From positions 1 to 64,000 of the forward strand of contig JAIMBD010000014.1 of the NCBI GenBank assembly GCA_023511625.1: 64,000 nucleotides of DNA, read 5' to 3'. Source of the DNA: Bacillota bacterium. GTDB taxonomy: Bacteria > Bacillota > Sulfobacillia > Sulfobacillales > Sulfobacillaceae. The position numbers and the translations under genes were made by a program. Below the pieces are notes generated by a model. It had not been told where the DNA came from. It saw nothing but the letters and a program-made list of their open reading frames with translations, and made no database searches. This document shows, in pieces, positions 1 to 64,000 of the stretch; the first letter of the stretch is position 1, and each line of letters begins with the position of its first letter.

Positions 1-163
1 AGCGGCAAGTCCGGAAGAGATCGATCGCCTCCGAGAGGCCCAATGGGACTGGGTGCGCTATCGACTGTTGGCCCAAGGCCCACGTCATCTCTATCCGGTG
101 CGCCCCCTCCCAGGCTATCAATGGGAGCCCGTACCCTTCCTGCCTATGAGGACATCCACCTAA
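1..163 (+). CDS. C-terminal end of an unidentified protein (5' end outside window)
   Basis: An open frame enters from the left edge, first full codon at base 2, and ends at TAA 161-163. It gives the last 53 residues of a protein. The tail is rich in Trp, Tyr, Arg and Pro (motifs WDWVRYRLLAQG and PGYQWEPVPF) and has no membrane segment. I do not recognise the family. It could be spurious because nothing upstream is visible. Confidence 0.4.
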   Translation, partial: AASPEEIDRLREAQWDWVRYRLLAQGPRHLYPVRPLPGYQWEPVPFLPMRTST

Positions 164-822
164 ATGTCTTATTCAAAACCGTCCCCCGCGCCTAATCGCG
201 GGCCAGGGCACGATGCTCGAATCTCAGTAAGAGTCATAGGGGGTACACTCAGTCTGGATGGTGGTGCTCGTAGAGAGGATGGTGACAACGCTCAGCCGCA
301 CCCAGGTCCCGAAGCGCTCGACGGGCCGGCCGGTGTCTGCCCGCAACCGGACGGTCACAACCATCGAACCGGACTGGACACAAAAGTATAAAGGTGGTGC
401 GCCTGGTGTGGGAAACCATCTTTGGACTTTGGATATACGTCTTGGTCGGTCCGCCCTGGCTCTGAGCATCCGTGCCTTGTGATCTTCCGTACCGGGCCCA
501 GCCGGCTTGGAGGAGAGCACAGAATGCATCCCATCCGGCCGGTCGGTCGCTAGGTACCTCACGCTGACCGCTCTCGGCCCCGGCCATCCTGGGCATCCGA
601 CTTGGTGCGTTCCCAGAATGCGATGCGACCTTGACCCCAACTTGAGGCCGAACCGCTCTCTGACCACCCTGCCCTGGCTAACCCCTGTTAGCCCCGCGGC
701 CACTGGCACCGCAGACGGGGAGATTGTATGTGTCACGGTTGGCCTCGCACTTATCATCCTTGTGCTCTGGGTTGCGGTCGGGCTTAGTTCCATAAACATC
801 CCTGAGTAAGGAGAGATTCCCC
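164..822. other. Non-coding stretch upstream of the flavoprotein gene
   Basis: About 660 bases with no convincing gene. Short frames exist on both strands but have no domain-like composition or clear ribosome binding site. A short hydrophobic frame (about 723-809) lies immediately before the next gene but has only an ATT as possible start. No terminator or tRNA was seen. Confidence 0.4.
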
Positions 823-2184
823 ATGACACCACGGTTGGTGATCGTCGGCGGCAGTGACGCCGGGATCAGCGCCGCCCTCCAAGCGCGCAAATGCGCTCCT
901 GATGTCCAAGTGCAGGTGATCTACGCCGACGCCTACCCCAACTTCAGCGTCTGCGGCCTGCCGTATTACATCGGGGGGGCAGTCAGCGATTGGCCTTTAC
1001 TGGCCCATCGCACCGCGGCTGAACTCGAGGCCGCCGGCATTACTCTGATGCCTCAGGCCGTGGCCGAGGCGATAGACCCCAGCCGCCAAATCGTTTGGGT
1101 GCAGGCGAGAGGACAGCGCCAAGCGTTGCCCTACGACCAACTGGTGATCGCAACCGGGGCCAAACCCATCGCACCCCCGATCCCCGGGTTGGAGCTCCCT
1201 GGGGTCTTTATGCTGCATACCATCGACCAGGGACGTGCCATTCGGGGCTACCTCGAAGCGTATCACCCGCGCCGCGCGGTGGTGGTAGGAGCCGGCTACA
1301 TCGGGCTGGAAATGACAGAGGTCTTGGTGGAGCGCAACATCGCCGTCACCTTGCTCGAACAAGCCCCAGCGGTCTTACCGACGGTGGACCTGGAGCTCGG
1401 GCAGCTGCTGACCTCGTATCTCGAGGGCAAAGGCGTCTCAGTGCATTGCCGCACCCGGGTCACCGCCATCGAACCAACATCTGATGGCCTGATGGTTCAC
1501 AGTCTGGAAGGAGGCCGTTTCCCAGCCGACTTGGTGATGGTAGTGGTCGGGGTGGAACCCGATACCGGCCTGGCCAAGGCGGCTGGCGCCCGTACGGGCA
1601 TCCGGGGAGCGATTGCGGTCGACTTCGCCATGCGCACCAGCCTCCCCCATGTCTTTGCGGCCGGAGACTGCGTGGAGACCTACCACCGCTTGCTCCGCCG
1701 CCCGGTCTACCTTCCACTCGGGACCACCGCCCACAAGCAGGGTCGGGTCGCGGGAGAAAACGCCGTCGGCGGCAGTCGCCACTTTGCCGGCAGTCTAGGT
1801 ACCCAGGTGGTCAAGCTCTTCGATTGGGCGATCGCCCGCACCGGACTCAGAGAAGATGAGGCCAAGGCGTGGGGGGTCGCCGCGCGGACCGTCGCGGTGG
1901 AGGCCTGGGACCACAAGTCCTATTATCCTGAGGCAGAACTTCTCCACCTCAGGGTAACCTTCGACCGCACAACCCATCGCCTACTAGGGGCCCAGATGGT
2001 AGGCCCCTGGCGCGCCGCCGTCGCCAAACGGATCGACGTGATGGCCACCGCCATCTCCTGTGAACTTAGTTTACGAGACGTGGAGAACCTGGATCTCAGT
2101 TACACGCCTCCTCTAGGCACCCCCTGGGATCCCTGGCAAATCGCCGCCGAGGTGGGCCAAGAATCGGTCGAGCGAGCGCCTTAG
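823..2184 (+). CDS. FAD/NAD(P)-dependent disulfide oxidoreductase, CoA-disulfide reductase-like
   Basis: 453 residues. A flavoprotein of the pyridine nucleotide-disulfide family, closest by motifs to CoA-disulfide reductases, NADH oxidases and polysulfide reductases that use a single redox cysteine. FAD-binding Rossmann motif VIVGGSDAGISAA starts at about residue 6. Cys44 lies in the signature SVCGLPYY, the single-cysteine site of the CoADR group. The second Rossmann motif VVVGAGYIGLE is at about 153-163, and the second FAD contact FAAGDC at 278-283. The C-terminal 120 residues fit the dimerisation domain. GGAGAG four bases short of the ATG supports the start. Substrate (CoA disulfide, persulfide, oxygen) cannot be decided from sequence. 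No rhodanese domain is attached. Confidence 0.85.
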   Translation: MTPRLVIVGGSDAGISAALQARKCAPDVQVQVIYADAYPNFSVCGLPYYIGGAVSDWPLLAHRTAAELEAAGITLMPQAVAEAIDPSRQIVWVQARGQRQALPYDQLVIATGAKPIAPPIPGLELPGVFMLHTIDQGRAIRGYLEAYHPRRAVVVGAGYIGLEMTEVLVERNIAVTLLEQAPAVLPTVDLELGQLLTSYLEGKGVSVHCRTRVTAIEPTSDGLMVHSLEGGRFPADLVMVVVGVEPDTGLAKAAGARTGIRGAIAVDFAMRTSLPHVFAAGDCVETYHRLLRRPVYLPLGTTAHKQGRVAGENAVGGSRHFAGSLGTQVVKLFDWAIARTGLREDEAKAWGVAARTVAVEAWDHKSYYPEAELLHLRVTFDRTTHRLLGAQMVGPWRAAVAKRIDVMATAISCELSLRDVENLDLSYTPPLGTPWDPWQIAAEVGQESVERAP

Positions 2185-2798
2185 GCTTTCCGGCTCATGG
2201 GGACCCAGAGCGTCCACCGATAAAGGGGGAAGAGCCTTGGCAATGTTCCCCGCGTCTCCGCGGATATAGCTAGTGGCTGGTAGGTGGGCCTTTCAGTGGA
2301 CAGAGGTGGGCCATCAGGACCGTGGCCAGGCCGCTGGTTCGAGCAGGCGTTGGAAAGCGCAAGAGCTTCCCTCCCGGTATATCAGCCTTGAGAGATTGGA
2401 ACTCTCCGCCGTCGTCCTTGGGGAAGAATGGGGGGCCCGACGGAAAGGAAAACCCTTGGTGGATATTAGAGACCACGGGGATTTCCCTCCTGGCCTCCTC
2501 GCCTGGTTTCCAGAAGCAAGCGGCGTCCCCGTCGAATTGGCCACTAGGCCCCGTCCGGGGCAAGGCCTTTCCTCCTTGCGCCCGAGGGCTGCAGAAGATT
2601 GCCGCCCCCAGCCGCACGGGTCGACCGCCCACGCCCACGGTGCGCCCCCCTGTGGGCCCCCGCCAGCAGCACGGGGCGTACCGCCCCCGCGGAATCAAAG
2701 CGCAGATCGCCCAGCCGGACTGCAGCTACCCGCCCGGCCGACAGGCCCCCCAACCCGGGTATTCTCCCGAAAGGAGGGGACTACGCTGCCCACCTCTC
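2185..2798. other. Degenerate non-coding stretch left of an IS110 remnant
   Basis: About 600 bases after the flavoprotein gene. Long frames on both strands are Arg/Pro/Gly-rich shadows typical of GC-rich non-coding DNA. Since a transposase tail follows immediately, part of this is probably decayed insertion-sequence DNA, but I cannot align it confidently. Confidence 0.35.
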
Positions 2799-3013
2799 TG
2801 TTGGTTGGCGCGGACCGGCAACATCTATCTCCGCTACTCCCGGATCGAGGCCGCAAACAGCGTCCGGCGGCACGACGCGACTTACGTGGCCGACTCCGCT
2901 CGCAAGGTGGGCGAAGGCACCCAGCGCGCCCATCGCTGGACCTTGGTGCTGACGGCCCGCCAATGGCCGCGCTGGGCCTTCGCTCTGCCCCGCGATGACC
3001 GGGCGTACGACCC
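2799..3013 (+). pseudogene. Remnant of an IS110/IS902-family transposase (C-terminal part)
   Basis: A stretch of about 70 codons reads as the conserved C-terminal block of IS110-type DEDD transposases: TGNIYLRY, then EAANSVRRHD, then LTARQWPRWAFAL and DRAYDP. The family normally has GNxYLRY, VEAANSVRRHD and LTARKLVRLVFALLR in this order. Upstream the frame loses similarity, there is no start, and the N-terminal catalytic domain is missing, so it is a dead fragment. It indicates a past insertion between the flavoprotein and symporter genes. Confidence 0.65.
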
Positions 3014-3965
3014 GACGCATCGCTCGGGCATCCCGGGTCTCATCGCTAACTGCCTCCCCTCGGCGATGGGCGGGGGCGAGGTGAGGATTCGCGAAGCCTC
3101 GGCACCTCTGGTGCGGCTTAAGAACCCGCCGCGGCAACGGCGTCCGAGGCCGCCTGCGGGGATTGGGCGCAGGCGTCAACCGCCACCGCCGCAGCCCCCG
3201 CAGGCGAAGAGTCCGAAGCACTGGCCGCGCCCGCGCCGAGGCTTCCGGGTTGTTCGGATGCGGCGCTTGGGTGGCTACGGGCGGCAAGAATCGGCCACGG
3301 TCCCCGTTGCAGGCATTCAACGGGTCGGCGGGGCGGGCATGGCGCACACCACCAGCCATCCGGGACGTCACCGGCCAGAAAACGGGGACTGCCAGGCCTG
3401 CCACCGCCGCGCTGCGGGCCACCGCAGCCAGAATAGGTACTGGCAGAAATCACACATGGGCACACAACCATGATCACACTGGCCAGTCGGAAACCGCGGG
3501 TCGTCCGGCCACCGCGGTGGATCGGCGCGGGTGGATCGAGGGCGGGGGTAGAGACCACCACGCGGTCCCGAGGCTGCGACTCGGCATCCCGTTGAGCGTG
3601 CAGCGCCCGCGCCGCCGTCTCCCCTGCTTTGCCGGCCTGCCAAGCGGCCGCCAAACGGCGTGGCTGGTCCGGACCCGGCGGAAAGTCTTCGAGTGTTACC
3701 GTCTGAGCACCGGCGTGCCCGACCTCCCACACGGTCTGGACGTGACTGAGGCTGCAACGGCGGCTGCGCATGCGCTGCCGGCGAAACAGGACCCACTGGG
3801 TGCAGACGCTCCGCGGGCGGGGCAATACGGCCCAATGGCGACTCTCGCCGCACGAGGGGCATGGCTCGCGATACCTAGAAGCCCTTGCCCCCCTATGTAT
3901 CGTTTACTGATTAGGATGCGCTATCGACCTCAAATTCCTTGACACGCACCCCATTCGACGGACAT
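3014..3965. other. Decayed stretch between IS110 remnant and symporter promoter
   Basis: About 950 bases with only long Arg/Ala/Pro-rich shadow frames on both strands. On the minus strand around 3760-3880 one frame reads CPSCGE followed by further cysteines, weakly like the zinc ribbon of a transposase, but it has no start or continuation that I trust. Treated as degraded mobile DNA. Confidence 0.3.
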
Positions 3966-3995
3966 TTGCAACCTTCGTGTCACTTGTCGTAATAT
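3966..3995 (+). promoter_or_regulatory. Candidate sigma-A promoter for the symporter operon
   Basis: TTGCAA at 3966-3971 and TAATAT at 3990-3995, separated by 18 bases, in a locally AT-richer patch. This would give a leader of about 145 bases before the DUF3311 gene. Prediction from sequence only. Confidence 0.4.
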
Positions 3996-4145
3996 ACCCA
4001 CGGGATAACTAGGTACCCGGGAGCGTACTACATTGAATTGGGGTCCAAAGATGATAGCCCGGTAGAGCTTGGTCGCATGGTGGGCGCCAATGGGCTTCGT
4101 TGGCGTGCCTTCACGGCGTCGCAGTAACAAGCCGGAGGTATCGTG

Positions 4146-4352
4146 ATGGGTCAGTCCTCAACCGGTGGACACAGGTCGTCGAAGGGATGGTTGTGGCTGC
4201 TGCTGATCCCCTTCATCGGAACCCTGTGGGTTCCTTTCTACGCCTCGGTGCAGCCTACCCTCTGGGGCATCCCCTATTTTTACTGGTACCAATTCCTTTG
4301 GGTGATCATCAGTGCGCTTCTCACCTGGCTGGTATACGCGTTGACGCGGTAA
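4146..4352 (+). CDS. DUF3311-like small membrane protein, symporter partner
   Basis: 68 residues with two hydrophobic helices. The pattern WLLLIPFIGTLWVPFYASVQP followed by GIPYFYWYQFLW fits the DUF3311 family, small proteins usually encoded just before sodium:solute symporters of the monocarboxylate type. ATG 4146 is preferred over the adjacent GTG 4143 because CGGAGG lies 8 bases before the ATG. The symporter follows after 98 bases. Probably an accessory subunit or stability factor for that transporter; this role is inferred from neighbourhood. Confidence 0.75.
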   Translation: MGQSSTGGHRSSKGWLWLLLIPFIGTLWVPFYASVQPTLWGIPYFYWYQFLWVIISALLTWLVYALTR

Positions 4353-4450
4353 CAGCTCCGAGCGGAACCGTCGGTCGGCGAATGCGCCTCGCACCATGCC
4401 CTTCTCGCACCACGGCGCGCGAAATTCAGCGGAAAAGGAGCCGTTGTTCG

Positions 4451-5998
4451 ATGCAATGGACAGCCTTTGTCGTGTTCCTGATTTTCTTCGCCCTGGTTAC
4501 CGTCTTGGGCTTCTGGGCCTCCAGATGGCGTCGCGGCAACCTCGACCTGCTCGATGAATGGGGGTTGGCCGGCCGCCGCTTCGGAACCGCCATCACCTGG
4601 TTTTTGCTCGGCGGTGACCTCTATACCGCCTACACCTTCATCGCGGTGCCAGCGCTGGTCTACGGGGCCGGTGCGACCGGATTCTTTGCCGTCCCCTACA
4701 CCATCATCGTCTACCCGTTCGTCTTCGTGGTGATGCCGCGGCTGTGGTCGGTGGCCAAGCGTCACGGATACGTAACTGCGGCCGACTTTGTTCGGGCCCG
4801 CTATGATAGCCACGGCCTCGCCTTAGCCGTCGCCGTCACCGGCATCCTGGCTACCATGCCCTATATTGCGTTGCAGCTGGTAGGAATTCAGGTCGTCATC
4901 GCCACCATGGGCTTAACCGGCCGTGGCATTCTGGGCGATTTGCCCCTTATTATCGCCTTTGCCATCTTGGCGGCCTACACCTACACCGGGGGTCTGCGCG
5001 CCCCGGCCTTGATCGCCTTGGTCAAAGACGCCATGATCTACATCACCGTGCTGGTAGCAATCATCGCGCTGCCGATCAAGCTGGGAGGTCTGGGTCACAT
5101 CTTTCACGCCGCCCAGGTGGCTTTGCCTACGCATAAACCGCCGGGCGCGCTGGTGGTAGGGCCGGCGGGATACTCCGCCTACGCCACGCTGGCTCTCGGC
5201 TCGGCGTTGGCGCTCTTCCTCTATCCCCACTCGATTACTGGGGTCTTGAGTTCTGGAACCCGGCAGGTGGTGCGGCGCAACGCCGCGTTGTTGCCGGCTT
5301 ACTCCTTCATGTTGGGCATGATCGCGCTGTTGGGCTACGTCGCCATTGCCGCTGGCCTTCACCCCAAGGTGACCAGCCTCGTCATCCCAGAGCTCTTTCT
5401 GCGCGAGTTCCCGCACTGGTTTACCGGGTTTGCCTTCGCCGCCATCGCCATCGGCGCGCTGGTGCCTGCGGCCATCATGTCGATCGCAGCGGCCAACCTC
5501 TTCACGCGCAACATTTACCGAGAGTACATCAATCCCCAGTGCAGCCATCGGCAGGAGTCGCGCGTAGCGAAGTTGGTTTCGTTGTTGGTCAAACTCGGCG
5601 CCCTGATCTTCATCGTCGGCCTGCCCACCCAATACGCGATTACGCTTCAACTCCTCGGTGGAATCTGGATCCTGCAGACGTTCCCAAGCGTCATCCTCGG
5701 CTTGTACAGCCGCTGGCTGCACCGCACCGGCCTGCTCTTGGGTTGGCTTGCGGGGATGGTCGTAGGCACCTGGATGGCCGTCGCCGAGAAGTTCCAAAGT
5801 TCGGTCTTTCCCCTGCACCTCGGCGCCGCCGTCATTCCGGGCTATGCTGCGATTTGGGCACTGGTGGCCAACTGCGTGGTGGCGATCGTCTTCACCCTCA
5901 TCCTACGAGCCGCCGGTGTCCCGGAAGGCTCCGACCAAACCCGGAGCGCCGACTACGAACTCGATGTCCCAGAGGGCGAGGCCGCTGCGGCCTATTAA
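4451..5998 (+). CDS. Sodium:solute symporter (SSS family), probably monocarboxylate permease type
   Basis: 515 residues, about 13 predicted transmembrane helices. It begins with a hydrophobic helix (WTAFVVFLIFFALVTVLGF), followed by the Trp/Arg-rich loop and the conserved region LLGGDLYTAYTFIAVPALVYGAG typical of SSS transporters. Within the family, the association with a DUF3311 protein fits the MctP-like group that takes up lactate, pyruvate or related monocarboxylates with Na+ or H+. The frame is open far upstream, but AAAGGAG before ATG 4451 decides the start. The C-terminus is a short acidic cytoplasmic tail. Substrate is inference. Confidence 0.85.
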   Translation: MQWTAFVVFLIFFALVTVLGFWASRWRRGNLDLLDEWGLAGRRFGTAITWFLLGGDLYTAYTFIAVPALVYGAGATGFFAVPYTIIVYPFVFVVMPRLWSVAKRHGYVTAADFVRARYDSHGLALAVAVTGILATMPYIALQLVGIQVVIATMGLTGRGILGDLPLIIAFAILAAYTYTGGLRAPALIALVKDAMIYITVLVAIIALPIKLGGLGHIFHAAQVALPTHKPPGALVVGPAGYSAYATLALGSALALFLYPHSITGVLSSGTRQVVRRNAALLPAYSFMLGMIALLGYVAIAAGLHPKVTSLVIPELFLREFPHWFTGFAFAAIAIGALVPAAIMSIAAANLFTRNIYREYINPQCSHRQESRVAKLVSLLVKLGALIFIVGLPTQYAITLQLLGGIWILQTFPSVILGLYSRWLHRTGLLLGWLAGMVVGTWMAVAEKFQSSVFPLHLGAAVIPGYAAIWALVANCVVAIVFTLILRAAGVPEGSDQTRSADYELDVPEGEAAAAY

Positions 5999-6059
5999 AC
6001 GGCCCCTTGCGGGCAGTATGGACGTATAAACTTTCCTTAGGTCAGGGATCGCCAAAACG

Positions 6060-6142
6060 GCGAGACCTTCCGCCGGAAATCGTTGGGATTCCCGCGAACC
6101 CCTCGGTTGGCTGAATTCGAAGCGGAGGGCTGAAGGTCTCGC
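6060..6142. repeat. 11-bp perfect inverted repeat with 61-base spacer
   Basis: GCGAGACCTTC at 6060-6070 and its exact complement GAAGGTCTCGC at 6132-6142. It lies between the symporter stop and the ISLre2-type pseudogene that starts about 40 bases later. It may be part of the left end of that decayed element, or a long-range hairpin in the symporter 3' region. No T-tract follows. Confidence 0.5.
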
Positions 6143-6180
6143 GTGGACGATTCGGCAAATCATCGAGCGTGTCGCTGTGG

Positions 6181-6750
6181 ATGGGAGGGACGCGGGAGCT
6201 TTTGCAGACGGCCCGGGATTTCGCGGCGTTGGAGTCCGAGAACGTGGAATGGAGTCAGTAGTCGTCCCGCCCATTGCGGACTGCGGCCTTGGAGCACCTC
6301 AATGACACCCTCGGCGCCGAAGAGGGCGCGGGGATCCGCGTCGTGGGCAAAGCCGAACGGTACCCGACGACGCGGGTGGGCCGTCTGACCTTCCAGCGCC
6401 GCAATGTGCCGGATTGCACGACGGGGTGGCGGTACCCCCCTGGACGCGGTTTTGGGGTAAGCGCCAAGGGAACGGCTATCCCCCGGGGTGCAAGCACTGG
6501 TGGTGCAGGCGGTCCAAGCGACGTCCCCCATGGGGCGGCCCGGCTGTTGCGGGCCTGGATTCCGAGCCTGAGCGCCATGGCGTGTGGGCACAGGGTACAA
6601 CGGGTAGGGGCCCGCCTCCCGGCACAGCAAGCGAGCGACCGGGCGATGGTGGCGAAGCACGAGGAGGCCCCGACGGGGGCGCGCCGGGTGGGCACGCTCC
6701 ACCTGGAGACCGACAGGGTGTAGGTCCCAAGTCAGCAGGGCAGCGGCCAT
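6181..6750 (+). pseudogene. ISLre2-family (UPF0236) transposase pseudogene
   Basis: Most of one plus-strand frame matches the N-terminal half of ISLre2-type transposases: ARDFAALE, then RTAALEHL, then GIRVVGKAERYPTTRVGRLTFQ, the hallmark 'R-T-x-x-T-x-x-G-x-V-T-F' block, then AARLLRAWIPSLSAMA and QRVGARLPAQQ, then a block ending THL-like (GTLHLETD). The frame is broken by TAG at 6259-6261 and by TAG at 6721-6723 where a Trp is expected, and a segment near 6488-6530 (VQALVVQAVQATS) is in the +1 frame. The C-terminal half is absent. A dead element. Confidence 0.7.
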
Positions 6751-7477
6751 GAGCCTACGACGCTGCGAGCTCACCCTCTGCAACTCTGGCTCTTTCTGGG
6801 TCTTGGGACCACGCTACCGGGTTTTAGCTTCCAGGCCCAGGATCTGTGCTAGCCGTTCTCGTTCGCCGATGGTTCCGGCACAGTCGGTCGACCACGCCAC
6901 AGCAAGGCAGCAAAGGTCCTCTTCCTTTCCCGTATCAACGCCTCCAACCCCTACCAAATCTACCATCCGGTACTCAAGTGGACAGCGGTCGCCTTTTCCC
7001 TGCTCGACGCCGCACCGTCCGCCGACTACAACCGCATTAGGCCCACCCCTCTACCTGGCCCCCGGCACGGCGAAATCCACGCCGATGGTCGAGGGATCAA
7101 CCGTTTCGATAACGCACGCCTTACCGAGGAGTCCCCTTAGGGTTTGCATCATCACCGAGCAGTGGGCCACCGGTTCTCCCAGCTTGGGCGATGGACACCC
7201 GCAGTGAGAGTAAGGGCGGTATCACGAATGCAAACCGACCGATCCCCTGTTCGCGAAACCTTAACTTCCCGGCCCGAAGCCGGCCCTTCAGGGGAGCACC
7301 TGCCGCGACGGGTGTTACGGCAGGTCTTTCGGCCCTCCTGGGGTGAATCTCCCGGGGCGGCCAGGCTTTGTGGGGTGAGGGTTCCTCCTGCCGGTCGCAA
7401 CAGTCTATGAATGGTACCGAGGGGATTTATTATGCCGCCAGACTCGCTGTAAAATTGGCAAGGAAAGGAATGGTGGG
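6751..7477. other. Non-coding stretch after the ISLre2 remnant
   Basis: About 730 bases with no supported gene. One plus-strand frame around 6910-7135 has fairly protein-like composition (NPYQIYHPVLKWTAVAFSLL) but no start signal and no family I recognise. It may be further mobile-element debris. The last 40 bases carry the ribosome binding site of the aldo/keto reductase. Confidence 0.35.
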
Positions 7478-8464
7478 ATGACCGTGGAGTATATGCGATT
7501 AGGCCACACGGGGCTTGAGGTGTCCCGGATCTGTCTTGGATGCATGAGCTTTGGAATACCGGAGCGAAGCAACCATCCCTGGGTGCTCAACGAAGATGAG
7601 GCCCGACCGCTAATCAAGAAAGCTTTGGATTTGGGCATCAACTTATTTGACACGGCTAACGTCTACGCGCAAGGCACCAGCGAGGAAATCCTAGGGCGCG
7701 CCTTGAAAACGTTGGTGTCCCGTGAAGCCGTGGTAATTGCCACGAAGGTGCATGGTCGCATGCGGCCCGGGCCAAACGGAGCAGGGCTCTCCCGCAAGGC
7801 AATCCTGCATGAAATCGATCAAAGTCTCAAACGACTCGGTACCGATTACGTGGATCTGTACCAAATCCACCGCTGGGACTATCACACCCCGATCGAAGAG
7901 ACGTTGGAGGCCTTACACGACGTGGTGCGGGCCGGCAAGGCGCGGTATATCGGTGCCTCGTCGATGTGGGCATGGCAATTCATGAAAGCGTTGGGCATTC
8001 AGCGCCAGCGGGGTTGGGCCCAATTCGTCTCCATGCAAAACCACCTAAACCTTCTCTATCGCGAGGAAGAGCGCGAAATGTTGCCGCTGTGTCAATCGGA
8101 GGGCATCGGCGTCATCCCCTGGAGCCCATTGGCCCGAGGTCGGTTGGCGCGGCCCTGGGGAGAAACCACAAAACGCGCCGAGACCGACGTGTTTGGTCGG
8201 GAATTATACCAGCCGACGGCAGAGGCCGATCGGAGGGTCGTGGATGCCGTGCGCGCGGTAGCCGCCGATCGCGGCGTATCCATGGCGCAAGTCGCTCTGG
8301 CATGGGTCTTGCAAAAAGTCCCTGTCGTAGCCCCCATCGTGGGAATCACCAACGCGCGGCATCTAGAGGATGCGGCTGCGGCCGTCGAACTTCGCTTAAC
8401 CCCGGAGGAGGTTGAGCGGCTGGAGCGCCCGTACATCCCACACCCCGTGACGGGATTCCACTAA
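7478..8464 (+). CDS. Aldo/keto reductase
   Basis: 328 residues, a full-length NADPH-dependent oxidoreductase of the AKR superfamily with TIM-barrel fold. The catalytic tetrad is present: Asp58 and Tyr63 in LFDTANVYAQG, Lys90 in VIATK and His131 in YQIHRWDY. The region WSPLARGRL and the C-terminal cofactor-binding stretch PIVGITNARHLEDA are also present. The family resemblance is to YajO/Tas-like reductases that act on aldehydes, ketones or sugar derivatives; the real substrate is not visible. AAAGGAATGGTGGG precedes the ATG. A cupin gene follows after 21 bases and likely shares the transcript. Confidence 0.9.
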   Translation: MTVEYMRLGHTGLEVSRICLGCMSFGIPERSNHPWVLNEDEARPLIKKALDLGINLFDTANVYAQGTSEEILGRALKTLVSREAVVIATKVHGRMRPGPNGAGLSRKAILHEIDQSLKRLGTDYVDLYQIHRWDYHTPIEETLEALHDVVRAGKARYIGASSMWAWQFMKALGIQRQRGWAQFVSMQNHLNLLYREEEREMLPLCQSEGIGVIPWSPLARGRLARPWGETTKRAETDVFGRELYQPTAEADRRVVDAVRAVAADRGVSMAQVALAWVLQKVPVVAPIVGITNARHLEDAAAAVELRLTPEEVERLERPYIPHPVTGFH

Positions 8465-8485
8465 AGCCAGGGAGGGGAAGTCGGC

Positions 8486-8893
8486 ATGGCGGAAATTCGC
8501 AACATCCGGCACGGACGTCACTACACCGTCGGCGAGGCTGGTCCGCTGACCCAACTGGACAGCAAGTTGTTCGTGGGCAAAGCACTAGGATTTGTCGGCA
8601 TGGAAGTCTCGCTGAACCGCTTCAAGCCGGGACAGGAGGTGCCTTTTTATCATCGACACCGGCGCCACGAGGAGATGTACTTGTTCATTCAAGGGCACGG
8701 GCAGTTTCAAGTGGATGACGAGACGTTTGAGGTGGGACCCGGTACCATCGTCCGAGTCCTGCCAGACGGCAAACGCGCGTGGCGAAATCATTCCCAAGAG
8801 GATTTGGTGGCCATCGTCATTCAAGCCGCGATGGATTCCCTAAACGATCAGGATGGCATCCGCCTGGAGGAACCGGTCACCTGGCCAGAATAA
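8486..8893 (+). CDS. Single-domain cupin protein
   Basis: 135 residues, a small beta-barrel cupin. Motif 1 is intact: Gly49, His56, His58, Glu63 and Gly70 in the spacing G(X6)HXH(X4)E(X6)G. Motif 2 is imperfect. PDGKRAW has Ala98 where the last metal-binding His is expected, with a His four residues later at 102, so metal binding may be altered. GGGAGGGG before the ATG supports the start. It follows the aldo/keto reductase closely and a strong terminator ends the transcript, so the two form an operon. The function is unknown; it may act on the same metabolite as the reductase. Confidence 0.8.
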   Translation: MAEIRNIRHGRHYTVGEAGPLTQLDSKLFVGKALGFVGMEVSLNRFKPGQEVPFYHRHRRHEEMYLFIQGHGQFQVDDETFEVGPGTIVRVLPDGKRAWRNHSQEDLVAIVIQAAMDSLNDQDGIRLEEPVTWPE

Positions 8894-8898
8894 CCTCG

Positions 8899-8931
8899 GG
8901 GCCGGGACCACTCCCGGCCCGCCACTTTTTT
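8899..8931 (+). terminator. Rho-independent terminator of the AKR-cupin operon
   Basis: GGGCCGGGA at 8899-8907 pairs perfectly with TCCCGGCCC at 8912-8920 around a 4-base loop. A run of six T follows at 8926-8931. It begins 6 bases after the cupin stop codon. Confidence 0.85.
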
Positions 8932-9526
8932 CGCCCGGTAGGAGTCCATCAATTGGCCGGGACGGCCACCTCGCTTGGCGAGGAGGGTAACTTGCTGCTC
9001 CGTGCCTCCGAATCCCTCTCAACCATGGCGCCGGCTCCACACGCGGCCATACGTCCAACCAGCAGGGGAAAGCCGGGGAAACCCAGTCTTAAGCGGCAAC
9101 CTCGACCATCCAAGTCGGATGGCAAAAGACCAAACACCAACAGGGCATAATAGGCGCCCTTCCACCACCCAAAATCCCGAAGCTCACCTTCCAGCTTGAA
9201 TCCAGGCCGCCGTAACAGTCGCTAGGATCGGCCGTTTTTGACGATGACAACCGCCGCCAAACGGTAGGCCGTGCCGTGCTCAAGCATGGTCGCAATCACG
9301 GCTCCTAGACCGACCAACTGCCCATCGGCCAGTAAACCGTCCGGGCCTTGACCGGCGGGCCCGGCGATCATGGGGGCCCCAAAGGAATCAGCCGCGTGGG
9401 GCCTTGGGGGACTGTGCCACCACGGCGCCCAATGCCCATGGACTTCACTTGATAGCCAGTGGCTCCCGAACCCCCCTCCCCTGCCCCCAGAGCGTGGAAG
9501 ATCCCGCGCCCCCTTCGTCTCGTCAT
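8932..9526. other. Non-coding stretch between convergent genes
   Basis: About 600 bases between the cupin terminator and the alpha/beta hydrolase gene. A minus-strand frame near 9235-9470 is protein-like in places (QLVGLGAVIATMLEHG) but lacks a start and matches no family I know. No repeats or RNA genes seen. Confidence 0.35.
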
Positions 9527-9553
9527 CTCCTAAGACCCCGTCGGCCTTAGGAG
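9527..9553 (-). terminator. Possible terminator hairpin overlapping the hydrolase stop
   Basis: CTCCTAAG and CTTAGGAG form a perfect 8-bp stem with an 11-base loop; the stop codon of the alpha/beta hydrolase lies inside the stem. There is no downstream T-tract, so termination efficiency is doubtful. Confidence 0.35.
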
Positions 9554-10321
9554 TTCGTCGACGAACTCCTGGATCAGACCGGCCAGCCGTTCCGGCTGTT
9601 CGCGCGGGATGAAGTGCCCCGCCGAGGACACCACGGTCAGACGCCCGTGCTTAAGCCGCGCGAGTACTTCGCGGCGCAAAAAGTCCTCCGGGAAAAAGTG
9701 GTCCTCAGCTCCCGCAACCACCAGCGCAGGGATTGGGCAGCCGTCGAACCGGTCCGCAAACCGGGCCAGGCGCCAAGCGTCGAGGCTTTCGTAGGCTGCA
9801 CGCGGGTCAGCGGTCCGCGACAGGGCACACAGGTCATCGATCACTTCCGGACGCGCAACAGAACCTTGATACAAGTTACGCAACACGGGTTCCTCGGTAA
9901 TGGACCTACGGAATACCGACAAGACTGCTTCGGGCATCTCAACGCCGCTAGGCGGAACCGGGGCTACCAATATCGCTGCGGTCACGCTATCTGGATGGTA
10001 AGCCATGAGGTACTCCGCGACGGTGCCCCCCATGGAATGACCGACCATGACCGCCTGGGAGAGCCCCGCGTCTTTCAGGACGGCCAGCACATCGCCGGCA
10101 AACTCCTCAAGCCCGTAACCCCGTGGTGGCCGTTCTGAGGCACCGTTGCCTCTTAAGTCCACCAACAGTGTCCGATAGCAGTGGGACAGCCGCCGGCATA
10201 CCGGCTCCCATAGCGCCCCCCGCATGCGATACCCGTGAATAAAGACCAGCGGCGGCGCATTCCCCCCCTGCTCGTCATAGGCGATACGGACGCCCTCGTG
10301 TACCGCAAAACGAATGCCCAT
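9530..10321 (-). CDS. Alpha/beta-fold hydrolase
   Basis: 263 residues with a complete alpha/beta hydrolase fold. The oxyanion-hole motif HGYRMRG is at about 29-35, the nucleophile elbow GHSMGG places Ser96 as nucleophile, Asp207 lies in GAEDHFFP, and His236 in SAGHFIP completes the triad. The size and motifs fit esterases, lactonases, C-C bond hydrolases or haloperoxidase-like enzymes; specificity is not predictable. There is no signal peptide, so it is cytoplasmic. It stands alone, with a palindromic operator candidate about 155 bases upstream of its start. Confidence 0.88.
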   Translation of the reverse strand: MGIRFAVHEGVRIAYDEQGGNAPPLVFIHGYRMRGALWEPVCRRLSHCYRTLLVDLRGNGASERPPRGYGLEEFAGDVLAVLKDAGLSQAVMVGHSMGGTVAEYLMAYHPDSVTAAILVAPVPPSGVEMPEAVLSVFRRSITEEPVLRNLYQGSVARPEVIDDLCALSRTADPRAAYESLDAWRLARFADRFDGCPIPALVVAGAEDHFFPEDFLRREVLARLKHGRLTVVSSAGHFIPREQPERLAGLIQEFVDELLRPTGS

Positions 10322-10460
10322 CGCGCCTCCCTGCCGTTGCTTAAAGCGGCTGCCTCGCTATCGACTGTTCTCTTAAGACCCCGTTCCTTTCCGGGTGGAA
10401 GCGAATACCGGTGGCAGCCTCTACGCCATCTGATCTACCGACTCCTTAGGGCCGCCAAGC

Positions 10461-10489
10461 TAACGCGTTAAACAGTGAACCTATGTTCA
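10461..10489. promoter_or_regulatory. Candidate operator: two palindromes upstream of the hydrolase
   Basis: TAACGCGTTA (10461-10470) is a perfect 10-base palindrome, and six bases later TGAAC-CTAT-GTTCA (10476-10489) is a perfect 5-bp inverted repeat, nearly extended by one more base pair on each side. Such sites are typical for TetR- or MarR-type repressors. No regulator gene is adjacent, so the link to the hydrolase is inference. Confidence 0.4.
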
Positions 10490-11720
10490 TTATGGGAGTC
10501 CCTGGCCGGAGTGTCAACGTCCCCTAGACGGTCACGACCACGACGACCGGCAACCCCTTCCGTACCTTCCCACTACCGCCCGAGGTTCTCTGCCCCCGTC
10601 TTAAGCGCGCATCCCCGCCCAATCAGGACCTAGAGCGCCGACCCGAAGAACGCGACGGATAGCGGGCAACGATGCGTGAATCCCGCCCCACGAGACGCAC
10701 GTCATCGTCTTGGGCAGCCAATGGCAATAGGTAGGCCCCAATTCGCGTTCCGACGGCTTGGGCACAGAGCCCCCTGGGCCGCTCGTACAGATGACCCCTT
10801 GAGACCCTCCGCGAGGCGGAAAGGAAAGAACGTGGCTTGGCGCCGCGCAGCAACTGGTGAGCCCTCTTTCCCCTGGCTTAGGTCCCCCTCTGCGTCGCCA
10901 ATGTTCCGGAAATGGGCCCTGCATCAGACAAGGGTTTGGTAGAAAGCCGGGCGTGACTCCCGACACCGGTTGACAAATCCTTTGGCACAATGGGATGCTG
11001 CATTACGACATCTCGCATTACTCTGTTCAAGCGGCAGTTGCATAAAATCCGCGAGTATCTTCAGTCACCTTCAGCGGCGGTGCAAGCCGGTGGCACGGGC
11101 AATCTTCCCCCGAGCCATGGGCGGATTTCAGAACAGAACAGGGGATCCCTCGGTCCCGAGATTCCGCTCGGACCGATAGGACCTACCGGCATGCTCGCCG
11201 GCGGCACCTCCGCCAGAATAGGACGGCCAGCATCCACAATGCCCGTTGAGGCATGCCGCCCATGGAGTTGAATGAGCCGGCCCTTTGTCTGAAGCGGTGG
11301 CGAAGAAACCTAAAGGAGATGCGAGAGGTCGTGGCGGGGCCAACAGATTGTTGCAGAATCCCAGTTGAAGACCCTGGTAACTACACTGCGCCGTCTTTTC
11401 GAGGTGGTTCGGGCTCACAGAAGGAGACCGGGAGAGTACGCCGAGGCCCCAAGGACGGCCAGCGGGACGGACAAGACAGGTAGGTGAGGAGCATGGGCAA
11501 CCGGGCCCTGGGCGCCCTACTCGGAAAAGCCCCCTTTACCGAACACGGTCGCCGATTCGCCCTCGAAACTGTCGGATTCGGGATAGGGGCCTGGGTTGTG
11601 GGCAACGGTACAGCTGGCAGCGGCCTTACGGGACGCGGGCGATGGGAACGAGGATCCCTCGACGCCCGGTTCCGCCGCCCTGGTACTACGGATTCACAGG
11701 ACTAAGGAGGGTGAACCGCG
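10490..11720. other. Long non-coding stretch before the O-demethylase gene
   Basis: About 1.2 kb with no supported coding region on either strand. Frames are short, Arg/Pro-rich and mutually antisense. A TTGACA at 10970-10975 has no good -10 partner. A 73-codon frame at 11484-11705 has a plausible ribosome site but no recognisable features. A structured leader for the demethylase gene cannot be excluded. Confidence 0.35.
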
Positions 11721-13145
11721 ATGGCCGACCAAACTGGCCGGAAGAGCTTACAAGAGGTGTTGGATGCGGCAGGTAACGTGGTGGACTACCTTTGGAGTCA
11801 TCCCAAAGGCAACGCGTCAGGGTTGATGAAACGGTGGCAACCATGGGTCGTGCCGGTGGAGGTCACCAACTGGCGCCGGGAACAAGAGGCGTGGTCGGAG
11901 GCGGTCGTCCTGTTTGACCAGACCTATCACATGCCAGAGCTGCATCTTCATGGTCAGAATCCCCTGGCAGTCCTTGCTCCCTTGTTTGTCAACAACCTAA
12001 GCCGCGTCACCCCAGGGGCGTCGCGTCACATGTTGAGCTGCACGCCGCGCGGCCACGTGATTGGTGACGATATCTTGTACTGCTTCGACGAGCATCATGT
12101 CGCGCTGATCAGCTCAGAGCCGATTCAAAACTGGGTGCAGTACCACCTCGAAAAAGAAAAACCCCCTGTCACCTGGGAGCTCGACGAAAGCTGGCCGCGC
12201 AACCCGCGTGGGTATCGCCATTTTTACCGCTATGAGATCGCGGGGCCAGCGGTGCCCGATTTGATGGAGCGGCTAACAGGAACCAAAGTGGAGATTCCCT
12301 ACTTCCGCCACGCTGTGTTGACGATGCACGGCCACGCCGTGCGCGCCCTCCATCACAACATGGCAGGCGTCCCGGGATTCGAACTTTCGGGACCGTGGGA
12401 GGAACGTGAAGCGGTCAAAGCCTTGTTGCTACGGGAAGGGGAAGCGTTCGGGATTCGCCACGCGGGGTCTTTGGCCTACACTACCGCCAGCATGGAATCA
12501 GGGTGGATTCCCAGCCCCCTCCCCGGCATCTACAGCGATCCGGATCTGCGAGCGTATCGCGAGTGGCTGCCCGGCGATGGGTTCGAGGCCCGGGGTTCCT
12601 TGGGAGGCAGCTATTACTCGCCGAACATCGAAGACTACTATCTTACCCCATGGGATCTTAGCTACGACCATTTGATCAAATTCGACCACGACTTCGTGGG
12701 GCGCGCAGCACTTGAGGAGATGGCCCAGCGACCCCATCGGCGGCGAGTGACGCTGGTATGGAATCCCGCAGACGTCTTAAAGGTCATCGAAACCTACCTC
12801 CACCCTGGGCTTCCCGCCCTGTTTTTGGAATGGCCTGTCCTCTGGCATGGTTGGCGTTATGACAAGGTACTGAACGCCCACGGCGAGTTGGTAGGGCTCG
12901 GCATCGGCAAGACCGCCTACAGCATCAACGAGCGCGCGTTCCTTACCCTGGCGGCAGTCGACGAGCAGTGGAGCAGGCCGGGTACCGAGCTGACCTTAAT
13001 CTGGGGCGAAGACCCTGAACGTCAAGCTCACTCCGGAGTGGAACCCCACCAGCAGCTCCCTGTCCGGGTCACCGTGGCCCCCTCGCCCATCGGCCAACTC
13101 GCCCGCCACCATCGGGCAGAAGTCTCGGGGCACACTGCGGGTTAA
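11721..13145 (+). CDS. Tetrahydrofolate-dependent aromatic O-demethylase, LigM/DesA-like (GcvT fold)
   Basis: 474 residues. By length and motifs (NASGLMKRWQPW, VVLFDQTYHMPELHLHG, GDDILYCFDEHHVALI, SLGGSYYSP) it belongs to the aminomethyltransferase-fold group that includes vanillate/3-O-methylgallate demethylase LigM (about 470 residues) and syringate demethylase DesA. These move the methyl group of a methoxylated aromatic acid to tetrahydrofolate. It is longer than glycine-cleavage T-protein and has no GcvH/GcvP neighbours, so a T-protein role is unlikely. AAGGAGG lies 8 bases before the ATG. A strong terminator follows, so it is monocistronic. The actual methyl donor is unknown; dimethylglycine-type substrates are an alternative. 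Confidence 0.75.
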   Translation: MADQTGRKSLQEVLDAAGNVVDYLWSHPKGNASGLMKRWQPWVVPVEVTNWRREQEAWSEAVVLFDQTYHMPELHLHGQNPLAVLAPLFVNNLSRVTPGASRHMLSCTPRGHVIGDDILYCFDEHHVALISSEPIQNWVQYHLEKEKPPVTWELDESWPRNPRGYRHFYRYEIAGPAVPDLMERLTGTKVEIPYFRHAVLTMHGHAVRALHHNMAGVPGFELSGPWEEREAVKALLLREGEAFGIRHAGSLAYTTASMESGWIPSPLPGIYSDPDLRAYREWLPGDGFEARGSLGGSYYSPNIEDYYLTPWDLSYDHLIKFDHDFVGRAALEEMAQRPHRRRVTLVWNPADVLKVIETYLHPGLPALFLEWPVLWHGWRYDKVLNAHGELVGLGIGKTAYSINERAFLTLAAVDEQWSRPGTELTLIWGEDPERQAHSGVEPHQQLPVRVTVAPSPIGQLARHHRAEVSGHTAG

Positions 13146-13168
13146 CACGGCAACCGCCACCAACCGCG

Positions 13169-13214
13169 GGAAGGGGGAGGAGCGCCCGAAAAGCCTCCCC
13201 CTTCCGCCATTTTT
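13169..13214 (+). terminator. Strong rho-independent terminator
   Basis: GGAAGGGGGAGG (13169-13180) and CCTCCCCCTTCC (13194-13205) form a perfect 12-bp stem with a 13-base loop, followed by GCCA and five T. It ends the O-demethylase transcript. Confidence 0.85.
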
Positions 13215-13315
13215 CTGCCACGCAGCCTCTGTTTTAGGAACCACTTTTCCCCACCTCCATACTTTAGAGGTGACGACACCGGCGTGGTTCCCGTTTTCGG
13301 CCAAGGAGGCCCCCC

Positions 13316-14512
13316 ATGGCTCGATTTGAGGAAACCTTCCCCCCTTATCAACCTTTTGGCTCCCGGTCCCTGCGTTGGATGGCAGAACCGATGCGAGGGT
13401 CTGATGTCGCCTTGGTCCAATCGCTATTCAACCTCGCCAACGCCCTTCTGACTACCCCATTGGGGCCGGATCTCTCCATCAGCGGCATTTTTGACCGTGG
13501 GACTCGAGATGCCGTCGAGCAGCTGCAATTTCGCTTCGGTGTCCTTCCGGACGGTGTGGTAGGACCGGCCACCTTCGCGGTGCTCGGTCAACTGCTATCG
13601 CCGGGAGCGCCTGCCCTGGGTCACCGCCTCCTTCGTCCCGGCGACAGGGGAAAAGATGTGGAACGGTTACAAGGGCGGCTTAGCGTGTTTCGCTATGCCT
13701 CCCTCCTCGGTGGCCCAGCCGACGGGAGTTTTGGTCTCGGAACGGCTGCAGCCGTACAAGCCTTTGCCAAGGACGCCGCCGCCCACGGCCAGACCGGCTT
13801 GCCCGCCGGATCCACCGTGGGACCGGGTACCTTCGATGCCCTCTTCCTCTACGCCCCTGCCGGCGGCCGTACCTTCTCCCCCGAGTCCGTCACAGCCGGA
13901 GTAGACGTGGCTTTCGCTCAACGGCTGCTTCAGGAACTGGGCGAGTTCAGCGCCGATGTGACCGGTCGCTATGACGCCGCCACCGTCTCCGCCGTACGCC
14001 GGTTCCAGCGGCGGCATGGCCTTCGCGAAGACGGAGTGCTGGGACCCATCACGTGGTTTCACCTCGGGCTCGAGAACCCAAACGCCGCCCCCGCGCCCGG
14101 ACCGGTGGTGTGGCCCCATCCCGATGCGGTAAAGGTCTGCTGCGCCCCATTGGTGACCGCCACCAGCGACCTTCACCCTTATGGCATGGTCACGCATGTC
14201 ATCAACCTCCGCGAGGGGTTTGAAAGTATCGATGTGGCCGGCAATTTCCTGCCCGAACCGGATAGCTTCGGCAACGGGTACAACCAGTACGTCGCAATCC
14301 TCCGAGACCTTCACACCGCCGCACTGGTGGCCCAAGTGCCAATGGTACCGCTGACCTCCACGCTCCCTCGGGACTGGGGAGGAAGCTTCTCTCCCGGCGT
14401 CAAGACCATACCTGGCCTTCGCGTCGAAATCGTCCCCTCCGGCCCAGAGGCAAGCGGTCCCTATGGACCAGCTGTCCTGCGCGGGCGGCTTCAGCCCTGT
14501 CCGGGGATTTAA
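13316..14512 (+). CDS. Protein with three peptidoglycan-binding (PG_binding_1) repeats and an unknown C-terminal domain
   Basis: 398 residues. Three repeats of the PG_binding_1 type are visible at about 24-90, 105-180 and 190-255. Each has the pattern LQ..L.......DG.FG..T..AV..FQ....L..DG..GP.T; the first and third end in DGVVGPATF and DGVLGPITW. From about 265 to the end there is a separate region without repeats (contains VTATSDLHPYGMVTHVINL) that I cannot assign. There is no signal peptide or anchor at the N-terminus, which is odd for a wall-binding protein. AAGGAGG before the ATG fixes the start. Its 3' end overlaps the convergent symporter gene by 4 bases. Confidence 0.75.
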   Translation: MARFEETFPPYQPFGSRSLRWMAEPMRGSDVALVQSLFNLANALLTTPLGPDLSISGIFDRGTRDAVEQLQFRFGVLPDGVVGPATFAVLGQLLSPGAPALGHRLLRPGDRGKDVERLQGRLSVFRYASLLGGPADGSFGLGTAAAVQAFAKDAAAHGQTGLPAGSTVGPGTFDALFLYAPAGGRTFSPESVTAGVDVAFAQRLLQELGEFSADVTGRYDAATVSAVRRFQRRHGLREDGVLGPITWFHLGLENPNAAPAPGPVVWPHPDAVKVCCAPLVTATSDLHPYGMVTHVINLREGFESIDVAGNFLPEPDSFGNGYNQYVAILRDLHTAALVAQVPMVPLTSTLPRDWGGSFSPGVKTIPGLRVEIVPSGPEASGPYGPAVLRGRLQPCPGI

Positions 14513-16068
14513 GACCCTAAGGAGGCCGGCGAGTCGGCAGCCAGTGCTCCCGCCAAGCCCGGTTGCCGCGTCGCCCACCACGTAAAACCGAAGGCCAATC
14601 CCGCCGCTCCGAGCAACGCTGCTCCCCGCCAAGCCAACGGGATGGGATTGGCGTGGGGATGCACCACCGCTGTCACCATCGCCAGTGAGGCCAGTGCCCA
14701 CACTCCCCCGGTGCCGGGCTTTTGCACCGACCACCACCGACAGCCCGCCAGTAGGAGAAAGGCCGCCGCCTGCGCCGCCCACATGGGATCGATGCCGCCT
14801 ATAAAGCGGGTCGCGGAAAACCCGGTCGCGGCATTGAGGCCCAAGCCGACTGCAATGCCGCCCAACATGGCCACCATGACCCCCCGCCCCGGCAGGTCGC
14901 GACCCCACAGCAGTAACGCCACGGTGGGGCCAACCACACCCGCGTTGCGCAAGGTTAATCCAAACACCCGCCACCAGGCCAGCTCCTCCGGACGCCACAA
15001 CGCGTATCCAATCATCAACAGCCCCTCAACCACCAGGGCCACCTTCGTCCATTGAATGGCCCGCTGGTGTCCCATCACATCCCGGCCCAAGCTGATGGCT
15101 CCGGAAAACAACAGGGGCCCGCACCAGGTCAGAGCCAGGGCCCACACCCCGACGGCCGCCAATACGACTTCCCAGGGCTTTCCATGCGCGAGAATCAGGG
15201 CCGCAAGTCCTGGAAGCCCGCCCCCCGGCACCATTCCCAACCGCTGGTGCACTGCCATCCCTAGCCACGAGGCAATCCCCACCACTATTGCCAATACCGC
15301 CGACGAGATCCACACCGCCCATTGGGCATGGCGGACGCTCCGGGCCGCCGTTACCGCCTGCAACTCGGCCTGGGCAGAGAAGACGTTCAGGAGATTGGTG
15401 CCGAACCAGACCCAGATGGTGGCCGTCCCGGCTCCTCCCAGTGCATGGAAGGACGGTGGGAGCACGTGGGCGGTGGTTGGATGCCATCCTGCAACCAACG
15501 CCACCATGACCACCAATCCCAAAAGAATAAAGAACAGGTTCAATCCTTGGGTGGCAGCCAGCGAGACCAAACCGGCAAATTGAATGTAGACGATCAGGAC
15601 GGCGGTAGTCAGCGCCATGCTCCAGGCCAACGGCCAGTGCAACAAGGCATGGAGGAATACGCCGGCAAACAAGGCGTTGGACATGGCAAAGATAGGAAAC
15701 GTAGCGCCAATGATGATGCCAGACAACCGCTGGATACTCTGGCCAAAATGTCCACCCAAAAGGTCGCTGTTGGACGTGTAACCCATTTTGCGAAACCAGG
15801 GCAGCAACAGCGAAACCAGCACCGACAAGATGGCCACCGAGACCCCGAACCAGATGGCGGAGATCCCGACCGCATAGCCGGTGTCGATCTCCACCACGAT
15901 GCTGGAGGAGGCCCACAAGGCAGTGACCATGACGAAGACCGTCCAGGCGCTCAGCGCTCTGCGCCCATCAAAGAATCCGCTCGTCCCCCGCCCCTGCCGT
16001 GCCCGCCATCCTAGTGCCCACAGCATAGCTGTGTAGAGGGCCAAGGCCAAAACCACCCACGCGACCAC
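14509..16068 (-). CDS. Sodium:solute symporter family transporter
   Basis: 519 residues, about 13 hydrophobic helices, SSS family. The stretch SGFFDGRRALSAWTVFVMV followed by TALWASSSIVVEIDTGYAVG fits the start of the SSS core, and TNLLNVFSAQAELQAVTAARS matches the conserved region with cytoplasmic Arg. It differs clearly from the first symporter of the window and has no DUF3311 partner. GTG start with GAGGGTGA upstream. The substrate is unknown. The gene stands alone on the minus strand, with the selenocysteine tRNA gene upstream in the same orientation. Confidence 0.8.
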   Translation of the reverse strand: MVAWVVLALALYTAMLWALGWRARQGRGTSGFFDGRRALSAWTVFVMVTALWASSSIVVEIDTGYAVGISAIWFGVSVAILSVLVSLLLPWFRKMGYTSNSDLLGGHFGQSIQRLSGIIIGATFPIFAMSNALFAGVFLHALLHWPLAWSMALTTAVLIVYIQFAGLVSLAATQGLNLFFILLGLVVMVALVAGWHPTTAHVLPPSFHALGGAGTATIWVWFGTNLLNVFSAQAELQAVTAARSVRHAQWAVWISSAVLAIVVGIASWLGMAVHQRLGMVPGGGLPGLAALILAHGKPWEVVLAAVGVWALALTWCGPLLFSGAISLGRDVMGHQRAIQWTKVALVVEGLLMIGYALWRPEELAWWRVFGLTLRNAGVVGPTVALLLWGRDLPGRGVMVAMLGGIAVGLGLNAATGFSATRFIGGIDPMWAAQAAAFLLLAGCRWWSVQKPGTGGVWALASLAMVTAVVHPHANPIPLAWRGAALLGAAGLAFGFTWWATRQPGLAGALAADSPASLGS

Positions 16069-16232
16069 AAAATCACCCTCTTGCCTATAATGTCGGTAGT
16101 ATATCGGGCCACGTGAAATGTTGTCTACGGTCGTTCGGCCCTTGACTCCTTGCCGAATAAACCACCGACGGCCCCTGCGCGGTACTTGTCCCAGCCGCCT
16201 GCGGCGTCACGGCGGCAGATGGACACAAAAAA

Positions 16233-16328
16233 TGGCGGGAGTATGTGGGAATCGAACCCACCGCCGACCACGTCGGCCGGCCATTGGATTTGAAGTCCAA
16301 GGAAGGCACCAGGCCTCCACCTACCCCC
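16233..16328 (-). tRNA. selC: Selenocysteine tRNA, anticodon UCA
   Basis: A 96-base minus-strand sequence folds as tRNA-Sec. The anticodon loop CTTCAAA (anticodon TCA) sits on a 5-bp stem TTGGA/TCCAA. The D-stem is 6 bp (GGAGGC/GCCTTC), longer than in ordinary tRNAs. A long variable arm pairs GCCGAC/GTCGGC, and the T-arm is GTGGG-TTCGATT-CCCAC. The 3' end reads CCCGCCA with G73 and encoded CCA, as in E. coli selC. Six T follow directly and can terminate transcription. With the in-frame UGA and bSECIS in the formate dehydrogenase gene it shows that the organism makes selenoproteins; selA, selB and selD must lie elsewhere. Confidence 0.93.
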
Positions 16329-16341
16329 GCAGCCAGAAGAC

Positions 16342-16370
16342 ATTTTAACGAGGCCACGCCCAGAAGTAAA
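16342..16370 (-). promoter_or_regulatory. Candidate promoter of the selC tRNA gene
   Basis: Read on the minus strand: TTTACT (16370-16365), a 17-base spacer, then TAAAAT (16347-16342). The tRNA 5' end lies 13 bases after the -10 box, giving a short leader, as expected for a tRNA transcript. Confidence 0.5.
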
Positions 16371-16621
16371 GTCGACACACCGAGATGGTATCCGGGGGAT
16401 CCAGCGCCTGCGCGCCATGGCCAAGCCCGCGAGCCCCTGGCCACCTGATGGGCCCATGATCAGTCGAACGGATGCGCCATAATGCGCCGGATGGCGCTGT
16501 TCGTTAGAGCTACGGGTGTGGTGTGATTCAGCTAGATCCGACCCACGCGCTTTGCGCGGAAACCAGCGGTCTTGACTTCCGCCATCGTTAGGCGGTCGGA
16601 CCGACAAAGGGAGGAAGCCAC
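16371..16621. other. Intergenic region between selC and the MenG-Usp gene
   Basis: About 250 bases separating divergent genes. It presumably contains the promoter of the methyltransferase fusion gene, but I see no convincing -35/-10 pair. Its last bases, GGGAGGAAGCCAC, are the ribosome binding site. Confidence 0.35.
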
Positions 16622-17758
16622 GTGAGCCAGGAACCCGACGACACCTCCAGCTTGTTCGATCGCATTGCTCGCCGCTACGACTGGTGGAGCACGTTGCTCT
16701 CGGCAGCCGGCATCCGCGCATGGCATGCCCTGGCCCTCGATCTCTTGGATTTGCGTCCCGGCCTGCGGGTGCTCGATGTAGGGTGTGGCACCGGTCGCGC
16801 GACGCGGGCCATGGCGCGCCGCGTCGGCCGCGGGGGGGAAGTGGTGGGACTCGACCCCTCCCGGGGCATGTTGGAGGTGGCGCGCATGGACCACCGACCT
16901 GGGCCAGAGATGGCGGCGCTGCATTGGGTGGAAGGCGAGGCCGAGGCTTTACCCTTCGAAGACCGCCAATTTGACAGAGTGACCGCGCAATTCTCGCTCC
17001 GCAACACCCGACGCTGGCCGCAGGCGTTAGCCGAGATGGTTCGGGTGCTAAAACCGGAAGGGCGCCTCCTGATTTTAGATGTGCTGCAACCTGTCACGAA
17101 CCTCGGAGGGATGGCATGGGCCGGGCTGAAAGCCGCCCTGTCTACCTTGCCCCCGGCCGAACGCCAATTCTACGAATGGTTGGGGCTATCGGTCCGCCAT
17201 GCGCCCTCGGCCGGAGAACTCGAGGACGCCATGCGCAGCCTCGGCATCGGTGGGATCCGCACCCATTTCTGGCTTGGTGACTTAGTCGCCATCGTCTACG
17301 GGCAGAAGCGGGCGCATCTGGAGTACGCGGCATCGACCAAGGACGGTACGGCCATCTGGGCTGTAGACGGTTCTTGGGCAGCCTATTCCGGGCACCGCTG
17401 GCTGGCCCGTCACCTTCGGCCGGGCAGCCACGTCCATCCGGTGACGGTGGTGCCAACACCAGCCGGTCGCGATCCGGGCCGAGCCACCGACCGCGCCTAT
17501 TGGGAAGGCCATTTACACGATGCCATCGAGTCCCTCGAAGGATTGCCGTTCGCGGTCCACCCTGCCCTGCTCGAAGGTGACCCGGGACCTGCCCTCGTGG
17601 GCTACGCTAAGACCGTCGGAGCGAGTCTTTTGTTGTTGGGTTACAAGTCGCGAGAGGCCTTGGCCGAACGCCTGCTCGGGGGGGTCTGGTCCTATGTGCT
17701 GAGCCACGCCCCCTGCTCGGTGGTGGCCCTGCGCACCGAGGCCGATGCGGAAGGATGA
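16622..17758 (+). CDS. MenG/UbiE-like methyltransferase fused to a universal stress protein domain
   Basis: 378 residues in two parts. Residues 1-230 are a class I SAM methyltransferase of the UbiE/MenG type: FDRIARRYDWW at 12-22, SAM motif LDVGCGTG at 51-58, LDPSRGML at 77-84, SLRNTRRW at 125-132 and ILDVLQP at 151-157. MenG makes menaquinone from demethylmenaquinone. Residues 242-375 resemble a UspA domain: start AIWAVDGSWAAY, then ASLLLLGYKSREALAERLLG and the typical end HAPCSVVALR. Usp domains often bind ATP through G-x2-G-x9-G-S/T; here the last part is LGGVWSYV, so binding is uncertain. The GTG start is supported by GGGAGGAAG. The fusion is unusual; the real quinone methyltransferase could be another gene. 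Confidence 0.75.
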   Translation: MSQEPDDTSSLFDRIARRYDWWSTLLSAAGIRAWHALALDLLDLRPGLRVLDVGCGTGRATRAMARRVGRGGEVVGLDPSRGMLEVARMDHRPGPEMAALHWVEGEAEALPFEDRQFDRVTAQFSLRNTRRWPQALAEMVRVLKPEGRLLILDVLQPVTNLGGMAWAGLKAALSTLPPAERQFYEWLGLSVRHAPSAGELEDAMRSLGIGGIRTHFWLGDLVAIVYGQKRAHLEYAASTKDGTAIWAVDGSWAAYSGHRWLARHLRPGSHVHPVTVVPTPAGRDPGRATDRAYWEGHLHDAIESLEGLPFAVHPALLEGDPGPALVGYAKTVGASLLLLGYKSREALAERLLGGVWSYVLSHAPCSVVALRTEADAEG

Positions 17759-18108
17759 CCCAAAACGCATCCCACCGGCTGGCTTCGCTCAGCCACGAAA
17801 CGATAGCGCCTACAGACAAGCGGTCGGCACGTACGATGACGGCGCATGGGCCTGGCGAAAACCGCAATCCGGAACCACGCGGTCACGGCACGCCGGTCCC
17901 TCCATTCCAACCAAGGGGGCGGGGTTTTGGAAAAAAGCGCCGAACCGAAGGATTCCCCACCATCGCGGGGAAGAGAGCCCTGGGATCTTAGCGATAAGCC
18001 GAACGTTCTCGTACCCCGACGCCCATCAACGGCTGCCCACCCGGAAACCCCAGAACGGCATGGACCGTCGGCGAGCGCTCCGCTAAGCGCACACGGCATC
18101 GGGTCCGG
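17759..18108. other. Non-coding stretch between convergent genes
   Basis: 350 bases between the MenG-Usp fusion and fdhD, which converge. I find no gene and no clear hairpin with a T-tract. Confidence 0.4.
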
Positions 18109-18981
18109 CTACGGTCCCGCAGGCGGCGAAGGATCGCCTACCGGAAAGGGCAGCGCGCGGGTCCCCGCATCCTGCGTCAACGCCGACCGCACGGCCATGC
18201 GCTCGGGATGGGTGTAGACGCTAAACCCATCCTCGCGCGCAAAACCGATTGCCGTCACCCCGTACGTGTCAGCCAGTGCCAAGCCAAGGCTCGTGGGAGC
18301 CCCGTGCGCGACGATAACGCCGCAGCGCATCTTGATGACCTTCAACAAGACCTCCGAGGAGAGACGCCCCGAAAAGACGACGATCCCCCCGGCCAGGGGC
18401 AACTTGCGGCGCAAAGCAAACCCCCACACCTTATCCAAAGCGTTGTGTCGCCCGACGTCGGTGTACAGGGCCTCTACCTCCTGCCACGGAGGGAGCGCCA
18501 ACGCTGCCATGTGAAGGCCGCCCGAAGGTTCCCGCCGGGACCGTTGTCCCAGAAGGCCGGTCAGGCGGACGATGTCATCCACGCCTACCGAGGCCTCATG
18601 CACCGGCACCGGCTCCACCAAGTCGGCGTCAGCCGAGAAGTAGACCCCGGCGCGTCCGCGCCCGCAGCAGGCGCTCAGCACCCGGCGCCCAAATTGGGCC
18701 AACGCGTCGCGGGGCAGGCCGGGGATGCGCACCCAGACCTGCCCTTCCTCGGGCCACCAATCCAACACCGTGACCTCGTCGGGATGACGAATTAGGCCCT
18801 CCGAGGTCAAAAAGCCTATCGCCCACTCCGCCACGGCATCAGGGGTCATGGCCACCGTGATGAATTCTTGGCCGTTGACGAAGACCGTCACGGCCATTTC
18901 CACCGCCACATCGGCCGGCTGACTCTCCCAGGCGCCGTCTCGCCAACGCCACCGCTGTACCCGTTGCACAGCCGCTGCCAT
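18109..18981 (-). CDS. fdhD: FdhD, sulfur carrier required for formate dehydrogenase activity
   Basis: 290 residues from ATG 18981. FdhD passes sulfur from a cysteine desulfurase to the Mo/W-bis-PGD cofactor and inserts the mature cofactor into formate dehydrogenase. Family motifs seen: VNGQEFITVAMTPDA, then AIGFLTSEGLI, the cysteine loop SACCGRGRAG, YTDVGRHNALDKV, SGRLSSEVLLKV and SAPTSL-like VAHGAPTSLGL. The cysteine loop has two adjacent Cys instead of the E. coli CxxC. An in-frame start at 19044 would overlap the previous gene by 41 bases; GAGGGGG eight bases before 18981 favours the shorter form. Last gene of the formate operon. Confidence 0.88.
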   Translation of the reverse strand: MAAAVQRVQRWRWRDGAWESQPADVAVEMAVTVFVNGQEFITVAMTPDAVAEWAIGFLTSEGLIRHPDEVTVLDWWPEEGQVWVRIPGLPRDALAQFGRRVLSACCGRGRAGVYFSADADLVEPVPVHEASVGVDDIVRLTGLLGQRSRREPSGGLHMAALALPPWQEVEALYTDVGRHNALDKVWGFALRRKLPLAGGIVVFSGRLSSEVLLKVIKMRCGVIVAHGAPTSLGLALADTYGVTAIGFAREDGFSVYTHPERMAVRSALTQDAGTRALPFPVGDPSPPAGP

Positions 18982-19003
18982 GGCCGGTTCCCCCTCGGGC
19001 CGC

Positions 19004-19909
19004 TCAGCCACCAGGATCCCGATCCTGTACAAACTCGAAGCCAAACCGCCCCTTTACGCAGAGATGACCATGACTCACCGTGTGATCCAAGGGCGAGGTG
19101 ACCTTCACGATGCGATTATCCTGTACGTGCAGCTCCAACGTACAGCCCACTCCGCAATAGGGGCAGATGGTAGGCGTGACGGTCTGTCGCGCCGGATCCC
19201 ATGCACCGGCTTGGCGAAGATCGAATTCGCTCTTGAACATCAACGCTCCGGTAGGACAGACGCCCACACAGTTGCCACAGTATACGCAGGCCGAGTCGGG
19301 GAGGGGCACGTCGAATTCGGTGGAAATGTGGGCATCGAACCCTCTCCCGGCCACGGCGATGGCAAAGGTGAATTGCGCGTCTTCTCCACACGCCTCCACG
19401 CACTTGTAACACAGAATGCACCGCGAGTAGTCGCGCACGTAGAGCGCATTGTCCACCTTGGGCGGCTGGGCCACCGTCGCCGCCTCGCCCAGATCGGGCC
19501 GCGCAGTACGCGCAGGTGCCCGACGACCGTACCGCTCCGGCTCGGCGCCGTATGCCGCCAACCACTCGGCCACCTCCGGACCCGCCGCACTGAGGTCGAC
19601 GCTAGAGGCCAGAAGCTCCAGCACCATTTTGCGGCTGGTACGCACACGGGGAGTATCGGTGTGGATGACCATCCCCCCCTCGACCTTGCGCGAGCAGGAT
19701 GGCACCAGGGCGCGACTCCCTTCCAACTCCACCACGCACACCCGGCAGACGTTTACCGGTGTAAGGTTTTCTAAAAAGCAGAGGGTGGGGATTTCCACTC
19801 CCGCCTTGGCACACGCCTCCCGGACGGTGCTCCCTTCCGGCACCTCTACCGCCTGTCCATCGACGGTCACGGTCACTGGCCGCGCTGCCACCGACACCCC
19901 CCGATTCAT
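19004..19909 (-). CDS. Formate dehydrogenase Fe-S subunit carrying the alpha-subunit N-terminal domains
   Basis: 301 residues. Order of domains: 2Fe-2S ferredoxin (residues about 12-75, cysteines in PTLCFLENLTPVNVCRVCVVE and LVPSC), a linker lacking the His-Cys [4Fe-4S] site of NuoG, two [4Fe-4S] ferredoxin sites (CILCYKCVEACGEDAQ and CVYCGNCVGVCPTGAL), then the Mo/W-proximal [4Fe-4S] domain CPYCGVGC ... HLCVKGRFGFEFV. This last domain is normally continuous with the catalytic domain of formate dehydrogenase alpha. Here it ends the protein, and the catalytic part is a separate upstream gene. ATG 19909 overlaps the NuoEF stop as ATGA. It should relay electrons from the active site to the flavoprotein. 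Confidence 0.85.
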   Translation of the reverse strand: MNRGVSVAARPVTVTVDGQAVEVPEGSTVREACAKAGVEIPTLCFLENLTPVNVCRVCVVELEGSRALVPSCSRKVEGGMVIHTDTPRVRTSRKMVLELLASSVDLSAAGPEVAEWLAAYGAEPERYGRRAPARTARPDLGEAATVAQPPKVDNALYVRDYSRCILCYKCVEACGEDAQFTFAIAVAGRGFDAHISTEFDVPLPDSACVYCGNCVGVCPTGALMFKSEFDLRQAGAWDPARQTVTPTICPYCGVGCTLELHVQDNRIVKVTSPLDHTVSHGHLCVKGRFGFEFVQDRDPGG

Positions 19910-21759
19910 TGCCCTCGACTCCCTTCTCCCACCAATCCCAACGCCAGGGCCGACGCCACCGCATTGGCCGCCGTCTGCCCGAGACCGCAAATGGAGGCGT
20001 CCCGCATAACCTGAACGAGGTCGCGGTGCAAAGCCCGTTCTTGTTCCAGGCTACCCAAAGGGCGCCCGGCTTCTAGCCGCTCCACCAGTTCCAGCTGCCG
20101 CACGGTCCCGAGCCGGCAGGGCACGCATTGCCCGCAGGATTCCTCGCGGAAGAACCGCGCAATGCGGCGCACAATAGCCCCGAGGTCCGCCGTATCGTCA
20201 AAAACCACGACCACCCCCGAGCCCAAAGTGGCGCCCCGCGCCCGCACCACCTCCGGATCGAGAGCCATGTCCCATGCCTCCGGTCCCACGAAGGTCCCGG
20301 CCGCACCGCCCAGCAACACGGCGCGCAGTTCGCGTCCTGGGCGCAGGCCTCCGGCAATGGCCACCACCTCTTTAAGGGGCGTGCCGATGGGGACCTCCAC
20401 CAGACCCGGAGCCATGACCTGCCCCGAGACGCAAAACAAACGCGTGCCGCTGCCCCCTGCGCTTCCCAGATCCCGGTAGGCCGCCGCACCAAGGTTGAGG
20501 ACCACCGGCACGTTGGCGATGGTCTCCACGTTGTTGACCACCGTCGGTTTTCCGAACAGCCCGTGCACCGTGGGAAAAGGTGGCTTGTTGCGTGGCTCAC
20601 CGCGCTTGCCCTCGATGGCGTTGAACAGGGCCGTCTCCTCGCCGCAAATGTAGGCGCCTGCCCCCGACCGCACCTCTATCTCCAGCGGGTACGGCTCGTC
20701 CATGATCGTAGCTCCCAAGTATCCGTGAGCGCGGGCCTGGGCTATGGCCGCCTCCAGGCTTCGCCGCGCCTCTGGGTACTCCCCGCGCACAAACACGTAG
20801 ACGCGGTGCGCCCCGATGACCCAAGCCGCGATGGTGGCTCCTTCTACGATGGCAAAGGGATCCCCTTCCAACAGTGCCCGGTCTTTAAACGTTCCTGGCT
20901 CTGACTCGTCGGCATTGACCACCAGATACCGGACCGGTTCCGGACTTTTGGCTACCGCTTCCCACTTGGCCGCCGTAGGAAAACCGGCTCCGCCCCGACC
21001 GACCAGCCGCGCCGCTGCAATCTCCCGAAGGACTCCTTCCCGGCCCAAGGCCAATGCGCGCCGCAACGCTTGGTAGCCGCCGTGCCGGCGGTACGCGTCT
21101 AAAGAGTCCGGCGGTATGCGGCCAATACGACCGGTCAAGGGTTGCGGAAGACCTGGCCGTCGGCGAATGGGGACCGCTGAAGTCACTGCCATCCCCGTCG
21201 CCACCGCCTGCAACCACTCCTCGGCCGTTTGGGCAGCATCCCACCGCGCTCCCCCACCGGCTGCGCCCAGCCGTTGCACGTAGACCGCTGGCCCTTCGGC
21301 GCAGCGCCCAAGACACGGGCTTCGGTGCCAGCCCACTTCAGAAGATTCTGGGGCGGATCCGGCAGGTCCCAAAACCCGTTCCAGCGTTTGGCACAATTCC
21401 ATGGCCCCCGCCGTCTGGCACGCCACATCATCGCAGACGTGTAGAACCGTCGGCGGCTCCGGTTCTAGGGCCAACAGCCCGTAAAAGCTGGCCACCCCGT
21501 ACGCCTCCGCCAAGGGCAGGGCCAGCCGCTGGGCCAGGTATGCCAGCCCTCCGGGAGAGATCCACCCTTCGGCCTGTTGAAGGGCCAAGAGCGCCGGAAG
21601 CAGCAGATCGCGGCGGTACGGTCGCTGCAGCTGGACCCGCATGCGGCGGGCCGCCGCGGCAGGCGCGGCCCCGTTCAGCTCCGGACCTACGACGGCATCC
21701 ACTGCCGCCATTTCCCTGGGCGTCGCCTCGGGCACCCGGTTCGGCTCATGCTCGGTCAT
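19906..21759 (-). CDS. NADH-binding flavoprotein of formate dehydrogenase, NuoE-NuoF fusion
   Basis: 617 residues. The N-terminal 190 residues are a NuoE/HydC-like thioredoxin-fold [2Fe-2S] domain: VCDDVACQTAGAMELC and SPCLGRCAEGPAVYV carry the four cysteines. Then follows the NuoF/HymB part: GRGGAGFPTAAKW (NADH site), NADESEPGTFKDR (FMN site), GAGAYICGEETAL, and the [4Fe-4S] motif SCGQCVPCRLGT, with the fourth Cys in SICGLGQTAAN. This is the NAD(P)-reactive module of soluble NAD-dependent or electron-confurcating formate dehydrogenases and hydrogenases. ATGA overlaps at both ends show tight coupling with the catalytic and Fe-S genes. NAD versus NADP cannot be decided. Confidence 0.9.
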   Translation of the reverse strand: MTEHEPNRVPEATPREMAAVDAVVGPELNGAAPAAAARRMRVQLQRPYRRDLLLPALLALQQAEGWISPGGLAYLAQRLALPLAEAYGVASFYGLLALEPEPPTVLHVCDDVACQTAGAMELCQTLERVLGPAGSAPESSEVGWHRSPCLGRCAEGPAVYVQRLGAAGGGARWDAAQTAEEWLQAVATGMAVTSAVPIRRRPGLPQPLTGRIGRIPPDSLDAYRRHGGYQALRRALALGREGVLREIAAARLVGRGGAGFPTAAKWEAVAKSPEPVRYLVVNADESEPGTFKDRALLEGDPFAIVEGATIAAWVIGAHRVYVFVRGEYPEARRSLEAAIAQARAHGYLGATIMDEPYPLEIEVRSGAGAYICGEETALFNAIEGKRGEPRNKPPFPTVHGLFGKPTVVNNVETIANVPVVLNLGAAAYRDLGSAGGSGTRLFCVSGQVMAPGLVEVPIGTPLKEVVAIAGGLRPGRELRAVLLGGAAGTFVGPEAWDMALDPEVVRARGATLGSGVVVVFDDTADLGAIVRRIARFFREESCGQCVPCRLGTVRQLELVERLEAGRPLGSLEQERALHRDLVQVMRDASICGLGQTAANAVASALALGLVGEGSRGQ

Positions 21760-23699
21760 CGCCGCACCTCCATCGCTTCAGCCCCGACCGCCGTCTCGAT
21801 CGGCTCCACCCGAATGGCCGTGGCCTTAAACTCTGCCGTGCCGGATTTGGGATCCCAGCGGTCCAACGTCAACTGATTGGTGTTGACCTGATCCGGGAAG
21901 TGAAAACTCATGAAGGCCAATCCCTGACGCAGGCCGGGGTCGGCCGTCGCCGGCACGACCACCGCGCCACGGCGCGAAACGACCCGTACCAGCATCCCCT
22001 CGCGTATTCCCAGCGCGGCCATGTCTTCGGGCGACAAGTGGATGCGTTCACCCTTGGACAAGGGCGGACGATAGTGGGTGGTTTGCACCCCGGTGTTATA
22101 GGACTCCAACCGGCGTCCGGTCGTCAGCCGGATGGGGAATTCGTCATCCAGTGCGTCGAGTGGCGGTTCAAATTCCACCGGCTGGAAAGGAGCCAAGGGC
22201 CCTTCGACCGGATCCTGCCACAGCCGCCCATGCAAGAAGGGTGTTCCCGGATGATCTTCATCAGGGCACGGCCACTGGATCCCTCCCATAGCTTCCAACC
22301 GGTCGTACCGCATCCCTCGGTGCATCGGAGACAGTTGTCGGCATTCGTCCCACACCGCCTGGGCCGTCGGCTTGCCCCAATCGTGCCCCAAGCGCTTGGC
22401 CAGCTCGGCCAAGATTTCCAAGTCGTCCCGCGCTCCCGGAGGCGGCTCTAGCGCCCGGCGCACTCGCTGCACGCGCCGCTCGCTCGAGGTCACGGTGCCC
22501 TCGGTCTCGCACCACGATGCAGTAGCCGGCAACACCACGTGCGCCAATTCGGCCGTTCGCGTAAGAAAGATGTCCTGCACCACCAGGTGATCGAGCCCCT
22601 GAAGCAGCCGGACGGCCCGGGCCGCGTCGGCCTCTGACTGAGCCGGATTTTCTCCGATGATCAAAAGACCGTGGAAGCGCCCCGCCTCCATCGCCTCGAA
22701 CATTTGCGAGACGTGCAGCCCGCGACGGGGTGGAATGCGACAACCCCAAGCGGCTTCGAATCGCGCCCGCGCATTGGCATCCTCTTCGATGTCCTGGAAC
22801 CCGGGCAGCTTGTTGGGCAAGGCGCCCATGTCTCCCCCGCCTTGGACGTTGTTCTGCCCCCGCAGCGGATTCAAGCCGGAGCCCCAACGCCCCACGTGAC
22901 CCGTCAACAACGCCAAGTTGATCAGCGCAAACACGTTGTCCACGGCGTTGTGGTGCTCGGTGATCCCGAGCGTCCAACACAGCTCGGCCCGTTCTGCCCG
23001 CGCGTAATCATGGGCCAATTGACGGATGGCTTCTGCCGGCACCCCAGTTATGGTCTCGGCGCGTTCCAAGGTATAGGGCTCCACAGCCTCCCGATAACGT
23101 TCGAAGCCCGTCGTCGCGCGCCGTACAAAGTCCTCGTTTACCAGCCCCGCTTGGATGATCTCCCGCCCCACAGCGTTGGCCAGGGCGATATCGGTTCCTA
23201 CATCGAGTCCCAACCAAAGGTGAGCCCACTCTGCCGAGGCCGTGCGCCGCGGATCCACCACGTAAAGACGCGCTCCGTTCCCGATCCCCTTCAACACGTG
23301 ATGGAAGAAGATGGGATGCGTTTCGCGCGCATTGGAACCCCACAGAATAATCAGATCCGTTTCCTCAATCTCCCGGTAGGAGCTGGTCCCGCCCCCGGCC
23401 CCAAACACCGTCGCCAGACCGACGACGCTCGGGGCGTGTCAGGTCCGATTGCAGCTGTCGATGTTGTTGGTGCCCAGCACCACCCGGGCAAACTTTTGGG
23501 CCAGGTAGTTGACCTCGTTGGTGGCCTTGGAACAGCTGAAAATGCCGAGCGCTTCAGGCCCGTGCGCCCGCAGAACCCGTTCCAGTCCCTCTGCCGCCGC
23601 GTCGAGCGCCGCGTCCCAGCTGGCTGGCTTGAGCGCTCCGTCCCGCCCGCGCACCAACGGCTGGGTCAACCGGCCGCGATGGCTCATTCGGGTGTCCAT
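21756..23699 (-). CDS. Selenocysteine-containing formate dehydrogenase catalytic subunit (molybdopterin domains only)
   Basis: 647 residues if the in-frame TGA at 23441-23439 is read as selenocysteine (residue 87). The context SCNRT-U-HAPSVVGL equals the active site of E. coli FdhF and relatives (Sec followed by His). The frame continues without other stops. NPLRGQNNVQGGGDMGALPN carries the conserved Arg, and the C-terminal molydopterin-binding domain (LTTGRRLESYNTG, HLSPEDMAALGI) is complete. AAGGAGG seven bases before ATG 23699 shows that the protein really begins after the usual N-terminal [4Fe-4S] domain, which is encoded in the Fe-S gene at 19004-19909. The enzyme oxidises formate to CO2 or the reverse. 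A gene caller ignoring Sec would report two fragments. Confidence 0.9.
23409..23427 (-). promoter_or_regulatory. bSECIS hairpin for selenocysteine insertion
   Basis: Eleven bases after the UGA the mRNA forms CGTCG-(TCGGTCTGG)-CGACG, a 5-bp stem whose loop contains GGUCU. The E. coli fdhF SECIS has the same 11-base spacing and the same GGUCU loop bases that SelB binds. This strongly supports decoding of the UGA as selenocysteine. Confidence 0.85.
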
Positions 23700-23788
23700 T
23701 GCGCGCCTCCTTTCCCCTTCCTCGCGGCTTTACCGAGAGCGGCCGGAGCCAACGCCGCCCACTCGGTTTGATCCCATTCTAATCGAGC

Positions 23789-23835
23789 GAGGAATCGGTC
23801 GGCAACGAGGCGGTGAATGCGCCGACCGATTCCTC
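23789..23835 (-). promoter_or_regulatory. Perfect 15-bp hairpin between formate channel and formate dehydrogenase genes
   Basis: GAGGAATCGGTCGGC and GCCGACCGATTCCTC pair perfectly over 15 bp with a 17-base loop. The hairpin begins 8 bases after the stop of the channel gene. No T-tract follows, so it is more likely an RNA-processing or stability element, or an attenuator with a partner factor, than a simple terminator. Confidence 0.6.
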
Positions 23836-23842
23836 CGGCCTG

Positions 23843-24673
23843 TTATCCGCGGTTCGCAATCCGAACGCCTCCGGTCACTTCAGCCACGGGGGCATGCGGC
23901 TTGCGCAGGTACACCATCCAGTAGGCCGTAGCGACGAACAGCCACGCGCCGATCAGGTTGCCGATGAAGGCGCCGGCGAGCTCACCGAAAGCCTGGCCCC
24001 AGGTGATGTGGGCCCCTACGAAAATGGCGGCAGGAATAAAGAACATGTTGGCCACCACGTGTTGAAATCCGATGGCAACGAAGGCCATGATCGGGAACCA
24101 TATGCCCACGATCTTGCTGATGACGTCCCGCGCACCGATGGCCAGCCACACCGCCAAAGCCACCAGCCAGTTACAACCGATCCCAGATGCCACCGTGGCC
24201 AGGAAGGGCAGGTCCACCTTGGCCGTGCCGAGTGCGATCGTAGCCTGGTCCCATGGCGCGACGGTCAGCATCTTGGCCATCACCCCAAAAACATAGGCCA
24301 CAAACAGGGAGCCGATGAAATTGCCGATGGCCACCCACAACCAGTTGTTGAGCATGCGTCCCCACGAAACCTTGCCGGCATGTAGGGCAATGGGCAAGGT
24401 CATCAGGTTCCCCGTGAGCAGTTCCGCGCCGGCAACCACCACCAAAATCAGTCCGATGGGGAAGACTGCGCCCCCGACCAACAACTTGATCGTCCCCCAG
24501 CTATCGGGCATCCCGGCGGTAACACGGATGTCAAAGAGGCCTCCTAAGGCGATAAAGGCTCCGGCTAGAAATCCCAGCACCAACAAGCGATCGATCGACA
24601 ACCGACTCTTATCGACCCCGGATTCCACAGCCGCCTGGGCAATCTCGGCTGGCGTCAGGAAGTTTCCCGCCAT
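23843..24673 (-). CDS. Formate/nitrite transporter (FNT, FocA-like)
   Basis: 276 residues, six hydrophobic helices, FNT family. Landmarks are FLAGAFIALGGLFDI at the first helix, the gating loop AGAELLTGNLMTLP, GCNWLVALAVWLAIGA (family pattern G-x-x-x-N-x-L-V-x-L-A) and FQHVVANMFFIP with the conserved central His followed by Val/Asn. The position directly before formate dehydrogenase indicates formate rather than nitrite transport, across the cytoplasmic membrane, for import as electron donor or export as product. GGAAGGAAGGG precedes the ATG. First gene of the operon fnt-fdh-nuoEF-FeS-fdhD. Confidence 0.9.
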   Translation of the reverse strand: MAGNFLTPAEIAQAAVESGVDKSRLSIDRLLVLGFLAGAFIALGGLFDIRVTAGMPDSWGTIKLLVGGAVFPIGLILVVVAGAELLTGNLMTLPIALHAGKVSWGRMLNNWLWVAIGNFIGSLFVAYVFGVMAKMLTVAPWDQATIALGTAKVDLPFLATVASGIGCNWLVALAVWLAIGARDVISKIVGIWFPIMAFVAIGFQHVVANMFFIPAAIFVGAHITWGQAFGELAGAFIGNLIGAWLFVATAYWMVYLRKPHAPVAEVTGGVRIANRG

Positions 24674-25101
24674 GGTCTTTCCCTTCCTTCCCGAGTGCTG
24701 TCATTTCTCGCCAATGCGCCCGGTTTCGGACTCGCTCGGTGTCCGGCGAAACCTCTCCCAACCCTTGGTTCGCCGACTCCCTCGTCCTTGCCGCGGCCCG
24801 CCGCTAAGACTGGTCGTCTCCCTTTCTCCCTTGGGCCAAGCCAAAGGTTTGCCGACCTCGTGCCCGCAAGCGAGCCGACCGCAGCGCCTCTGAAGGAGGA
24901 GCCCCTGGATCTTCGAGACGCGATCCCACTGCCAACCGTATCCTGCGTCTTGCACCATGGTGCATCCTTCCCTCCACCCCTTTAATACCGTCGCCCCGAT
25001 GCCCCTTCCTCCCCGCCACGCCACGGTTTCGCCGAACGTCCCTCTTCGCGGAACGGATGGACCGGCCGAGCAGAACCGAAGATTAGAGGATTATTAACTG
25101 C
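24674..25101. other. Intergenic region between divergent formate and GT51 genes
   Basis: About 430 bases upstream of the formate operon. Only shadow frames are present. The promoter of the formate operon should lie here, but I cannot point to a clear -35/-10 pair, and no FNR- or CRP-like palindrome is obvious. Confidence 0.35.
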
Positions 25102-25120
25102 AGTGAAGACATACTTCACT
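25102..25120. promoter_or_regulatory. Palindromic operator candidate AGTGAAG-N5-CTTCACT
   Basis: AGTGAAG (25102-25108) and CTTCACT (25114-25120) are a perfect 7-bp inverted repeat around ACATA, in an AT-rich patch (TTATTAA at 25091-25097). It lies about 125 bases before the GT51 gene and in the divergent region upstream of the formate operon. The shape fits a dimeric repressor site. Confidence 0.45.
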
Positions 25121-25244
25121 TCGAGTGGGTACGGTGTAAGTGGAGGCATCGTCCGGTGGTGGCCACAGTAGATTCCGGTTGGCGACGCCGGGCTTGTCGG
25201 CCCTGTCCAACGCGGAGCCGGCAGGCGTCGCTGGGGAGGGTGCC

Positions 25245-26027
25245 ATGAAATCGCTGATGCCGGGGCACCCGGTGGGCCCGGAGCAGTCGGTGGCCCCCGG
25301 AGGCAGTCCGCGACGGCGACGCGGTGGAATTGGACGGTGGGTGGGCGCTGGGGCCGTGGCCATGGCCCTCGGCCTGGGAGCCTTTTACGCCGCATGGTGG
25401 CCGCGCCTTGAGGCCTTACCGGAACTGGCCCGGGCACGGGTGGCTGTACACGGTGGCCGTTGGGTCCCGTTGAGCCAGGTGTCGCCCTGGTTTATTCGCG
25501 CCCTGATCGCCACTGAGGACCAGAGTTTCTGGACCAATTGGGGGGTTTCGTTCGAGGGCACCGCCCGTGCGCTGGTGGTCGATCTGAAGGCAGGGCGGTT
25601 TGTTCAAGGAGGCAGCACCTTAACCCAACAATTGGTGCGTGACCTGTATCTGTCGCCACGCAAGACCATTCCCCGCAAGATGACCGGCATCCTCTTGGCC
25701 TTGATGGCAGCCCGCCTCTATTCCAAGACGCAAATCCTTACGGCCTATATCAACGAAGTCTATCTCGGGGCAGGGGCCTGGGGAGTGGCGCAGGCCAGCG
25801 AGCGCTATTTTGGGGTGGCCCCAAGCGCGTTGACACCCGCTCAAGCCACCCTTCTGGCGGGACTGCCCGAGGCTCCTTCCTCCCTCAATCCCTTACGCCA
25901 CCTGGCCCGCGCCAAGGCCCGGCAGCGGGAGGTATTGGACAGCCTCTTGGCCGTCCACTGGATCACCCCGGCCGAAGCCCGCGCCATTTGGCGCGCACCG
26001 TTAGGCCTACGCCGCCCTGCCCCGTGA
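25245..26027 (+). CDS. Monofunctional peptidoglycan glycosyltransferase (GT51)
   Basis: 260 residues. One N-terminal transmembrane helix (about 32-52), then a GT51 transglycosylase domain that polymerises lipid II into glycan strands outside the membrane. Catalytic Glu91 is in ALIATEDQSFWTNWG, where the usual EDxxFxxHxG has Asn98 in place of His. QGGSTLTQQLVRDLYL and YINEVYLG follow, as in MtgA and class A PBPs. No transpeptidase domain is present. The open frame extends upstream to 25140, but GGGGAGGG before ATG 25245 and the position of the membrane helix favour this start. It may assist SEDS or PBP synthesis; its role is not testable here. Confidence 0.85.
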   Translation: MKSLMPGHPVGPEQSVAPGGSPRRRRGGIGRWVGAGAVAMALGLGAFYAAWWPRLEALPELARARVAVHGGRWVPLSQVSPWFIRALIATEDQSFWTNWGVSFEGTARALVVDLKAGRFVQGGSTLTQQLVRDLYLSPRKTIPRKMTGILLALMAARLYSKTQILTAYINEVYLGAGAWGVAQASERYFGVAPSALTPAQATLLAGLPEAPSSLNPLRHLARAKARQREVLDSLLAVHWITPAEARAIWRAPLGLRRPAP

Positions 26028-26111
26028 CCCTGCGCCCGGCCTCGGCGTTTCCAACCCAGGGAGATCGCTCTTTCAGGCTCCGACCATTGGACCGCGACCA
26101 GGAGGTGGCTG

Positions 26112-26363
26112 ATGCGAATTCGTTGGCACGTTTGCAGTAGCTGCGGTCGACGGTTCCGGTATCGATACGAAGGCGCCAGCGCCTTGCAGGAGCTGCACGG
26201 CATCGACTTCGTTTGCGGCGAGTGCCTCGATTGGGCGCTTGCCCATCCCAAGGCCAGCGCGCGGCGCGTGCTTTCAGTGGAGGTAGCGCCCGGCGTCGCA
26301 GCCCCGGCGCCCTGGCGCCCGCACCGGTCGCGGGGCCGGGCGGCAACACCTGGAACACCGTAA
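26112..26363 (+). CDS. Small zinc-ribbon protein of unknown function
   Basis: 83 residues. CSSCGRRF and CGECLDWA place two CxxC pairs about 25 residues apart, a treble-clef or zinc-ribbon arrangement. The rest is basic and Pro/Ala-rich and probably disordered. AGGAGGT five bases before the ATG is a strong ribosome site, which argues for a real gene. It converges on the uracil-DNA glycosylase gene. No function can be assigned. Confidence 0.6.
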   Translation: MRIRWHVCSSCGRRFRYRYEGASALQELHGIDFVCGECLDWALAHPKASARRVLSVEVAPGVAAPAPWRPHRSRGRAATPGTP

Positions 26364-26401
26364 CGCCATTCGGCAGGGCATGCGGCACCGCCCCATTTGC
26401 G

Positions 26402-27079
26402 TCAGGGTTTCGGAGGCACCTGCCGCACGCCTGCCATGGCCCCCTCCGACCGTCGCGCCAAGGGGTAATAGGGCGTATCATGGCCGGGATCGACCAGTTC
26501 CCGGTACTTGTCGAGGACGCGTTTGAGATCCTCCCACGCCTCCCGCTTCCAAGCAGGGTTGCGGAGCAACGCCGCCGGGTGATAAGTCGGCATGAGCCAA
26601 CGCCCGTCGCGCTCAAACCATTGCCCGCGCACCCGAGTGATGCGGGCCGCCGGATCGATCAACGTCTGTACGGCGGTGGCCCCGAGCAGGACGATGATCA
26701 CCGGATTGATAATCCGCAATTGGGCCAAGAGATTAGGGCGGCACTGCTCGCGCTCTTCTTCGGTGGGGATCCGGTTTTGCGGCGGACGGCACTTGACTAC
26801 ATTAAGGATGTACACATCGCGGAACCGTTCAAATCCCATCGCCGCGAGCATCTGGTCTAAGAGGCGGCCTGCCGCCCCGACAAACGGGCGCAGGAGCCGG
26901 TCTTCCTCTGCCCCTGGTCCTTCCCCGCAAAAGACCACCCGCGCCGCAGGCGAACCCTCCCCGAATACCACGCCGTGCGCCCCTGCGCGAAGCTCGCAAC
27001 GGCGACACATCCTGACGACGCTCGCCAACTCGTCCAGCGTCTGACAGCGCTCAAGCGCCTGAAGGCTCCACTCAGTCAA
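26402..27079 (-). CDS. Uracil-DNA glycosylase, family 4 (Fe-S type)
   Basis: 225 residues from a TTG start. It removes uracil from DNA at the first step of base excision repair. Family 4 hallmarks are the four cluster cysteines (CRRC near the N-terminus, then VVKCRPPQNR and EQCRPN about 15 apart), motif 1 GEGPGAEEDRLLRPFVG and motif 2 YHPAALLRNP with catalytic-region His. The open frame reaches 27223, but the extra 48 residues are Arg/Gly-rich and unlike the family. AAAAGGGGG about 7 bases before TTG 27079 and the normal family length (about 200) favour the shorter form. The last 25 residues are an unusual basic tail. Confidence 0.88.
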   Translation of the reverse strand: MTEWSLQALERCQTLDELASVVRMCRRCELRAGAHGVVFGEGSPAARVVFCGEGPGAEEDRLLRPFVGAAGRLLDQMLAAMGFERFRDVYILNVVKCRPPQNRIPTEEEREQCRPNLLAQLRIINPVIIVLLGATAVQTLIDPAARITRVRGQWFERDGRWLMPTYHPAALLRNPAWKREAWEDLKRVLDKYRELVDPGHDTPYYPLARRSEGAMAGVRQVPPKP

Positions 27080-27327
27080 GGCTCGGCCCCCTTTTCCGCG
27101 CTCCGTCCCGCGTCGGCCCTTTTTCTGGCATCGTACCCCAAAAGAATTGGCCCGTGCATCCCCAGCCGGACCCCAACACCGCTTTTCGGAGCCGGTTTTG
27201 GAGCATCCGCGTGGTGCGCGCATAACGTGTGGGCAGAAGGCGGTCGAGGGTCGCTCTCGGTTGGCGCCGACAGTCCTCGCCGCCTAGAATGTCACGATCC
27301 CAGGACGCGAAATGGGGGAGAACAGCC

Positions 27328-28191
27328 ATGCCTTGGGGCATTGCGTTGAGCGGCGGGGGACTTTTAGGGGCGGCGCATCTCGGAGTTTGGCGAGCTCTTG
27401 AACAGTGGGGACTGGAGCCAGGATACTGGAGCGGGACCTCTGCCGGTGGCTTGGTCGCAGCGGCGTGGGCCTCTGGGGTCTCGTGGGTGTCGGTCGAACG
27501 GTTCGGGCAGGCCGTGGCCATGCATCCCCGCCGGTATTTCACCATACCCTGGCGCCGAATCCTGGCCTCGCTGACCGGCCGTCGCGAGCCGCCGTTCAAC
27601 GGCCTGCTGGAGCCCGAGCCGTTTCTCGCGGACTTCCTGGCTTTGATTCCGGCCCAAACGCTCGATGAAGTACCCGGTCCCTTGGCCCTGACCGCCGTAG
27701 ACATCGCTCAACTGCAGGCCGTGGGTTTCGTCAACCGTGCGGTGGCTGCTCCGCCGCGCTGGCGCATTGAGCCCGAGCGCTCGCTGAAGATAGCGCTCCG
27801 GGCCACGATTGCCACTCCAGCCGCCTTCTTGCCCCTCGCTGTGGGTCCGCACCTGTACATCGACGGCGGCGCCGCCGACACCCTGCCCATCGATTGGGCT
27901 GCGGCCTTGGGCGCCGACCGCGTGCTGGCCATCGACGTCACTCCCGCCCGCTCCCTCTCCCCCAATCGCATTGGCCTCGCCTCTCTCATCGGGCGCACGG
28001 AACACTTCATGACGGCCAATCTCTCCTATCTTCGAGAGCCGCCGGGTTTACCGCTGCTGGTGTTGCGCATCCCCACGGAGCATATCGGAGCCATCGAATT
28101 TTCGGCCTACGACCAGTTGGTGGCATTAGGCTATCAGGCCATGCACGATCACCAGGAAACGGTGGAGCGTTTTCTGCTGAGCACCCCCTGA
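27328..28191 (+). CDS. Patatin-like phospholipase
   Basis: 287 residues. A Ser-Asp dyad lipolytic enzyme of the RssA/YlbK type. The glycine-rich oxyanion motif SGGGLLGAAHLG is at 8-19, nucleophile Ser38 in GTSAG, and Asp179 in the DGG motif (LYIDGGAAD). ATG 27328 is chosen because the patatin fold begins right there and GGGGGAGA precedes it; the upstream extension is Arg-rich. There is no signal peptide or membrane helix, so it acts in the cytoplasm, probably on phospholipids or acyl esters. Confidence 0.88.
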   Translation: MPWGIALSGGGLLGAAHLGVWRALEQWGLEPGYWSGTSAGGLVAAAWASGVSWVSVERFGQAVAMHPRRYFTIPWRRILASLTGRREPPFNGLLEPEPFLADFLALIPAQTLDEVPGPLALTAVDIAQLQAVGFVNRAVAAPPRWRIEPERSLKIALRATIATPAAFLPLAVGPHLYIDGGAADTLPIDWAAALGADRVLAIDVTPARSLSPNRIGLASLIGRTEHFMTANLSYLREPPGLPLLVLRIPTEHIGAIEFSAYDQLVALGYQAMHDHQETVERFLLSTP

Positions 28192-28973
28192 CGGCCCGTG
28201 GTTCTTCACGGCACCTGCAACGGTTCATCCCACTTCAGTAGATTGCGTGCTAGCTCTGCCCGCAGGGGCGAAACGGTGTCATCTCCGAGGCCAATCCCGT
28301 CGCGTCGCGCCGATTCAGATGTGGCCGGACGGGTGGTTCACGCGGTCAAGATCAGGACCGGTAGATTTTCCGCGGCGTTGAAGCTCCCCTCGCAAAAGGC
28401 GCCGCACGCCGGCCACTGCCGCGCGCGCAGCCCTAAAAGCAACGACTGCAAAATGGCCTCAAAGGCCGAACAGGCCTTGCGGCTCAGCAAAATCTGCACT
28501 GGAAAGTAGGACCCGTACCCCAAGCACCAAACGCCCAGCATCCTCCGGCACGCGCCCCTACCGTGGCTCGCAACAGCCACGGCCGGTCTTCGGGTTTCCA
28601 ACCTACCCCCTCAGCTGCTCTGCCACTGGCGGCGGCGCTGGCGCCACGACGCCTCTCCAGTAGGCACGAACCCCGGATCTGCTCCCGACCGCCCGCTTTC
28701 CCGATCCCAGTGGTCAAGAGGCCCTACCGACAACCACCCGATGGCGAGGCACTGCAATCGGGGCCAGGCTTTCTATCCCAAGGAGCCCCTCCTGCAGTCG
28801 GACACGCCCCAGTCATGCCGATAGGCCGCCCTCCCACCACCCGGATGACGCCCACCAGATCCCGGCCGTCTCGATTCCCTTTTACCCTAACCGCAGAAAA
28901 ATCTGACATATGACCTCCCTTTCGGCGTGGGAAAGGTGGCGCTGCCCTGCTCCCCCGAATCCCGCGCCCTGAC
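28192..28973. other. Non-coding stretch before the secretion operon end
   Basis: About 780 bases. On the minus strand a frame of roughly 67 codons (28541 to 28338) is protein-like, with SYFPVQILLSRKACSAFEAI and two Cys close to its end, but GGAGG abuts the ATG directly and I recognise nothing. No terminator with a T-tract was found for the minus-strand operon that ends at 28974. Confidence 0.35.
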
Positions 28974-29588
28974 CTAAATACGGCGCCATGCCTGCACCAT
29001 CCCGAGGACTAGCGGAGCTGCGGCCACGGCCACGAGATTAAACAGGAGAACAGCCGGGACCATGGTCAGGAAAAGAGGCATCCGCTCTCCGCGCACGGCA
29101 ATTTCCCACCCGCCTGCGCGCGAAAACTCGTCGGCCTGCGCCCCCACCGTCTCGGGCGTCACCCCGTGCCGGTGCGCGTGCCACAACGTGGCCAGCACCA
29201 CCTCCGCCTCCACGCTGCGCCACGTGGCCGAAAGGCGTCCCCGAACTTGCGGCCATTCCTCCCCCGCCATGATGGCCCAAAGCGCCTCCTCCAGTTCTCG
29301 GCGGACGGTCGGCACGGCAAGCCAGGCCCCCTCCACTGCTTGCCACAGGGTCAAGCCGGCGCTGAGCTCAAGCGCGATGAGGTGCCAAAACCGGATCAGG
29401 TCATCGTGCCAGTGGGCGGGTTCCCGGCGCCACCGACTGGCTCCGGTCCACCCTCCGAGCGCGGCCAAGACCAAAAGGCCGATCACCGGACGGTGGATCA
29501 CAGCGCCCCCTATCGCGCCCATCCCAAGCCACGCCCAAAGCGGGAGACTCTGCCCGCCGCTGGCCCTTACTCCTTTGCCTGCGCGCAT
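28974..29588 (-). CDS. TadC-like inner membrane platform protein (T2SSF domain)
   Basis: 204 residues from ATG 29588. Two hydrophobic segments at the N-terminus (WAWLGMGAIGGAVI, GLLVLAALGG), a cytoplasmic T2SSF-type domain with FWHLIALELSAGLTLWQAVE and HAHRHGVTPETVGAQADEF, and a C-terminal membrane helix (PLFLTMVPAVLLFNLVAVAAAPLVL). T2SSF proteins form the inner-membrane platform of type II secretion systems and type IV/Tad pili, turned by the ATPase. It is last in the operon, after TadB. Its frame is open far upstream only because of the TadB frameshift; the Met after GGGAAAGAG is the natural start. Confidence 0.7.
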   Translation of the reverse strand: MRAGKGVRASGGQSLPLWAWLGMGAIGGAVIHRPVIGLLVLAALGGWTGASRWRREPAHWHDDLIRFWHLIALELSAGLTLWQAVEGAWLAVPTVRRELEEALWAIMAGEEWPQVRGRLSATWRSVEAEVVLATLWHAHRHGVTPETVGAQADEFSRAGGWEIAVRGERMPLFLTMVPAVLLFNLVAVAAAPLVLGMVQAWRRI

Positions 29589-30308
29589 CGACACTCTTTC
29601 CCAGCTCCCGCCGTGCGGGCGATGTGATGAGCCAGCCCGCCCAATGCCAAAGCCGTCGAGATCCCTACCCCCGTCACCACTGCGCGCCCTCCCTGGCTGC
29701 CGACCAGGGTATGATAGAAAGAACATCGGGGCCAGTGCGCGAAAACCGAAGAGCAAGAGCGGAGAGGCGACGGACAAAGCCATCGCCGTCGATCGCGTCC
29801 CGGCCTCTAACACCCGCCGGCGTTCGCGGTGCCACCGCTCTTGCTCCAACAGGCTCAGTGCCCGTTCCACCACCCTAGCGAGATTGCCCCCATGCCGTTC
29901 TGCCACCGGTGCCAAGTCGGCGACCAGTCCCAACGCTGGCACCGGCCACTGCCGCGCTACGGCTAAAAGCGCCGCCGTCGGCGTCTCCCAGTGCCCGATG
30001 GCTAAATCCGACCCGCTGATGGCCTCTTCTACCGCCCGCGCCGGAGGATGCAGACGGAGAAGGTGACCGAGGCGACGCAAGAACCCATCAGCCAGTGCTT
30101 CCCGTTCTAACGTGCGCCGCTCCACAGCCAGCGCTTGCGCTACAAGGCCGATCCCTACGGCGATGGACCCCCACAGTACTCCCACTGCCCGACCGCCCCA
30201 AATCAGGCCGAGGGGATAGCCTAAGGCGGTCCACCACGGCAGTGCGCCCGAGCCGATCCCGACGCCGAAAAACCCAAACCAGGCTGCCGTCTCAGGTACC
30301 CACGTCAC
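29567..30308 (-). CDS. TadB-like inner membrane platform protein, with an apparent +1 frameshift
   Basis: About 246 residues if one base is removed near 29713-29719. The first part (ETAAWFGFFGVGIGSG, then VERRTLEREALADGFLRRLGHL, ERHGGNLARVVERAL) is a T2SSF domain with membrane helices, ending in SPLLLFGFRALAPMFF. At that point the frame turns into Arg/Gly-rich sequence, while the +1 frame continues as LVGSQGGRAVVTGVGIST, a plausible last helix, and stops at TAA 29567. GTG 30308 overlaps the CpaF stop as GTGA and has AAGGAGG 7 bases upstream. As sequenced, TadB and TadC read as one 444-residue frame. It could be a sequencing error, a real fusion or programmed slippage. Confidence 0.65.
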
Positions 30309-31498
30309 GATGTCGCCTCCTTCGGGCCATTCCAGCGCCACACGAGTTCGAGCCCCTCCCGGTGTACCCGCTCCACTGTCGAAACTCTTCGGCTGCCGGT
30401 GGGTAGTCGCTCCAAAAACACCAGGGCATCGATGGTTTCCGTAATCTGGCCCAACATCTCGGCAAACCCAAAGCCCCGAGCTCGGCGCAACGCCAAACGC
30501 GCCAGCCGGTGCAGCACAGCCCATCCTCCACTGCGGCTGTGAATAGTCGCCATGGACCCCGATTGGCCGGTGGCCATCGCTTCCAACAGGTCAAAGGCTT
30601 CTTCCCCGCGCACCTCGCCCACGATGATGCGGTCCGGTCGCATGCGCAAGGCTTGGACGATCAGCTCGTGCAACCCTAAAGCGCCATCAGCTTTGAGGCT
30701 GACCACGTTCGGGCGGTCCAGAGCGAGTTCTCGCACGTCTTCGATCACCACCACGCGCTCGTCGGCCGGCACCACCGCCCCCAACATGCGCAACAGGCTG
30801 GTTTTCCCCGCTCCAGCTCCGCCGGCCACCAGGAGATTGAGGCGCTGCGCCACCAATTGACGCAGGATTTCCCACCCCCGGGCATCGAATGTCCCCTGGG
30901 CCATGGCCTCTTCCGGTCCCAACCGGCGTTGCCGGCGGCGGCGCACGGTGATGGACGGCACGGCCGCCACCGGCGGAAGCACGCAGTGAATCCGCGAGCC
31001 ATCGGCCAACTCGGCGTCGGCCACCGGATGTTCGCTGTTGAGCACCGTTCCTGCCCGCGCGACAAGTCGTTGCGCCAGCGCCAGCAGGTCATCTTCATCG
31101 CCGAGGTCGAGTTGCGCGCGCACCATCCGGCCGCCCCGCACACAGTAGATGTCTTCTGGTCCGTTGATAAATAGATCCTCCACGTCCTCGTCGAGCAGCA
31201 GTTGGTCGAGCGGGCCCATTCCGGCTATTCGGTTGACCAAGGCGCGCCGAAACCACCCCACCCAATCCCGAGCCACCGTAGGGTCTTCTCGCACCACCTC
31301 CTCTGCCACCGCCTCCAGCCGGCGCAGTCGCTCTCGGGTCCACACCAAGTGCGCAACCGCCTCGGGGTCTCGGGCACGGAGGCGCTGTTCCCACCGCTCG
31401 AGCCGCTCCGACAGCAAGGGCGCCTCAGGCTTGGGCGGCACCACCCCTGGTTGCCACCCTACGTCTTCCGCACCCTGCGTCCAATGAATTTCCACCAT
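30305..31498 (-). CDS. CpaF/TadA-type secretion ATPase (VirB11 superfamily)
   Basis: 397 residues. A hexameric ATPase of the PilT/VirB11/TadA family. N-terminal domain with VNRIAGMGPLDQLLLDEDVEDLFINGPEDIY, the classical CpaF signature. Walker A GGAGAGKT at 226-233, Asp box VVVIEDVRELAL, Walker B-like RIIVGEVRGEEAFDLL, and the His box ATGQSGSMATIHSRS. It powers pilus assembly or secretion from the cytoplasmic face. GGAGG lies 6 bases before the ATG. It overlaps the TadZ-like gene by 40 bases at its start and TadB by GTGA at its end. Confidence 0.9.
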   Translation of the reverse strand: MVEIHWTQGAEDVGWQPGVVPPKPEAPLLSERLERWEQRLRARDPEAVAHLVWTRERLRRLEAVAEEVVREDPTVARDWVGWFRRALVNRIAGMGPLDQLLLDEDVEDLFINGPEDIYCVRGGRMVRAQLDLGDEDDLLALAQRLVARAGTVLNSEHPVADAELADGSRIHCVLPPVAAVPSITVRRRRQRRLGPEEAMAQGTFDARGWEILRQLVAQRLNLLVAGGAGAGKTSLLRMLGAVVPADERVVVIEDVRELALDRPNVVSLKADGALGLHELIVQALRMRPDRIIVGEVRGEEAFDLLEAMATGQSGSMATIHSRSGGWAVLHRLARLALRRARGFGFAEMLGQITETIDALVFLERLPTGSRRVSTVERVHREGLELVWRWNGPKEATS

Positions 31499-32502
31499 CC
31501 CATCCTCCCCTCTCTTCTGGGCCCGTGCCCCAGCACCTGGGCCGATGGGGCAGCCACTCGGTCCTCCCGCGGCGACTGAACTCTTTCCGCGGAACCCTCA
31601 GGACCCGGCCATGACCGCAACGACACCGGTTCTTCCCGAACCCAGCGCGGGGCCCCGTCGGTCCGGACCACCGCTGCGATAGTCAACCGCGGGCCCACGT
31701 CGCGCAACCAAGCCACCACCGCCAGCCACTCGTCGCGACTCAGGGCCTCTACACCCAAAACCCACACCTCCTCGATGACGGCCAGGGTCGGAAGCCATAG
31801 CGGAGAGCGTAGGTCGGCCCCGAAGTCGAAGGCCGTCCAAGCCGTACGCCGCGTCACCCGAGTCAAGGCCTGAGCTTCTGGAGAAGCTGTAACCCCGAGC
31901 CACGGGGCCGGCGCAGGGCAGATGTAGCCCCAAGGCACCCGCCGCAGCCACAGATGCTCGCCGGCCGTAGGCGCCCACCGGCTGCGACCGGGAACCAGAT
32001 GGCGCGTCACCTGGGGATCCGCCCAGGCAAAATCGGCGATGGCCCCGAGCCCGTGTTCCGCCCGCGCGCGCTCAGCCACCCAGGTCCAAAACCGCGTCCG
32101 CGGATAGGCGCCGTCGGGGGTGTAGACTGCCCAGCGCCGCGGCAAGGGGTCGGCGGCCTCTGGGGTCACGATGTGATTCAACCAGGTTTCCAACCGGTCC
32201 GGTCCCACCGGTCCTACCCACAGCGCCACATCCGCCCGCACCGGTTCCAACGCCGCCCGCCAAGTCGCCGCCTCCTCCGCACCCACCCACACCACCCATT
32301 CTCCCGGCCACTCTAAAAGGCGTTCCGCCACCTGCTCCGGCGGGGGCAAACCAGGCAGGCGGCTACCCAAAAAGACCCCCTGGGCTTCGCCTAGACGGTC
32401 AAGCAGATCTTCCCAGGTGAAGGCCACCGACGCCACAGGTCCTGCGTAGCGCTCCTGAACCCACGCCTCGATACCGGGATGGCCGCTGGCCACCACTTTC
32501 AT
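31459..32502 (-). CDS. TadZ/CpaE-like protein with a degenerate P-loop
   Basis: 347 residues, not recognisable at first sight. The first 115 residues look like a receiver-type fold (MKVVASG, VFLGSRLPGLPPPEQV, WVVWVG). Then RWAVYTPDGAYPRTRFWTWV aligns in position with the ParA-type Walker A of TadZ/CpaE (usual form S-P-K-G-G-x-G-K-T), but the glycines and lysine are lost. The later TAWTAFDFGADLRSPLWL fits the D-L-P Walker region. The gene position between CpaB and CpaF is exactly that of TadZ/CpaE in Tad loci, which localise the machine to a cell pole. Assignment rests on position and weak pattern. ATG overlaps the CpaB stop as ATGA. Confidence 0.5.
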   Translation of the reverse strand: MKVVASGHPGIEAWVQERYAGPVASVAFTWEDLLDRLGEAQGVFLGSRLPGLPPPEQVAERLLEWPGEWVVWVGAEEAATWRAALEPVRADVALWVGPVGPDRLETWLNHIVTPEAADPLPRRWAVYTPDGAYPRTRFWTWVAERARAEHGLGAIADFAWADPQVTRHLVPGRSRWAPTAGEHLWLRRVPWGYICPAPAPWLGVTASPEAQALTRVTRRTAWTAFDFGADLRSPLWLPTLAVIEEVWVLGVEALSRDEWLAVVAWLRDVGPRLTIAAVVRTDGAPRWVREEPVSLRSWPGPEGSAERVQSPREDRVAAPSAQVLGHGPRREGRMGWWKFIGRRVRKT

Positions 32503-33044
32503 GGACCCGCCCCCACCAGCGCCACCGACCCTTTCAGGCGAGCCACTTCATACGCCAAGGCGGAAGCCGGAGGCATCGCCACCGTTACGGTGCCAGGACC
32601 GGACACCAGGGACGACGTCGCTCCCGCCGAGACCGCCAATACCGGGACTGGACCCGACCTCCACACCAACCCGTTTGCGGACACCACCAACACCTCCACC
32701 CATCCCCCCACCGTGGCCACGCTCGTGTCAGCTTCGGCATTGGGCACCACCGCCACCAGCACTTGATGCGCAATCGGCGGGCGGGTGCTAACCAAGGCGG
32801 TAGTGAGGACCTCGCCGGGGATCAGGTTCTGGGTTGCCCACCAGGGGCCTGATCCCGGCAACGGGGGCGGAGCGACCTGTCGTCGGACCGCCGAACCCAC
32901 GCGTTGCCCGGCCGCCACCGGCCGCGTCACCACCACCACCGCAGCCGGGTGGGCCTGCCAAGTCGGAATACTGGCTCCCACATAACCGGCAGCTGCCGCC
33001 GCCAGCGCCCCGACGGGCCACGGCAACCGCCCCCACCCCTTCAT
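32499..33044 (-). CDS. CpaB/RcpC-like SAF-domain protein
   Basis: 181 residues from ATG 33044. A short cytoplasmic start is followed by a membrane helix (LPWPVGALAAAAAGYVGAS), then an extracytoplasmic SAF/CpaB-type beta domain: VVVVTRPVAAGQRVGSAV, WWATQNLIPGEVLTTALVS and a C-terminal half resembling the RcpC/CpaB domain. In Tad systems CpaB links the inner machine to the envelope. The frame is open upstream but overlaps VirB4 there; ATGA overlap with the VirB4 stop sets the start. Confidence 0.7.
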   Translation of the reverse strand: MKGWGRLPWPVGALAAAAAGYVGASIPTWQAHPAAVVVVTRPVAAGQRVGSAVRRQVAPPPLPGSGPWWATQNLIPGEVLTTALVSTRPPIAHQVLVAVVPNAEADTSVATVGGWVEVLVVSANGLVWRSGPVPVLAVSAGATSSLVSGPGTVTVAMPPASALAYEVARLKGSVALVGAGP

Positions 33045-34678
33045 GGCCCGACCTCTTCCCCGTTTACAATGCGGGCCTCCCCCGGCGCTGCCCACACCTT
33101 CAGGCGCACATGTTGGTCGCCTGCCACCAAAATCCCCTCTCCGGGGCCGGCAGCATGGAGGTATTCCAGCTCGCCCTCGTGGAGCTTCAGTGCCGCCGCC
33201 AGCTGCGCAAGTCCTTCGGCGTGCTGCCGCAACAGCACCACCAACGGTGCGTTGCGCAGGCAGACCTCGGCCGCCGCACTGCGCACAAAATCGCCGAAGT
33301 CTTGGGTCAAGAGCGACAGGGCCGTGTTCCACTTGCGAGCGCGGCGAAACAGCTCTTCTAAGTACGGCGCGGTCTCTGGCTGGTTGAGCAGGTGCCACGC
33401 CTCATCGAAAATCACCAGCCGGCGCCGACCGCGCTGGGTTTGCCGGGCCAACATCTCGGCCAAAGCCAGGTAGACAGCTCCTCGATCCCCTGGCGGTACG
33501 GCATGCAGGTCGTACACCGCAAACGGTGGCGTTCCCCCTAAGGCGCGAGCACCCACCAATCGCCGCCATTTCGCCTGAGCCACCGCCATCAGTTCCGCCG
33601 CCTCGGCATCCCGCTCGGCCAGCTCTGCCTGCACCGCTGGAAACCGTGCGGTTTCGCAGGGCCGGTACGGCGTATCCTCGAGGGCCAAGATGCGCCACGC
33701 CGCGCGCACCCAAGCCCGTTCGTGCCGCTCATCGAAGCCGCGCACCAAACGGCGGCACAAGCGCCCGATGAAGTCCACCTGCCATTCCCACTCCTCCTCC
33801 AGGGAAAACGGGTCGAAATCCAGTCCATTCTGACTCTCACCCACCGTCACGACCGTCGCTCCCATCTTGGCCAAGCTCCGATACTCGCCTTCGGGATCGA
33901 CCACCGCCACCTCCCAGCCGCGAAACCGCGAACGGATGGCGTCGAGTTTAGCCCAGTAGCTCTTCCCGGCCCCCGACCATCCGATGGTGACCGAATGCGG
34001 CGATGGGTAACGGAAGCGGTCGACCACCAACAGGGAGCGGGTGGCAGGGTTAATCCCCCAGATCTGGCCCTCAGGGTCGGCCAGATCTTGACTGGCCAGG
34101 GGAAACAGCGTGGACCAGGCCTGACTATCCATCTCCCGTCCCCGGCCGACGTCGCCGAGCGGCAGCAACCGGCGAAACCCCGCCAGCTGTTGAAAGCGCA
34201 GGCGGCGAATAACCAACAACATACTTTGCGTAATTCCCTCCAACAGCTCGGTAGCCCGCTCCAATTCCTCGCGACTCTCTGCCCACAGTCCGAGGTAAAG
34301 CCCTACCTCCAACATCCGCGTGTCTCCCCGCGCCAACGCGCGCCGCAACCGTTCTGCATCCTCGATCGCCGTCTCCTGGTGCGGGTTGGTCAGCCGTCCC
34401 AATCGTTGATTCGCCGCCTCCGATCCCCGTTGCCAGGTCAGTCGGCGATTGAGATCAGCCATGGCCGTCCCTGGCGGCAACGGCTGGGTGTACAGCGCCA
34501 ACACCAACGGTCGGGGAAACTCCAGCAGGGGCAACAGCCACCCCGGCGTAACCTGGCGGGGATAACCGATCGCCACGAATCCTCGAAACCAGCGCGTGCC
34601 CACTTCGAGTTCGCCGGCATGCACCCGAACCGCGTCGGGATACAAGAGGTCGAGGTCGGCAGCCGGGATTTGGTTCAT
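33041..34678 (-). CDS. VirB4/TraC-type ATPase of a type IV secretion system
   Basis: 545 residues from ATG 34678, which overlaps the preceding stop as ATGA. A middle VirB4 region (LEGITQSMLLVIRRLRFQQ, FPLASQDL, GINPATRSLLVVDRFRYPSPHSV) is followed by Walker A GWSGAGKS at 233-240, VVDPEGEYRSLAKMGATVV, Walker B LVIFDEAW at 421-428 and the conserved NTALSLLTQDFGDF. VirB4 ATPases energise substrate transfer and pilin extraction in type IV secretion. The N-terminal VirB4 domain is encoded by the separate gene just upstream. Co-occurrence with CpaB and CpaF is unusual. Confidence 0.85.
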   Translation of the reverse strand: MNQIPAADLDLLYPDAVRVHAGELEVGTRWFRGFVAIGYPRQVTPGWLLPLLEFPRPLVLALYTQPLPPGTAMADLNRRLTWQRGSEAANQRLGRLTNPHQETAIEDAERLRRALARGDTRMLEVGLYLGLWAESREELERATELLEGITQSMLLVIRRLRFQQLAGFRRLLPLGDVGRGREMDSQAWSTLFPLASQDLADPEGQIWGINPATRSLLVVDRFRYPSPHSVTIGWSGAGKSYWAKLDAIRSRFRGWEVAVVDPEGEYRSLAKMGATVVTVGESQNGLDFDPFSLEEEWEWQVDFIGRLCRRLVRGFDERHERAWVRAAWRILALEDTPYRPCETARFPAVQAELAERDAEAAELMAVAQAKWRRLVGARALGGTPPFAVYDLHAVPPGDRGAVYLALAEMLARQTQRGRRRLVIFDEAWHLLNQPETAPYLEELFRRARKWNTALSLLTQDFGDFVRSAAAEVCLRNAPLVVLLRQHAEGLAQLAAALKLHEGELEYLHAAGPGEGILVAGDQHVRLKVWAAPGEARIVNGEEVGP

Positions 34679-35265
34679 TCCCACGCCCATCGCACCCCGC
34701 GGGGCAGCTCGCGCCCGCCCCCGAGACAGGCATAGAGAAATCGGAACAATTCCTCCCCTTCTAGTCGCCGCACCCGCACTCCCAGACCTCTTAGGCCTTG
34801 ATCGACCAACTCCTGCCGGCGCGCAAGCACCCGTTCGGCCTCTTCCCACAGGACCTCGCCACGCCTAAGCGGACGAGACCGGCTGTCAGTTCCCTGCCAC
34901 GAAAGGACCAGGAAAAAGCGGCGCCGAAGCAGGCTGCGCACGGCCGCCACCTCGCGCACAAATTCGAGGTACTCGGCCAACGAAGGCCTTAGATGCGCCT
35001 CGACCTCCTCTTCGCGCCGCTTTAATTCCCCCACGTATTCGTCCACGCGCAGGTGGTCGGTGTGAACCAACACCTGCACGGGAAACTCGAGCCCATTGAG
35101 AAAGGCCGCGTATTGGGCAACCATCCGCTCCTGGTCGCGGGCCGACTTCAGGCCGAAATTGACCGGCCACGCCTCCAACACGGCAGTGAACCGATCGCGG
35201 TCCACAAGGCACAGCCCTCCGCCGATCGCGCGAATGGGGAAAATGGTGCGCATCGCGTTCCCCAT
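34675..35265 (-). CDS. Separate N-terminal domain of VirB4 (TraC N-terminal type)
   Basis: 196 residues. IGGGLCLVDRDRFTAVLEAW followed by PVNFGLKSARDQERMVAQYA and FLNGLEFPVQVLVHTDHLRV matches the N-terminal region of TraC/VirB4-like ATPases, where the pattern 'NF-x-L-K-S-x-x-E-Q ... F-L-N-S-L-D-F-P-x-Q' is typical. The second half (EELKRREEEVEAHL, FVREVAAVRSLLRRRFF) is also part of that domain and suggests a helical, coiled-coil-like segment. It lacks the ATPase motors, which follow in the next gene with ATGA overlap. So VirB4 is made as two coupled polypeptides. Confidence 0.7.
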   Translation of the reverse strand: MGNAMRTIFPIRAIGGGLCLVDRDRFTAVLEAWPVNFGLKSARDQERMVAQYAAFLNGLEFPVQVLVHTDHLRVDEYVGELKRREEEVEAHLRPSLAEYLEFVREVAAVRSLLRRRFFLVLSWQGTDSRSRPLRRGEVLWEEAERVLARRQELVDQGLRGLGVRVRRLEGEELFRFLYACLGGGRELPRGVRWAWE

Positions 35266-35305
35266 GGTGCACCTCCTGCATTGAAACCTCTTTCCTGCCC
35301 CCTGT

Positions 35306-35596
35306 TCAGGGCAGGAACAGGCGGGATCCTAGGCGCCAACGCCCCCATCGCCAGAGCCAGGTCACCACTCCCTCTCCTTCCCATCGACCCCAGCCGAGAG
35401 CTGCGGAGATCGCCGCAACGACCGCCATCGCCGCGACCCGGCCCACCACGGGCTGCACTTGGTGCCATATCCAGACTTCGCCCATACCGCCCCCGAAGAG
35501 CCACGGTAGATCCGACAAGCGCAGTCCCCAAACCAGCTCAGGCTCTCGCGCCAATTCCAATGGCACCGTCCATTGGCGCAACTCCTCGCGGTCCAT
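35306..35596 (-). CDS. PrgI/VirB3-like small membrane protein
   Basis: 96 residues from ATG 35596. The beginning WTVPLELAREPELVWGLRLS is the hallmark of PrgI-family proteins of Gram-positive type IV secretion systems, followed by two hydrophobic segments (about 32-75). It corresponds to VirB3 and normally sits directly before VirB4, as here. AAAGGAG eight bases upstream sets the start; the longer frame to 35638 lacks a ribosome site. Confidence 0.75.
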   Translation of the reverse strand: MDREELRQWTVPLELAREPELVWGLRLSDLPWLFGGGMGEVWIWHQVQPVVGRVAAMAVVAAISAALGWGRWEGEGVVTWLWRWGRWRLGSRLFLP

Positions 35597-35627
35597 CGCC
35601 TTGACTCCTTTCTCGCCTCTCGCCGCC

Positions 35628-36401
35628 TCACACCCCAAACCCTGCTCCCCGACCCTGGCCCAACCACCGTCGCAGTTGACCGGGCAAGCGCGTCATGAAC
35701 CACAGCACCCCCACCGCCTCCAGTTCCGAGCCCAACGAACCGCCTTGCGCGATGAGGCGCGCCGCCAGCCAAAACGCCCCGGCATGTAAGGACTGGATAA
35801 ACACCGCCGCCACCAAATCTGCCGCCCCCCGACGGAAGGCGCCGTCATCTCCCCCTCCTAAGCCGTATAAGGCCAGCCAAGGCAGGACGGCAGTGAGCAC
35901 CGCCACTTCCAGCGCCCGCCAGGCGTAAAACAGCCCCAGGTACAGGCTTAATCCAAACCCCAGCAACACCAGGGTCATGGCCAGGAGGGGCGCCGCCAAC
36001 AAGGTGCCAAGCGAAACGGCCTGCCCTGCCGGCCAGCTTCCGGCCGAACCCACCACCGCCGCCACCACGGCGTTGTTTAACGCCAGCATCCACTGCGTCA
36101 CGGGAGCCGCCGCCACCGCCACCAGTCCAGCCCCGACCGTCCGCACCAAGACCTGCCCGGGGCTCGGTCCGTGCTTGATTGCGGTCCACGGTCCCATGCT
36201 GCCTAAAAGGGCCCAACCGAGAAACACGGCCAGCGACGACCAAAAGAGTTGACGGCTAAGATCCACCAAAGCCGTCGTGGCGTCAGACCATCGCAGGGCG
36301 GAAAACACGGCAGCTTGTAACACGCTGGCGCTGGCGGTCCAGGCCTGGCCCACCAACCACTGGGCCAGCGCTTGAGCGAAGCCTGCCCCGCTTGCCGGCA
36401 T
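35628..36401 (-). CDS. VirB6/TrbL-like polytopic membrane protein
   Basis: 257 residues with about six hydrophobic helices (for example WSSLAVFLGWALLGSMG, LVAVAAAPVTQWMLALNNAVV, LLAMTLVLLGFGLSLYLGLF, VLTAVLPWLALYGLG). Composition, length and position between the VirB2-like pilin and the PrgI-like gene fit VirB6/TrbL, the inner-membrane channel component of type IV secretion systems. The pattern is not family-diagnostic alone; context carries the call. A clear Shine-Dalgarno sequence is lacking, so it may be coupled to the preceding gene 18 bases upstream. Confidence 0.65.
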   Translation of the reverse strand: MPASGAGFAQALAQWLVGQAWTASASVLQAAVFSALRWSDATTALVDLSRQLFWSSLAVFLGWALLGSMGPWTAIKHGPSPGQVLVRTVGAGLVAVAAAPVTQWMLALNNAVVAAVVGSAGSWPAGQAVSLGTLLAAPLLAMTLVLLGFGLSLYLGLFYAWRALEVAVLTAVLPWLALYGLGGGDDGAFRRGAADLVAAVFIQSLHAGAFWLAARLIAQGGSLGSELEAVGVLWFMTRLPGQLRRWLGQGRGAGFGV

Positions 36402-36419
36402 GGCGGATACGGCCCCCTT

Positions 36420-36653
36420 TTACGACGCCAAATACTGCAACAGCTCCCGCAGGGCTCCTACCAGGAGGATCAAGAGCAGCCCCAAGGCTGCCCGGCCCAT
36501 GATCTCCTTGGCCCCCTGAACGGCCCGGGGACTGTGCGCCATCATGAAGCGAATTCCCCCGTAGACCATGACCAGGGAAAAGACGCCGCCGGCCATCCCC
36601 ATGAGGATGGTGGTGGCCCGGGAGACCACCGACAGCAACTGCCCGTTTGGCAC
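36420..36653 (-). CDS. VirB2/TrbC-like pilin or pilin-like protein
   Basis: 77 residues from GTG 36653. Two hydrophobic helices (TTILMGMAGGVFSLVMVYGG and GRAALGLLLILLVGALRELL) are joined by a short loop with the typical GAKE motif, as in TrbC/VirB2 pilins. Unlike most VirB2 proteins it has no long signal peptide. GAAGGGGG eight bases before GTG 36653 favours this start over GTG 36662. It is the first gene of the hybrid operon. No Flp-type pilin is found, so this may be the filament or pore subunit. Confidence 0.7.
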   Translation of the reverse strand: MPNGQLLSVVSRATTILMGMAGGVFSLVMVYGGIRFMMAHSPRAVQGAKEIMGRAALGLLLILLVGALRELLQYLAS

Positions 36654-36974
36654 CTGCCCCACCCCCTTCTGTCCTGTGCTGTTTCCTCATCGATCTCGGC
36701 AAGAGCCTACCTCCGCCAGGCGGGAGAAATCCTGGCGATTTTCCTCGCCATCGGCACTGCTCGGCGGCTCCATGCCCGCCCTCGAGCACTCTGGCGGATT
36801 CGACAAGTTTGGGGAAATCCTTCCATTCCTTTCATGTCCGTTCCTGGCCTTGCATGGCCTTGCATGATGCGGGGAAGGGCAGACGGATGGTCTCCGGCAA
36901 ACCGGGAAAGGGTAGAGACGAATCCGTGTGCGCGCCGGTTTAGGGTCCGCGCCATCATAGGGAGGCAGTGCGAT
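36654..36974. other. Divergent intergenic region between the secretion operon and the permease gene
   Basis: About 320 bases. Promoters for both the minus-strand secretion operon and the plus-strand permease must lie here, but no clear -35/-10 pairs are visible. A short repeated word CCTTGCATGGCCTTGCATG occurs around 36849-36867. Confidence 0.4.
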
Positions 36975-38402
36975 ATGGGCATACGTGTGGGCCAAGCAGG
37001 TTCCAAAACCCCCCGGGAAAAAACCGCGTCACACCACCGGGCGTTTCACCGCGACCTTAATGCAGCGTCCCTGACCCTTCTTACCATCGGCGGCGTCATG
37101 GGGTCGGGGCTGTTTTTGGCTTCGGGCTTAGCGGCGGTACGGGCCGGGCCCATCATTTTAGGGTTTTACGCACTCGGCGCAGTGGCGATGTACCTCGAAA
37201 TCTCGGTCCTGGCCGAGATGGCGATGGCCCACCCTGCGCCCGGGTCTTTTCTGACCTATGCCGCCGAAGTCCTAGGAGCCGGCTGGACGTTCGTGGCGGG
37301 ATGGATATTCTGGTTCTCGAGCGTTCTCACCATGTCCAGCGAGGTCACGGCCGCGGCGCTGTTCACCCGGTACTGGTTCCCCACGGTCCCGGTATGGATG
37401 TGGGCCTTGGTATATTCGGCCGGCATCATTGCCCTGAACTTTCTCAGCGTGCGGGGATTCGGCACCGTCGAAGGGGTCATGGCCGGAGTCAAGGCGGCAG
37501 CTGTGGGGGCCTTCATCGTGGTCGGCGCGTATTTCCTGGTGCGGCCTGGACCCCATCCGGCTCTGTCCGGTTGGCACGCCTTTCGGCAATGGGGATGGAC
37601 CCCGCACGGCTTTTGGAGTGCCGCCCCGGAATTTTTGTTGGTGTTGTTCGCGTACGCCGGAACCGGAGTCATCGGGATGGCCGCCGCCGAAACCCGCGAC
37701 CCTGCAGTCACCATCCGCGCGGCAGTCCGGCGCAGCGTGTGGGCGTTAAGTCTGCTCTACGTGCTGTCGCTGGCCCTGGTGTTGGCCCTGGTTCCCTTCT
37801 CGCGCCTTTCTGGCGCGGAAAGCCCCTTCACCTTGGCGTTACATCGCCTGCCGTTGGGATTCGGCGCCGGGGTCATGAACCTGGTTTTATTGCTGGCCGT
37901 CCTGTCGACGATGAACGCAGCCTTGTACTCCAACGTCCGGGTGCTCTACACCCTGGCCGAACGGGGCGAAGCGCCGCGGTGGTTAGGCTACCTCAACGCG
38001 CGCGGCCAGCCGGTATGGGCCATCTGGACCAGCGCCGGGCTGCTCGCCGGCACCATCGCCCTGGCCTATGTGTTGCCGCATCGGGCCTATGCCTACCTGG
38101 TCACAGCTACGGGATTTCAGGCCATGTTCATCTGGTTGATGGTCTGCTTTACCCACCTGCGCTACCGGCCGCATCTGTTGCGCCACCATCCCGAGCGGCT
38201 CCGCTGGCGCATGTGGGGGTTTCCCTATACCACCTGGTTTGTGATCGCATTGGTAGGCGTGGCGCTCTTGGCTTCGCCGCTGGCACATGGAGAACTTGTG
38301 GGAGCCTTGGTGGGAGCTTGTGGGATCTTCGCCGCCGCCGTGGCATGGTGGACGATCGGCCGGCCTCGCGCACGGCGCGCCCCGGCTTCAGCGGGCCCGT
38401 AA
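36975..38402 (+). CDS. Amino acid permease (APC superfamily)
   Basis: 475 residues, 12 hydrophobic helices. The start of helix 1 (LTLLTIGGVMGSGLFLASG) carries the G-x-G substrate-binding motif of APC transporters, and helix 6 region PEFLLVLFAYAGTGVIGMAAAE has the usual F-x-G/T-x-E pattern. It takes up amino acids or related amines by proton symport; resemblance is to the GABA/AAT-type permeases of Firmicutes. The frame is open upstream into the secretion operon, but GGGAGG before ATG 36975 decides the start. It overlaps rlmD, which converges, by 15 bases. Confidence 0.85.
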   Translation: MGIRVGQAGSKTPREKTASHHRAFHRDLNAASLTLLTIGGVMGSGLFLASGLAAVRAGPIILGFYALGAVAMYLEISVLAEMAMAHPAPGSFLTYAAEVLGAGWTFVAGWIFWFSSVLTMSSEVTAAALFTRYWFPTVPVWMWALVYSAGIIALNFLSVRGFGTVEGVMAGVKAAAVGAFIVVGAYFLVRPGPHPALSGWHAFRQWGWTPHGFWSAAPEFLLVLFAYAGTGVIGMAAAETRDPAVTIRAAVRRSVWALSLLYVLSLALVLALVPFSRLSGAESPFTLALHRLPLGFGAGVMNLVLLLAVLSTMNAALYSNVRVLYTLAERGEAPRWLGYLNARGQPVWAIWTSAGLLAGTIALAYVLPHRAYAYLVTATGFQAMFIWLMVCFTHLRYRPHLLRHHPERLRWRMWGFPYTTWFVIALVGVALLASPLAHGELVGALVGACGIFAAAVAWWTIGRPRARRAPASAGP

Positions 38403-39767
38403 GGCGGCCACGGCCTCGACGTGATCGGTACGGGGAAACATATCCACCGGCTGCACCCATTGTACGGTATAGGCTTCTGTCAATTGTGCCAGGTCGCGGG
38501 CCAGCGTCTCCGGCCGACAGCTGACATAGACGACCGCCGGCGGTCGAGTCGCCAAGAGGTGCCGGGTCACCTCCGGGTCCAAGCCGCGCCGGGGCGGGTC
38601 CACCACCACCACGGCAGGCGGTGGGCCCTCGGCCGCCCACCGACGCACGGCTTGGTCTGCCGGCGCCGCTTCGATGCGGATATTGCGCAACCGGTTGCGG
38701 GCAAAGTTGGTCCTGGCGTCGGCCACCGCCGCCGGATTGATCTCCACAGCCCGCACCTGCGGCGCCTTCTGCGCCAACAAGGCGGCCAAAGTCCCTACCC
38801 CAGCGTAGAGGTCCCACGCCTCCCCACGGGTCAGCCACGGCCCTGCCGCCTCCAAGGCCGTGGCATACAGGCGCTCCACCTGTTGGGGATGTACCTGGAA
38901 AAACGCCGTAAACGACACCGAAAATCTTAGCCCCAGGATTTCCTCTTCCAGATGGTCGCGGCCCACCAAGACGGCCGTCCGGTGGCCCAACACCCGATTG
39001 CCCGGGTCCGGTTGGTGGTTCCACCCTACTCCGGCCACCCCTTCCGCCTCTTGGAAGACCACCTTAGCCCACTGCAAAAGGCGCGCGTCCCAACGCGCCG
39101 CCACGGCCAGGACCAACGTCTTGCCTTCCAGGCGCGAACTGCGCACCACGAGATGGCGGAGCACCCCTCGACTGCTCGACTCCTCGTAGACCGGAATGCC
39201 CAGGCGCTCGGCAGCGTCCCGAGCCACCGGCAACACGCGGTTGATGGCGGGATCCTGTATGGCGCAGAAGTCGGTAGGAACCACCGCGTGACTGTCCCGC
39301 TGGTACAGGCCCAAAACTGGGCGGCCGTCCCGCACGGCCCAGGGAAACTGTCCCTTGTTGCGGTAGTGGAAGACCTCGGTGGCCCCGAGGATGGGCTTCA
39401 AGGGCGGGTCTTCCAGCTGCCCGATGCGCCGCAAGGCCTCGCGCACCCGGTCCTGCTTGTAAGCAAGCTCGGCGGCGTAATCCCAATGCTGCAACGCGCA
39501 GCCTCCGCACGCGGGGTACACGGGGCAGCGGGGGGCTCGCCGAAGCGGTGAGGTGGTGAGCCAACCAACGGCCACGGACTTGACGTACGAGGCGTGCGAC
39601 GCAACCATCCGGGCTTGCACCACCTCGCCCGGCAGGGCTCCGGCAACAAAGGCGGTTCGACCGTCCGGCCAACGGCCGACCCCTTCTCCGGCGAGTCCCA
39701 TGCGCTCTACCGCCACGGTGGCTTCGCTCCCTGCCCCTGTGGCTGATGGTCGCACGTCTCCTTTCAT
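38388..39767 (-). CDS. 23S rRNA (uracil-5-)-methyltransferase, RlmD/RlmCD family
   Basis: 459 residues. An N-terminal TRAM domain (VERMGLAGEGVGRWPDGRTAF), then a [4Fe-4S] cluster site with CPVYPACGGCALQHW, a central domain and a C-terminal SAM methyltransferase: LYAGVGTLAALLAQ, DPPRRGL, the nucleophile Cys in YVSCRPETLARDL and the catalytic-base region MFPRTDHVEAVA. It methylates C5 of specific 23S rRNA uridines (U1939 and/or U747 in relatives); which one cannot be decided. ATG overlaps gatB's stop as ATGA, so it is translated with the gat genes. Confidence 0.9.
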   Translation of the reverse strand: MKGDVRPSATGAGSEATVAVERMGLAGEGVGRWPDGRTAFVAGALPGEVVQARMVASHASYVKSVAVGWLTTSPLRRAPRCPVYPACGGCALQHWDYAAELAYKQDRVREALRRIGQLEDPPLKPILGATEVFHYRNKGQFPWAVRDGRPVLGLYQRDSHAVVPTDFCAIQDPAINRVLPVARDAAERLGIPVYEESSSRGVLRHLVVRSSRLEGKTLVLAVAARWDARLLQWAKVVFQEAEGVAGVGWNHQPDPGNRVLGHRTAVLVGRDHLEEEILGLRFSVSFTAFFQVHPQQVERLYATALEAAGPWLTRGEAWDLYAGVGTLAALLAQKAPQVRAVEINPAAVADARTNFARNRLRNIRIEAAPADQAVRRWAAEGPPPAVVVVDPPRRGLDPEVTRHLLATRPPAVVYVSCRPETLARDLAQLTEAYTVQWVQPVDMFPRTDHVEAVAALRAR

Positions 39768-41244
39768 GGCAGGGGATGGGCTTGGCGTGCCAGCACCTCG
39801 CGCAGGAGGCGGTTGACCAGCTCGGGGTTGGCCTGACCGGCGGTACGCTTCATGACTTGGCCTACCAGAAACCCTATCGCCTTCTCCTTGCCCGCCCGCC
39901 AGTCGGCCACCACCTTAGGCTGCTCGGCTATCACCGCCTCCACCACCGGCCGCAGATGGTCGACATCGCTGATCTGGCTTACCCCCAGTTGGGCCACTGC
40001 CGCTTCGGCCGTTACGCCCTTCACAAACATGACCTCCAGCACCTCTTTGGCCATGCGCCCAGAGAGGGTGCCGCGGTCGATCAGGCGAAGGAGGTTGGCC
40101 AGTTCTGCCGGTGGTACAGGACAGTCTCGGTAACTCCGCCGGTGCGCGTTGAGGAGCCGCGCCAGGTCCGCCAGCATCCAGTTGGCGACCGCCTCCGCAC
40201 GGCCGTAATCCTGAGCGGCCGCCCAGAGATACGCCACTGCCGCGGGGTCCTGGACTACCACCTCCACCGTGCGGGGGTCGATGCCGGCGGCCGTCAGATC
40301 CTCCCGCACGGCATCCGGAAGGGAGGGCAGACTGTCTCGCCAGGCCGTGATCTGTTCTGTGGTCAACACCAGGGGAGGCAGGTCTGGCTCTGGAAAGTAC
40401 CGATAGTCGTGGGCCTCCTCTTTGCTGCGCTGGCTGTAGGTTCGGCCGCTCGCGTCATCGAAGCCGCGCGTTTCCCGCTCGATGCCAAGGCCCTGGCTTA
40501 ATTGCGCCGCTTGGCGGCGCACCTCGTATTCGATCGCCCGTTCCACGTTGCGGACCGAATTGAGATTTTTGACTTCCACCCGGGGCAGATCGGCCAACGA
40601 CCCGGTGAAATCGAGCGGCCGCAAGGAGATGTTGGCGTCGCAACGCATGGACCCTTCCTCCATGCGCAGGTCGGAGACGTCCAGATACGCCAAGGTGGCG
40701 CGCAGCGCGTTGAGGTACCAGCGCGCTTCTTCCCCCGACCTAAGGTCTGGCTCGGAGACGATTTCGATGAGCGGTACCCCGGCTCGGTTTAGGTCAACCA
40801 AAGAACCGGTGGCATCCGACAGCCGTTCGCCGAGGTGGTTCAGCTTGCCCGCGTCCTCCTCCAGATGGATGCGGCGGATGCGAACGGTCTTGCGATACTG
40901 CCCTTGCCCATCGTAGAGGCGCAACTGCCCGTGCTCACACAACGGATGGTCGTACTGCGAGATCTGGTAGCCCTTGGGCAGGTCCGGATAAAAATACTGC
41001 TTGCGGTCAAAGCGCGAGTGCTCCCGCACCGTGCAGCCCAGGGCCAGCCCTGCCCGGGCGGCCATTGCTACCGCCTCGCGGTTCAACACCGGCAAGACCC
41101 CGGGGAGCCCTAAACACACCGGACAAGTCAAGGTGTTGGGCGGGGCGCCGAACCGGTTTTCGCACCCGCAAAACAACTTGGTCCGGGTTTTGAGTTCCAC
41201 GTGCACCTCCAGTCCGATGATGACCTCGTATCTCGGCCCGGCCG

Positions 41245-41248
<4 letters not shown>
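39764..41248 (-). CDS. gatB: Aspartyl/glutamyl-tRNA amidotransferase subunit B
   Basis: 494 residues from ATG 41248, which overlaps the gatA stop as ATGA. GatB binds Glu-tRNAGln or Asp-tRNAAsn, phosphorylates the acyl group and receives ammonia from GatA. Motifs: [13 protein letters not shown], the zinc-site pairs LFCGC and [29 protein letters not shown] and [17 protein letters not shown]. The C-terminal YqeY-like tail domain is complete (VRELVNRLL-like end [12 protein letters not shown]). Indicates that Gln-tRNA is made by transamidation. Confidence 0.95.
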
Positions 41249-42722
<1,474 letters not shown>

Positions 42723-42723
<1 letters not shown>

Positions 42724-43040
42724 TACCCTTCGCCCCCTTCCCGGCCGGTATCGTCTTCCAGGATGCGCGGAACCACAAACATCCCGTCGCGGGCGGCCGG
42801 TGCCTCAGCGACCACCGCTGCAGGCTGCAACGAAGGCTCGGGCACATCTTCCCGCATCGCCGATGCCCGTTCTACACCGTGAAAGGTGGGCGCCACGGTT
42901 TCCGTGGGCAAGGATTGCAGCTTGGCCACGTAGTCGAGGACCCGATTCAAATCTCCTACCAGCCGCGCGACCTCTTCCCGGCTGACCGCCAGCCGGGCCA
43001 AGCGCGCCACGTAGTATACGTCGGCTTCGCTAAAACCCAT
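42723..43040 (-). CDS. gatC: Aspartyl/glutamyl-tRNA amidotransferase subunit C
   Basis: 105 residues from ATG 43040. The small subunit that wraps around GatA and stabilises the GatCAB complex. Family start [17 protein letters not shown], then [14 protein letters not shown] and the C-terminal motif [13 protein letters not shown] are all typical. The frame continues upstream, but family length and the AGAAAGGA sequence 13 bases before the ATG favour this start. First gene of the gatCAB-rlmD operon. Confidence 0.92.
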
Positions 43041-43154
43041 GGTGGGAATCGCGTCCTTTCTTTGCCTTTGGCCCTTTCGGAGGACGGCTGCGCTGCTCGC
43101 CAGCGCGAGACCGCAATCGCCCTCATTATACACGTTGCGCCGCGGACCACCGGG

Positions 43155-48880
<5,726 letters not shown>

Positions 48881-48950
48881 GCCTACCTCGCAAACCTCTT
48901 TCCAATCCGGCTCCGCCGTATCCGGCTTTCCTGTTGCTGCGATTCGGAGG

Positions 48951-48998
48951 AAAAAGAAAAAAGCCCCGCCGACGCCACCCGGGCTACTCCGGCGGAGC
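48951..48998 (-). terminator. Terminator at the end of yerC
   Basis: On the minus strand GCTCCGCCG pairs with CGGCGGGGC (one G-U pair) around an 18-base loop, followed by TTTTTTCTTTTT. The yerC stop codon lies inside the loop. It separates yerC from the pcrA operon. Confidence 0.75.
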
Positions 48999-49319
48999 CG
49001 CCGCAGTCGGCGTCCCCTCGGCCTCCCGCGAGGAGTTGCGGAGCCGGTCTAGCACCATCCGGTAGCCATCGGCCCCAAACATCAAGGCGCGCTTGACGCG
49101 CGAGATGGTAGCCGACGACGCCCCCGTAGCCCGCGCGATGTCTTCGTAGGTTTGTCCCTGATCCAAGCTCCGGGCCACGGCCCAGCGCTGGACGATGGCT
49201 TGGAGCTCCGAGACCGTCAGCACATCTTCAAAAAACGCGTAACACTCATCGCGATTGCGCAAGGCCAGTATGGCATCAAACAGCGCGTCCGTATCCGGAT
49301 TGCGAAGTTTGGGATTCAC
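48984..49319 (-). CDS. YerC/YecD family TrpR-like DNA-binding protein
   Basis: 111 residues from GTG 49319. The core DALFDAILALRNRDECYAFFED, then LTVSELQAIVQRWAVARSLDQG, then TYEDIARATGASSATISRVKRAL is the TrpR/YerC helix-turn-helix family of Firmicutes, encoded next to pcrA/ligA also in Bacillus. The start aligned with B. subtilis YerC is the GTG with GAAGGG six bases upstream; an ATG at 49358 would add 13 residues. Its regulon is unknown. Confidence 0.88.
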   Translation of the reverse strand: MNPKLRNPDTDALFDAILALRNRDECYAFFEDVLTVSELQAIVQRWAVARSLDQGQTYEDIARATGASSATISRVKRALMFGADGYRMVLDRLRNSSREAEGTPTAAAPPE

Positions 49320-49389
49320 CCTCGGCCCTTCTTTCGCCCAATCGTCTGTCTCCACCATACCACGGAGAGCGGGCGATGAGAAGGGCGCG

Positions 49390-49983
49390 CTATAGGCCAG
49401 AGCTGCCTCCGCCGCCGGACCCGCTCGACCCGCCTCCGCCCGAACCGCCACCGCTGGAGCCGCCACCGCCCCCAGAGGCGACCCCACTTTGCCCTTGGCC
49501 GCCACCGCCACCTGCGCCACCACCTCCGGCACTGCCCCCGCCAGAGACCAATTTCATCACCGACGCCCGCACGGCGGCGTCCACCGTCTGCTGCCCGGTG
49601 GGCGAATTCAGCGCCTTCATGACCGTGTCCGAGATGGCCTTTTCGACCGATGGGCTCTTCAGCGCCGCCTCGACCGCCCGCGTCAGGGCGGCCTGTCCGG
49701 ACGGCGTCATGAGCGCCGTCTGAATTTGCGTGGTGGCGATGGCGTCAGCGATGACCTTTTGCATTTTGGGCGTTTCGAGCTCCTCCCGCACCGCCTTCTC
49801 CACGGCTAGTGAAGAGACGCCGCTGGAGCCCCCGCCGCCCCCCGAACCCCCCGCTCCGTGATGCTGGGCCGTGGCCGAGCCGCTTTCGCTGGGAGCCGGA
49901 GGGCCCATCGAGACCGAACATCCGCTCAATGCCAGCACGCCCGCCATTGCCAGCCATCCCTGCCGCACCCAACCTGGGCGCAC
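49390..49983 (-). CDS. Lipoprotein with GerD-like repeats and a Gly/Ser-rich tail
   Basis: 197 residues from GTG 49983. A signal peptide with lipobox LSGC (about 19-22) indicates a lipid-anchored exported protein. The centre has repeating amphipathic units: LETPKMQKVIADAIATTQIQ, LMTPSGQAALTRAVEAAL, LKSPSVEKAISDTVMKAL, LNSPTGQQTVDAAVR, a spacing like that of the spore germination lipoprotein GerD. The last 50 residues are almost only Gly and Ser. GGGAGG upstream of 49983 favours this GTG over the one at 49992. GerD assignment is tentative; it would suggest an endospore former. Confidence 0.55.
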   Translation of the reverse strand: MRPGWVRQGWLAMAGVLALSGCSVSMGPPAPSESGSATAQHHGAGGSGGGGGSSGVSSLAVEKAVREELETPKMQKVIADAIATTQIQTALMTPSGQAALTRAVEAALKSPSVEKAISDTVMKALNSPTGQQTVDAAVRASVMKLVSGGGSAGGGGAGGGGGQGQSGVASGGGGGSSGGGSGGGGSSGSGGGGSSGL

Positions 49984-50059
49984 CGCCTCCACCTCCCGAC
50001 CGCTTGTTACGAGTATTCTGGCCGGGCTTCGGCGGTTTTAGCCTCTTGGGGGACCGGCC

Positions 50060-51316
50060 CTACAGGCCCGAGGCGATGTCCGACCGCACTTGGGCCCCCT
50101 CCAGCCCAATGGCCGCCACTTGGCGGTACGCGCGCTCGCGCGCAGAGGCGAAATCTTGGCCCAGGCCCACGGCAGTCAGAACCCGTCCTCCGCGGCTGAT
50201 CAAGCCCTTGGGCCCAAGGGAGGTACCGGCGTGAAACAACAGCGCGTCGGGGACTCGCTCCCGGATGGCAACGGGCCGGCCCACCTGCGGCGATGCCGGA
50301 TACCCCTCCGAGGCCACCACCACGGCCACAGCCGCCCCTGGCCGGATCCGGATCGCCGAAGGGCAGGCCTCTCCCGCAGCGATGGCGACCAGCCACGGAA
50401 ACAAGTCCTCGGCGATGAGGGGCAACACCACCTCCGCCTCCGGGTCACCAAACCGCACGTTGAACTCCAGCACCCGAGGCCCGGTGTCGGTGATCATCAG
50501 GCCGGCGTACAAGACCCCCCGATAGTCGATCTGGCGTTGGGCTATATATTGGATCAGCGGCTGCAAGATCTCGGCGTCAATGGCCGCCTTCATGGCCTCG
50601 TCCAACCACGGCACGGGGGCATACGCCCCCATCCCTCCCGTGTTGGGACTGGCCGGGTCGGAGGTCAGCCGCTTGTGGTCGACCGCCGCAGGAAGCCACG
50701 TGTATTCGCGCCCGTTGGTCAACACTTGCACCGACACCTCGCGACCGGGCAGGTACTCTTCCCACAGGATCCCCTCGCCCAGGGCCTCCGGCGTGCGCCG
50801 CCACTCGGCCAACAGGGCCCGGGCTTGGTCGGGGTCCCACACGATGCGCACCCCTTTGCCCTGAGCCAGCCCGCTCTGCTTCGCCACCATCGGCCAGTGG
50901 GGGGTCTCGGCGATGGCGCGTTCCCAGTCCTCCGGCGACGTGACCGCCGTGGACGCGGCCGTGGGAATGCCGAGCTCCTGCATCACTGCTTTGGCGAACC
51001 GCTTGCTGGCCTCAAGCTTAGCACCGGCACGGCCCGGCCCTACCGTCAACACGCCAGCCGCGCGCAGGGCATCGGCAAGGCCCTCGGCCAAGGGATTCTC
51101 TGGCCCGATGACCACCAGAGCCTCTTCCCGCCGCGCCAGATCCACCACCGCAGAGGGACCGCCATCGCCCACGATCCGCGCCATCTCAGCCATGCCGGGA
51201 TTTCCGGGACAGGCCCACACCTCTTCCACCTCAGGGCTCTGAGCGAGATGCCAGACCAAGGCGTGCTCCCGAGCTCCGGCGCCTACTACCAAGACCTTCT
51301 TTGGCCGCTTGCGCAT
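50060..51316 (-). CDS. purD: Phosphoribosylamine-glycine ligase
   Basis: 418 residues from ATG 51316 (strong AGGAGG upstream). Forms GAR from phosphoribosylamine, glycine and ATP. ATP-grasp enzyme: VLVVGAGAREHALVWHLAQS at the start, GPENPLAEGLADAL, KQSGLAQGKGVRI and VLEFNVRFGDPEAEVVLPLI near the metal site. The open frame upstream overlaps purH and is not used. Last gene of the purine operon. Confidence 0.95.
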   Translation of the reverse strand: MRKRPKKVLVVGAGAREHALVWHLAQSPEVEEVWACPGNPGMAEMARIVGDGGPSAVVDLARREEALVVIGPENPLAEGLADALRAAGVLTVGPGRAGAKLEASKRFAKAVMQELGIPTAASTAVTSPEDWERAIAETPHWPMVAKQSGLAQGKGVRIVWDPDQARALLAEWRRTPEALGEGILWEEYLPGREVSVQVLTNGREYTWLPAAVDHKRLTSDPASPNTGGMGAYAPVPWLDEAMKAAIDAEILQPLIQYIAQRQIDYRGVLYAGLMITDTGPRVLEFNVRFGDPEAEVVLPLIAEDLFPWLVAIAAGEACPSAIRIRPGAAVAVVVASEGYPASPQVGRPVAIRERVPDALLFHAGTSLGPKGLISRGGRVLTAVGLGQDFASARERAYRQVAAIGLEGAQVRSDIASGL

Positions 51317-51365
51317 GCGATCCTCCTGTGCCCCCTCCTTTGGACATCCATCCTGCCTGCAGGCT

Positions 51366-52883
51366 TCAGTGGCGGAAGTGGCGCTCGTCGGTAAACAACA
51401 GCGTGATCCCCGCGGCTTGGGCCGCGTCGATCGACTCCTGGTCCCGCACCGATCCCCCCGGTTGGACCACGACTGCGATCCCTGCCGCGCGCGCCGCCTC
51501 GATGACGTCCCCAAAGGGGAAAAACCCATCGGAGGCCAAGACGGCACCCTGGGCGTAGGATCCGGCCCGCTCAAGGGCTTGGCGGGCGGCGTCGATGCGG
51601 TTGGTCTGTCCCCCGCCGATGCCACGCGTCACCCCGTCGCGGACCACCACCACGGCGTTCGACTTCACAAAGGCGGCAGCCTTCCAGGCCAGCGCGATGT
51701 CCAAGGCCATCGCCTGCGGCACTTCAGGGCCTGCCACGCGCCGGAACCGCGCCGGGTCCACGTCAAAGCGATCCGCTGCCTGGACCAAAAGCCCCCCGCT
51801 GATCCGCCGCACCTCTTCGGCAGGCGCGCCGGCCGTCGCCTGGAGCACCCGCAGGTTCGGCTTTTGCTCGAGCACCCGTAAGGCCTCCGGCTGGAATTGA
51901 GGACCAACGACCACTTCCAGAAAGAGGTCCACCAGGCGACGCGCCGCCGCTTCATCGACCGGGGCGTTGAAGGCCACGATGCCGCCAAAGATCGAAACCG
52001 GGTCGGCATCCCGGGCGCGTTGGAAGGCCTCGGCCGGCGTAGACGCCACCGCCGCCGCACAGGGCGTCTGGTGTTTGACTGCCACTGCTGAGACCAGAGG
52101 AAGCTCGGTGACCAGTCGCCAAGCCACCTCGGCATCGGCCAGGTTGTTGTAGGACAGGGGCTTGCCCTGCACAAGCTCAGCCGTAGCCACACCTGCTTCC
52201 CCCGGTACAGTGTACAGGACCGCCGATTGGTGCGGGTTCTCGCCGTAGCGCAGGGGCTGCCCGCGCCCCCCGGGCATGGCCCAATAGCGGGGATACGGCG
52301 CCACCGGGCTCCATCGGCTCAGAGCGCGCGCAATCACGGCGTCGTAGTAGGCCATGTGGTAAAAGGCCGAGGTGGCCCAGGCCAGCCGCTCGGCATCGCT
52401 CCAAGCGTCTAAGGGACGCGCCATCAGGGCTGGATACTGGGCAGGGTCCGTGGCTACCAGCACGTTCCGCCAGTTCTTGGCAGCTGCCCGGATCAACGAG
52501 ACGCCGCCGATGTCGATCTCTTCCACCAGCTGGTCAAGGTCGGCTCCGGTTTCCCACCGTGCCTCAAAAGGATAGAGGTTCACCACCACCAGCGCGATGC
52601 GCGGCGCCTCGACCTGAAGGCGATCGGCCCGGTCCCGCTCATCCTCCCGCGACAACAGGCCGGCGTAAATCCGCGGGTGCAGCGTCTTGACCCGACCGCC
52701 CAAGAGTTCTGAAAAGCCGGTCCAGCGCTCGAGCGGTTCCACCGCCAACCCTGCCGCCTCCAGGTGGCGGGCCGTGCCCCCGCTGGCTGCGAGATTCAAT
52801 CCCGCGCTACGCGCCCAGCGCGCCACCTCCACGATCCCCGCCTTGTCGTGGACGCTGAAAAGCGCCCATCGCTGTTCAGCCAT
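51366..52883 (-). CDS. purH: Bifunctional AICAR transformylase/IMP cyclohydrolase
   Basis: 505 residues, carrying out the last two steps to IMP. N-terminal cyclohydrolase part: ALFSVHDKAGIVEVARWA, NLAASGGTARHLEAAGL, RVKTLHPRIYAGLL. C-terminal transformylase part: LRYGENPHQSAVLYT, the catalytic Lys-His of AVKHQTPCAAAV, SDGFFPFGDVIEAA and the final LLFTDERHFRH. Start and length are as in the family. Confidence 0.96.
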   Translation of the reverse strand: MAEQRWALFSVHDKAGIVEVARWARSAGLNLAASGGTARHLEAAGLAVEPLERWTGFSELLGGRVKTLHPRIYAGLLSREDERDRADRLQVEAPRIALVVVNLYPFEARWETGADLDQLVEEIDIGGVSLIRAAAKNWRNVLVATDPAQYPALMARPLDAWSDAERLAWATSAFYHMAYYDAVIARALSRWSPVAPYPRYWAMPGGRGQPLRYGENPHQSAVLYTVPGEAGVATAELVQGKPLSYNNLADAEVAWRLVTELPLVSAVAVKHQTPCAAAVASTPAEAFQRARDADPVSIFGGIVAFNAPVDEAAARRLVDLFLEVVVGPQFQPEALRVLEQKPNLRVLQATAGAPAEEVRRISGGLLVQAADRFDVDPARFRRVAGPEVPQAMALDIALAWKAAAFVKSNAVVVVRDGVTRGIGGGQTNRIDAARQALERAGSYAQGAVLASDGFFPFGDVIEAARAAGIAVVVQPGGSVRDQESIDAAQAAGITLLFTDERHFRH

Positions 52884-52923
52884 CTTGTCCCTCCTGCCCT
52901 TGGCCGAGCTTGGGCTCGACCGT

Positions 52924-53562
52924 CTACTGCTTGGCTTCGCCCCCGCCCCATAAGAAATGATCGGGGAAGGCGCCGGCGGCCCCCGCCACTTCTACCCGTC
53001 GCCCGTCGACGCGGATGAGGCCGGCGTCAAACGCCTTGACCACCGCCGGGAACAGGCGGTGTTCGACTGCATGCACGCGGGCCGCCAGCCGAGATGGGTC
53101 GTCATCGGGCGCCACCGGCACCGGGCACTGCGCCACGATGGGCCCGGTATCGTGCCCCTCGTCGACCACATGGACCGTCACCCCCGTCCAGCGCACGCCG
53201 CCGGCCAAGGCCTGATCGACCCCATCCAGTCCTGGAAATGCCGGCAACAACGAGGGATGCACGTTGAGGATGCGATTTTTGTACGCCGCCACGGTCTTGG
53301 GGTCCAACCAGCGCAGGAACCCCGCCAAGGCCACCGCCTCGACTCGGTAGTCGGCGAGAATGCTGCGCAGAGCTTCTCCGTAAGCGGCGCGGTCGGGGTA
53401 GTCGCGCGGCAACAGGACTATGGCGGGGACCCCCCACCGGGCGGCGATGTCGAGCGCCCCCACTCCTTGACGGTGGGAAACCACCACCACCACCTCGATG
53501 CCGGCCTCCAACAGGGCCCGGAGGTTGGTCCCCTGACCGCCGACCAACACCCCCCACTTCAC
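52924..53562 (-). CDS. purN: Phosphoribosylglycinamide formyltransferase
   Basis: 212 residues. Transfers the formyl group of 10-formyl-THF to GAR. VLVGGQGTNLRALLEAG at the start, then IVLLPRDYPDR and NVHPSLLPAFPGLDGVDQAL with the catalytic Asn-His and VHVVDEGHDTGPIVAQ with Asp. The start is GTG 53562 in a GTGA overlap with purM; the longer upstream frame lies inside purM. Confidence 0.94.
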   Translation of the reverse strand: MKWGVLVGGQGTNLRALLEAGIEVVVVVSHRQGVGALDIAARWGVPAIVLLPRDYPDRAAYGEALRSILADYRVEAVALAGFLRWLDPKTVAAYKNRILNVHPSLLPAFPGLDGVDQALAGGVRWTGVTVHVVDEGHDTGPIVAQCPVPVAPDDDPSRLAARVHAVEHRLFPAVVKAFDAGLIRVDGRRVEVAGAAGAFPDHFLWGGGEAKQ

Positions 53563-54563
53563 GCCCACTCCACTCCTTCCCCCGGCACGACTTCCCCCAC
53601 GGCGAACGCCGGAATCCCTGCCGCCCCCAAGTGTTGTTGCACCCTGGCCAGGCGTTCGGGCGGCACCAGGAGCACAAAACCGAGGCCGCAGTTGAAGGTG
53701 CGGCGCATCTCCTCCTCCGGCACGGCCCCGAGCCGAGCAAGCCAGAACATCAAGGGAGGCACCGGCCACGACGTGGGCCGCAGTCGCACCCCCAGCCCCC
53801 GCGGCAACGCCCGCGGCAGGTTCTCGGTCAAGCCGCCGCCGGTGATATGTGCCATCCCCACCACGGTGCCATCTGTCAACAGGGGCAGCACTGCGCCGAC
53901 GTAGATGCGGGTGGGACGCAAGAGCGCCTGTCCCAAAGGCACGGCTTCCCCGGATTCGGGGTACACGCGATCGAGGTCCAGCGACGCGGCCCGGATGATG
54001 GCGCGGATGAGGCTGAATCCATTGGCATGAAAACCCGATGACGCCAGACCAACCGCCAGGTCTCCGGGCGCGGGGTCCCGCGGGCGCTGCCAGATCACCT
54101 CACCCACGGCAAACCCCGCCAGATCCATTCCCTCCGCGCCGTACACGTCAGGCATCTCGGCCGTCTCGCCGCCCAACAGCGCACATCCCGCCTCTTGGCA
54201 GCCGACGGCCACGCCCTCCAGTACCCGCTCCAGGCGGTCAGGGTTCACGCGCCCCACCGCGATGTAATCCAAAAAAAACAGGGGGCGACCACCCGCTGCC
54301 AACACGTCGTTGACGTTCATGGCCACGAGATCGATTCCGATGGTGTCAAATCGGTCGAGTGCCTGCGCAAGCAGGATTTTCGTCCCCACTCCGTCGGCCC
54401 CTGCCACCAAATCGCCGGCCCCCTGCCACCGGTAGCGGCCGGCGAAGCCCCCGATCCCTTCGACCACCTCCGGCGGCTGCGGAAATCGGGTGAGGAGCTG
54501 CCGGATCCGGCGTACCACCTCATTGCCCGCCTCGATGTCGACCCCCGCTTGGCGGTAGTCCAT
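53559..54563 (-). CDS. purM: Phosphoribosylformylglycinamidine cyclo-ligase (AIR synthetase)
   Basis: 334 residues from ATG 54563 (GAAGGAGG upstream). Closes the imidazole ring. YRQAGVDIEAGNEVVRRI, LVAGADGVGTKILLAQ, DLVAMNVNDVLAAGGRPLFF and GGETAEMPDVY are the family signatures. Located between purF and purN as in Bacillus. Confidence 0.95.
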   Translation of the reverse strand: MDYRQAGVDIEAGNEVVRRIRQLLTRFPQPPEVVEGIGGFAGRYRWQGAGDLVAGADGVGTKILLAQALDRFDTIGIDLVAMNVNDVLAAGGRPLFFLDYIAVGRVNPDRLERVLEGVAVGCQEAGCALLGGETAEMPDVYGAEGMDLAGFAVGEVIWQRPRDPAPGDLAVGLASSGFHANGFSLIRAIIRAASLDLDRVYPESGEAVPLGQALLRPTRIYVGAVLPLLTDGTVVGMAHITGGGLTENLPRALPRGLGVRLRPTSWPVPPLMFWLARLGAVPEEEMRRTFNCGLGFVLLVPPERLARVQQHLGAAGIPAFAVGEVVPGEGVEWA

Positions 54564-54597
54564 GCTGTGCCCTCCTTCGGTAGCGCTTCCCGGACCC

Positions 54598-55983
54598 TCA
54601 GGCCCGCGTCGCCGGCTCGGCGACCCCCGGCACCGGCACCGGATATCCCCCGCCAAAACAGGCCAGGCACCAGCGATGCTCTCCCAACGCCGCCTTCAAC
54701 CCGTCCAAGGAGAGGTAAGCCAAGGTATCGGCGCCCACCATCGCGCGCACCTCCTCGACGCTCATGTTGCGGGCCGCAAGCTCCGTCGCCCGCGAGGTGT
54801 CAATGCCATAATGGCAAGGGTGGGTGTAGGGCGGCGAAGCAATGCGCATGTGGACCTCCCGCGCCCCCGCCTCGCGCAAGAGTTGCACCAGGCGGCGCGA
54901 GGTGGTGCCCCGCACCAAGGAGTCGTCGACCAACACCACCCGGCGGTTGCGCACCACTTCCGGCACCGCCGATAGCTTTAACTGCACGCCCATCTCCCGA
55001 TCTTGCTGGCGCGGGGCGATAAAGGTGCGCGCGATGTAGCGGTTTTTCACGAGTCCGAAGTCGAAGGGGATGCCGGCCGTCTCGGCGTAACCCATGGCTG
55101 CAGGGAGGCTGGAGTCTGGAACCCCCACCACCACATCGGCCGGCACCGGCGCCTCTTCCGCCAAGCGATGCCCAAGGGCCCGACGCCCCACATGAGCCGA
55201 TCGGCCGTCGATCCGGGAGTCGGCGCGGGCAAAGTAGATCACCTCAAAGGCGCACGGCATAGGCGGCGCCACGGGGGCAAAGCGGAAGCTCAAAACCCCC
55301 TCCGGCCCGATCTCCAAGAGCTCACCCGGAGCCACTTCGCGTTCGAAGTGGGCCCCGATCGTATCCAGAGCGCAGGTCTCCGAGGCCACCACCACGGCTC
55401 CGCGGTCGGTGCGCCCTAAGACCAGCGGGCGGATGCCCAAAGGGTCGCGAGCCGCGAAGATCTGTCGCCGAGTCAATACGCCGAAGGCAAATCCCCCTTG
55501 CAGTGCGCCCAGGCTTTCTAGCAACGCCTCCCGCACCCCTTCCCGTCGGCTGCGGGCGATTAGATGGGCCAAGACCTCGCTGTCCGTGGTCCCTTGGAAC
55601 ACCGCACCGGCTCGCTCCAACTCGGCCTTGAGCCCTGGCGCGTTGACCACGTTGCCGTTGTGCGCCAAGGCCAACGGTCCAAATCGGGTGCGCATCAACA
55701 GCGGTTGGGCGTTGATCACCGTCGACTCGCCAAACGTCGAATAGCGCACGTGTCCCAAGGCCGCTCGGCCGGAGCGCGCCGCCTCTACCTCCGGTCGCAG
55801 GACCTCCGTCACCAATCCCATTCCCTTGTGGACGGTGACGTCGCCGTCTGGTCCCACCACTGCGATCCCGGCGCTTTCCTGCCCCCGGTGCTGCAGGCTG
55901 AAGATGCCCCAATAGGTCTTGAGCGCTGCCTCGTCATCGCCAAAGATAGCGAACACTCCGCACGCCTCTCGCGGTCCTGCCAT
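54598..55983 (-). CDS. purF: Amidophosphoribosyltransferase
   Basis: 461 residues. Commits PRPP to purine synthesis. It is made with a short propeptide; Cys8 in REACGVFAIFG becomes the N-terminal glutaminase nucleophile. GHVRYSTFGES, the Fe-S type cysteines including the C-terminal CLACFGGGYP, and the PRPP motif VVLVDDSLVRGTTSRRL show the B. subtilis-type enzyme with [4Fe-4S] cluster. ATG 55983 lies 15 bases after purL and is chosen over the longer frame because of the propeptide pattern. Confidence 0.95.
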   Translation of the reverse strand: MAGPREACGVFAIFGDDEAALKTYWGIFSLQHRGQESAGIAVVGPDGDVTVHKGMGLVTEVLRPEVEAARSGRAALGHVRYSTFGESTVINAQPLLMRTRFGPLALAHNGNVVNAPGLKAELERAGAVFQGTTDSEVLAHLIARSRREGVREALLESLGALQGGFAFGVLTRRQIFAARDPLGIRPLVLGRTDRGAVVVASETCALDTIGAHFEREVAPGELLEIGPEGVLSFRFAPVAPPMPCAFEVIYFARADSRIDGRSAHVGRRALGHRLAEEAPVPADVVVGVPDSSLPAAMGYAETAGIPFDFGLVKNRYIARTFIAPRQQDREMGVQLKLSAVPEVVRNRRVVLVDDSLVRGTTSRRLVQLLREAGAREVHMRIASPPYTHPCHYGIDTSRATELAARNMSVEEVRAMVGADTLAYLSLDGLKAALGEHRWCLACFGGGYPVPVPGVAEPATRA

Positions 55984-55997
55984 GGCTCGCCCTCCCC

Positions 55998-58190
55998 TCA
56001 ACTGTGGGACGGCCGCGGCGCCTGCACCCGACTGCGGTACGCCGCCCACAACGCCGCCAACGACCAGCTCCACCCCTGGGTCCCGGCCTGCAAGGACAAG
56101 ACCGGATCAGGCCAGGTCTCCCCCAATTCCAGGTACGCCACGGCAGCGGCCTCGGCACCCGCCTGGAACGCGCGCCACGCCCCCGGCCTGATGGCCACCA
56201 ACGCCTGTCCTGCCACCTCGCTGAAAAGTCGCCCCACCAACGCCTGAGGTTCGAGGGCGATCGCAGCGCCAGGCCCCTCGGGGCCCAACATTTTGACCAG
56301 GGCCGCCGCCAGCCCTCCATCGCCGACGGTGCGCACACAAAACGCCCCCTCTGGCAGGCGGGCCAAGAGCGCGCGCAACCGCCGCAGGCGTTGGGGGATC
56401 ACCGTCAGGTCGGGCCGGGGATAGGCTCCCAAGTTCCCCCTCATGTATGCCCAGACGCTGCCGCCGAGTCCCGGCACTGTAGGGGGGTTGACCAAAACCA
56501 GCCGCCATCCCGCCTCGGGCACCCGGTCTGGCCATGGCCGCGTGGGGTGGTCGTGGCGGCCCACGGCGCCGATCACCGCCGTCGGCCAGATCGCCCGGCC
56601 CTCGGTCTCGTTGTGAAAGGAGACGTTGCCGCCGGTTACCGGCACCGCAAAGGCCGTGGCGGCATCCCGGATCCCCCCGACCAAGTCCAAAAACTCGCGC
56701 CAGACCGCCGGTCGGTTGGGGTTGCCGCAATTGATGCCATCGGTCAAACCCAAAGGCTCAGAATCCTGTAGCAGCACGGCGCCTATGGCCCGCGCCACGG
56801 CCCCCGCCCCTCCGGCCCAAGCGTCGGCCGCTGCCCAGCGCCCGGGCCCACTGAGGGCGAGCGTCACTCCAACTGGCGCCTCGTGCAGGCACAGGACGGC
56901 CACATCGTGGTCGGGCCCCCACACGGTGCGGGTCTGGATCATCCAATCATAACGGCGGTAGATGTATTCCCGGTCGCGGACGTCAGGATGGGCCAACACC
57001 TGAGGCAACCATTCTGGCTGAAAGGCTGGCTCCTCCAGCGCCAGGGCCGGCGCCGGCCGCGGCCATCGAGCATCTTCTGGCACCGTCCGCACCGGACAGC
57101 CCCCGGCCAGCGCGCTGGCCGCCACTTCCGCCACCACCGCGCCGTGCCAGCGCAGGCGCAAGATGTCCTCGTCCACCACCCGCCCCACCGGGATCAACTC
57201 CAAGTCCCAACGGCGCACAGCGTCCGCGACCACGGCCGCCCCGGCCTCGGGCACCACCAACAGCATCCGCTCTTGGGTCTCCGACAGCATGATTTCGTAC
57301 GGCGTCATGCTGGCCTCGCGCAGCGGGACCCGGTCGAGGTCTAGCTCCATGCCGCAATGGGACCGGTACGCCACTTCCGCACTGGCCGAGGTCAACCCGG
57401 CCGCGCCCAGGTCTTGCACCGCTTGCACCCATCCGGTGGCGATGGCCGCCAGGGTTGCCTCCATCAACCGCTTTCCGGTGAAGGGATCGCCGACCTGCAC
57501 GGTGGGCCGCATCGATTCCACCGCCTCGGGATGCTCGGAGAAGTCTTGGGACGCCAAAAGGCTGGCCCCGTGGATCCCGTCGCGGCCGGTAGGCTGGCCG
57601 ACCAGGTACACTCGGGATCCGGACCGGGCCCCGGCGCTCGACATCAGGCTGGCCTCCCGAACCAGGCCGGCGCACAAGACGTTGACCAACGGGTTGCCGG
57701 CATAACCGGCCCCGAAGTAGACTTCGCCGCCTACTGTGGGCACCCCGATCGAGTTGCCGTAGTTGCCCACCCCCTCCACCACACCGTCCAAGAGCCGTTC
57801 GGAGGCCGGTTCGGGCCCAAACCGCAACGAGTCCATCAAGGCAATGGGGCGCGCCCCCATCGCCACCACGTCGCGGATGATTCCCCCGACCCCGGTGGCT
57901 GCACCTTGGACCGGCTCCACGTAGGATGGATGGTTGTGCGACTCGACCTTGAAGGCCAGAAGCCAGTCATCCCACAGCCGCACCACGCCCGCGTTGCCGC
58001 CCGGCCCCGCCACCACTGCCGGACCGCGTTGGGGCAACGTCGCCAGCGCCGATTTCGAACTCTTGTAGCTGCAATGCTCCGACCACAACGCTCCAAACAG
58101 CCCCAGTTCCAATGGGTTGGGAGCCCGGCCGAGCCGCTCACACACCGCCTCGTATTCTGCCTCGGTCAACCCCACGTCTTGCGGCCCCAT
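55998..58190 (-). CDS. purL: Phosphoribosylformylglycinamidine synthase, small-type PurL subunit
   Basis: 730 residues. The FGAM synthase catalytic subunit of the three-part system (PurL + PurQ + PurS) of Gram-positives and archaea. LGLFGALWSEHCSYKSSK, GPGGNAGVVRLWDDWL, SHNHPSYVEPVQGAATGVGG, GGEVYFGAGYAGNPLVNVLC and PVTGGNVSFHNET are the conserved ATP- and substrate-site blocks. The start at 58190 follows the purQ stop by one base. The length excludes the large enterobacterial PurL. Confidence 0.95.
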   Translation of the reverse strand: MGPQDVGLTEAEYEAVCERLGRAPNPLELGLFGALWSEHCSYKSSKSALATLPQRGPAVVAGPGGNAGVVRLWDDWLLAFKVESHNHPSYVEPVQGAATGVGGIIRDVVAMGARPIALMDSLRFGPEPASERLLDGVVEGVGNYGNSIGVPTVGGEVYFGAGYAGNPLVNVLCAGLVREASLMSSAGARSGSRVYLVGQPTGRDGIHGASLLASQDFSEHPEAVESMRPTVQVGDPFTGKRLMEATLAAIATGWVQAVQDLGAAGLTSASAEVAYRSHCGMELDLDRVPLREASMTPYEIMLSETQERMLLVVPEAGAAVVADAVRRWDLELIPVGRVVDEDILRLRWHGAVVAEVAASALAGGCPVRTVPEDARWPRPAPALALEEPAFQPEWLPQVLAHPDVRDREYIYRRYDWMIQTRTVWGPDHDVAVLCLHEAPVGVTLALSGPGRWAAADAWAGGAGAVARAIGAVLLQDSEPLGLTDGINCGNPNRPAVWREFLDLVGGIRDAATAFAVPVTGGNVSFHNETEGRAIWPTAVIGAVGRHDHPTRPWPDRVPEAGWRLVLVNPPTVPGLGGSVWAYMRGNLGAYPRPDLTVIPQRLRRLRALLARLPEGAFCVRTVGDGGLAAALVKMLGPEGPGAAIALEPQALVGRLFSEVAGQALVAIRPGAWRAFQAGAEAAAVAYLELGETWPDPVLSLQAGTQGWSWSLAALWAAYRSRVQAPRPSHS

Positions 58191-58191
58191 A

Positions 58192-58884
58192 CTATTCCCC
58201 TTCACTCGCGAGCCAGGCCCGCAAAAAGCGCAACCCGTCTTCTGACCCCAGGTATGCCGCCACGGCACGCTCAGGGTGAGGCATCAGCCCCATCACCCGC
58301 CCACGACATATCCCCGCCACCTGGTCCATCGACCCGTTGGGGTTGTACTCGTCCCCCACGGCGCCGTCTGGACCGCAGTACTGGAGAAAGACCGCGCCTT
58401 CCTGCCAGAGCCGGTCCAGTTCCGCCCGCGGCAGGGTGAAGGCCCCCTCGCGATGGGCGATGGGCAGACGAAACCGCGTGCCCGGACGAAATTCGGGCCA
58501 GTGCAAAGGAGCCGTGGCCACCCGAACCCATTCCCACGTGCACCGAAACCGCCCGTCGCGATTGGGCCGCAAAGCTCCCGGCAACAACCCGCGCTCGCAG
58601 AGGATCTGAAACCCGTTGCAAATTCCGAGCACCGTGAGCCGCCCCGTGGCCACCCCGTCCTCGACAGCGTCCATGATCGGGGCCCGGGCCGCCAATGCCC
58701 CGCTGCGCAGGTAGTCGCCATACGAAAAGCCGCCAGGCAACACCACACGCCGCGCCTCCCCAAGGTCGCGGTCCCGGTACCACCGCCGCACCACCGGCAC
58801 GCCCAACCGCCCAAGGGCCATCACCGTGTCGTCATCGCAGTTGGAACCGGGGAAGGTGATGACAGCCACCGCCTCGGTGCTCAC
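58192..58884 (-). CDS. purQ: Phosphoribosylformylglycinamidine synthase, glutaminase subunit
   Basis: 230 residues. Class I glutamine amidotransferase delivering ammonia to PurL. FPGSNCDDDTVMAL, LPGGFSYGDYLRSGALA, nucleophile Cys89 in LGICNGFQIL, and the His-x-Glu in LMPHPERAV. GTG start overlaps the purS stop as GTGA. Confidence 0.95.
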   Translation of the reverse strand: MSTEAVAVITFPGSNCDDDTVMALGRLGVPVVRRWYRDRDLGEARRVVLPGGFSYGDYLRSGALAARAPIMDAVEDGVATGRLTVLGICNGFQILCERGLLPGALRPNRDGRFRCTWEWVRVATAPLHWPEFRPGTRFRLPIAHREGAFTLPRAELDRLWQEGAVFLQYCGPDGAVGDEYNPNGSMDQVAGICRGRVMGLMPHPERAVAAYLGSEDGLRFLRAWLASEGE

Positions 58885-59132
58885 GGCTCGACCGCCACCT
58901 CAAACGTCTCCAACACCGGATTGGCCAAAAGCCGCCGCGCCGCTGCCTCGGCCAACGCGCGCGCACTCTCTGGCCCGTCCGCCGCCACTTCAAGGTCGAC
59001 GAGGCGGCCGAGGCGCACACTTTCGACCCCGGTCATGCCCATCTGGTCCAAAACGCCTGCCACTGCCTGGCCCGCCGGGTCCAAGACTTCGGGCTTCAGG
59101 CGAATCGCCACCACCACCCGATACCGGTTCAT
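58881..59132 (-). CDS. purS: Phosphoribosylformylglycinamidine synthase, PurS subunit
   Basis: 83 residues from ATG 59132, which overlaps the purC stop as ATGA. PurS bridges PurL and PurQ. YRVVVAIRLKPEVLDPAGQA, then VESVRLGRLVDLEV is the typical beta-alpha-beta unit. The longer upstream frame lies inside purC. Confidence 0.93.
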   Translation of the reverse strand: MNRYRVVVAIRLKPEVLDPAGQAVAGVLDQMGMTGVESVRLGRLVDLEVAADGPESARALAEAAARRLLANPVLETFEVAVEP

Positions 59133-59833
59133 TGCATCACTCTCGCCAACACCTGGCGATACGCTTCGGCAACGCCTCCAAGGTCCCGGCGGAACCGGTC
59201 CTTGTCCAACTTTTCCAACGTGGCTTGGTCCCACAGGCGGCAGGTATCGGGGGAAATTTCGTCTCCGAGGCACAACCGGTCTTGATCCCATCCGAATTCG
59301 AGTTTGAAGTCGACCAAGATGAGGCCGCGGTCGGCGAAAAACCGGCTCAGCACTTGGTTGATGCGCCGCGCCTCGCTCCGCAGTGCCTCCACCACTGCTG
59401 GCGGTGCCAATTCCAACGCCCGCACGTGGTCGTCGTTCAACAAGGGATCCCCGAGCGCATCGTTCTTGTAATACAGTTCGACCACCGGCTCCTTGAGTGC
59501 GGTGCCCTCCGCCAGCCCTGTGCGCTGGTGCAGCGAACCGGCGACGCGGTTTCGCACCACTACTTCCAAAGGAATCATGCGCAGCCGACGCACCCGTAAG
59601 GTGCGCTCATCCACGGTCCCCAAGTAGTGGGTCGGTACCCCCGCTTGCTCCAAGACCGTGAACAGGCGTGCCGAGACTTGGCTATTGACGATGCCCTTGT
59701 CGGCAATTTGGCCGCGCTTTTGCCCGTTGAAGGCCGTGGCGTCATCCTTAAACTCTACCCACAGCTCGTCCGGCCGGTCTCCGACATACACCTTCTTGGC
59801 CTTTCCTTCATACAGCAAGGCACGCTGGCTCAT
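59129..59833 (-). CDS. purC: SAICAR synthase
   Basis: 234 residues. Condenses CAIR with aspartate. LLYEGKAKKVYV at the start, FKDDATAFNGQKRGQI, RRLRMIPLEVVVRNRVAGS and LVDFKLEFGWD are the PurC signatures. ATGA overlap with purB upstream. Confidence 0.95.
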   Translation of the reverse strand: MSQRALLYEGKAKKVYVGDRPDELWVEFKDDATAFNGQKRGQIADKGIVNSQVSARLFTVLEQAGVPTHYLGTVDERTLRVRRLRMIPLEVVVRNRVAGSLHQRTGLAEGTALKEPVVELYYKNDALGDPLLNDDHVRALELAPPAVVEALRSEARRINQVLSRFFADRGLILVDFKLEFGWDQDRLCLGDEISPDTCRLWDQATLEKLDKDRFRRDLGGVAEAYRQVLARVMQ

Positions 59834-61173
59834 GCCCCTTCCCCCTCTCCGCTCCTGCCGACCTCGGCCGACGGCGCTTCAATCCCGATGCGCCGGTAGA
59901 TCTCGTCCACGTACTGCATGTAGGGCTGCACCGAAAACAGTTCCGCCAATTCCCTGGGAACCAGGCGCGCCTGGACTTCGGGATCGGATTCCAGCCGCTG
60001 GCGAAAAGTCCGGGTCGGGTCTTGAGCTGCAGCCATGGCATGCCGTTGCACCACGTCGTAGGCCGCCTCGCGCGTCATGCCGGCCTCGACGAGTTTAAGG
60101 AGGACGCGTTGCGAGAAGACCAAGCCTCCCGTGGCCTCGATGTTGGCCGCCATGCGCTGGGGACGCACCACCAGCCCCTCTAGGATGCGCGCCATCTGGG
60201 CCAACATGTAATCGGCCAGCATGGTGGCATCCGGCAGGATGACCCGTTCCACCGAAGAATGCGAGATATCCCGCTCGTGCCAGAGCGCAATGTCTTCCAA
60301 GGCCGGCACTACGTAACCGCGCAGGAGGCGACTTAGGCCCACGATCTGCTCGCACTTGACCGGATTGCGCTTGTGCGGCATGGCAGACGATCCCCGCTGG
60401 CCGGCAGCGAACGGCTCCTCGACTTCCCCCACCTCGGTTCGCTGCAGGTGGCGGATTTCGGTCGCGATTTTCTCCAACGTCCCCCCCAAGATGGCCAAGG
60501 CCGCAATCACCTCGGCGTGGCGGTCACGTTGCAACACCTGGGTGGAGAGGGGGGCCGGACGCAATCCCAGCCGTTTCGCCACATATTCCTCCACAGCCGG
60601 GGGGACATTGGCATAATTGCCCACTGCTCCCGAAATTTTGATCACGGCCAGGTTTTCCCGTGCGCGCGCCACCCGATCCCGATCCCGGCGAAGCTCGAGC
60701 CACCAAAGGGCCGCCTTCAGCCCAAAGCTGGTGGGCTCGGCGTGCATGCCGTGCGTGCGCCCCATGATCGGCGTCCACTTGTGCGCCAGCGCCAGTCGCC
60801 GCGCCGCTTCCGCCACCGCCTCGATCCCTTGCAGGATTCGATCGAGCGCTTCCACCGCCAAGGAGGACAACGCTGTGTCCACCACATCGGTCGACGTCAA
60901 CCCGAAATGGAGATATTTGGCATCCTCCGGATCTACCGTCTCTCCCACGGCGCTGAGAAACGCCAGGACATCGTGATGGTAGCGCGCTTCGTAAAACGCC
61001 ACCCGATCCGGGTCGACCCGCGCCGCGGAAAGTCGCTCCGCCACCCCGCGCGGAATCGCTCCCAGGGTCTCCCAGGCCTCTACCGCCAACTGCTCCACCT
61101 TGAGCCAGCGGGCGTACCGATTCCGATCCGACCACAGCGCCCGCATCTCGGGACGGCTGTAGCGATCGATCAT
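59830..61173 (-). CDS. purB: Adenylosuccinate lyase
   Basis: 447 residues. Works twice in purine synthesis (SAICAR and adenylosuccinate cleavage). YSRPEMRALWSDRNRYARWL at the start, GLTSTDVVDTALS, MGRTHGMHAEP with the catalytic His, and the fumarase-superfamily loop GSSAMPHKRNPVKCEQI with the catalytic Ser. GGGAAGGGAG lies upstream. It follows guaA after 46 bases. Confidence 0.96.
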   Translation of the reverse strand: MIDRYSRPEMRALWSDRNRYARWLKVEQLAVEAWETLGAIPRGVAERLSAARVDPDRVAFYEARYHHDVLAFLSAVGETVDPEDAKYLHFGLTSTDVVDTALSSLAVEALDRILQGIEAVAEAARRLALAHKWTPIMGRTHGMHAEPTSFGLKAALWWLELRRDRDRVARARENLAVIKISGAVGNYANVPPAVEEYVAKRLGLRPAPLSTQVLQRDRHAEVIAALAILGGTLEKIATEIRHLQRTEVGEVEEPFAAGQRGSSAMPHKRNPVKCEQIVGLSRLLRGYVVPALEDIALWHERDISHSSVERVILPDATMLADYMLAQMARILEGLVVRPQRMAANIEATGGLVFSQRVLLKLVEAGMTREAAYDVVQRHAMAAAQDPTRTFRQRLESDPEVQARLVPRELAELFSVQPYMQYVDEIYRRIGIEAPSAEVGRSGEGEGA

Positions 61174-61219
61174 GGATTTCTCCCTTCCCTTCTTTGCGGT
61201 TTACGGGGTCGCTCGCGCT

Positions 61220-62767
61220 TCACTCCCATTCGATGGTAGCCGGCGGCTTGGAGGTCACGTCGTACACCACCCGGTTGACGCCCGGCACTTCGGCCACCAC
61301 CCGCTGGGCGATGCGGTCCAACACGTCGTGCGGCAGCCGTGCCCAATCGGCCGTCATCCCGTCTTCACTCTCGACCGCGCGAATGACGATAGGCCGTCCG
61401 TAGGTGCGTTGGTCGCCCATCACGCCCACCGAGCGGATGTCGAGCAGCACGGCAAACGCCTGCCACACCGGCTCGGCTTCGGTCGTCTCGGGAGGGCCCG
61501 TGAGCCCCGCCCGGTCTAACTCTTCGCGCACGATGGCGTCAGCCCGGCGCACCGTCTCCACCGCTTCCGCCGTCACCTCGCCGACGATGCGCACGGCCAG
61601 TCCCGGCCCCGGGAACGGCTGGCGCCACACCACCGCCGCCGGCAGGCCCAAGGCCTCGCCCACGCGCCGCACTTCATCTTTGAAGAGCCACCGCAGGGGC
61701 TCCACCACCCGAAGCCGCATACGTTCTGGCAGTCCTCCGACGTTGTGGTGCGACTTGATGGTGCGGGCCCCGCTTCCGTGCCCGGACTCGATCACGTCGG
61801 GGTAGACCGTCCCTTGAATCAACACCTCGACGGTGCCGATCTCCGCCGCCACCGCTTCAAACTCCTCGATGAAGCGAGCCCCGATAATCTTGCGCTTGGT
61901 CTCGGGGTCGGTCACCCCCTTGAGGGCGGCCAAGAACCGCGGTCCCGCGCGCACCACGCGCAGGTCGAGATGAGGAAAGGCTGCCGTCACGGCCTCGACT
62001 TCGCCGGCGCGCATCAGCCCGTGGTCCACCAGCACTGCCGTCAACCGCTGCCCAATCGCCCGCTCAGCCAACGCCGCCGCCACTGCCGAGTCGACTCCCC
62101 CGGATAGCGCAATCAGCGCCCGACCGTCCCCCACCGCCTCCTGGATCTTTGCCACCGCTTCGGGAATGAAGGCGGCCGGGCGCCAGTGCGGCGCAATGTG
62201 GGCCAACTGATACAGAAAGGCCCGCAGCATGGTCATGCCGTGCGGCGTGTGGTGCACCTCTGGGTGGTACTGCACCCCCCACAGGTTGCGGCGGCGGTCC
62301 CCCATCGCCGCCACCGGCGTGGTCTCCGTTCGCGCCAAGACCTCAAACCCCGGCGGGACCTGTCGCACGCGGTCCCCGTGACTCATCCAGACCGGGGAGG
62401 TCTGGGGCACGTCGGCCAACAAGGGGTTATCGACGACCTGGGTCATCCACCGGCGACCGTACTCCGGCTGCTCGGCCGGGATCACCTCACCCCCCAACAG
62501 GTGAGCCATCAACTGCATGCCGTAGCAAATCCCCAAGACCGGGATCCCAAGGTCGAAAAGCTGCGGGTCGCATCGGGGAGCACCCGGTTCAAACACGCTG
62601 GCTGGCCCCCCCGACAACACCAACGCCCGCGGCTGGCGGCGGGCGATCTCAGATGCCGGCAGGTCCCCGGGCACCAGTTCGCAGTACACTTCCAGCTCGC
62701 GAATGCGGCGGGCGATGAGCTGGTTGTATTGAGCGCCGAAATCGAGCACCAGTACGGGAGGGTTCAC
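61220..62767 (-). CDS. guaA: GMP synthase (glutamine-hydrolysing)
   Basis: 515 residues from GTG 62767, which overlaps the hpt stop as GTGA. Converts XMP to GMP. N-terminal glutaminase: [20 protein letters not shown], nucleophile Cys in [15 protein letters not shown], His-x-Glu in [12 protein letters not shown]-pyrophosphatase domain with P-loop [15 protein letters not shown], and the C-terminal dimerisation domain ending [13 protein letters not shown]. guaA at the head of the pur genes differs from the Bacillus order. Confidence 0.95.
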
Positions 62768-63306
62768 GCGGGATTCCTCACCAAGCGGCATAGATCGGGC
62801 AGGTTGCGGTACCGCTCGTCCACGTCCAGCCCATAACCCACCACGAATTCATCGGGGATCTCGAACCCCTTGTAGTGTACCGGCACCGCCACCTGCCGGC
62901 GCGACGGCTTGTCTAAGCAACAACAGATGCGCACGCTGGCGGCGCCCCGCGCCCGCACGTGCCCGTAAATGTAGTTCAGCGTCAGTCCTGTGTCGACGAT
63001 GTCTTCCACCACCAACACGTGCTTGCCCTCGATGCTGTGGTCGAGGTCCTTGAGGATGCGCACCACGCCCGACGACCGAGTGGACGCCCCGTACGAGGAA
63101 ATGGCCATGAAATCCACCGTCAAGGGCAACGCGATGGCGCGCATGAGGTCGGCCAAAAACACGAAGGAACCCTTGAGAATGCCTAACAACACCAGCGCCT
63201 TGCCCTGGTAGTCCAACGTGATGCGCTGGCCCAACCGCCGCACGCGGGCCTGAATCTCCTCGGCCCGGAAAAGCACCTCGACCGATTCGCCCTCTGTCCA
63301 CGCCAT
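62764..63306 (-). CDS. hpt: Hypoxanthine phosphoribosyltransferase
   Basis: 180 residues. Salvages hypoxanthine and guanine with [21 protein letters not shown], then the PRPP-binding motif [11 protein letters not shown] at about 99-109 and [20 protein letters not shown] with the base-binding Asp. It starts 5 bases after the MerR stop, so the salvage gene, guaA and the de novo genes share a transcript. Confidence 0.95.
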
Positions 63307-63311
63307 GTTGT

Positions 63312-63734
63312 CTACTGCCCCCGTTCCGGGCGGTCGTCTGGCCGCGTCACGCGCCGCATCAAGGCCGACCGATACCGGAGCGGATACAGGGACTCGCTGG
63401 TCGGCGGCTCCCCGCGGGCGATGCGCTTGCCCTCAAAGTAACTTTCCACGTCGCGTTCGAGGTCCTCGTCCGTCCAGGCGTGGAAAGCCTCTGCTTCCGC
63501 CTTCAGCCGCTGCCGAACCTGACGCAGGGTCAACCCCTCGTCTAGCCACTGCTTGATGCGCTGCAGGCGCTCCACGTCCAAAGGCGTATACAGCCGCTGG
63601 TTCCCCGCCGTCCGGCGCGGAACCACCAGATTCTGCGCCTCGTAATAGCGGATCCTGCGTTCCGTCAAGCCGGTAGCCTCGCGCACCTCCCCGATGGTAA
63701 GGGCGCCCGACCGCGACTTGCCTTTGCCTCTCAT
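63312..63734 (-). CDS. MerR-family regulator, GlnR/TnrA-like
   Basis: 140 residues from ATG 63734. N-terminal winged HTH: LTIGEVREATGLTERRIRYYE, then NLVVPRRTAGNQRLYTPLDVERL, the pattern of GlnR/TnrA and close MerR proteins, with a short C-terminal half and no metal-binding cysteines. The last 25 residues are basic (RRVTRPDDRPERGQ). It precedes hpt by 5 bases, so it may control the purine operon or itself. No glnA is next to it, so a nitrogen role is only a possibility. Confidence 0.8.
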   Translation of the reverse strand: MRGKGKSRSGALTIGEVREATGLTERRIRYYEAQNLVVPRRTAGNQRLYTPLDVERLQRIKQWLDEGLTLRQVRQRLKAEAEAFHAWTDEDLERDVESYFEGKRIARGEPPTSESLYPLRYRSALMRRVTRPDDRPERGQ

Positions 63735-63845
63735 CCGGTCTTCCCCTTTATGGCCCGCTTCGCGCAAGGCCCTCTTGGCGCACCAAAAATCCTGCTGGCG
63801 CTCCTGCCGTCCTTATCTTACCGGATTTGAGGGGGAAACAAAATC

Positions 63846-63894
63846 GTCCCCTGCGGCGATGGCGGGATCTTTTCCCGCTTGGCCACGCGGGGAC
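63846..63894 (-). terminator. Possible terminator upstream of the MerR-purine operon
   Basis: GTCCCC (minus strand 63894-63889) pairs with GGGGAC (63851-63846), enclosing a second hairpin GCGGGA/TCCCGC; GATTTTGTTT follows. It would end the partial gene at the right edge. A TAAGAT box further on may serve as -10 for the MerR gene, without a good -35. Confidence 0.4.
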
Positions 63895-63914
63895 TTTATC
63901 GGGGCGGCCGGCAC

Positions 63915-64000
63915 CTACTCGGCCCGGGCCAGATTCTGCGCCGCCAACTGACGCTCGAGGCGCAGGATCTCTTGGTGGGCCTGACCGAGCTTATAGGACA
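63915..64000 (-). CDS. C-terminal end of an unidentified protein (5' end outside window)
   Basis: A minus-strand frame enters from the right edge and stops at TAG 63917-63915. It gives 27 residues, with AHQEILRLERQLAAQNLARA forming an amphipathic, coiled-coil-like helix. The family cannot be told from this piece. Confidence 0.5.
   Translation of the reverse strand, partial: SYKLGQAHQEILRLERQLAAQNLARAE

Follow-up and report, generated by a model that had tools for sequence, protein, structure and literature searches.

The analysed window, a stretch of 64,000 nt from a member of the Sulfobacillales, carries an operon in which a minimal type IV secretion system (T4SS) core, consisting of VirB2, VirB6, VirB3 and a split VirB4, is combined with a second, diverged set of Tad pilus genes. 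From the genes and their genomic context, we give a nearly even chance to the reading that the operon encodes a conjugation system that has been domesticated, is passed on as part of the chromosome and moves DNA between the cells of one population. Much more tentatively, one could imagine that a Tad motor (CpaF-TadB-TadC together with CpaB and a TadZ without P-loop) both extends and retracts a conjugative pilus made of VirB2, as one chimeric nanomachine that would serve an order-wide, Spo0A-timed exchange of chromosomal DNA in place of ComEC-dependent transformation. All ten genes were found on the minus strand in the order of the original prediction:

36799..36805, minus strand: predicted Spo0A box TGTCGAA, exact 7-mer, lying some 137 nt before the first gene
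36420..36662, minus strand: VirB2/T4SS-pilin-like protein with two TM helices (PF18895, 2.8e-5)
35628..36401, minus strand: VirB6/TrbL-like channel protein (PF19597, TrbL_4, 6.4e-8)
35306..35596, minus strand: PrgI/VirB3-like protein (PF12666, 0.0029; position kept in relatives)
34675..35265, minus strand: TrsD-like N-terminal part of VirB4 as its own gene (NF042935, 6.6e-7; NF045971, 4.3e-6; TrsD, 8.6e-4)
33041..34678, minus strand: VirB4 ATPase with intact Walker A and B motifs (NF045971, 4.2e-57)
32499..33044, minus strand: CpaB/RcpC-like SAF-domain protein, in ATGA overlap with VirB4 (SAF, 0.016)
31459..32502, minus strand: TadZ/CpaE-like protein with a receiver and a ParA/MinD-like domain without P-loop (predicted fold)
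30305..31498, minus strand: CpaF/TadA secretion ATPase (T2SSE, 1.5e-37; TIGR03819, 2.3e-73)
29567..30308, minus strand: TadB platform protein, frameshifted by 1 nt near 29,722 (T2SSF, 0.028)
28974..29588, minus strand: TadC platform protein (orthologues follow TadB in relatives; weak hhalign match to canonical TadC)

From the N-terminal part of VirB4 through TadB the gene ends overlap, namely by ATGA at the VirB4 N-part/VirB4, VirB4/CpaB and CpaB/TadZ junctions, by 40 nt between TadZ and CpaF, and by GTGA between CpaF and TadB, which confirms the ATGA overlap noted between VirB4 and the Tad half. The start of VirB2 was corrected to a GTG near 36662, and tadB, frameshifted in the window, is intact in genome G092.

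Profile searches placed the left five genes in the T4SS families that had been proposed for them (T4SS pilin, TrbL/VirB6, PrgI/VirB3, TrsD-like VirB4 N-part and VirB4). The match of the window's VirB2-like protein to PF18895 (T4SS_pilin) lies just under the cut-off, and this profile is matched by all 18 aligned VirB2 copies (best 8e-14), six of which also match TrbC/VirB2. The best families for the VirB4 N-part, which is split off as a gene of its own in relatives too, are the SCO6880 family (7e-7), CD1110 VirB4 (4e-6) and TrsD, and the ATPase is a CD1110-family VirB4 (4e-57) in which SGxGKS and DEAW are invariant among the aligned copies. The suggestion that VirB4 may handle a VirB2-type subunit is consistent with these profiles. 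With its VirB4 carrying Walker motifs and its adjoining VirB3/PrgI and VirB6 homologues, the operon agrees with a T4SS of the MPF_FATA type; that neither a VirB8 nor a cell-wall hydrolase was recognised within the operon counts against a conjugative role.

The right half holds the CpaB, TadZ, CpaF, TadB and TadC families in the canonical Tad order, as had been claimed. In the window, CpaB and TadC are weak or silent in profile searches. The identity of CpaB is settled by synteny, by SAF matches in relatives (best 3.9e-5) and by hhalign alignment to canonical CpaB (E 1.6e-9), that of TadC follows mainly from its position, and TadB aligns with canonical TadB by hhalign at 4e-36. TadZ found no match in the profile search; its predicted fold (AlphaFold2, pLDDT 81) comprises a receiver and a ParA/MinD domain (Spo0F, Z 12.9; ParA, Z 14.2), and the P-loop is present in none of the 55 hybrid rows of the alignment versus 18 of the 20 canonical ones. 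CpaF and VirB11 belong to one ATPase superfamily. The statement that the locus has no VirB11 is hence formally correct, but CpaF also matches the VirB11 profile TIGR02788 (9e-52). In the tree, hybrid CpaF forms a clade apart from canonical Tad CpaF (support 90/98, with long branches meeting), and these two clades rule out that it is a recent copy of the latter. A complete canonical Tad locus (L031; Flp, CpaB, TadZ, CpaF, TadB, TadC, TadE) lies on another contig of the window's genome, and a prepilin peptidase is likewise encoded on another contig. Neither Flp, which sits in the canonical locus, nor TadE occurs inside the hybrid operon. As such, the reported lack of Flp and prepilin peptidase holds for the window but not for the genome.

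We compared 42 genomes of the Sulfobacillales (Sulfobacillus and relatives, heat- and acid-loving spore-formers), 40 of which encode VirB2 and VirB4. Since the arrangement is conserved across 40 genomes, a chance origin is excluded. In the loci compared, the operon shares its chromosomal neighbours, namely gatB, an rRNA methyltransferase gene, a permease and often a thioesterase. A variable insertion site and a patchy distribution, as expected of a mobile element, were not observed, and on these grounds of synteny and distribution we reject that the operon is one. In the named collection, each of the 34 Sulfobacillales loci of sufficient length has CpaB and TadZ directly behind VirB4, and these two genes were never seen apart from VirB4 in the order; the same junction occurs in none of 45 loci that belong to Patescibacteria or Chloroflexota or are unclassified. 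The gap between VirB4 and CpaB ranges from -38 to +18 nt. In genome G091 the whole block from VirB2 to TadC stands twice in tandem, with one copy degraded. The conserved VirB4-CpaB-TadZ junction, the joint retention of both halves in nearly all genomes and this duplication of the block support the earlier view that the two halves are one unit. Our searches of the open-licence literature did not turn up any account of a VirB4-CpaB-TadZ operon. The degraded copy and the frameshift in the window's tadB might alternatively be read as signs of a decaying integrated conjugative element that came to lie next to a Tad fragment by chance, which is highly improbable, as the shared neighbours, the conserved catalytic motifs of VirB4 and the presence in nearly the whole order strongly contradict it.

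It could also be that one operon encodes two machines, i.e., that the Tad half assembles an ordinary type IV pilus with Flp supplied by the canonical locus, while the T4SS half forms a separate DNA channel, comparable to Ups and Ced in the Sulfolobales, which cooperate (PMC11868833). Flp and prepilin peptidase are indeed encoded elsewhere, in genus g8, among others, CpaF-TadB-TadC lies apart from VirB4-CpaB-TadZ, and the T4SS core of family f35 has no adjoining Tad half. However, the constant attachment of CpaB and TadZ to VirB4 and the lack of a Flp-type pilin and of TadE in the operon speak against this arrangement. Moreover, the hybrid CpaF persists in genomes G089 and G096, neither of which yielded a canonical CpaF, and Flp was likewise not found in G096, although gaps in these metagenome-assembled genomes are possible. 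Altogether, we regard two separate machines as quite unlikely.

The original prediction further noted the lack of a coupling protein. This holds for the window, but a VirD4-type orthologue (PF02534, PF10412, PF12696) is encoded by relatives in a separate conserved chromosomal locus. In this locus, bounded by minC and a phosphomannomutase gene, it adjoins a Replic_Relax gene (PF13814, best 3e-8). In the cultured Sulfobacillus strain S. thermotolerans Kr1, the coupling protein occurs together with the operon and a canonical Tad locus. A search of the window's genome at E 1e-3 did not find the coupling protein, with a weak profile to which orthologues score weakly everywhere, nor was its gene found in the inspected stretches of contig C20. 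Inspection of ORFs and conserved genes at the locus revealed no classical relaxase near the operon. The Replic_Relax protein carries an invariant D, ExD, K pattern, was compared with PD-(D/E)XK nucleases and perhaps cuts DNA; in the fold search its best Z was about 7, with nucleases not above background. Among the functions originally proposed, DNA transfer is a better candidate than adhesion. The coupling protein makes it more likely that donor cells export DNA to recipients, and its presence renders uptake alone less likely. Proteins, too, are transported by T4SS cores that have coupling proteins, and the relaxase-free chromosomal T4SS of Patescibacteria, whose VirB4 is the closest outside the class, are thought to be non-conjugative (PMC12102498). 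Nevertheless, it is very unlikely that the machine secretes proteins or effectors against neighbouring cells upon contact, as neither the operon nor the coupling locus has conspicuous conserved neighbours for effectors or immunity and the Replic_Relax gene next to the coupling gene points to DNA.

With regard to regulation, tandem Spo0A boxes lie at similar places upstream of the operon in relatives (predicted Spo0A target: TGTCGAANNNTGTCGAA). Near-perfect pairs, i.e., predicted sites with at most one mismatch, were found in 8 of 37 non-redundant operon upstream regions versus 0.01 expected in shuffles. Across 6,254 segments of 200 nt (about 1.25 Mb), 13 of the 14 near-perfect pairs precede VirB2 or the coupling gene (duplicate loci counted) and only one lies elsewhere; the tandem boxes before the coupling gene occur in one genus. 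At canonical Tad loci, Spo0A boxes remain at background level. Spo0A itself is encoded in 23 of 24 genomes, and the exception, G096, also has no box. We conclude that the machine is probably Spo0A-controlled, although the absence of boxes before the operon in genus g8 counts against this. LexA/SOS boxes, sought before the operon by analogy with the DNA-damage induction of Ced, were not found, and scanning the window for sigma-70 promoters returned nothing.

The same regulation would also suit an adhesion or biofilm pilus, whose VirB2 or VirB2/Tad fibres bind minerals or cells under active Spo0A without moving any substrate. Tad pili are adhesive, Spo0A controls entry into biofilms in Bacillus according to the literature, and T4SS thought to form adhesive pili only, such as Trw of Bartonella, have been reviewed. 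We consider this role unlikely, as a conserved coupling protein, matching Spo0A boxes in one genus and a Replic_Relax neighbour make little sense for a pure adhesin, and a separate canonical Tad pilus is usually available for adhesion.

ComEC is missing in all 42 genomes of the order, and class-wide this VirB2 occurs in 49 genomes and ComEC in 80, with no overlap. This mutual exclusion, which may trace to one or a few ancestral events, suggests that natural transformation was replaced. A ComB-like two-step uptake feeding ComEC is ruled out, since the order has no ComEC. DprA cannot be used as a sign of uptake because it is absent in 19 of 24 genomes; this absence, which bears on the fate of incoming ssDNA, counts against DNA transfer.

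If the operon does encode a single DNA-exchange machine, Spo0A would turn on both the operon and the coupling locus when starvation begins. VirB4, VirB3 and VirB6 would then constitute a membrane translocon that feeds VirB2 into a thin fibre, and CpaF with TadB and TadC could act as a VirB11-like traffic ATPase and platform that extends or retracts this fibre and draws cells together. CpaB may form a ring and TadZ may serve as a positioning or scaffold protein, while the coupling protein would hand DNA to the channel, possibly after the Replic_Relax protein has cut it.

Several known systems resemble parts of the hybrid. Like the Ced/Ted importers of Thermoproteota (PMC9905601, PMC11868833), it has a chromosomal VirB2/VirB6/VirB4 core without relaxase (here judged at the locus) in a thermoacidophile and a VirB4 N-part divided between proteins, and Ced is paired with a type IV-type (Ups) pilus in Sulfolobales. 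It differs by VirB3 and Tad genes in the operon, by the VirD4-type coupling protein of relatives, by a spore-forming bacterial host and by its predicted control through Spo0A rather than DNA damage. With the MPF_FATA systems of monoderms (pGO1 Trs, CD1110-type ICEs) it shares PrgI/TrsC, TrsD, VirB4 and VirB6 homologues, its VirB4 being closest to the CD1110 family. In contrast to these, the hybrid operon lies off mobile elements, has Tad genes attached, has no recognised relaxase, hydrolase or VirB8 beside it, and includes a VirB2 pilin, which is reported to be absent from Gram-positive classes (PMC12102498). The co-opted T4SS of Patescibacteria, for which a role in epibiosis has been proposed, likewise have VirB2-like pilins, PrgI and TrsD and are chromosomal and mostly without relaxase, but no CpaB/TadZ adjoins VirB4 in the loci read (PMC12102498).

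PAPI-1 and IncI (R64) transfer DNA by VirB4 and VirD4-type ATPases that act together with a type IV pilus (PMC12857230), which resembles the function proposed for the hybrid; these are diderm mobile elements whose type IV pili have their own pilins and whose VirB4 operon contains no Tad set. The linear plasmid of Cutibacterium acnes carries a tad locus together with VirB4, FtsK-like and TcpC-like genes on one Gram-positive replicon (PMC5696575), yet its tad locus encodes Flp pili and its conjugation genes form a separate upstream group. Compared with the canonical Tad pilus, whose gene order it retains, the hybrid has no Flp or TadE, its TadZ has lost the P-loop, and the canonical locus is usually present besides.

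Conjugation machinery domesticated for cellular DNA transfer has been described in hyperthermophilic archaea and not reported in other organisms (PMC9905601). A bacterial order of hot, acid, Sulfolobales-like habitats appears to have domesticated conjugation too, with an integrated Tad motor and under apparent control of a sporulation regulator, and a mobile element's machine may thus have been turned into the cells' own means of DNA exchange. Such a system would make it possible to test whether type IV pilus motors can drive T4SS pili, and it would open a genetic route into Sulfobacillus, which is used in bioleaching.

The original prediction placed ten genes, from a VirB2-like pilin to TadC, in one minus-strand operon, and this order was borne out, with profile searches assigning the left genes to type IV secretion system (T4SS) families. 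The features of the window discussed here are:

36662-28974, minus strand: hybrid operon comprising, in order, VirB2/T4SS-pilin-like, TrbL/VirB6-like, PrgI/VirB3, TrsD-like VirB4 N-part, VirB4 ATPase, CpaB, TadZ-like, CpaF, TadB and TadC
29,720-29,730: apparent 1-nt frameshift in tadB, either an assembly error or a real lesion, joining the mechanical TadB ORF to TadC (tadB is intact in genome G092)
16233-16328: selenocysteine tRNA gene (ARAGORN)

CpaF was assigned to the TadA family by profile search. The window's own VirB2, PrgI, CpaB and TadB gave weak scores in the same searches, but their assignments stand because relatives carry them: T4SS_pilin was matched by 18/18 aligned VirB2 copies, SAF by CpaB of one relative (3.9e-5), and profile-profile comparison tied CpaB and TadB to their canonical Tad counterparts (1.6e-9 and 4e-36, respectively). 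TadC is the weakest of the ten assignments, based mainly on position. Profile search returned no sequence match for the window's TadZ-like protein; in its structural model (pLDDT 81), a receiver domain (Spo0F, Z 12.9) precedes a ParA/MinD domain (Z 14.2), and this predicted layout is the one expected of CpaE/TadZ. The P-loop is kept in 0/55 hybrid TadZ rows versus 18/20 canonical rows.

The prediction that no Flp is visible holds for the hybrid operon but not for the genome, which encodes Flp, a P-loop TadZ and TadE in a separate canonical Tad locus. In a CpaF tree, the hybrid copies fall into one clade and the canonical copies into another (support 90/98). Since only hybrid CpaF was found in two metagenome-assembled genomes (MAGs), G096 and G089, and no Flp in G096, the hybrid half seems to be independent of the canonical locus, subject to possible gaps in these MAGs.

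By genome search, VirB4 and likewise VirB2 occur in 40/42 genomes of Sulfobacillales, including S. thermotolerans Kr1, S. benefaciens, S. acidophilus and S. harzensis; the two without a match are G099 and the incomplete G124. The predicted proximity of VirB4 to Tad genes recurs across the order, with VirB4, CpaB and TadZ in succession in every locus extending far enough, and CpaF-TadB-TadC directly downstream in most; a CpaF match lies 23-32 kb off in genus g8 and a few kb off in three genomes. Among the loci compared, the operon has as neighbours gatB and the genes for an rRNA methyltransferase and an amino-acid permease, often together with a thioesterase gene; all were named by sequence and not by profile. 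In S. thermotolerans (L035, ~4079-6679), phenylacetate-degradation paaABCD-like genes separate VirB2 from the thioesterase gene, and in the relative L042 they follow TadZ instead. The whole VirB2-TadC block is doubled in tandem in G091 (L043 and L044, ~12 kb apart), one copy being broken into many frames. Beyond the order, a TadZ-like frame, called by eye and not by profile, follows VirB4 in families f34 and f21, the latter also with CpaF; the T4SS core of family f35 lacks an adjoining Tad half, and CpaB/TadZ follow VirB4 in 0/45 loci of Patescibacteria, Chloroflexota or unclassified origin. At the end of one of its contigs (L052, G000:C37, ~142,600-144,400), the window's genome carries a second VirB4 with a fused PrgI/N-part, which probably belongs to an integrative element.

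A genome search for VirD4 gave strong matches of element-borne look and, in many genomes, a weak match of ~500 codons. Read in place, the weak matches are one orthologous gene, whose neighbours are a phosphomannomutase gene at one end and, at the opposite end, minC and the gene of a Replic_Relax protein. Its product has N-terminal hydrophobic helices, GPTGSGKS and DEFHQ, and orthologues also occur in G096, G093, f22 and f34. The predicted lack of a coupling protein holds for the window but not for the relatives, which encode the VirD4-type orthologue elsewhere. In the window's genome the search gave no match at E 1e-3, but a copy may have been missed, since orthologues score as low as 1e-4. 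A D..ExD..K pattern is invariant in the Replic_Relax protein, for which a fold search gave no decisive match.

Predicted tandem Spo0A boxes (core TGTCGAA; PMC3485338) with a 10-bp period precede VirB2 in 8/37 non-redundant upstreams at <=1 mismatch and in 15/37 at <=2 mismatches, versus 0.01 and 0.09 expected from dinucleotide shuffles. A further control, over 6,254 windows (200 nt each) from the same loci, gave 14 tandem-box sites at <=1 mismatch, a count taking in some mutually duplicate loci. Of these sites, 11 precede VirB2, 2 precede the coupling gene of genus g8 and the last falls in a transposase region. Upstreams of canonical Tad loci show such boxes at background only, and a single exact box lies in the window. 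Of 24 genomes, 23 encode Spo0A, and the sole genome without it also lacks boxes. At L193, L195 and L203, the probable start codon of the coupling gene follows the tandem boxes after only ~20-30 nt; so close a placing would be odd for activation, and Spo0A may act as a repressor there.

ComEC was absent from 42/42 Sulfobacillales genomes in the genome search. It occurs in 80/154 genomes of the class and in 0/49 of those positive for VirB2, an exclusion that may be a single historical event because all seven families with VirB2 may belong to a single clade. DprA is mostly missing as well. Also within the class, G043-G057 (families f23-f26) gave neither ComEC nor the VirB2 system at the cut-offs applied.

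Chimeras of T4SS and type IV pilus are known on mobile elements such as PAPI-1 and IncI (PMC12857230), and chromosomal domestication of conjugation machinery is known in archaea (PMC9905601). The sequences show which genes are present, how far they are conserved, the state of their motifs and the enrichment of boxes; DNA as the substrate, the direction and timing of its transfer and a mechanical link between CpaF and VirB2 are what we infer. Overall, these bacteria inherit together, as one chromosomal unit, two ATPase systems that usually act separately, with a coupling protein encoded elsewhere that, judging from its upstream boxes, apparently shares control with the operon in one genus, and a domesticated DNA-transfer machine would be the simplest account of the hybrid operon.
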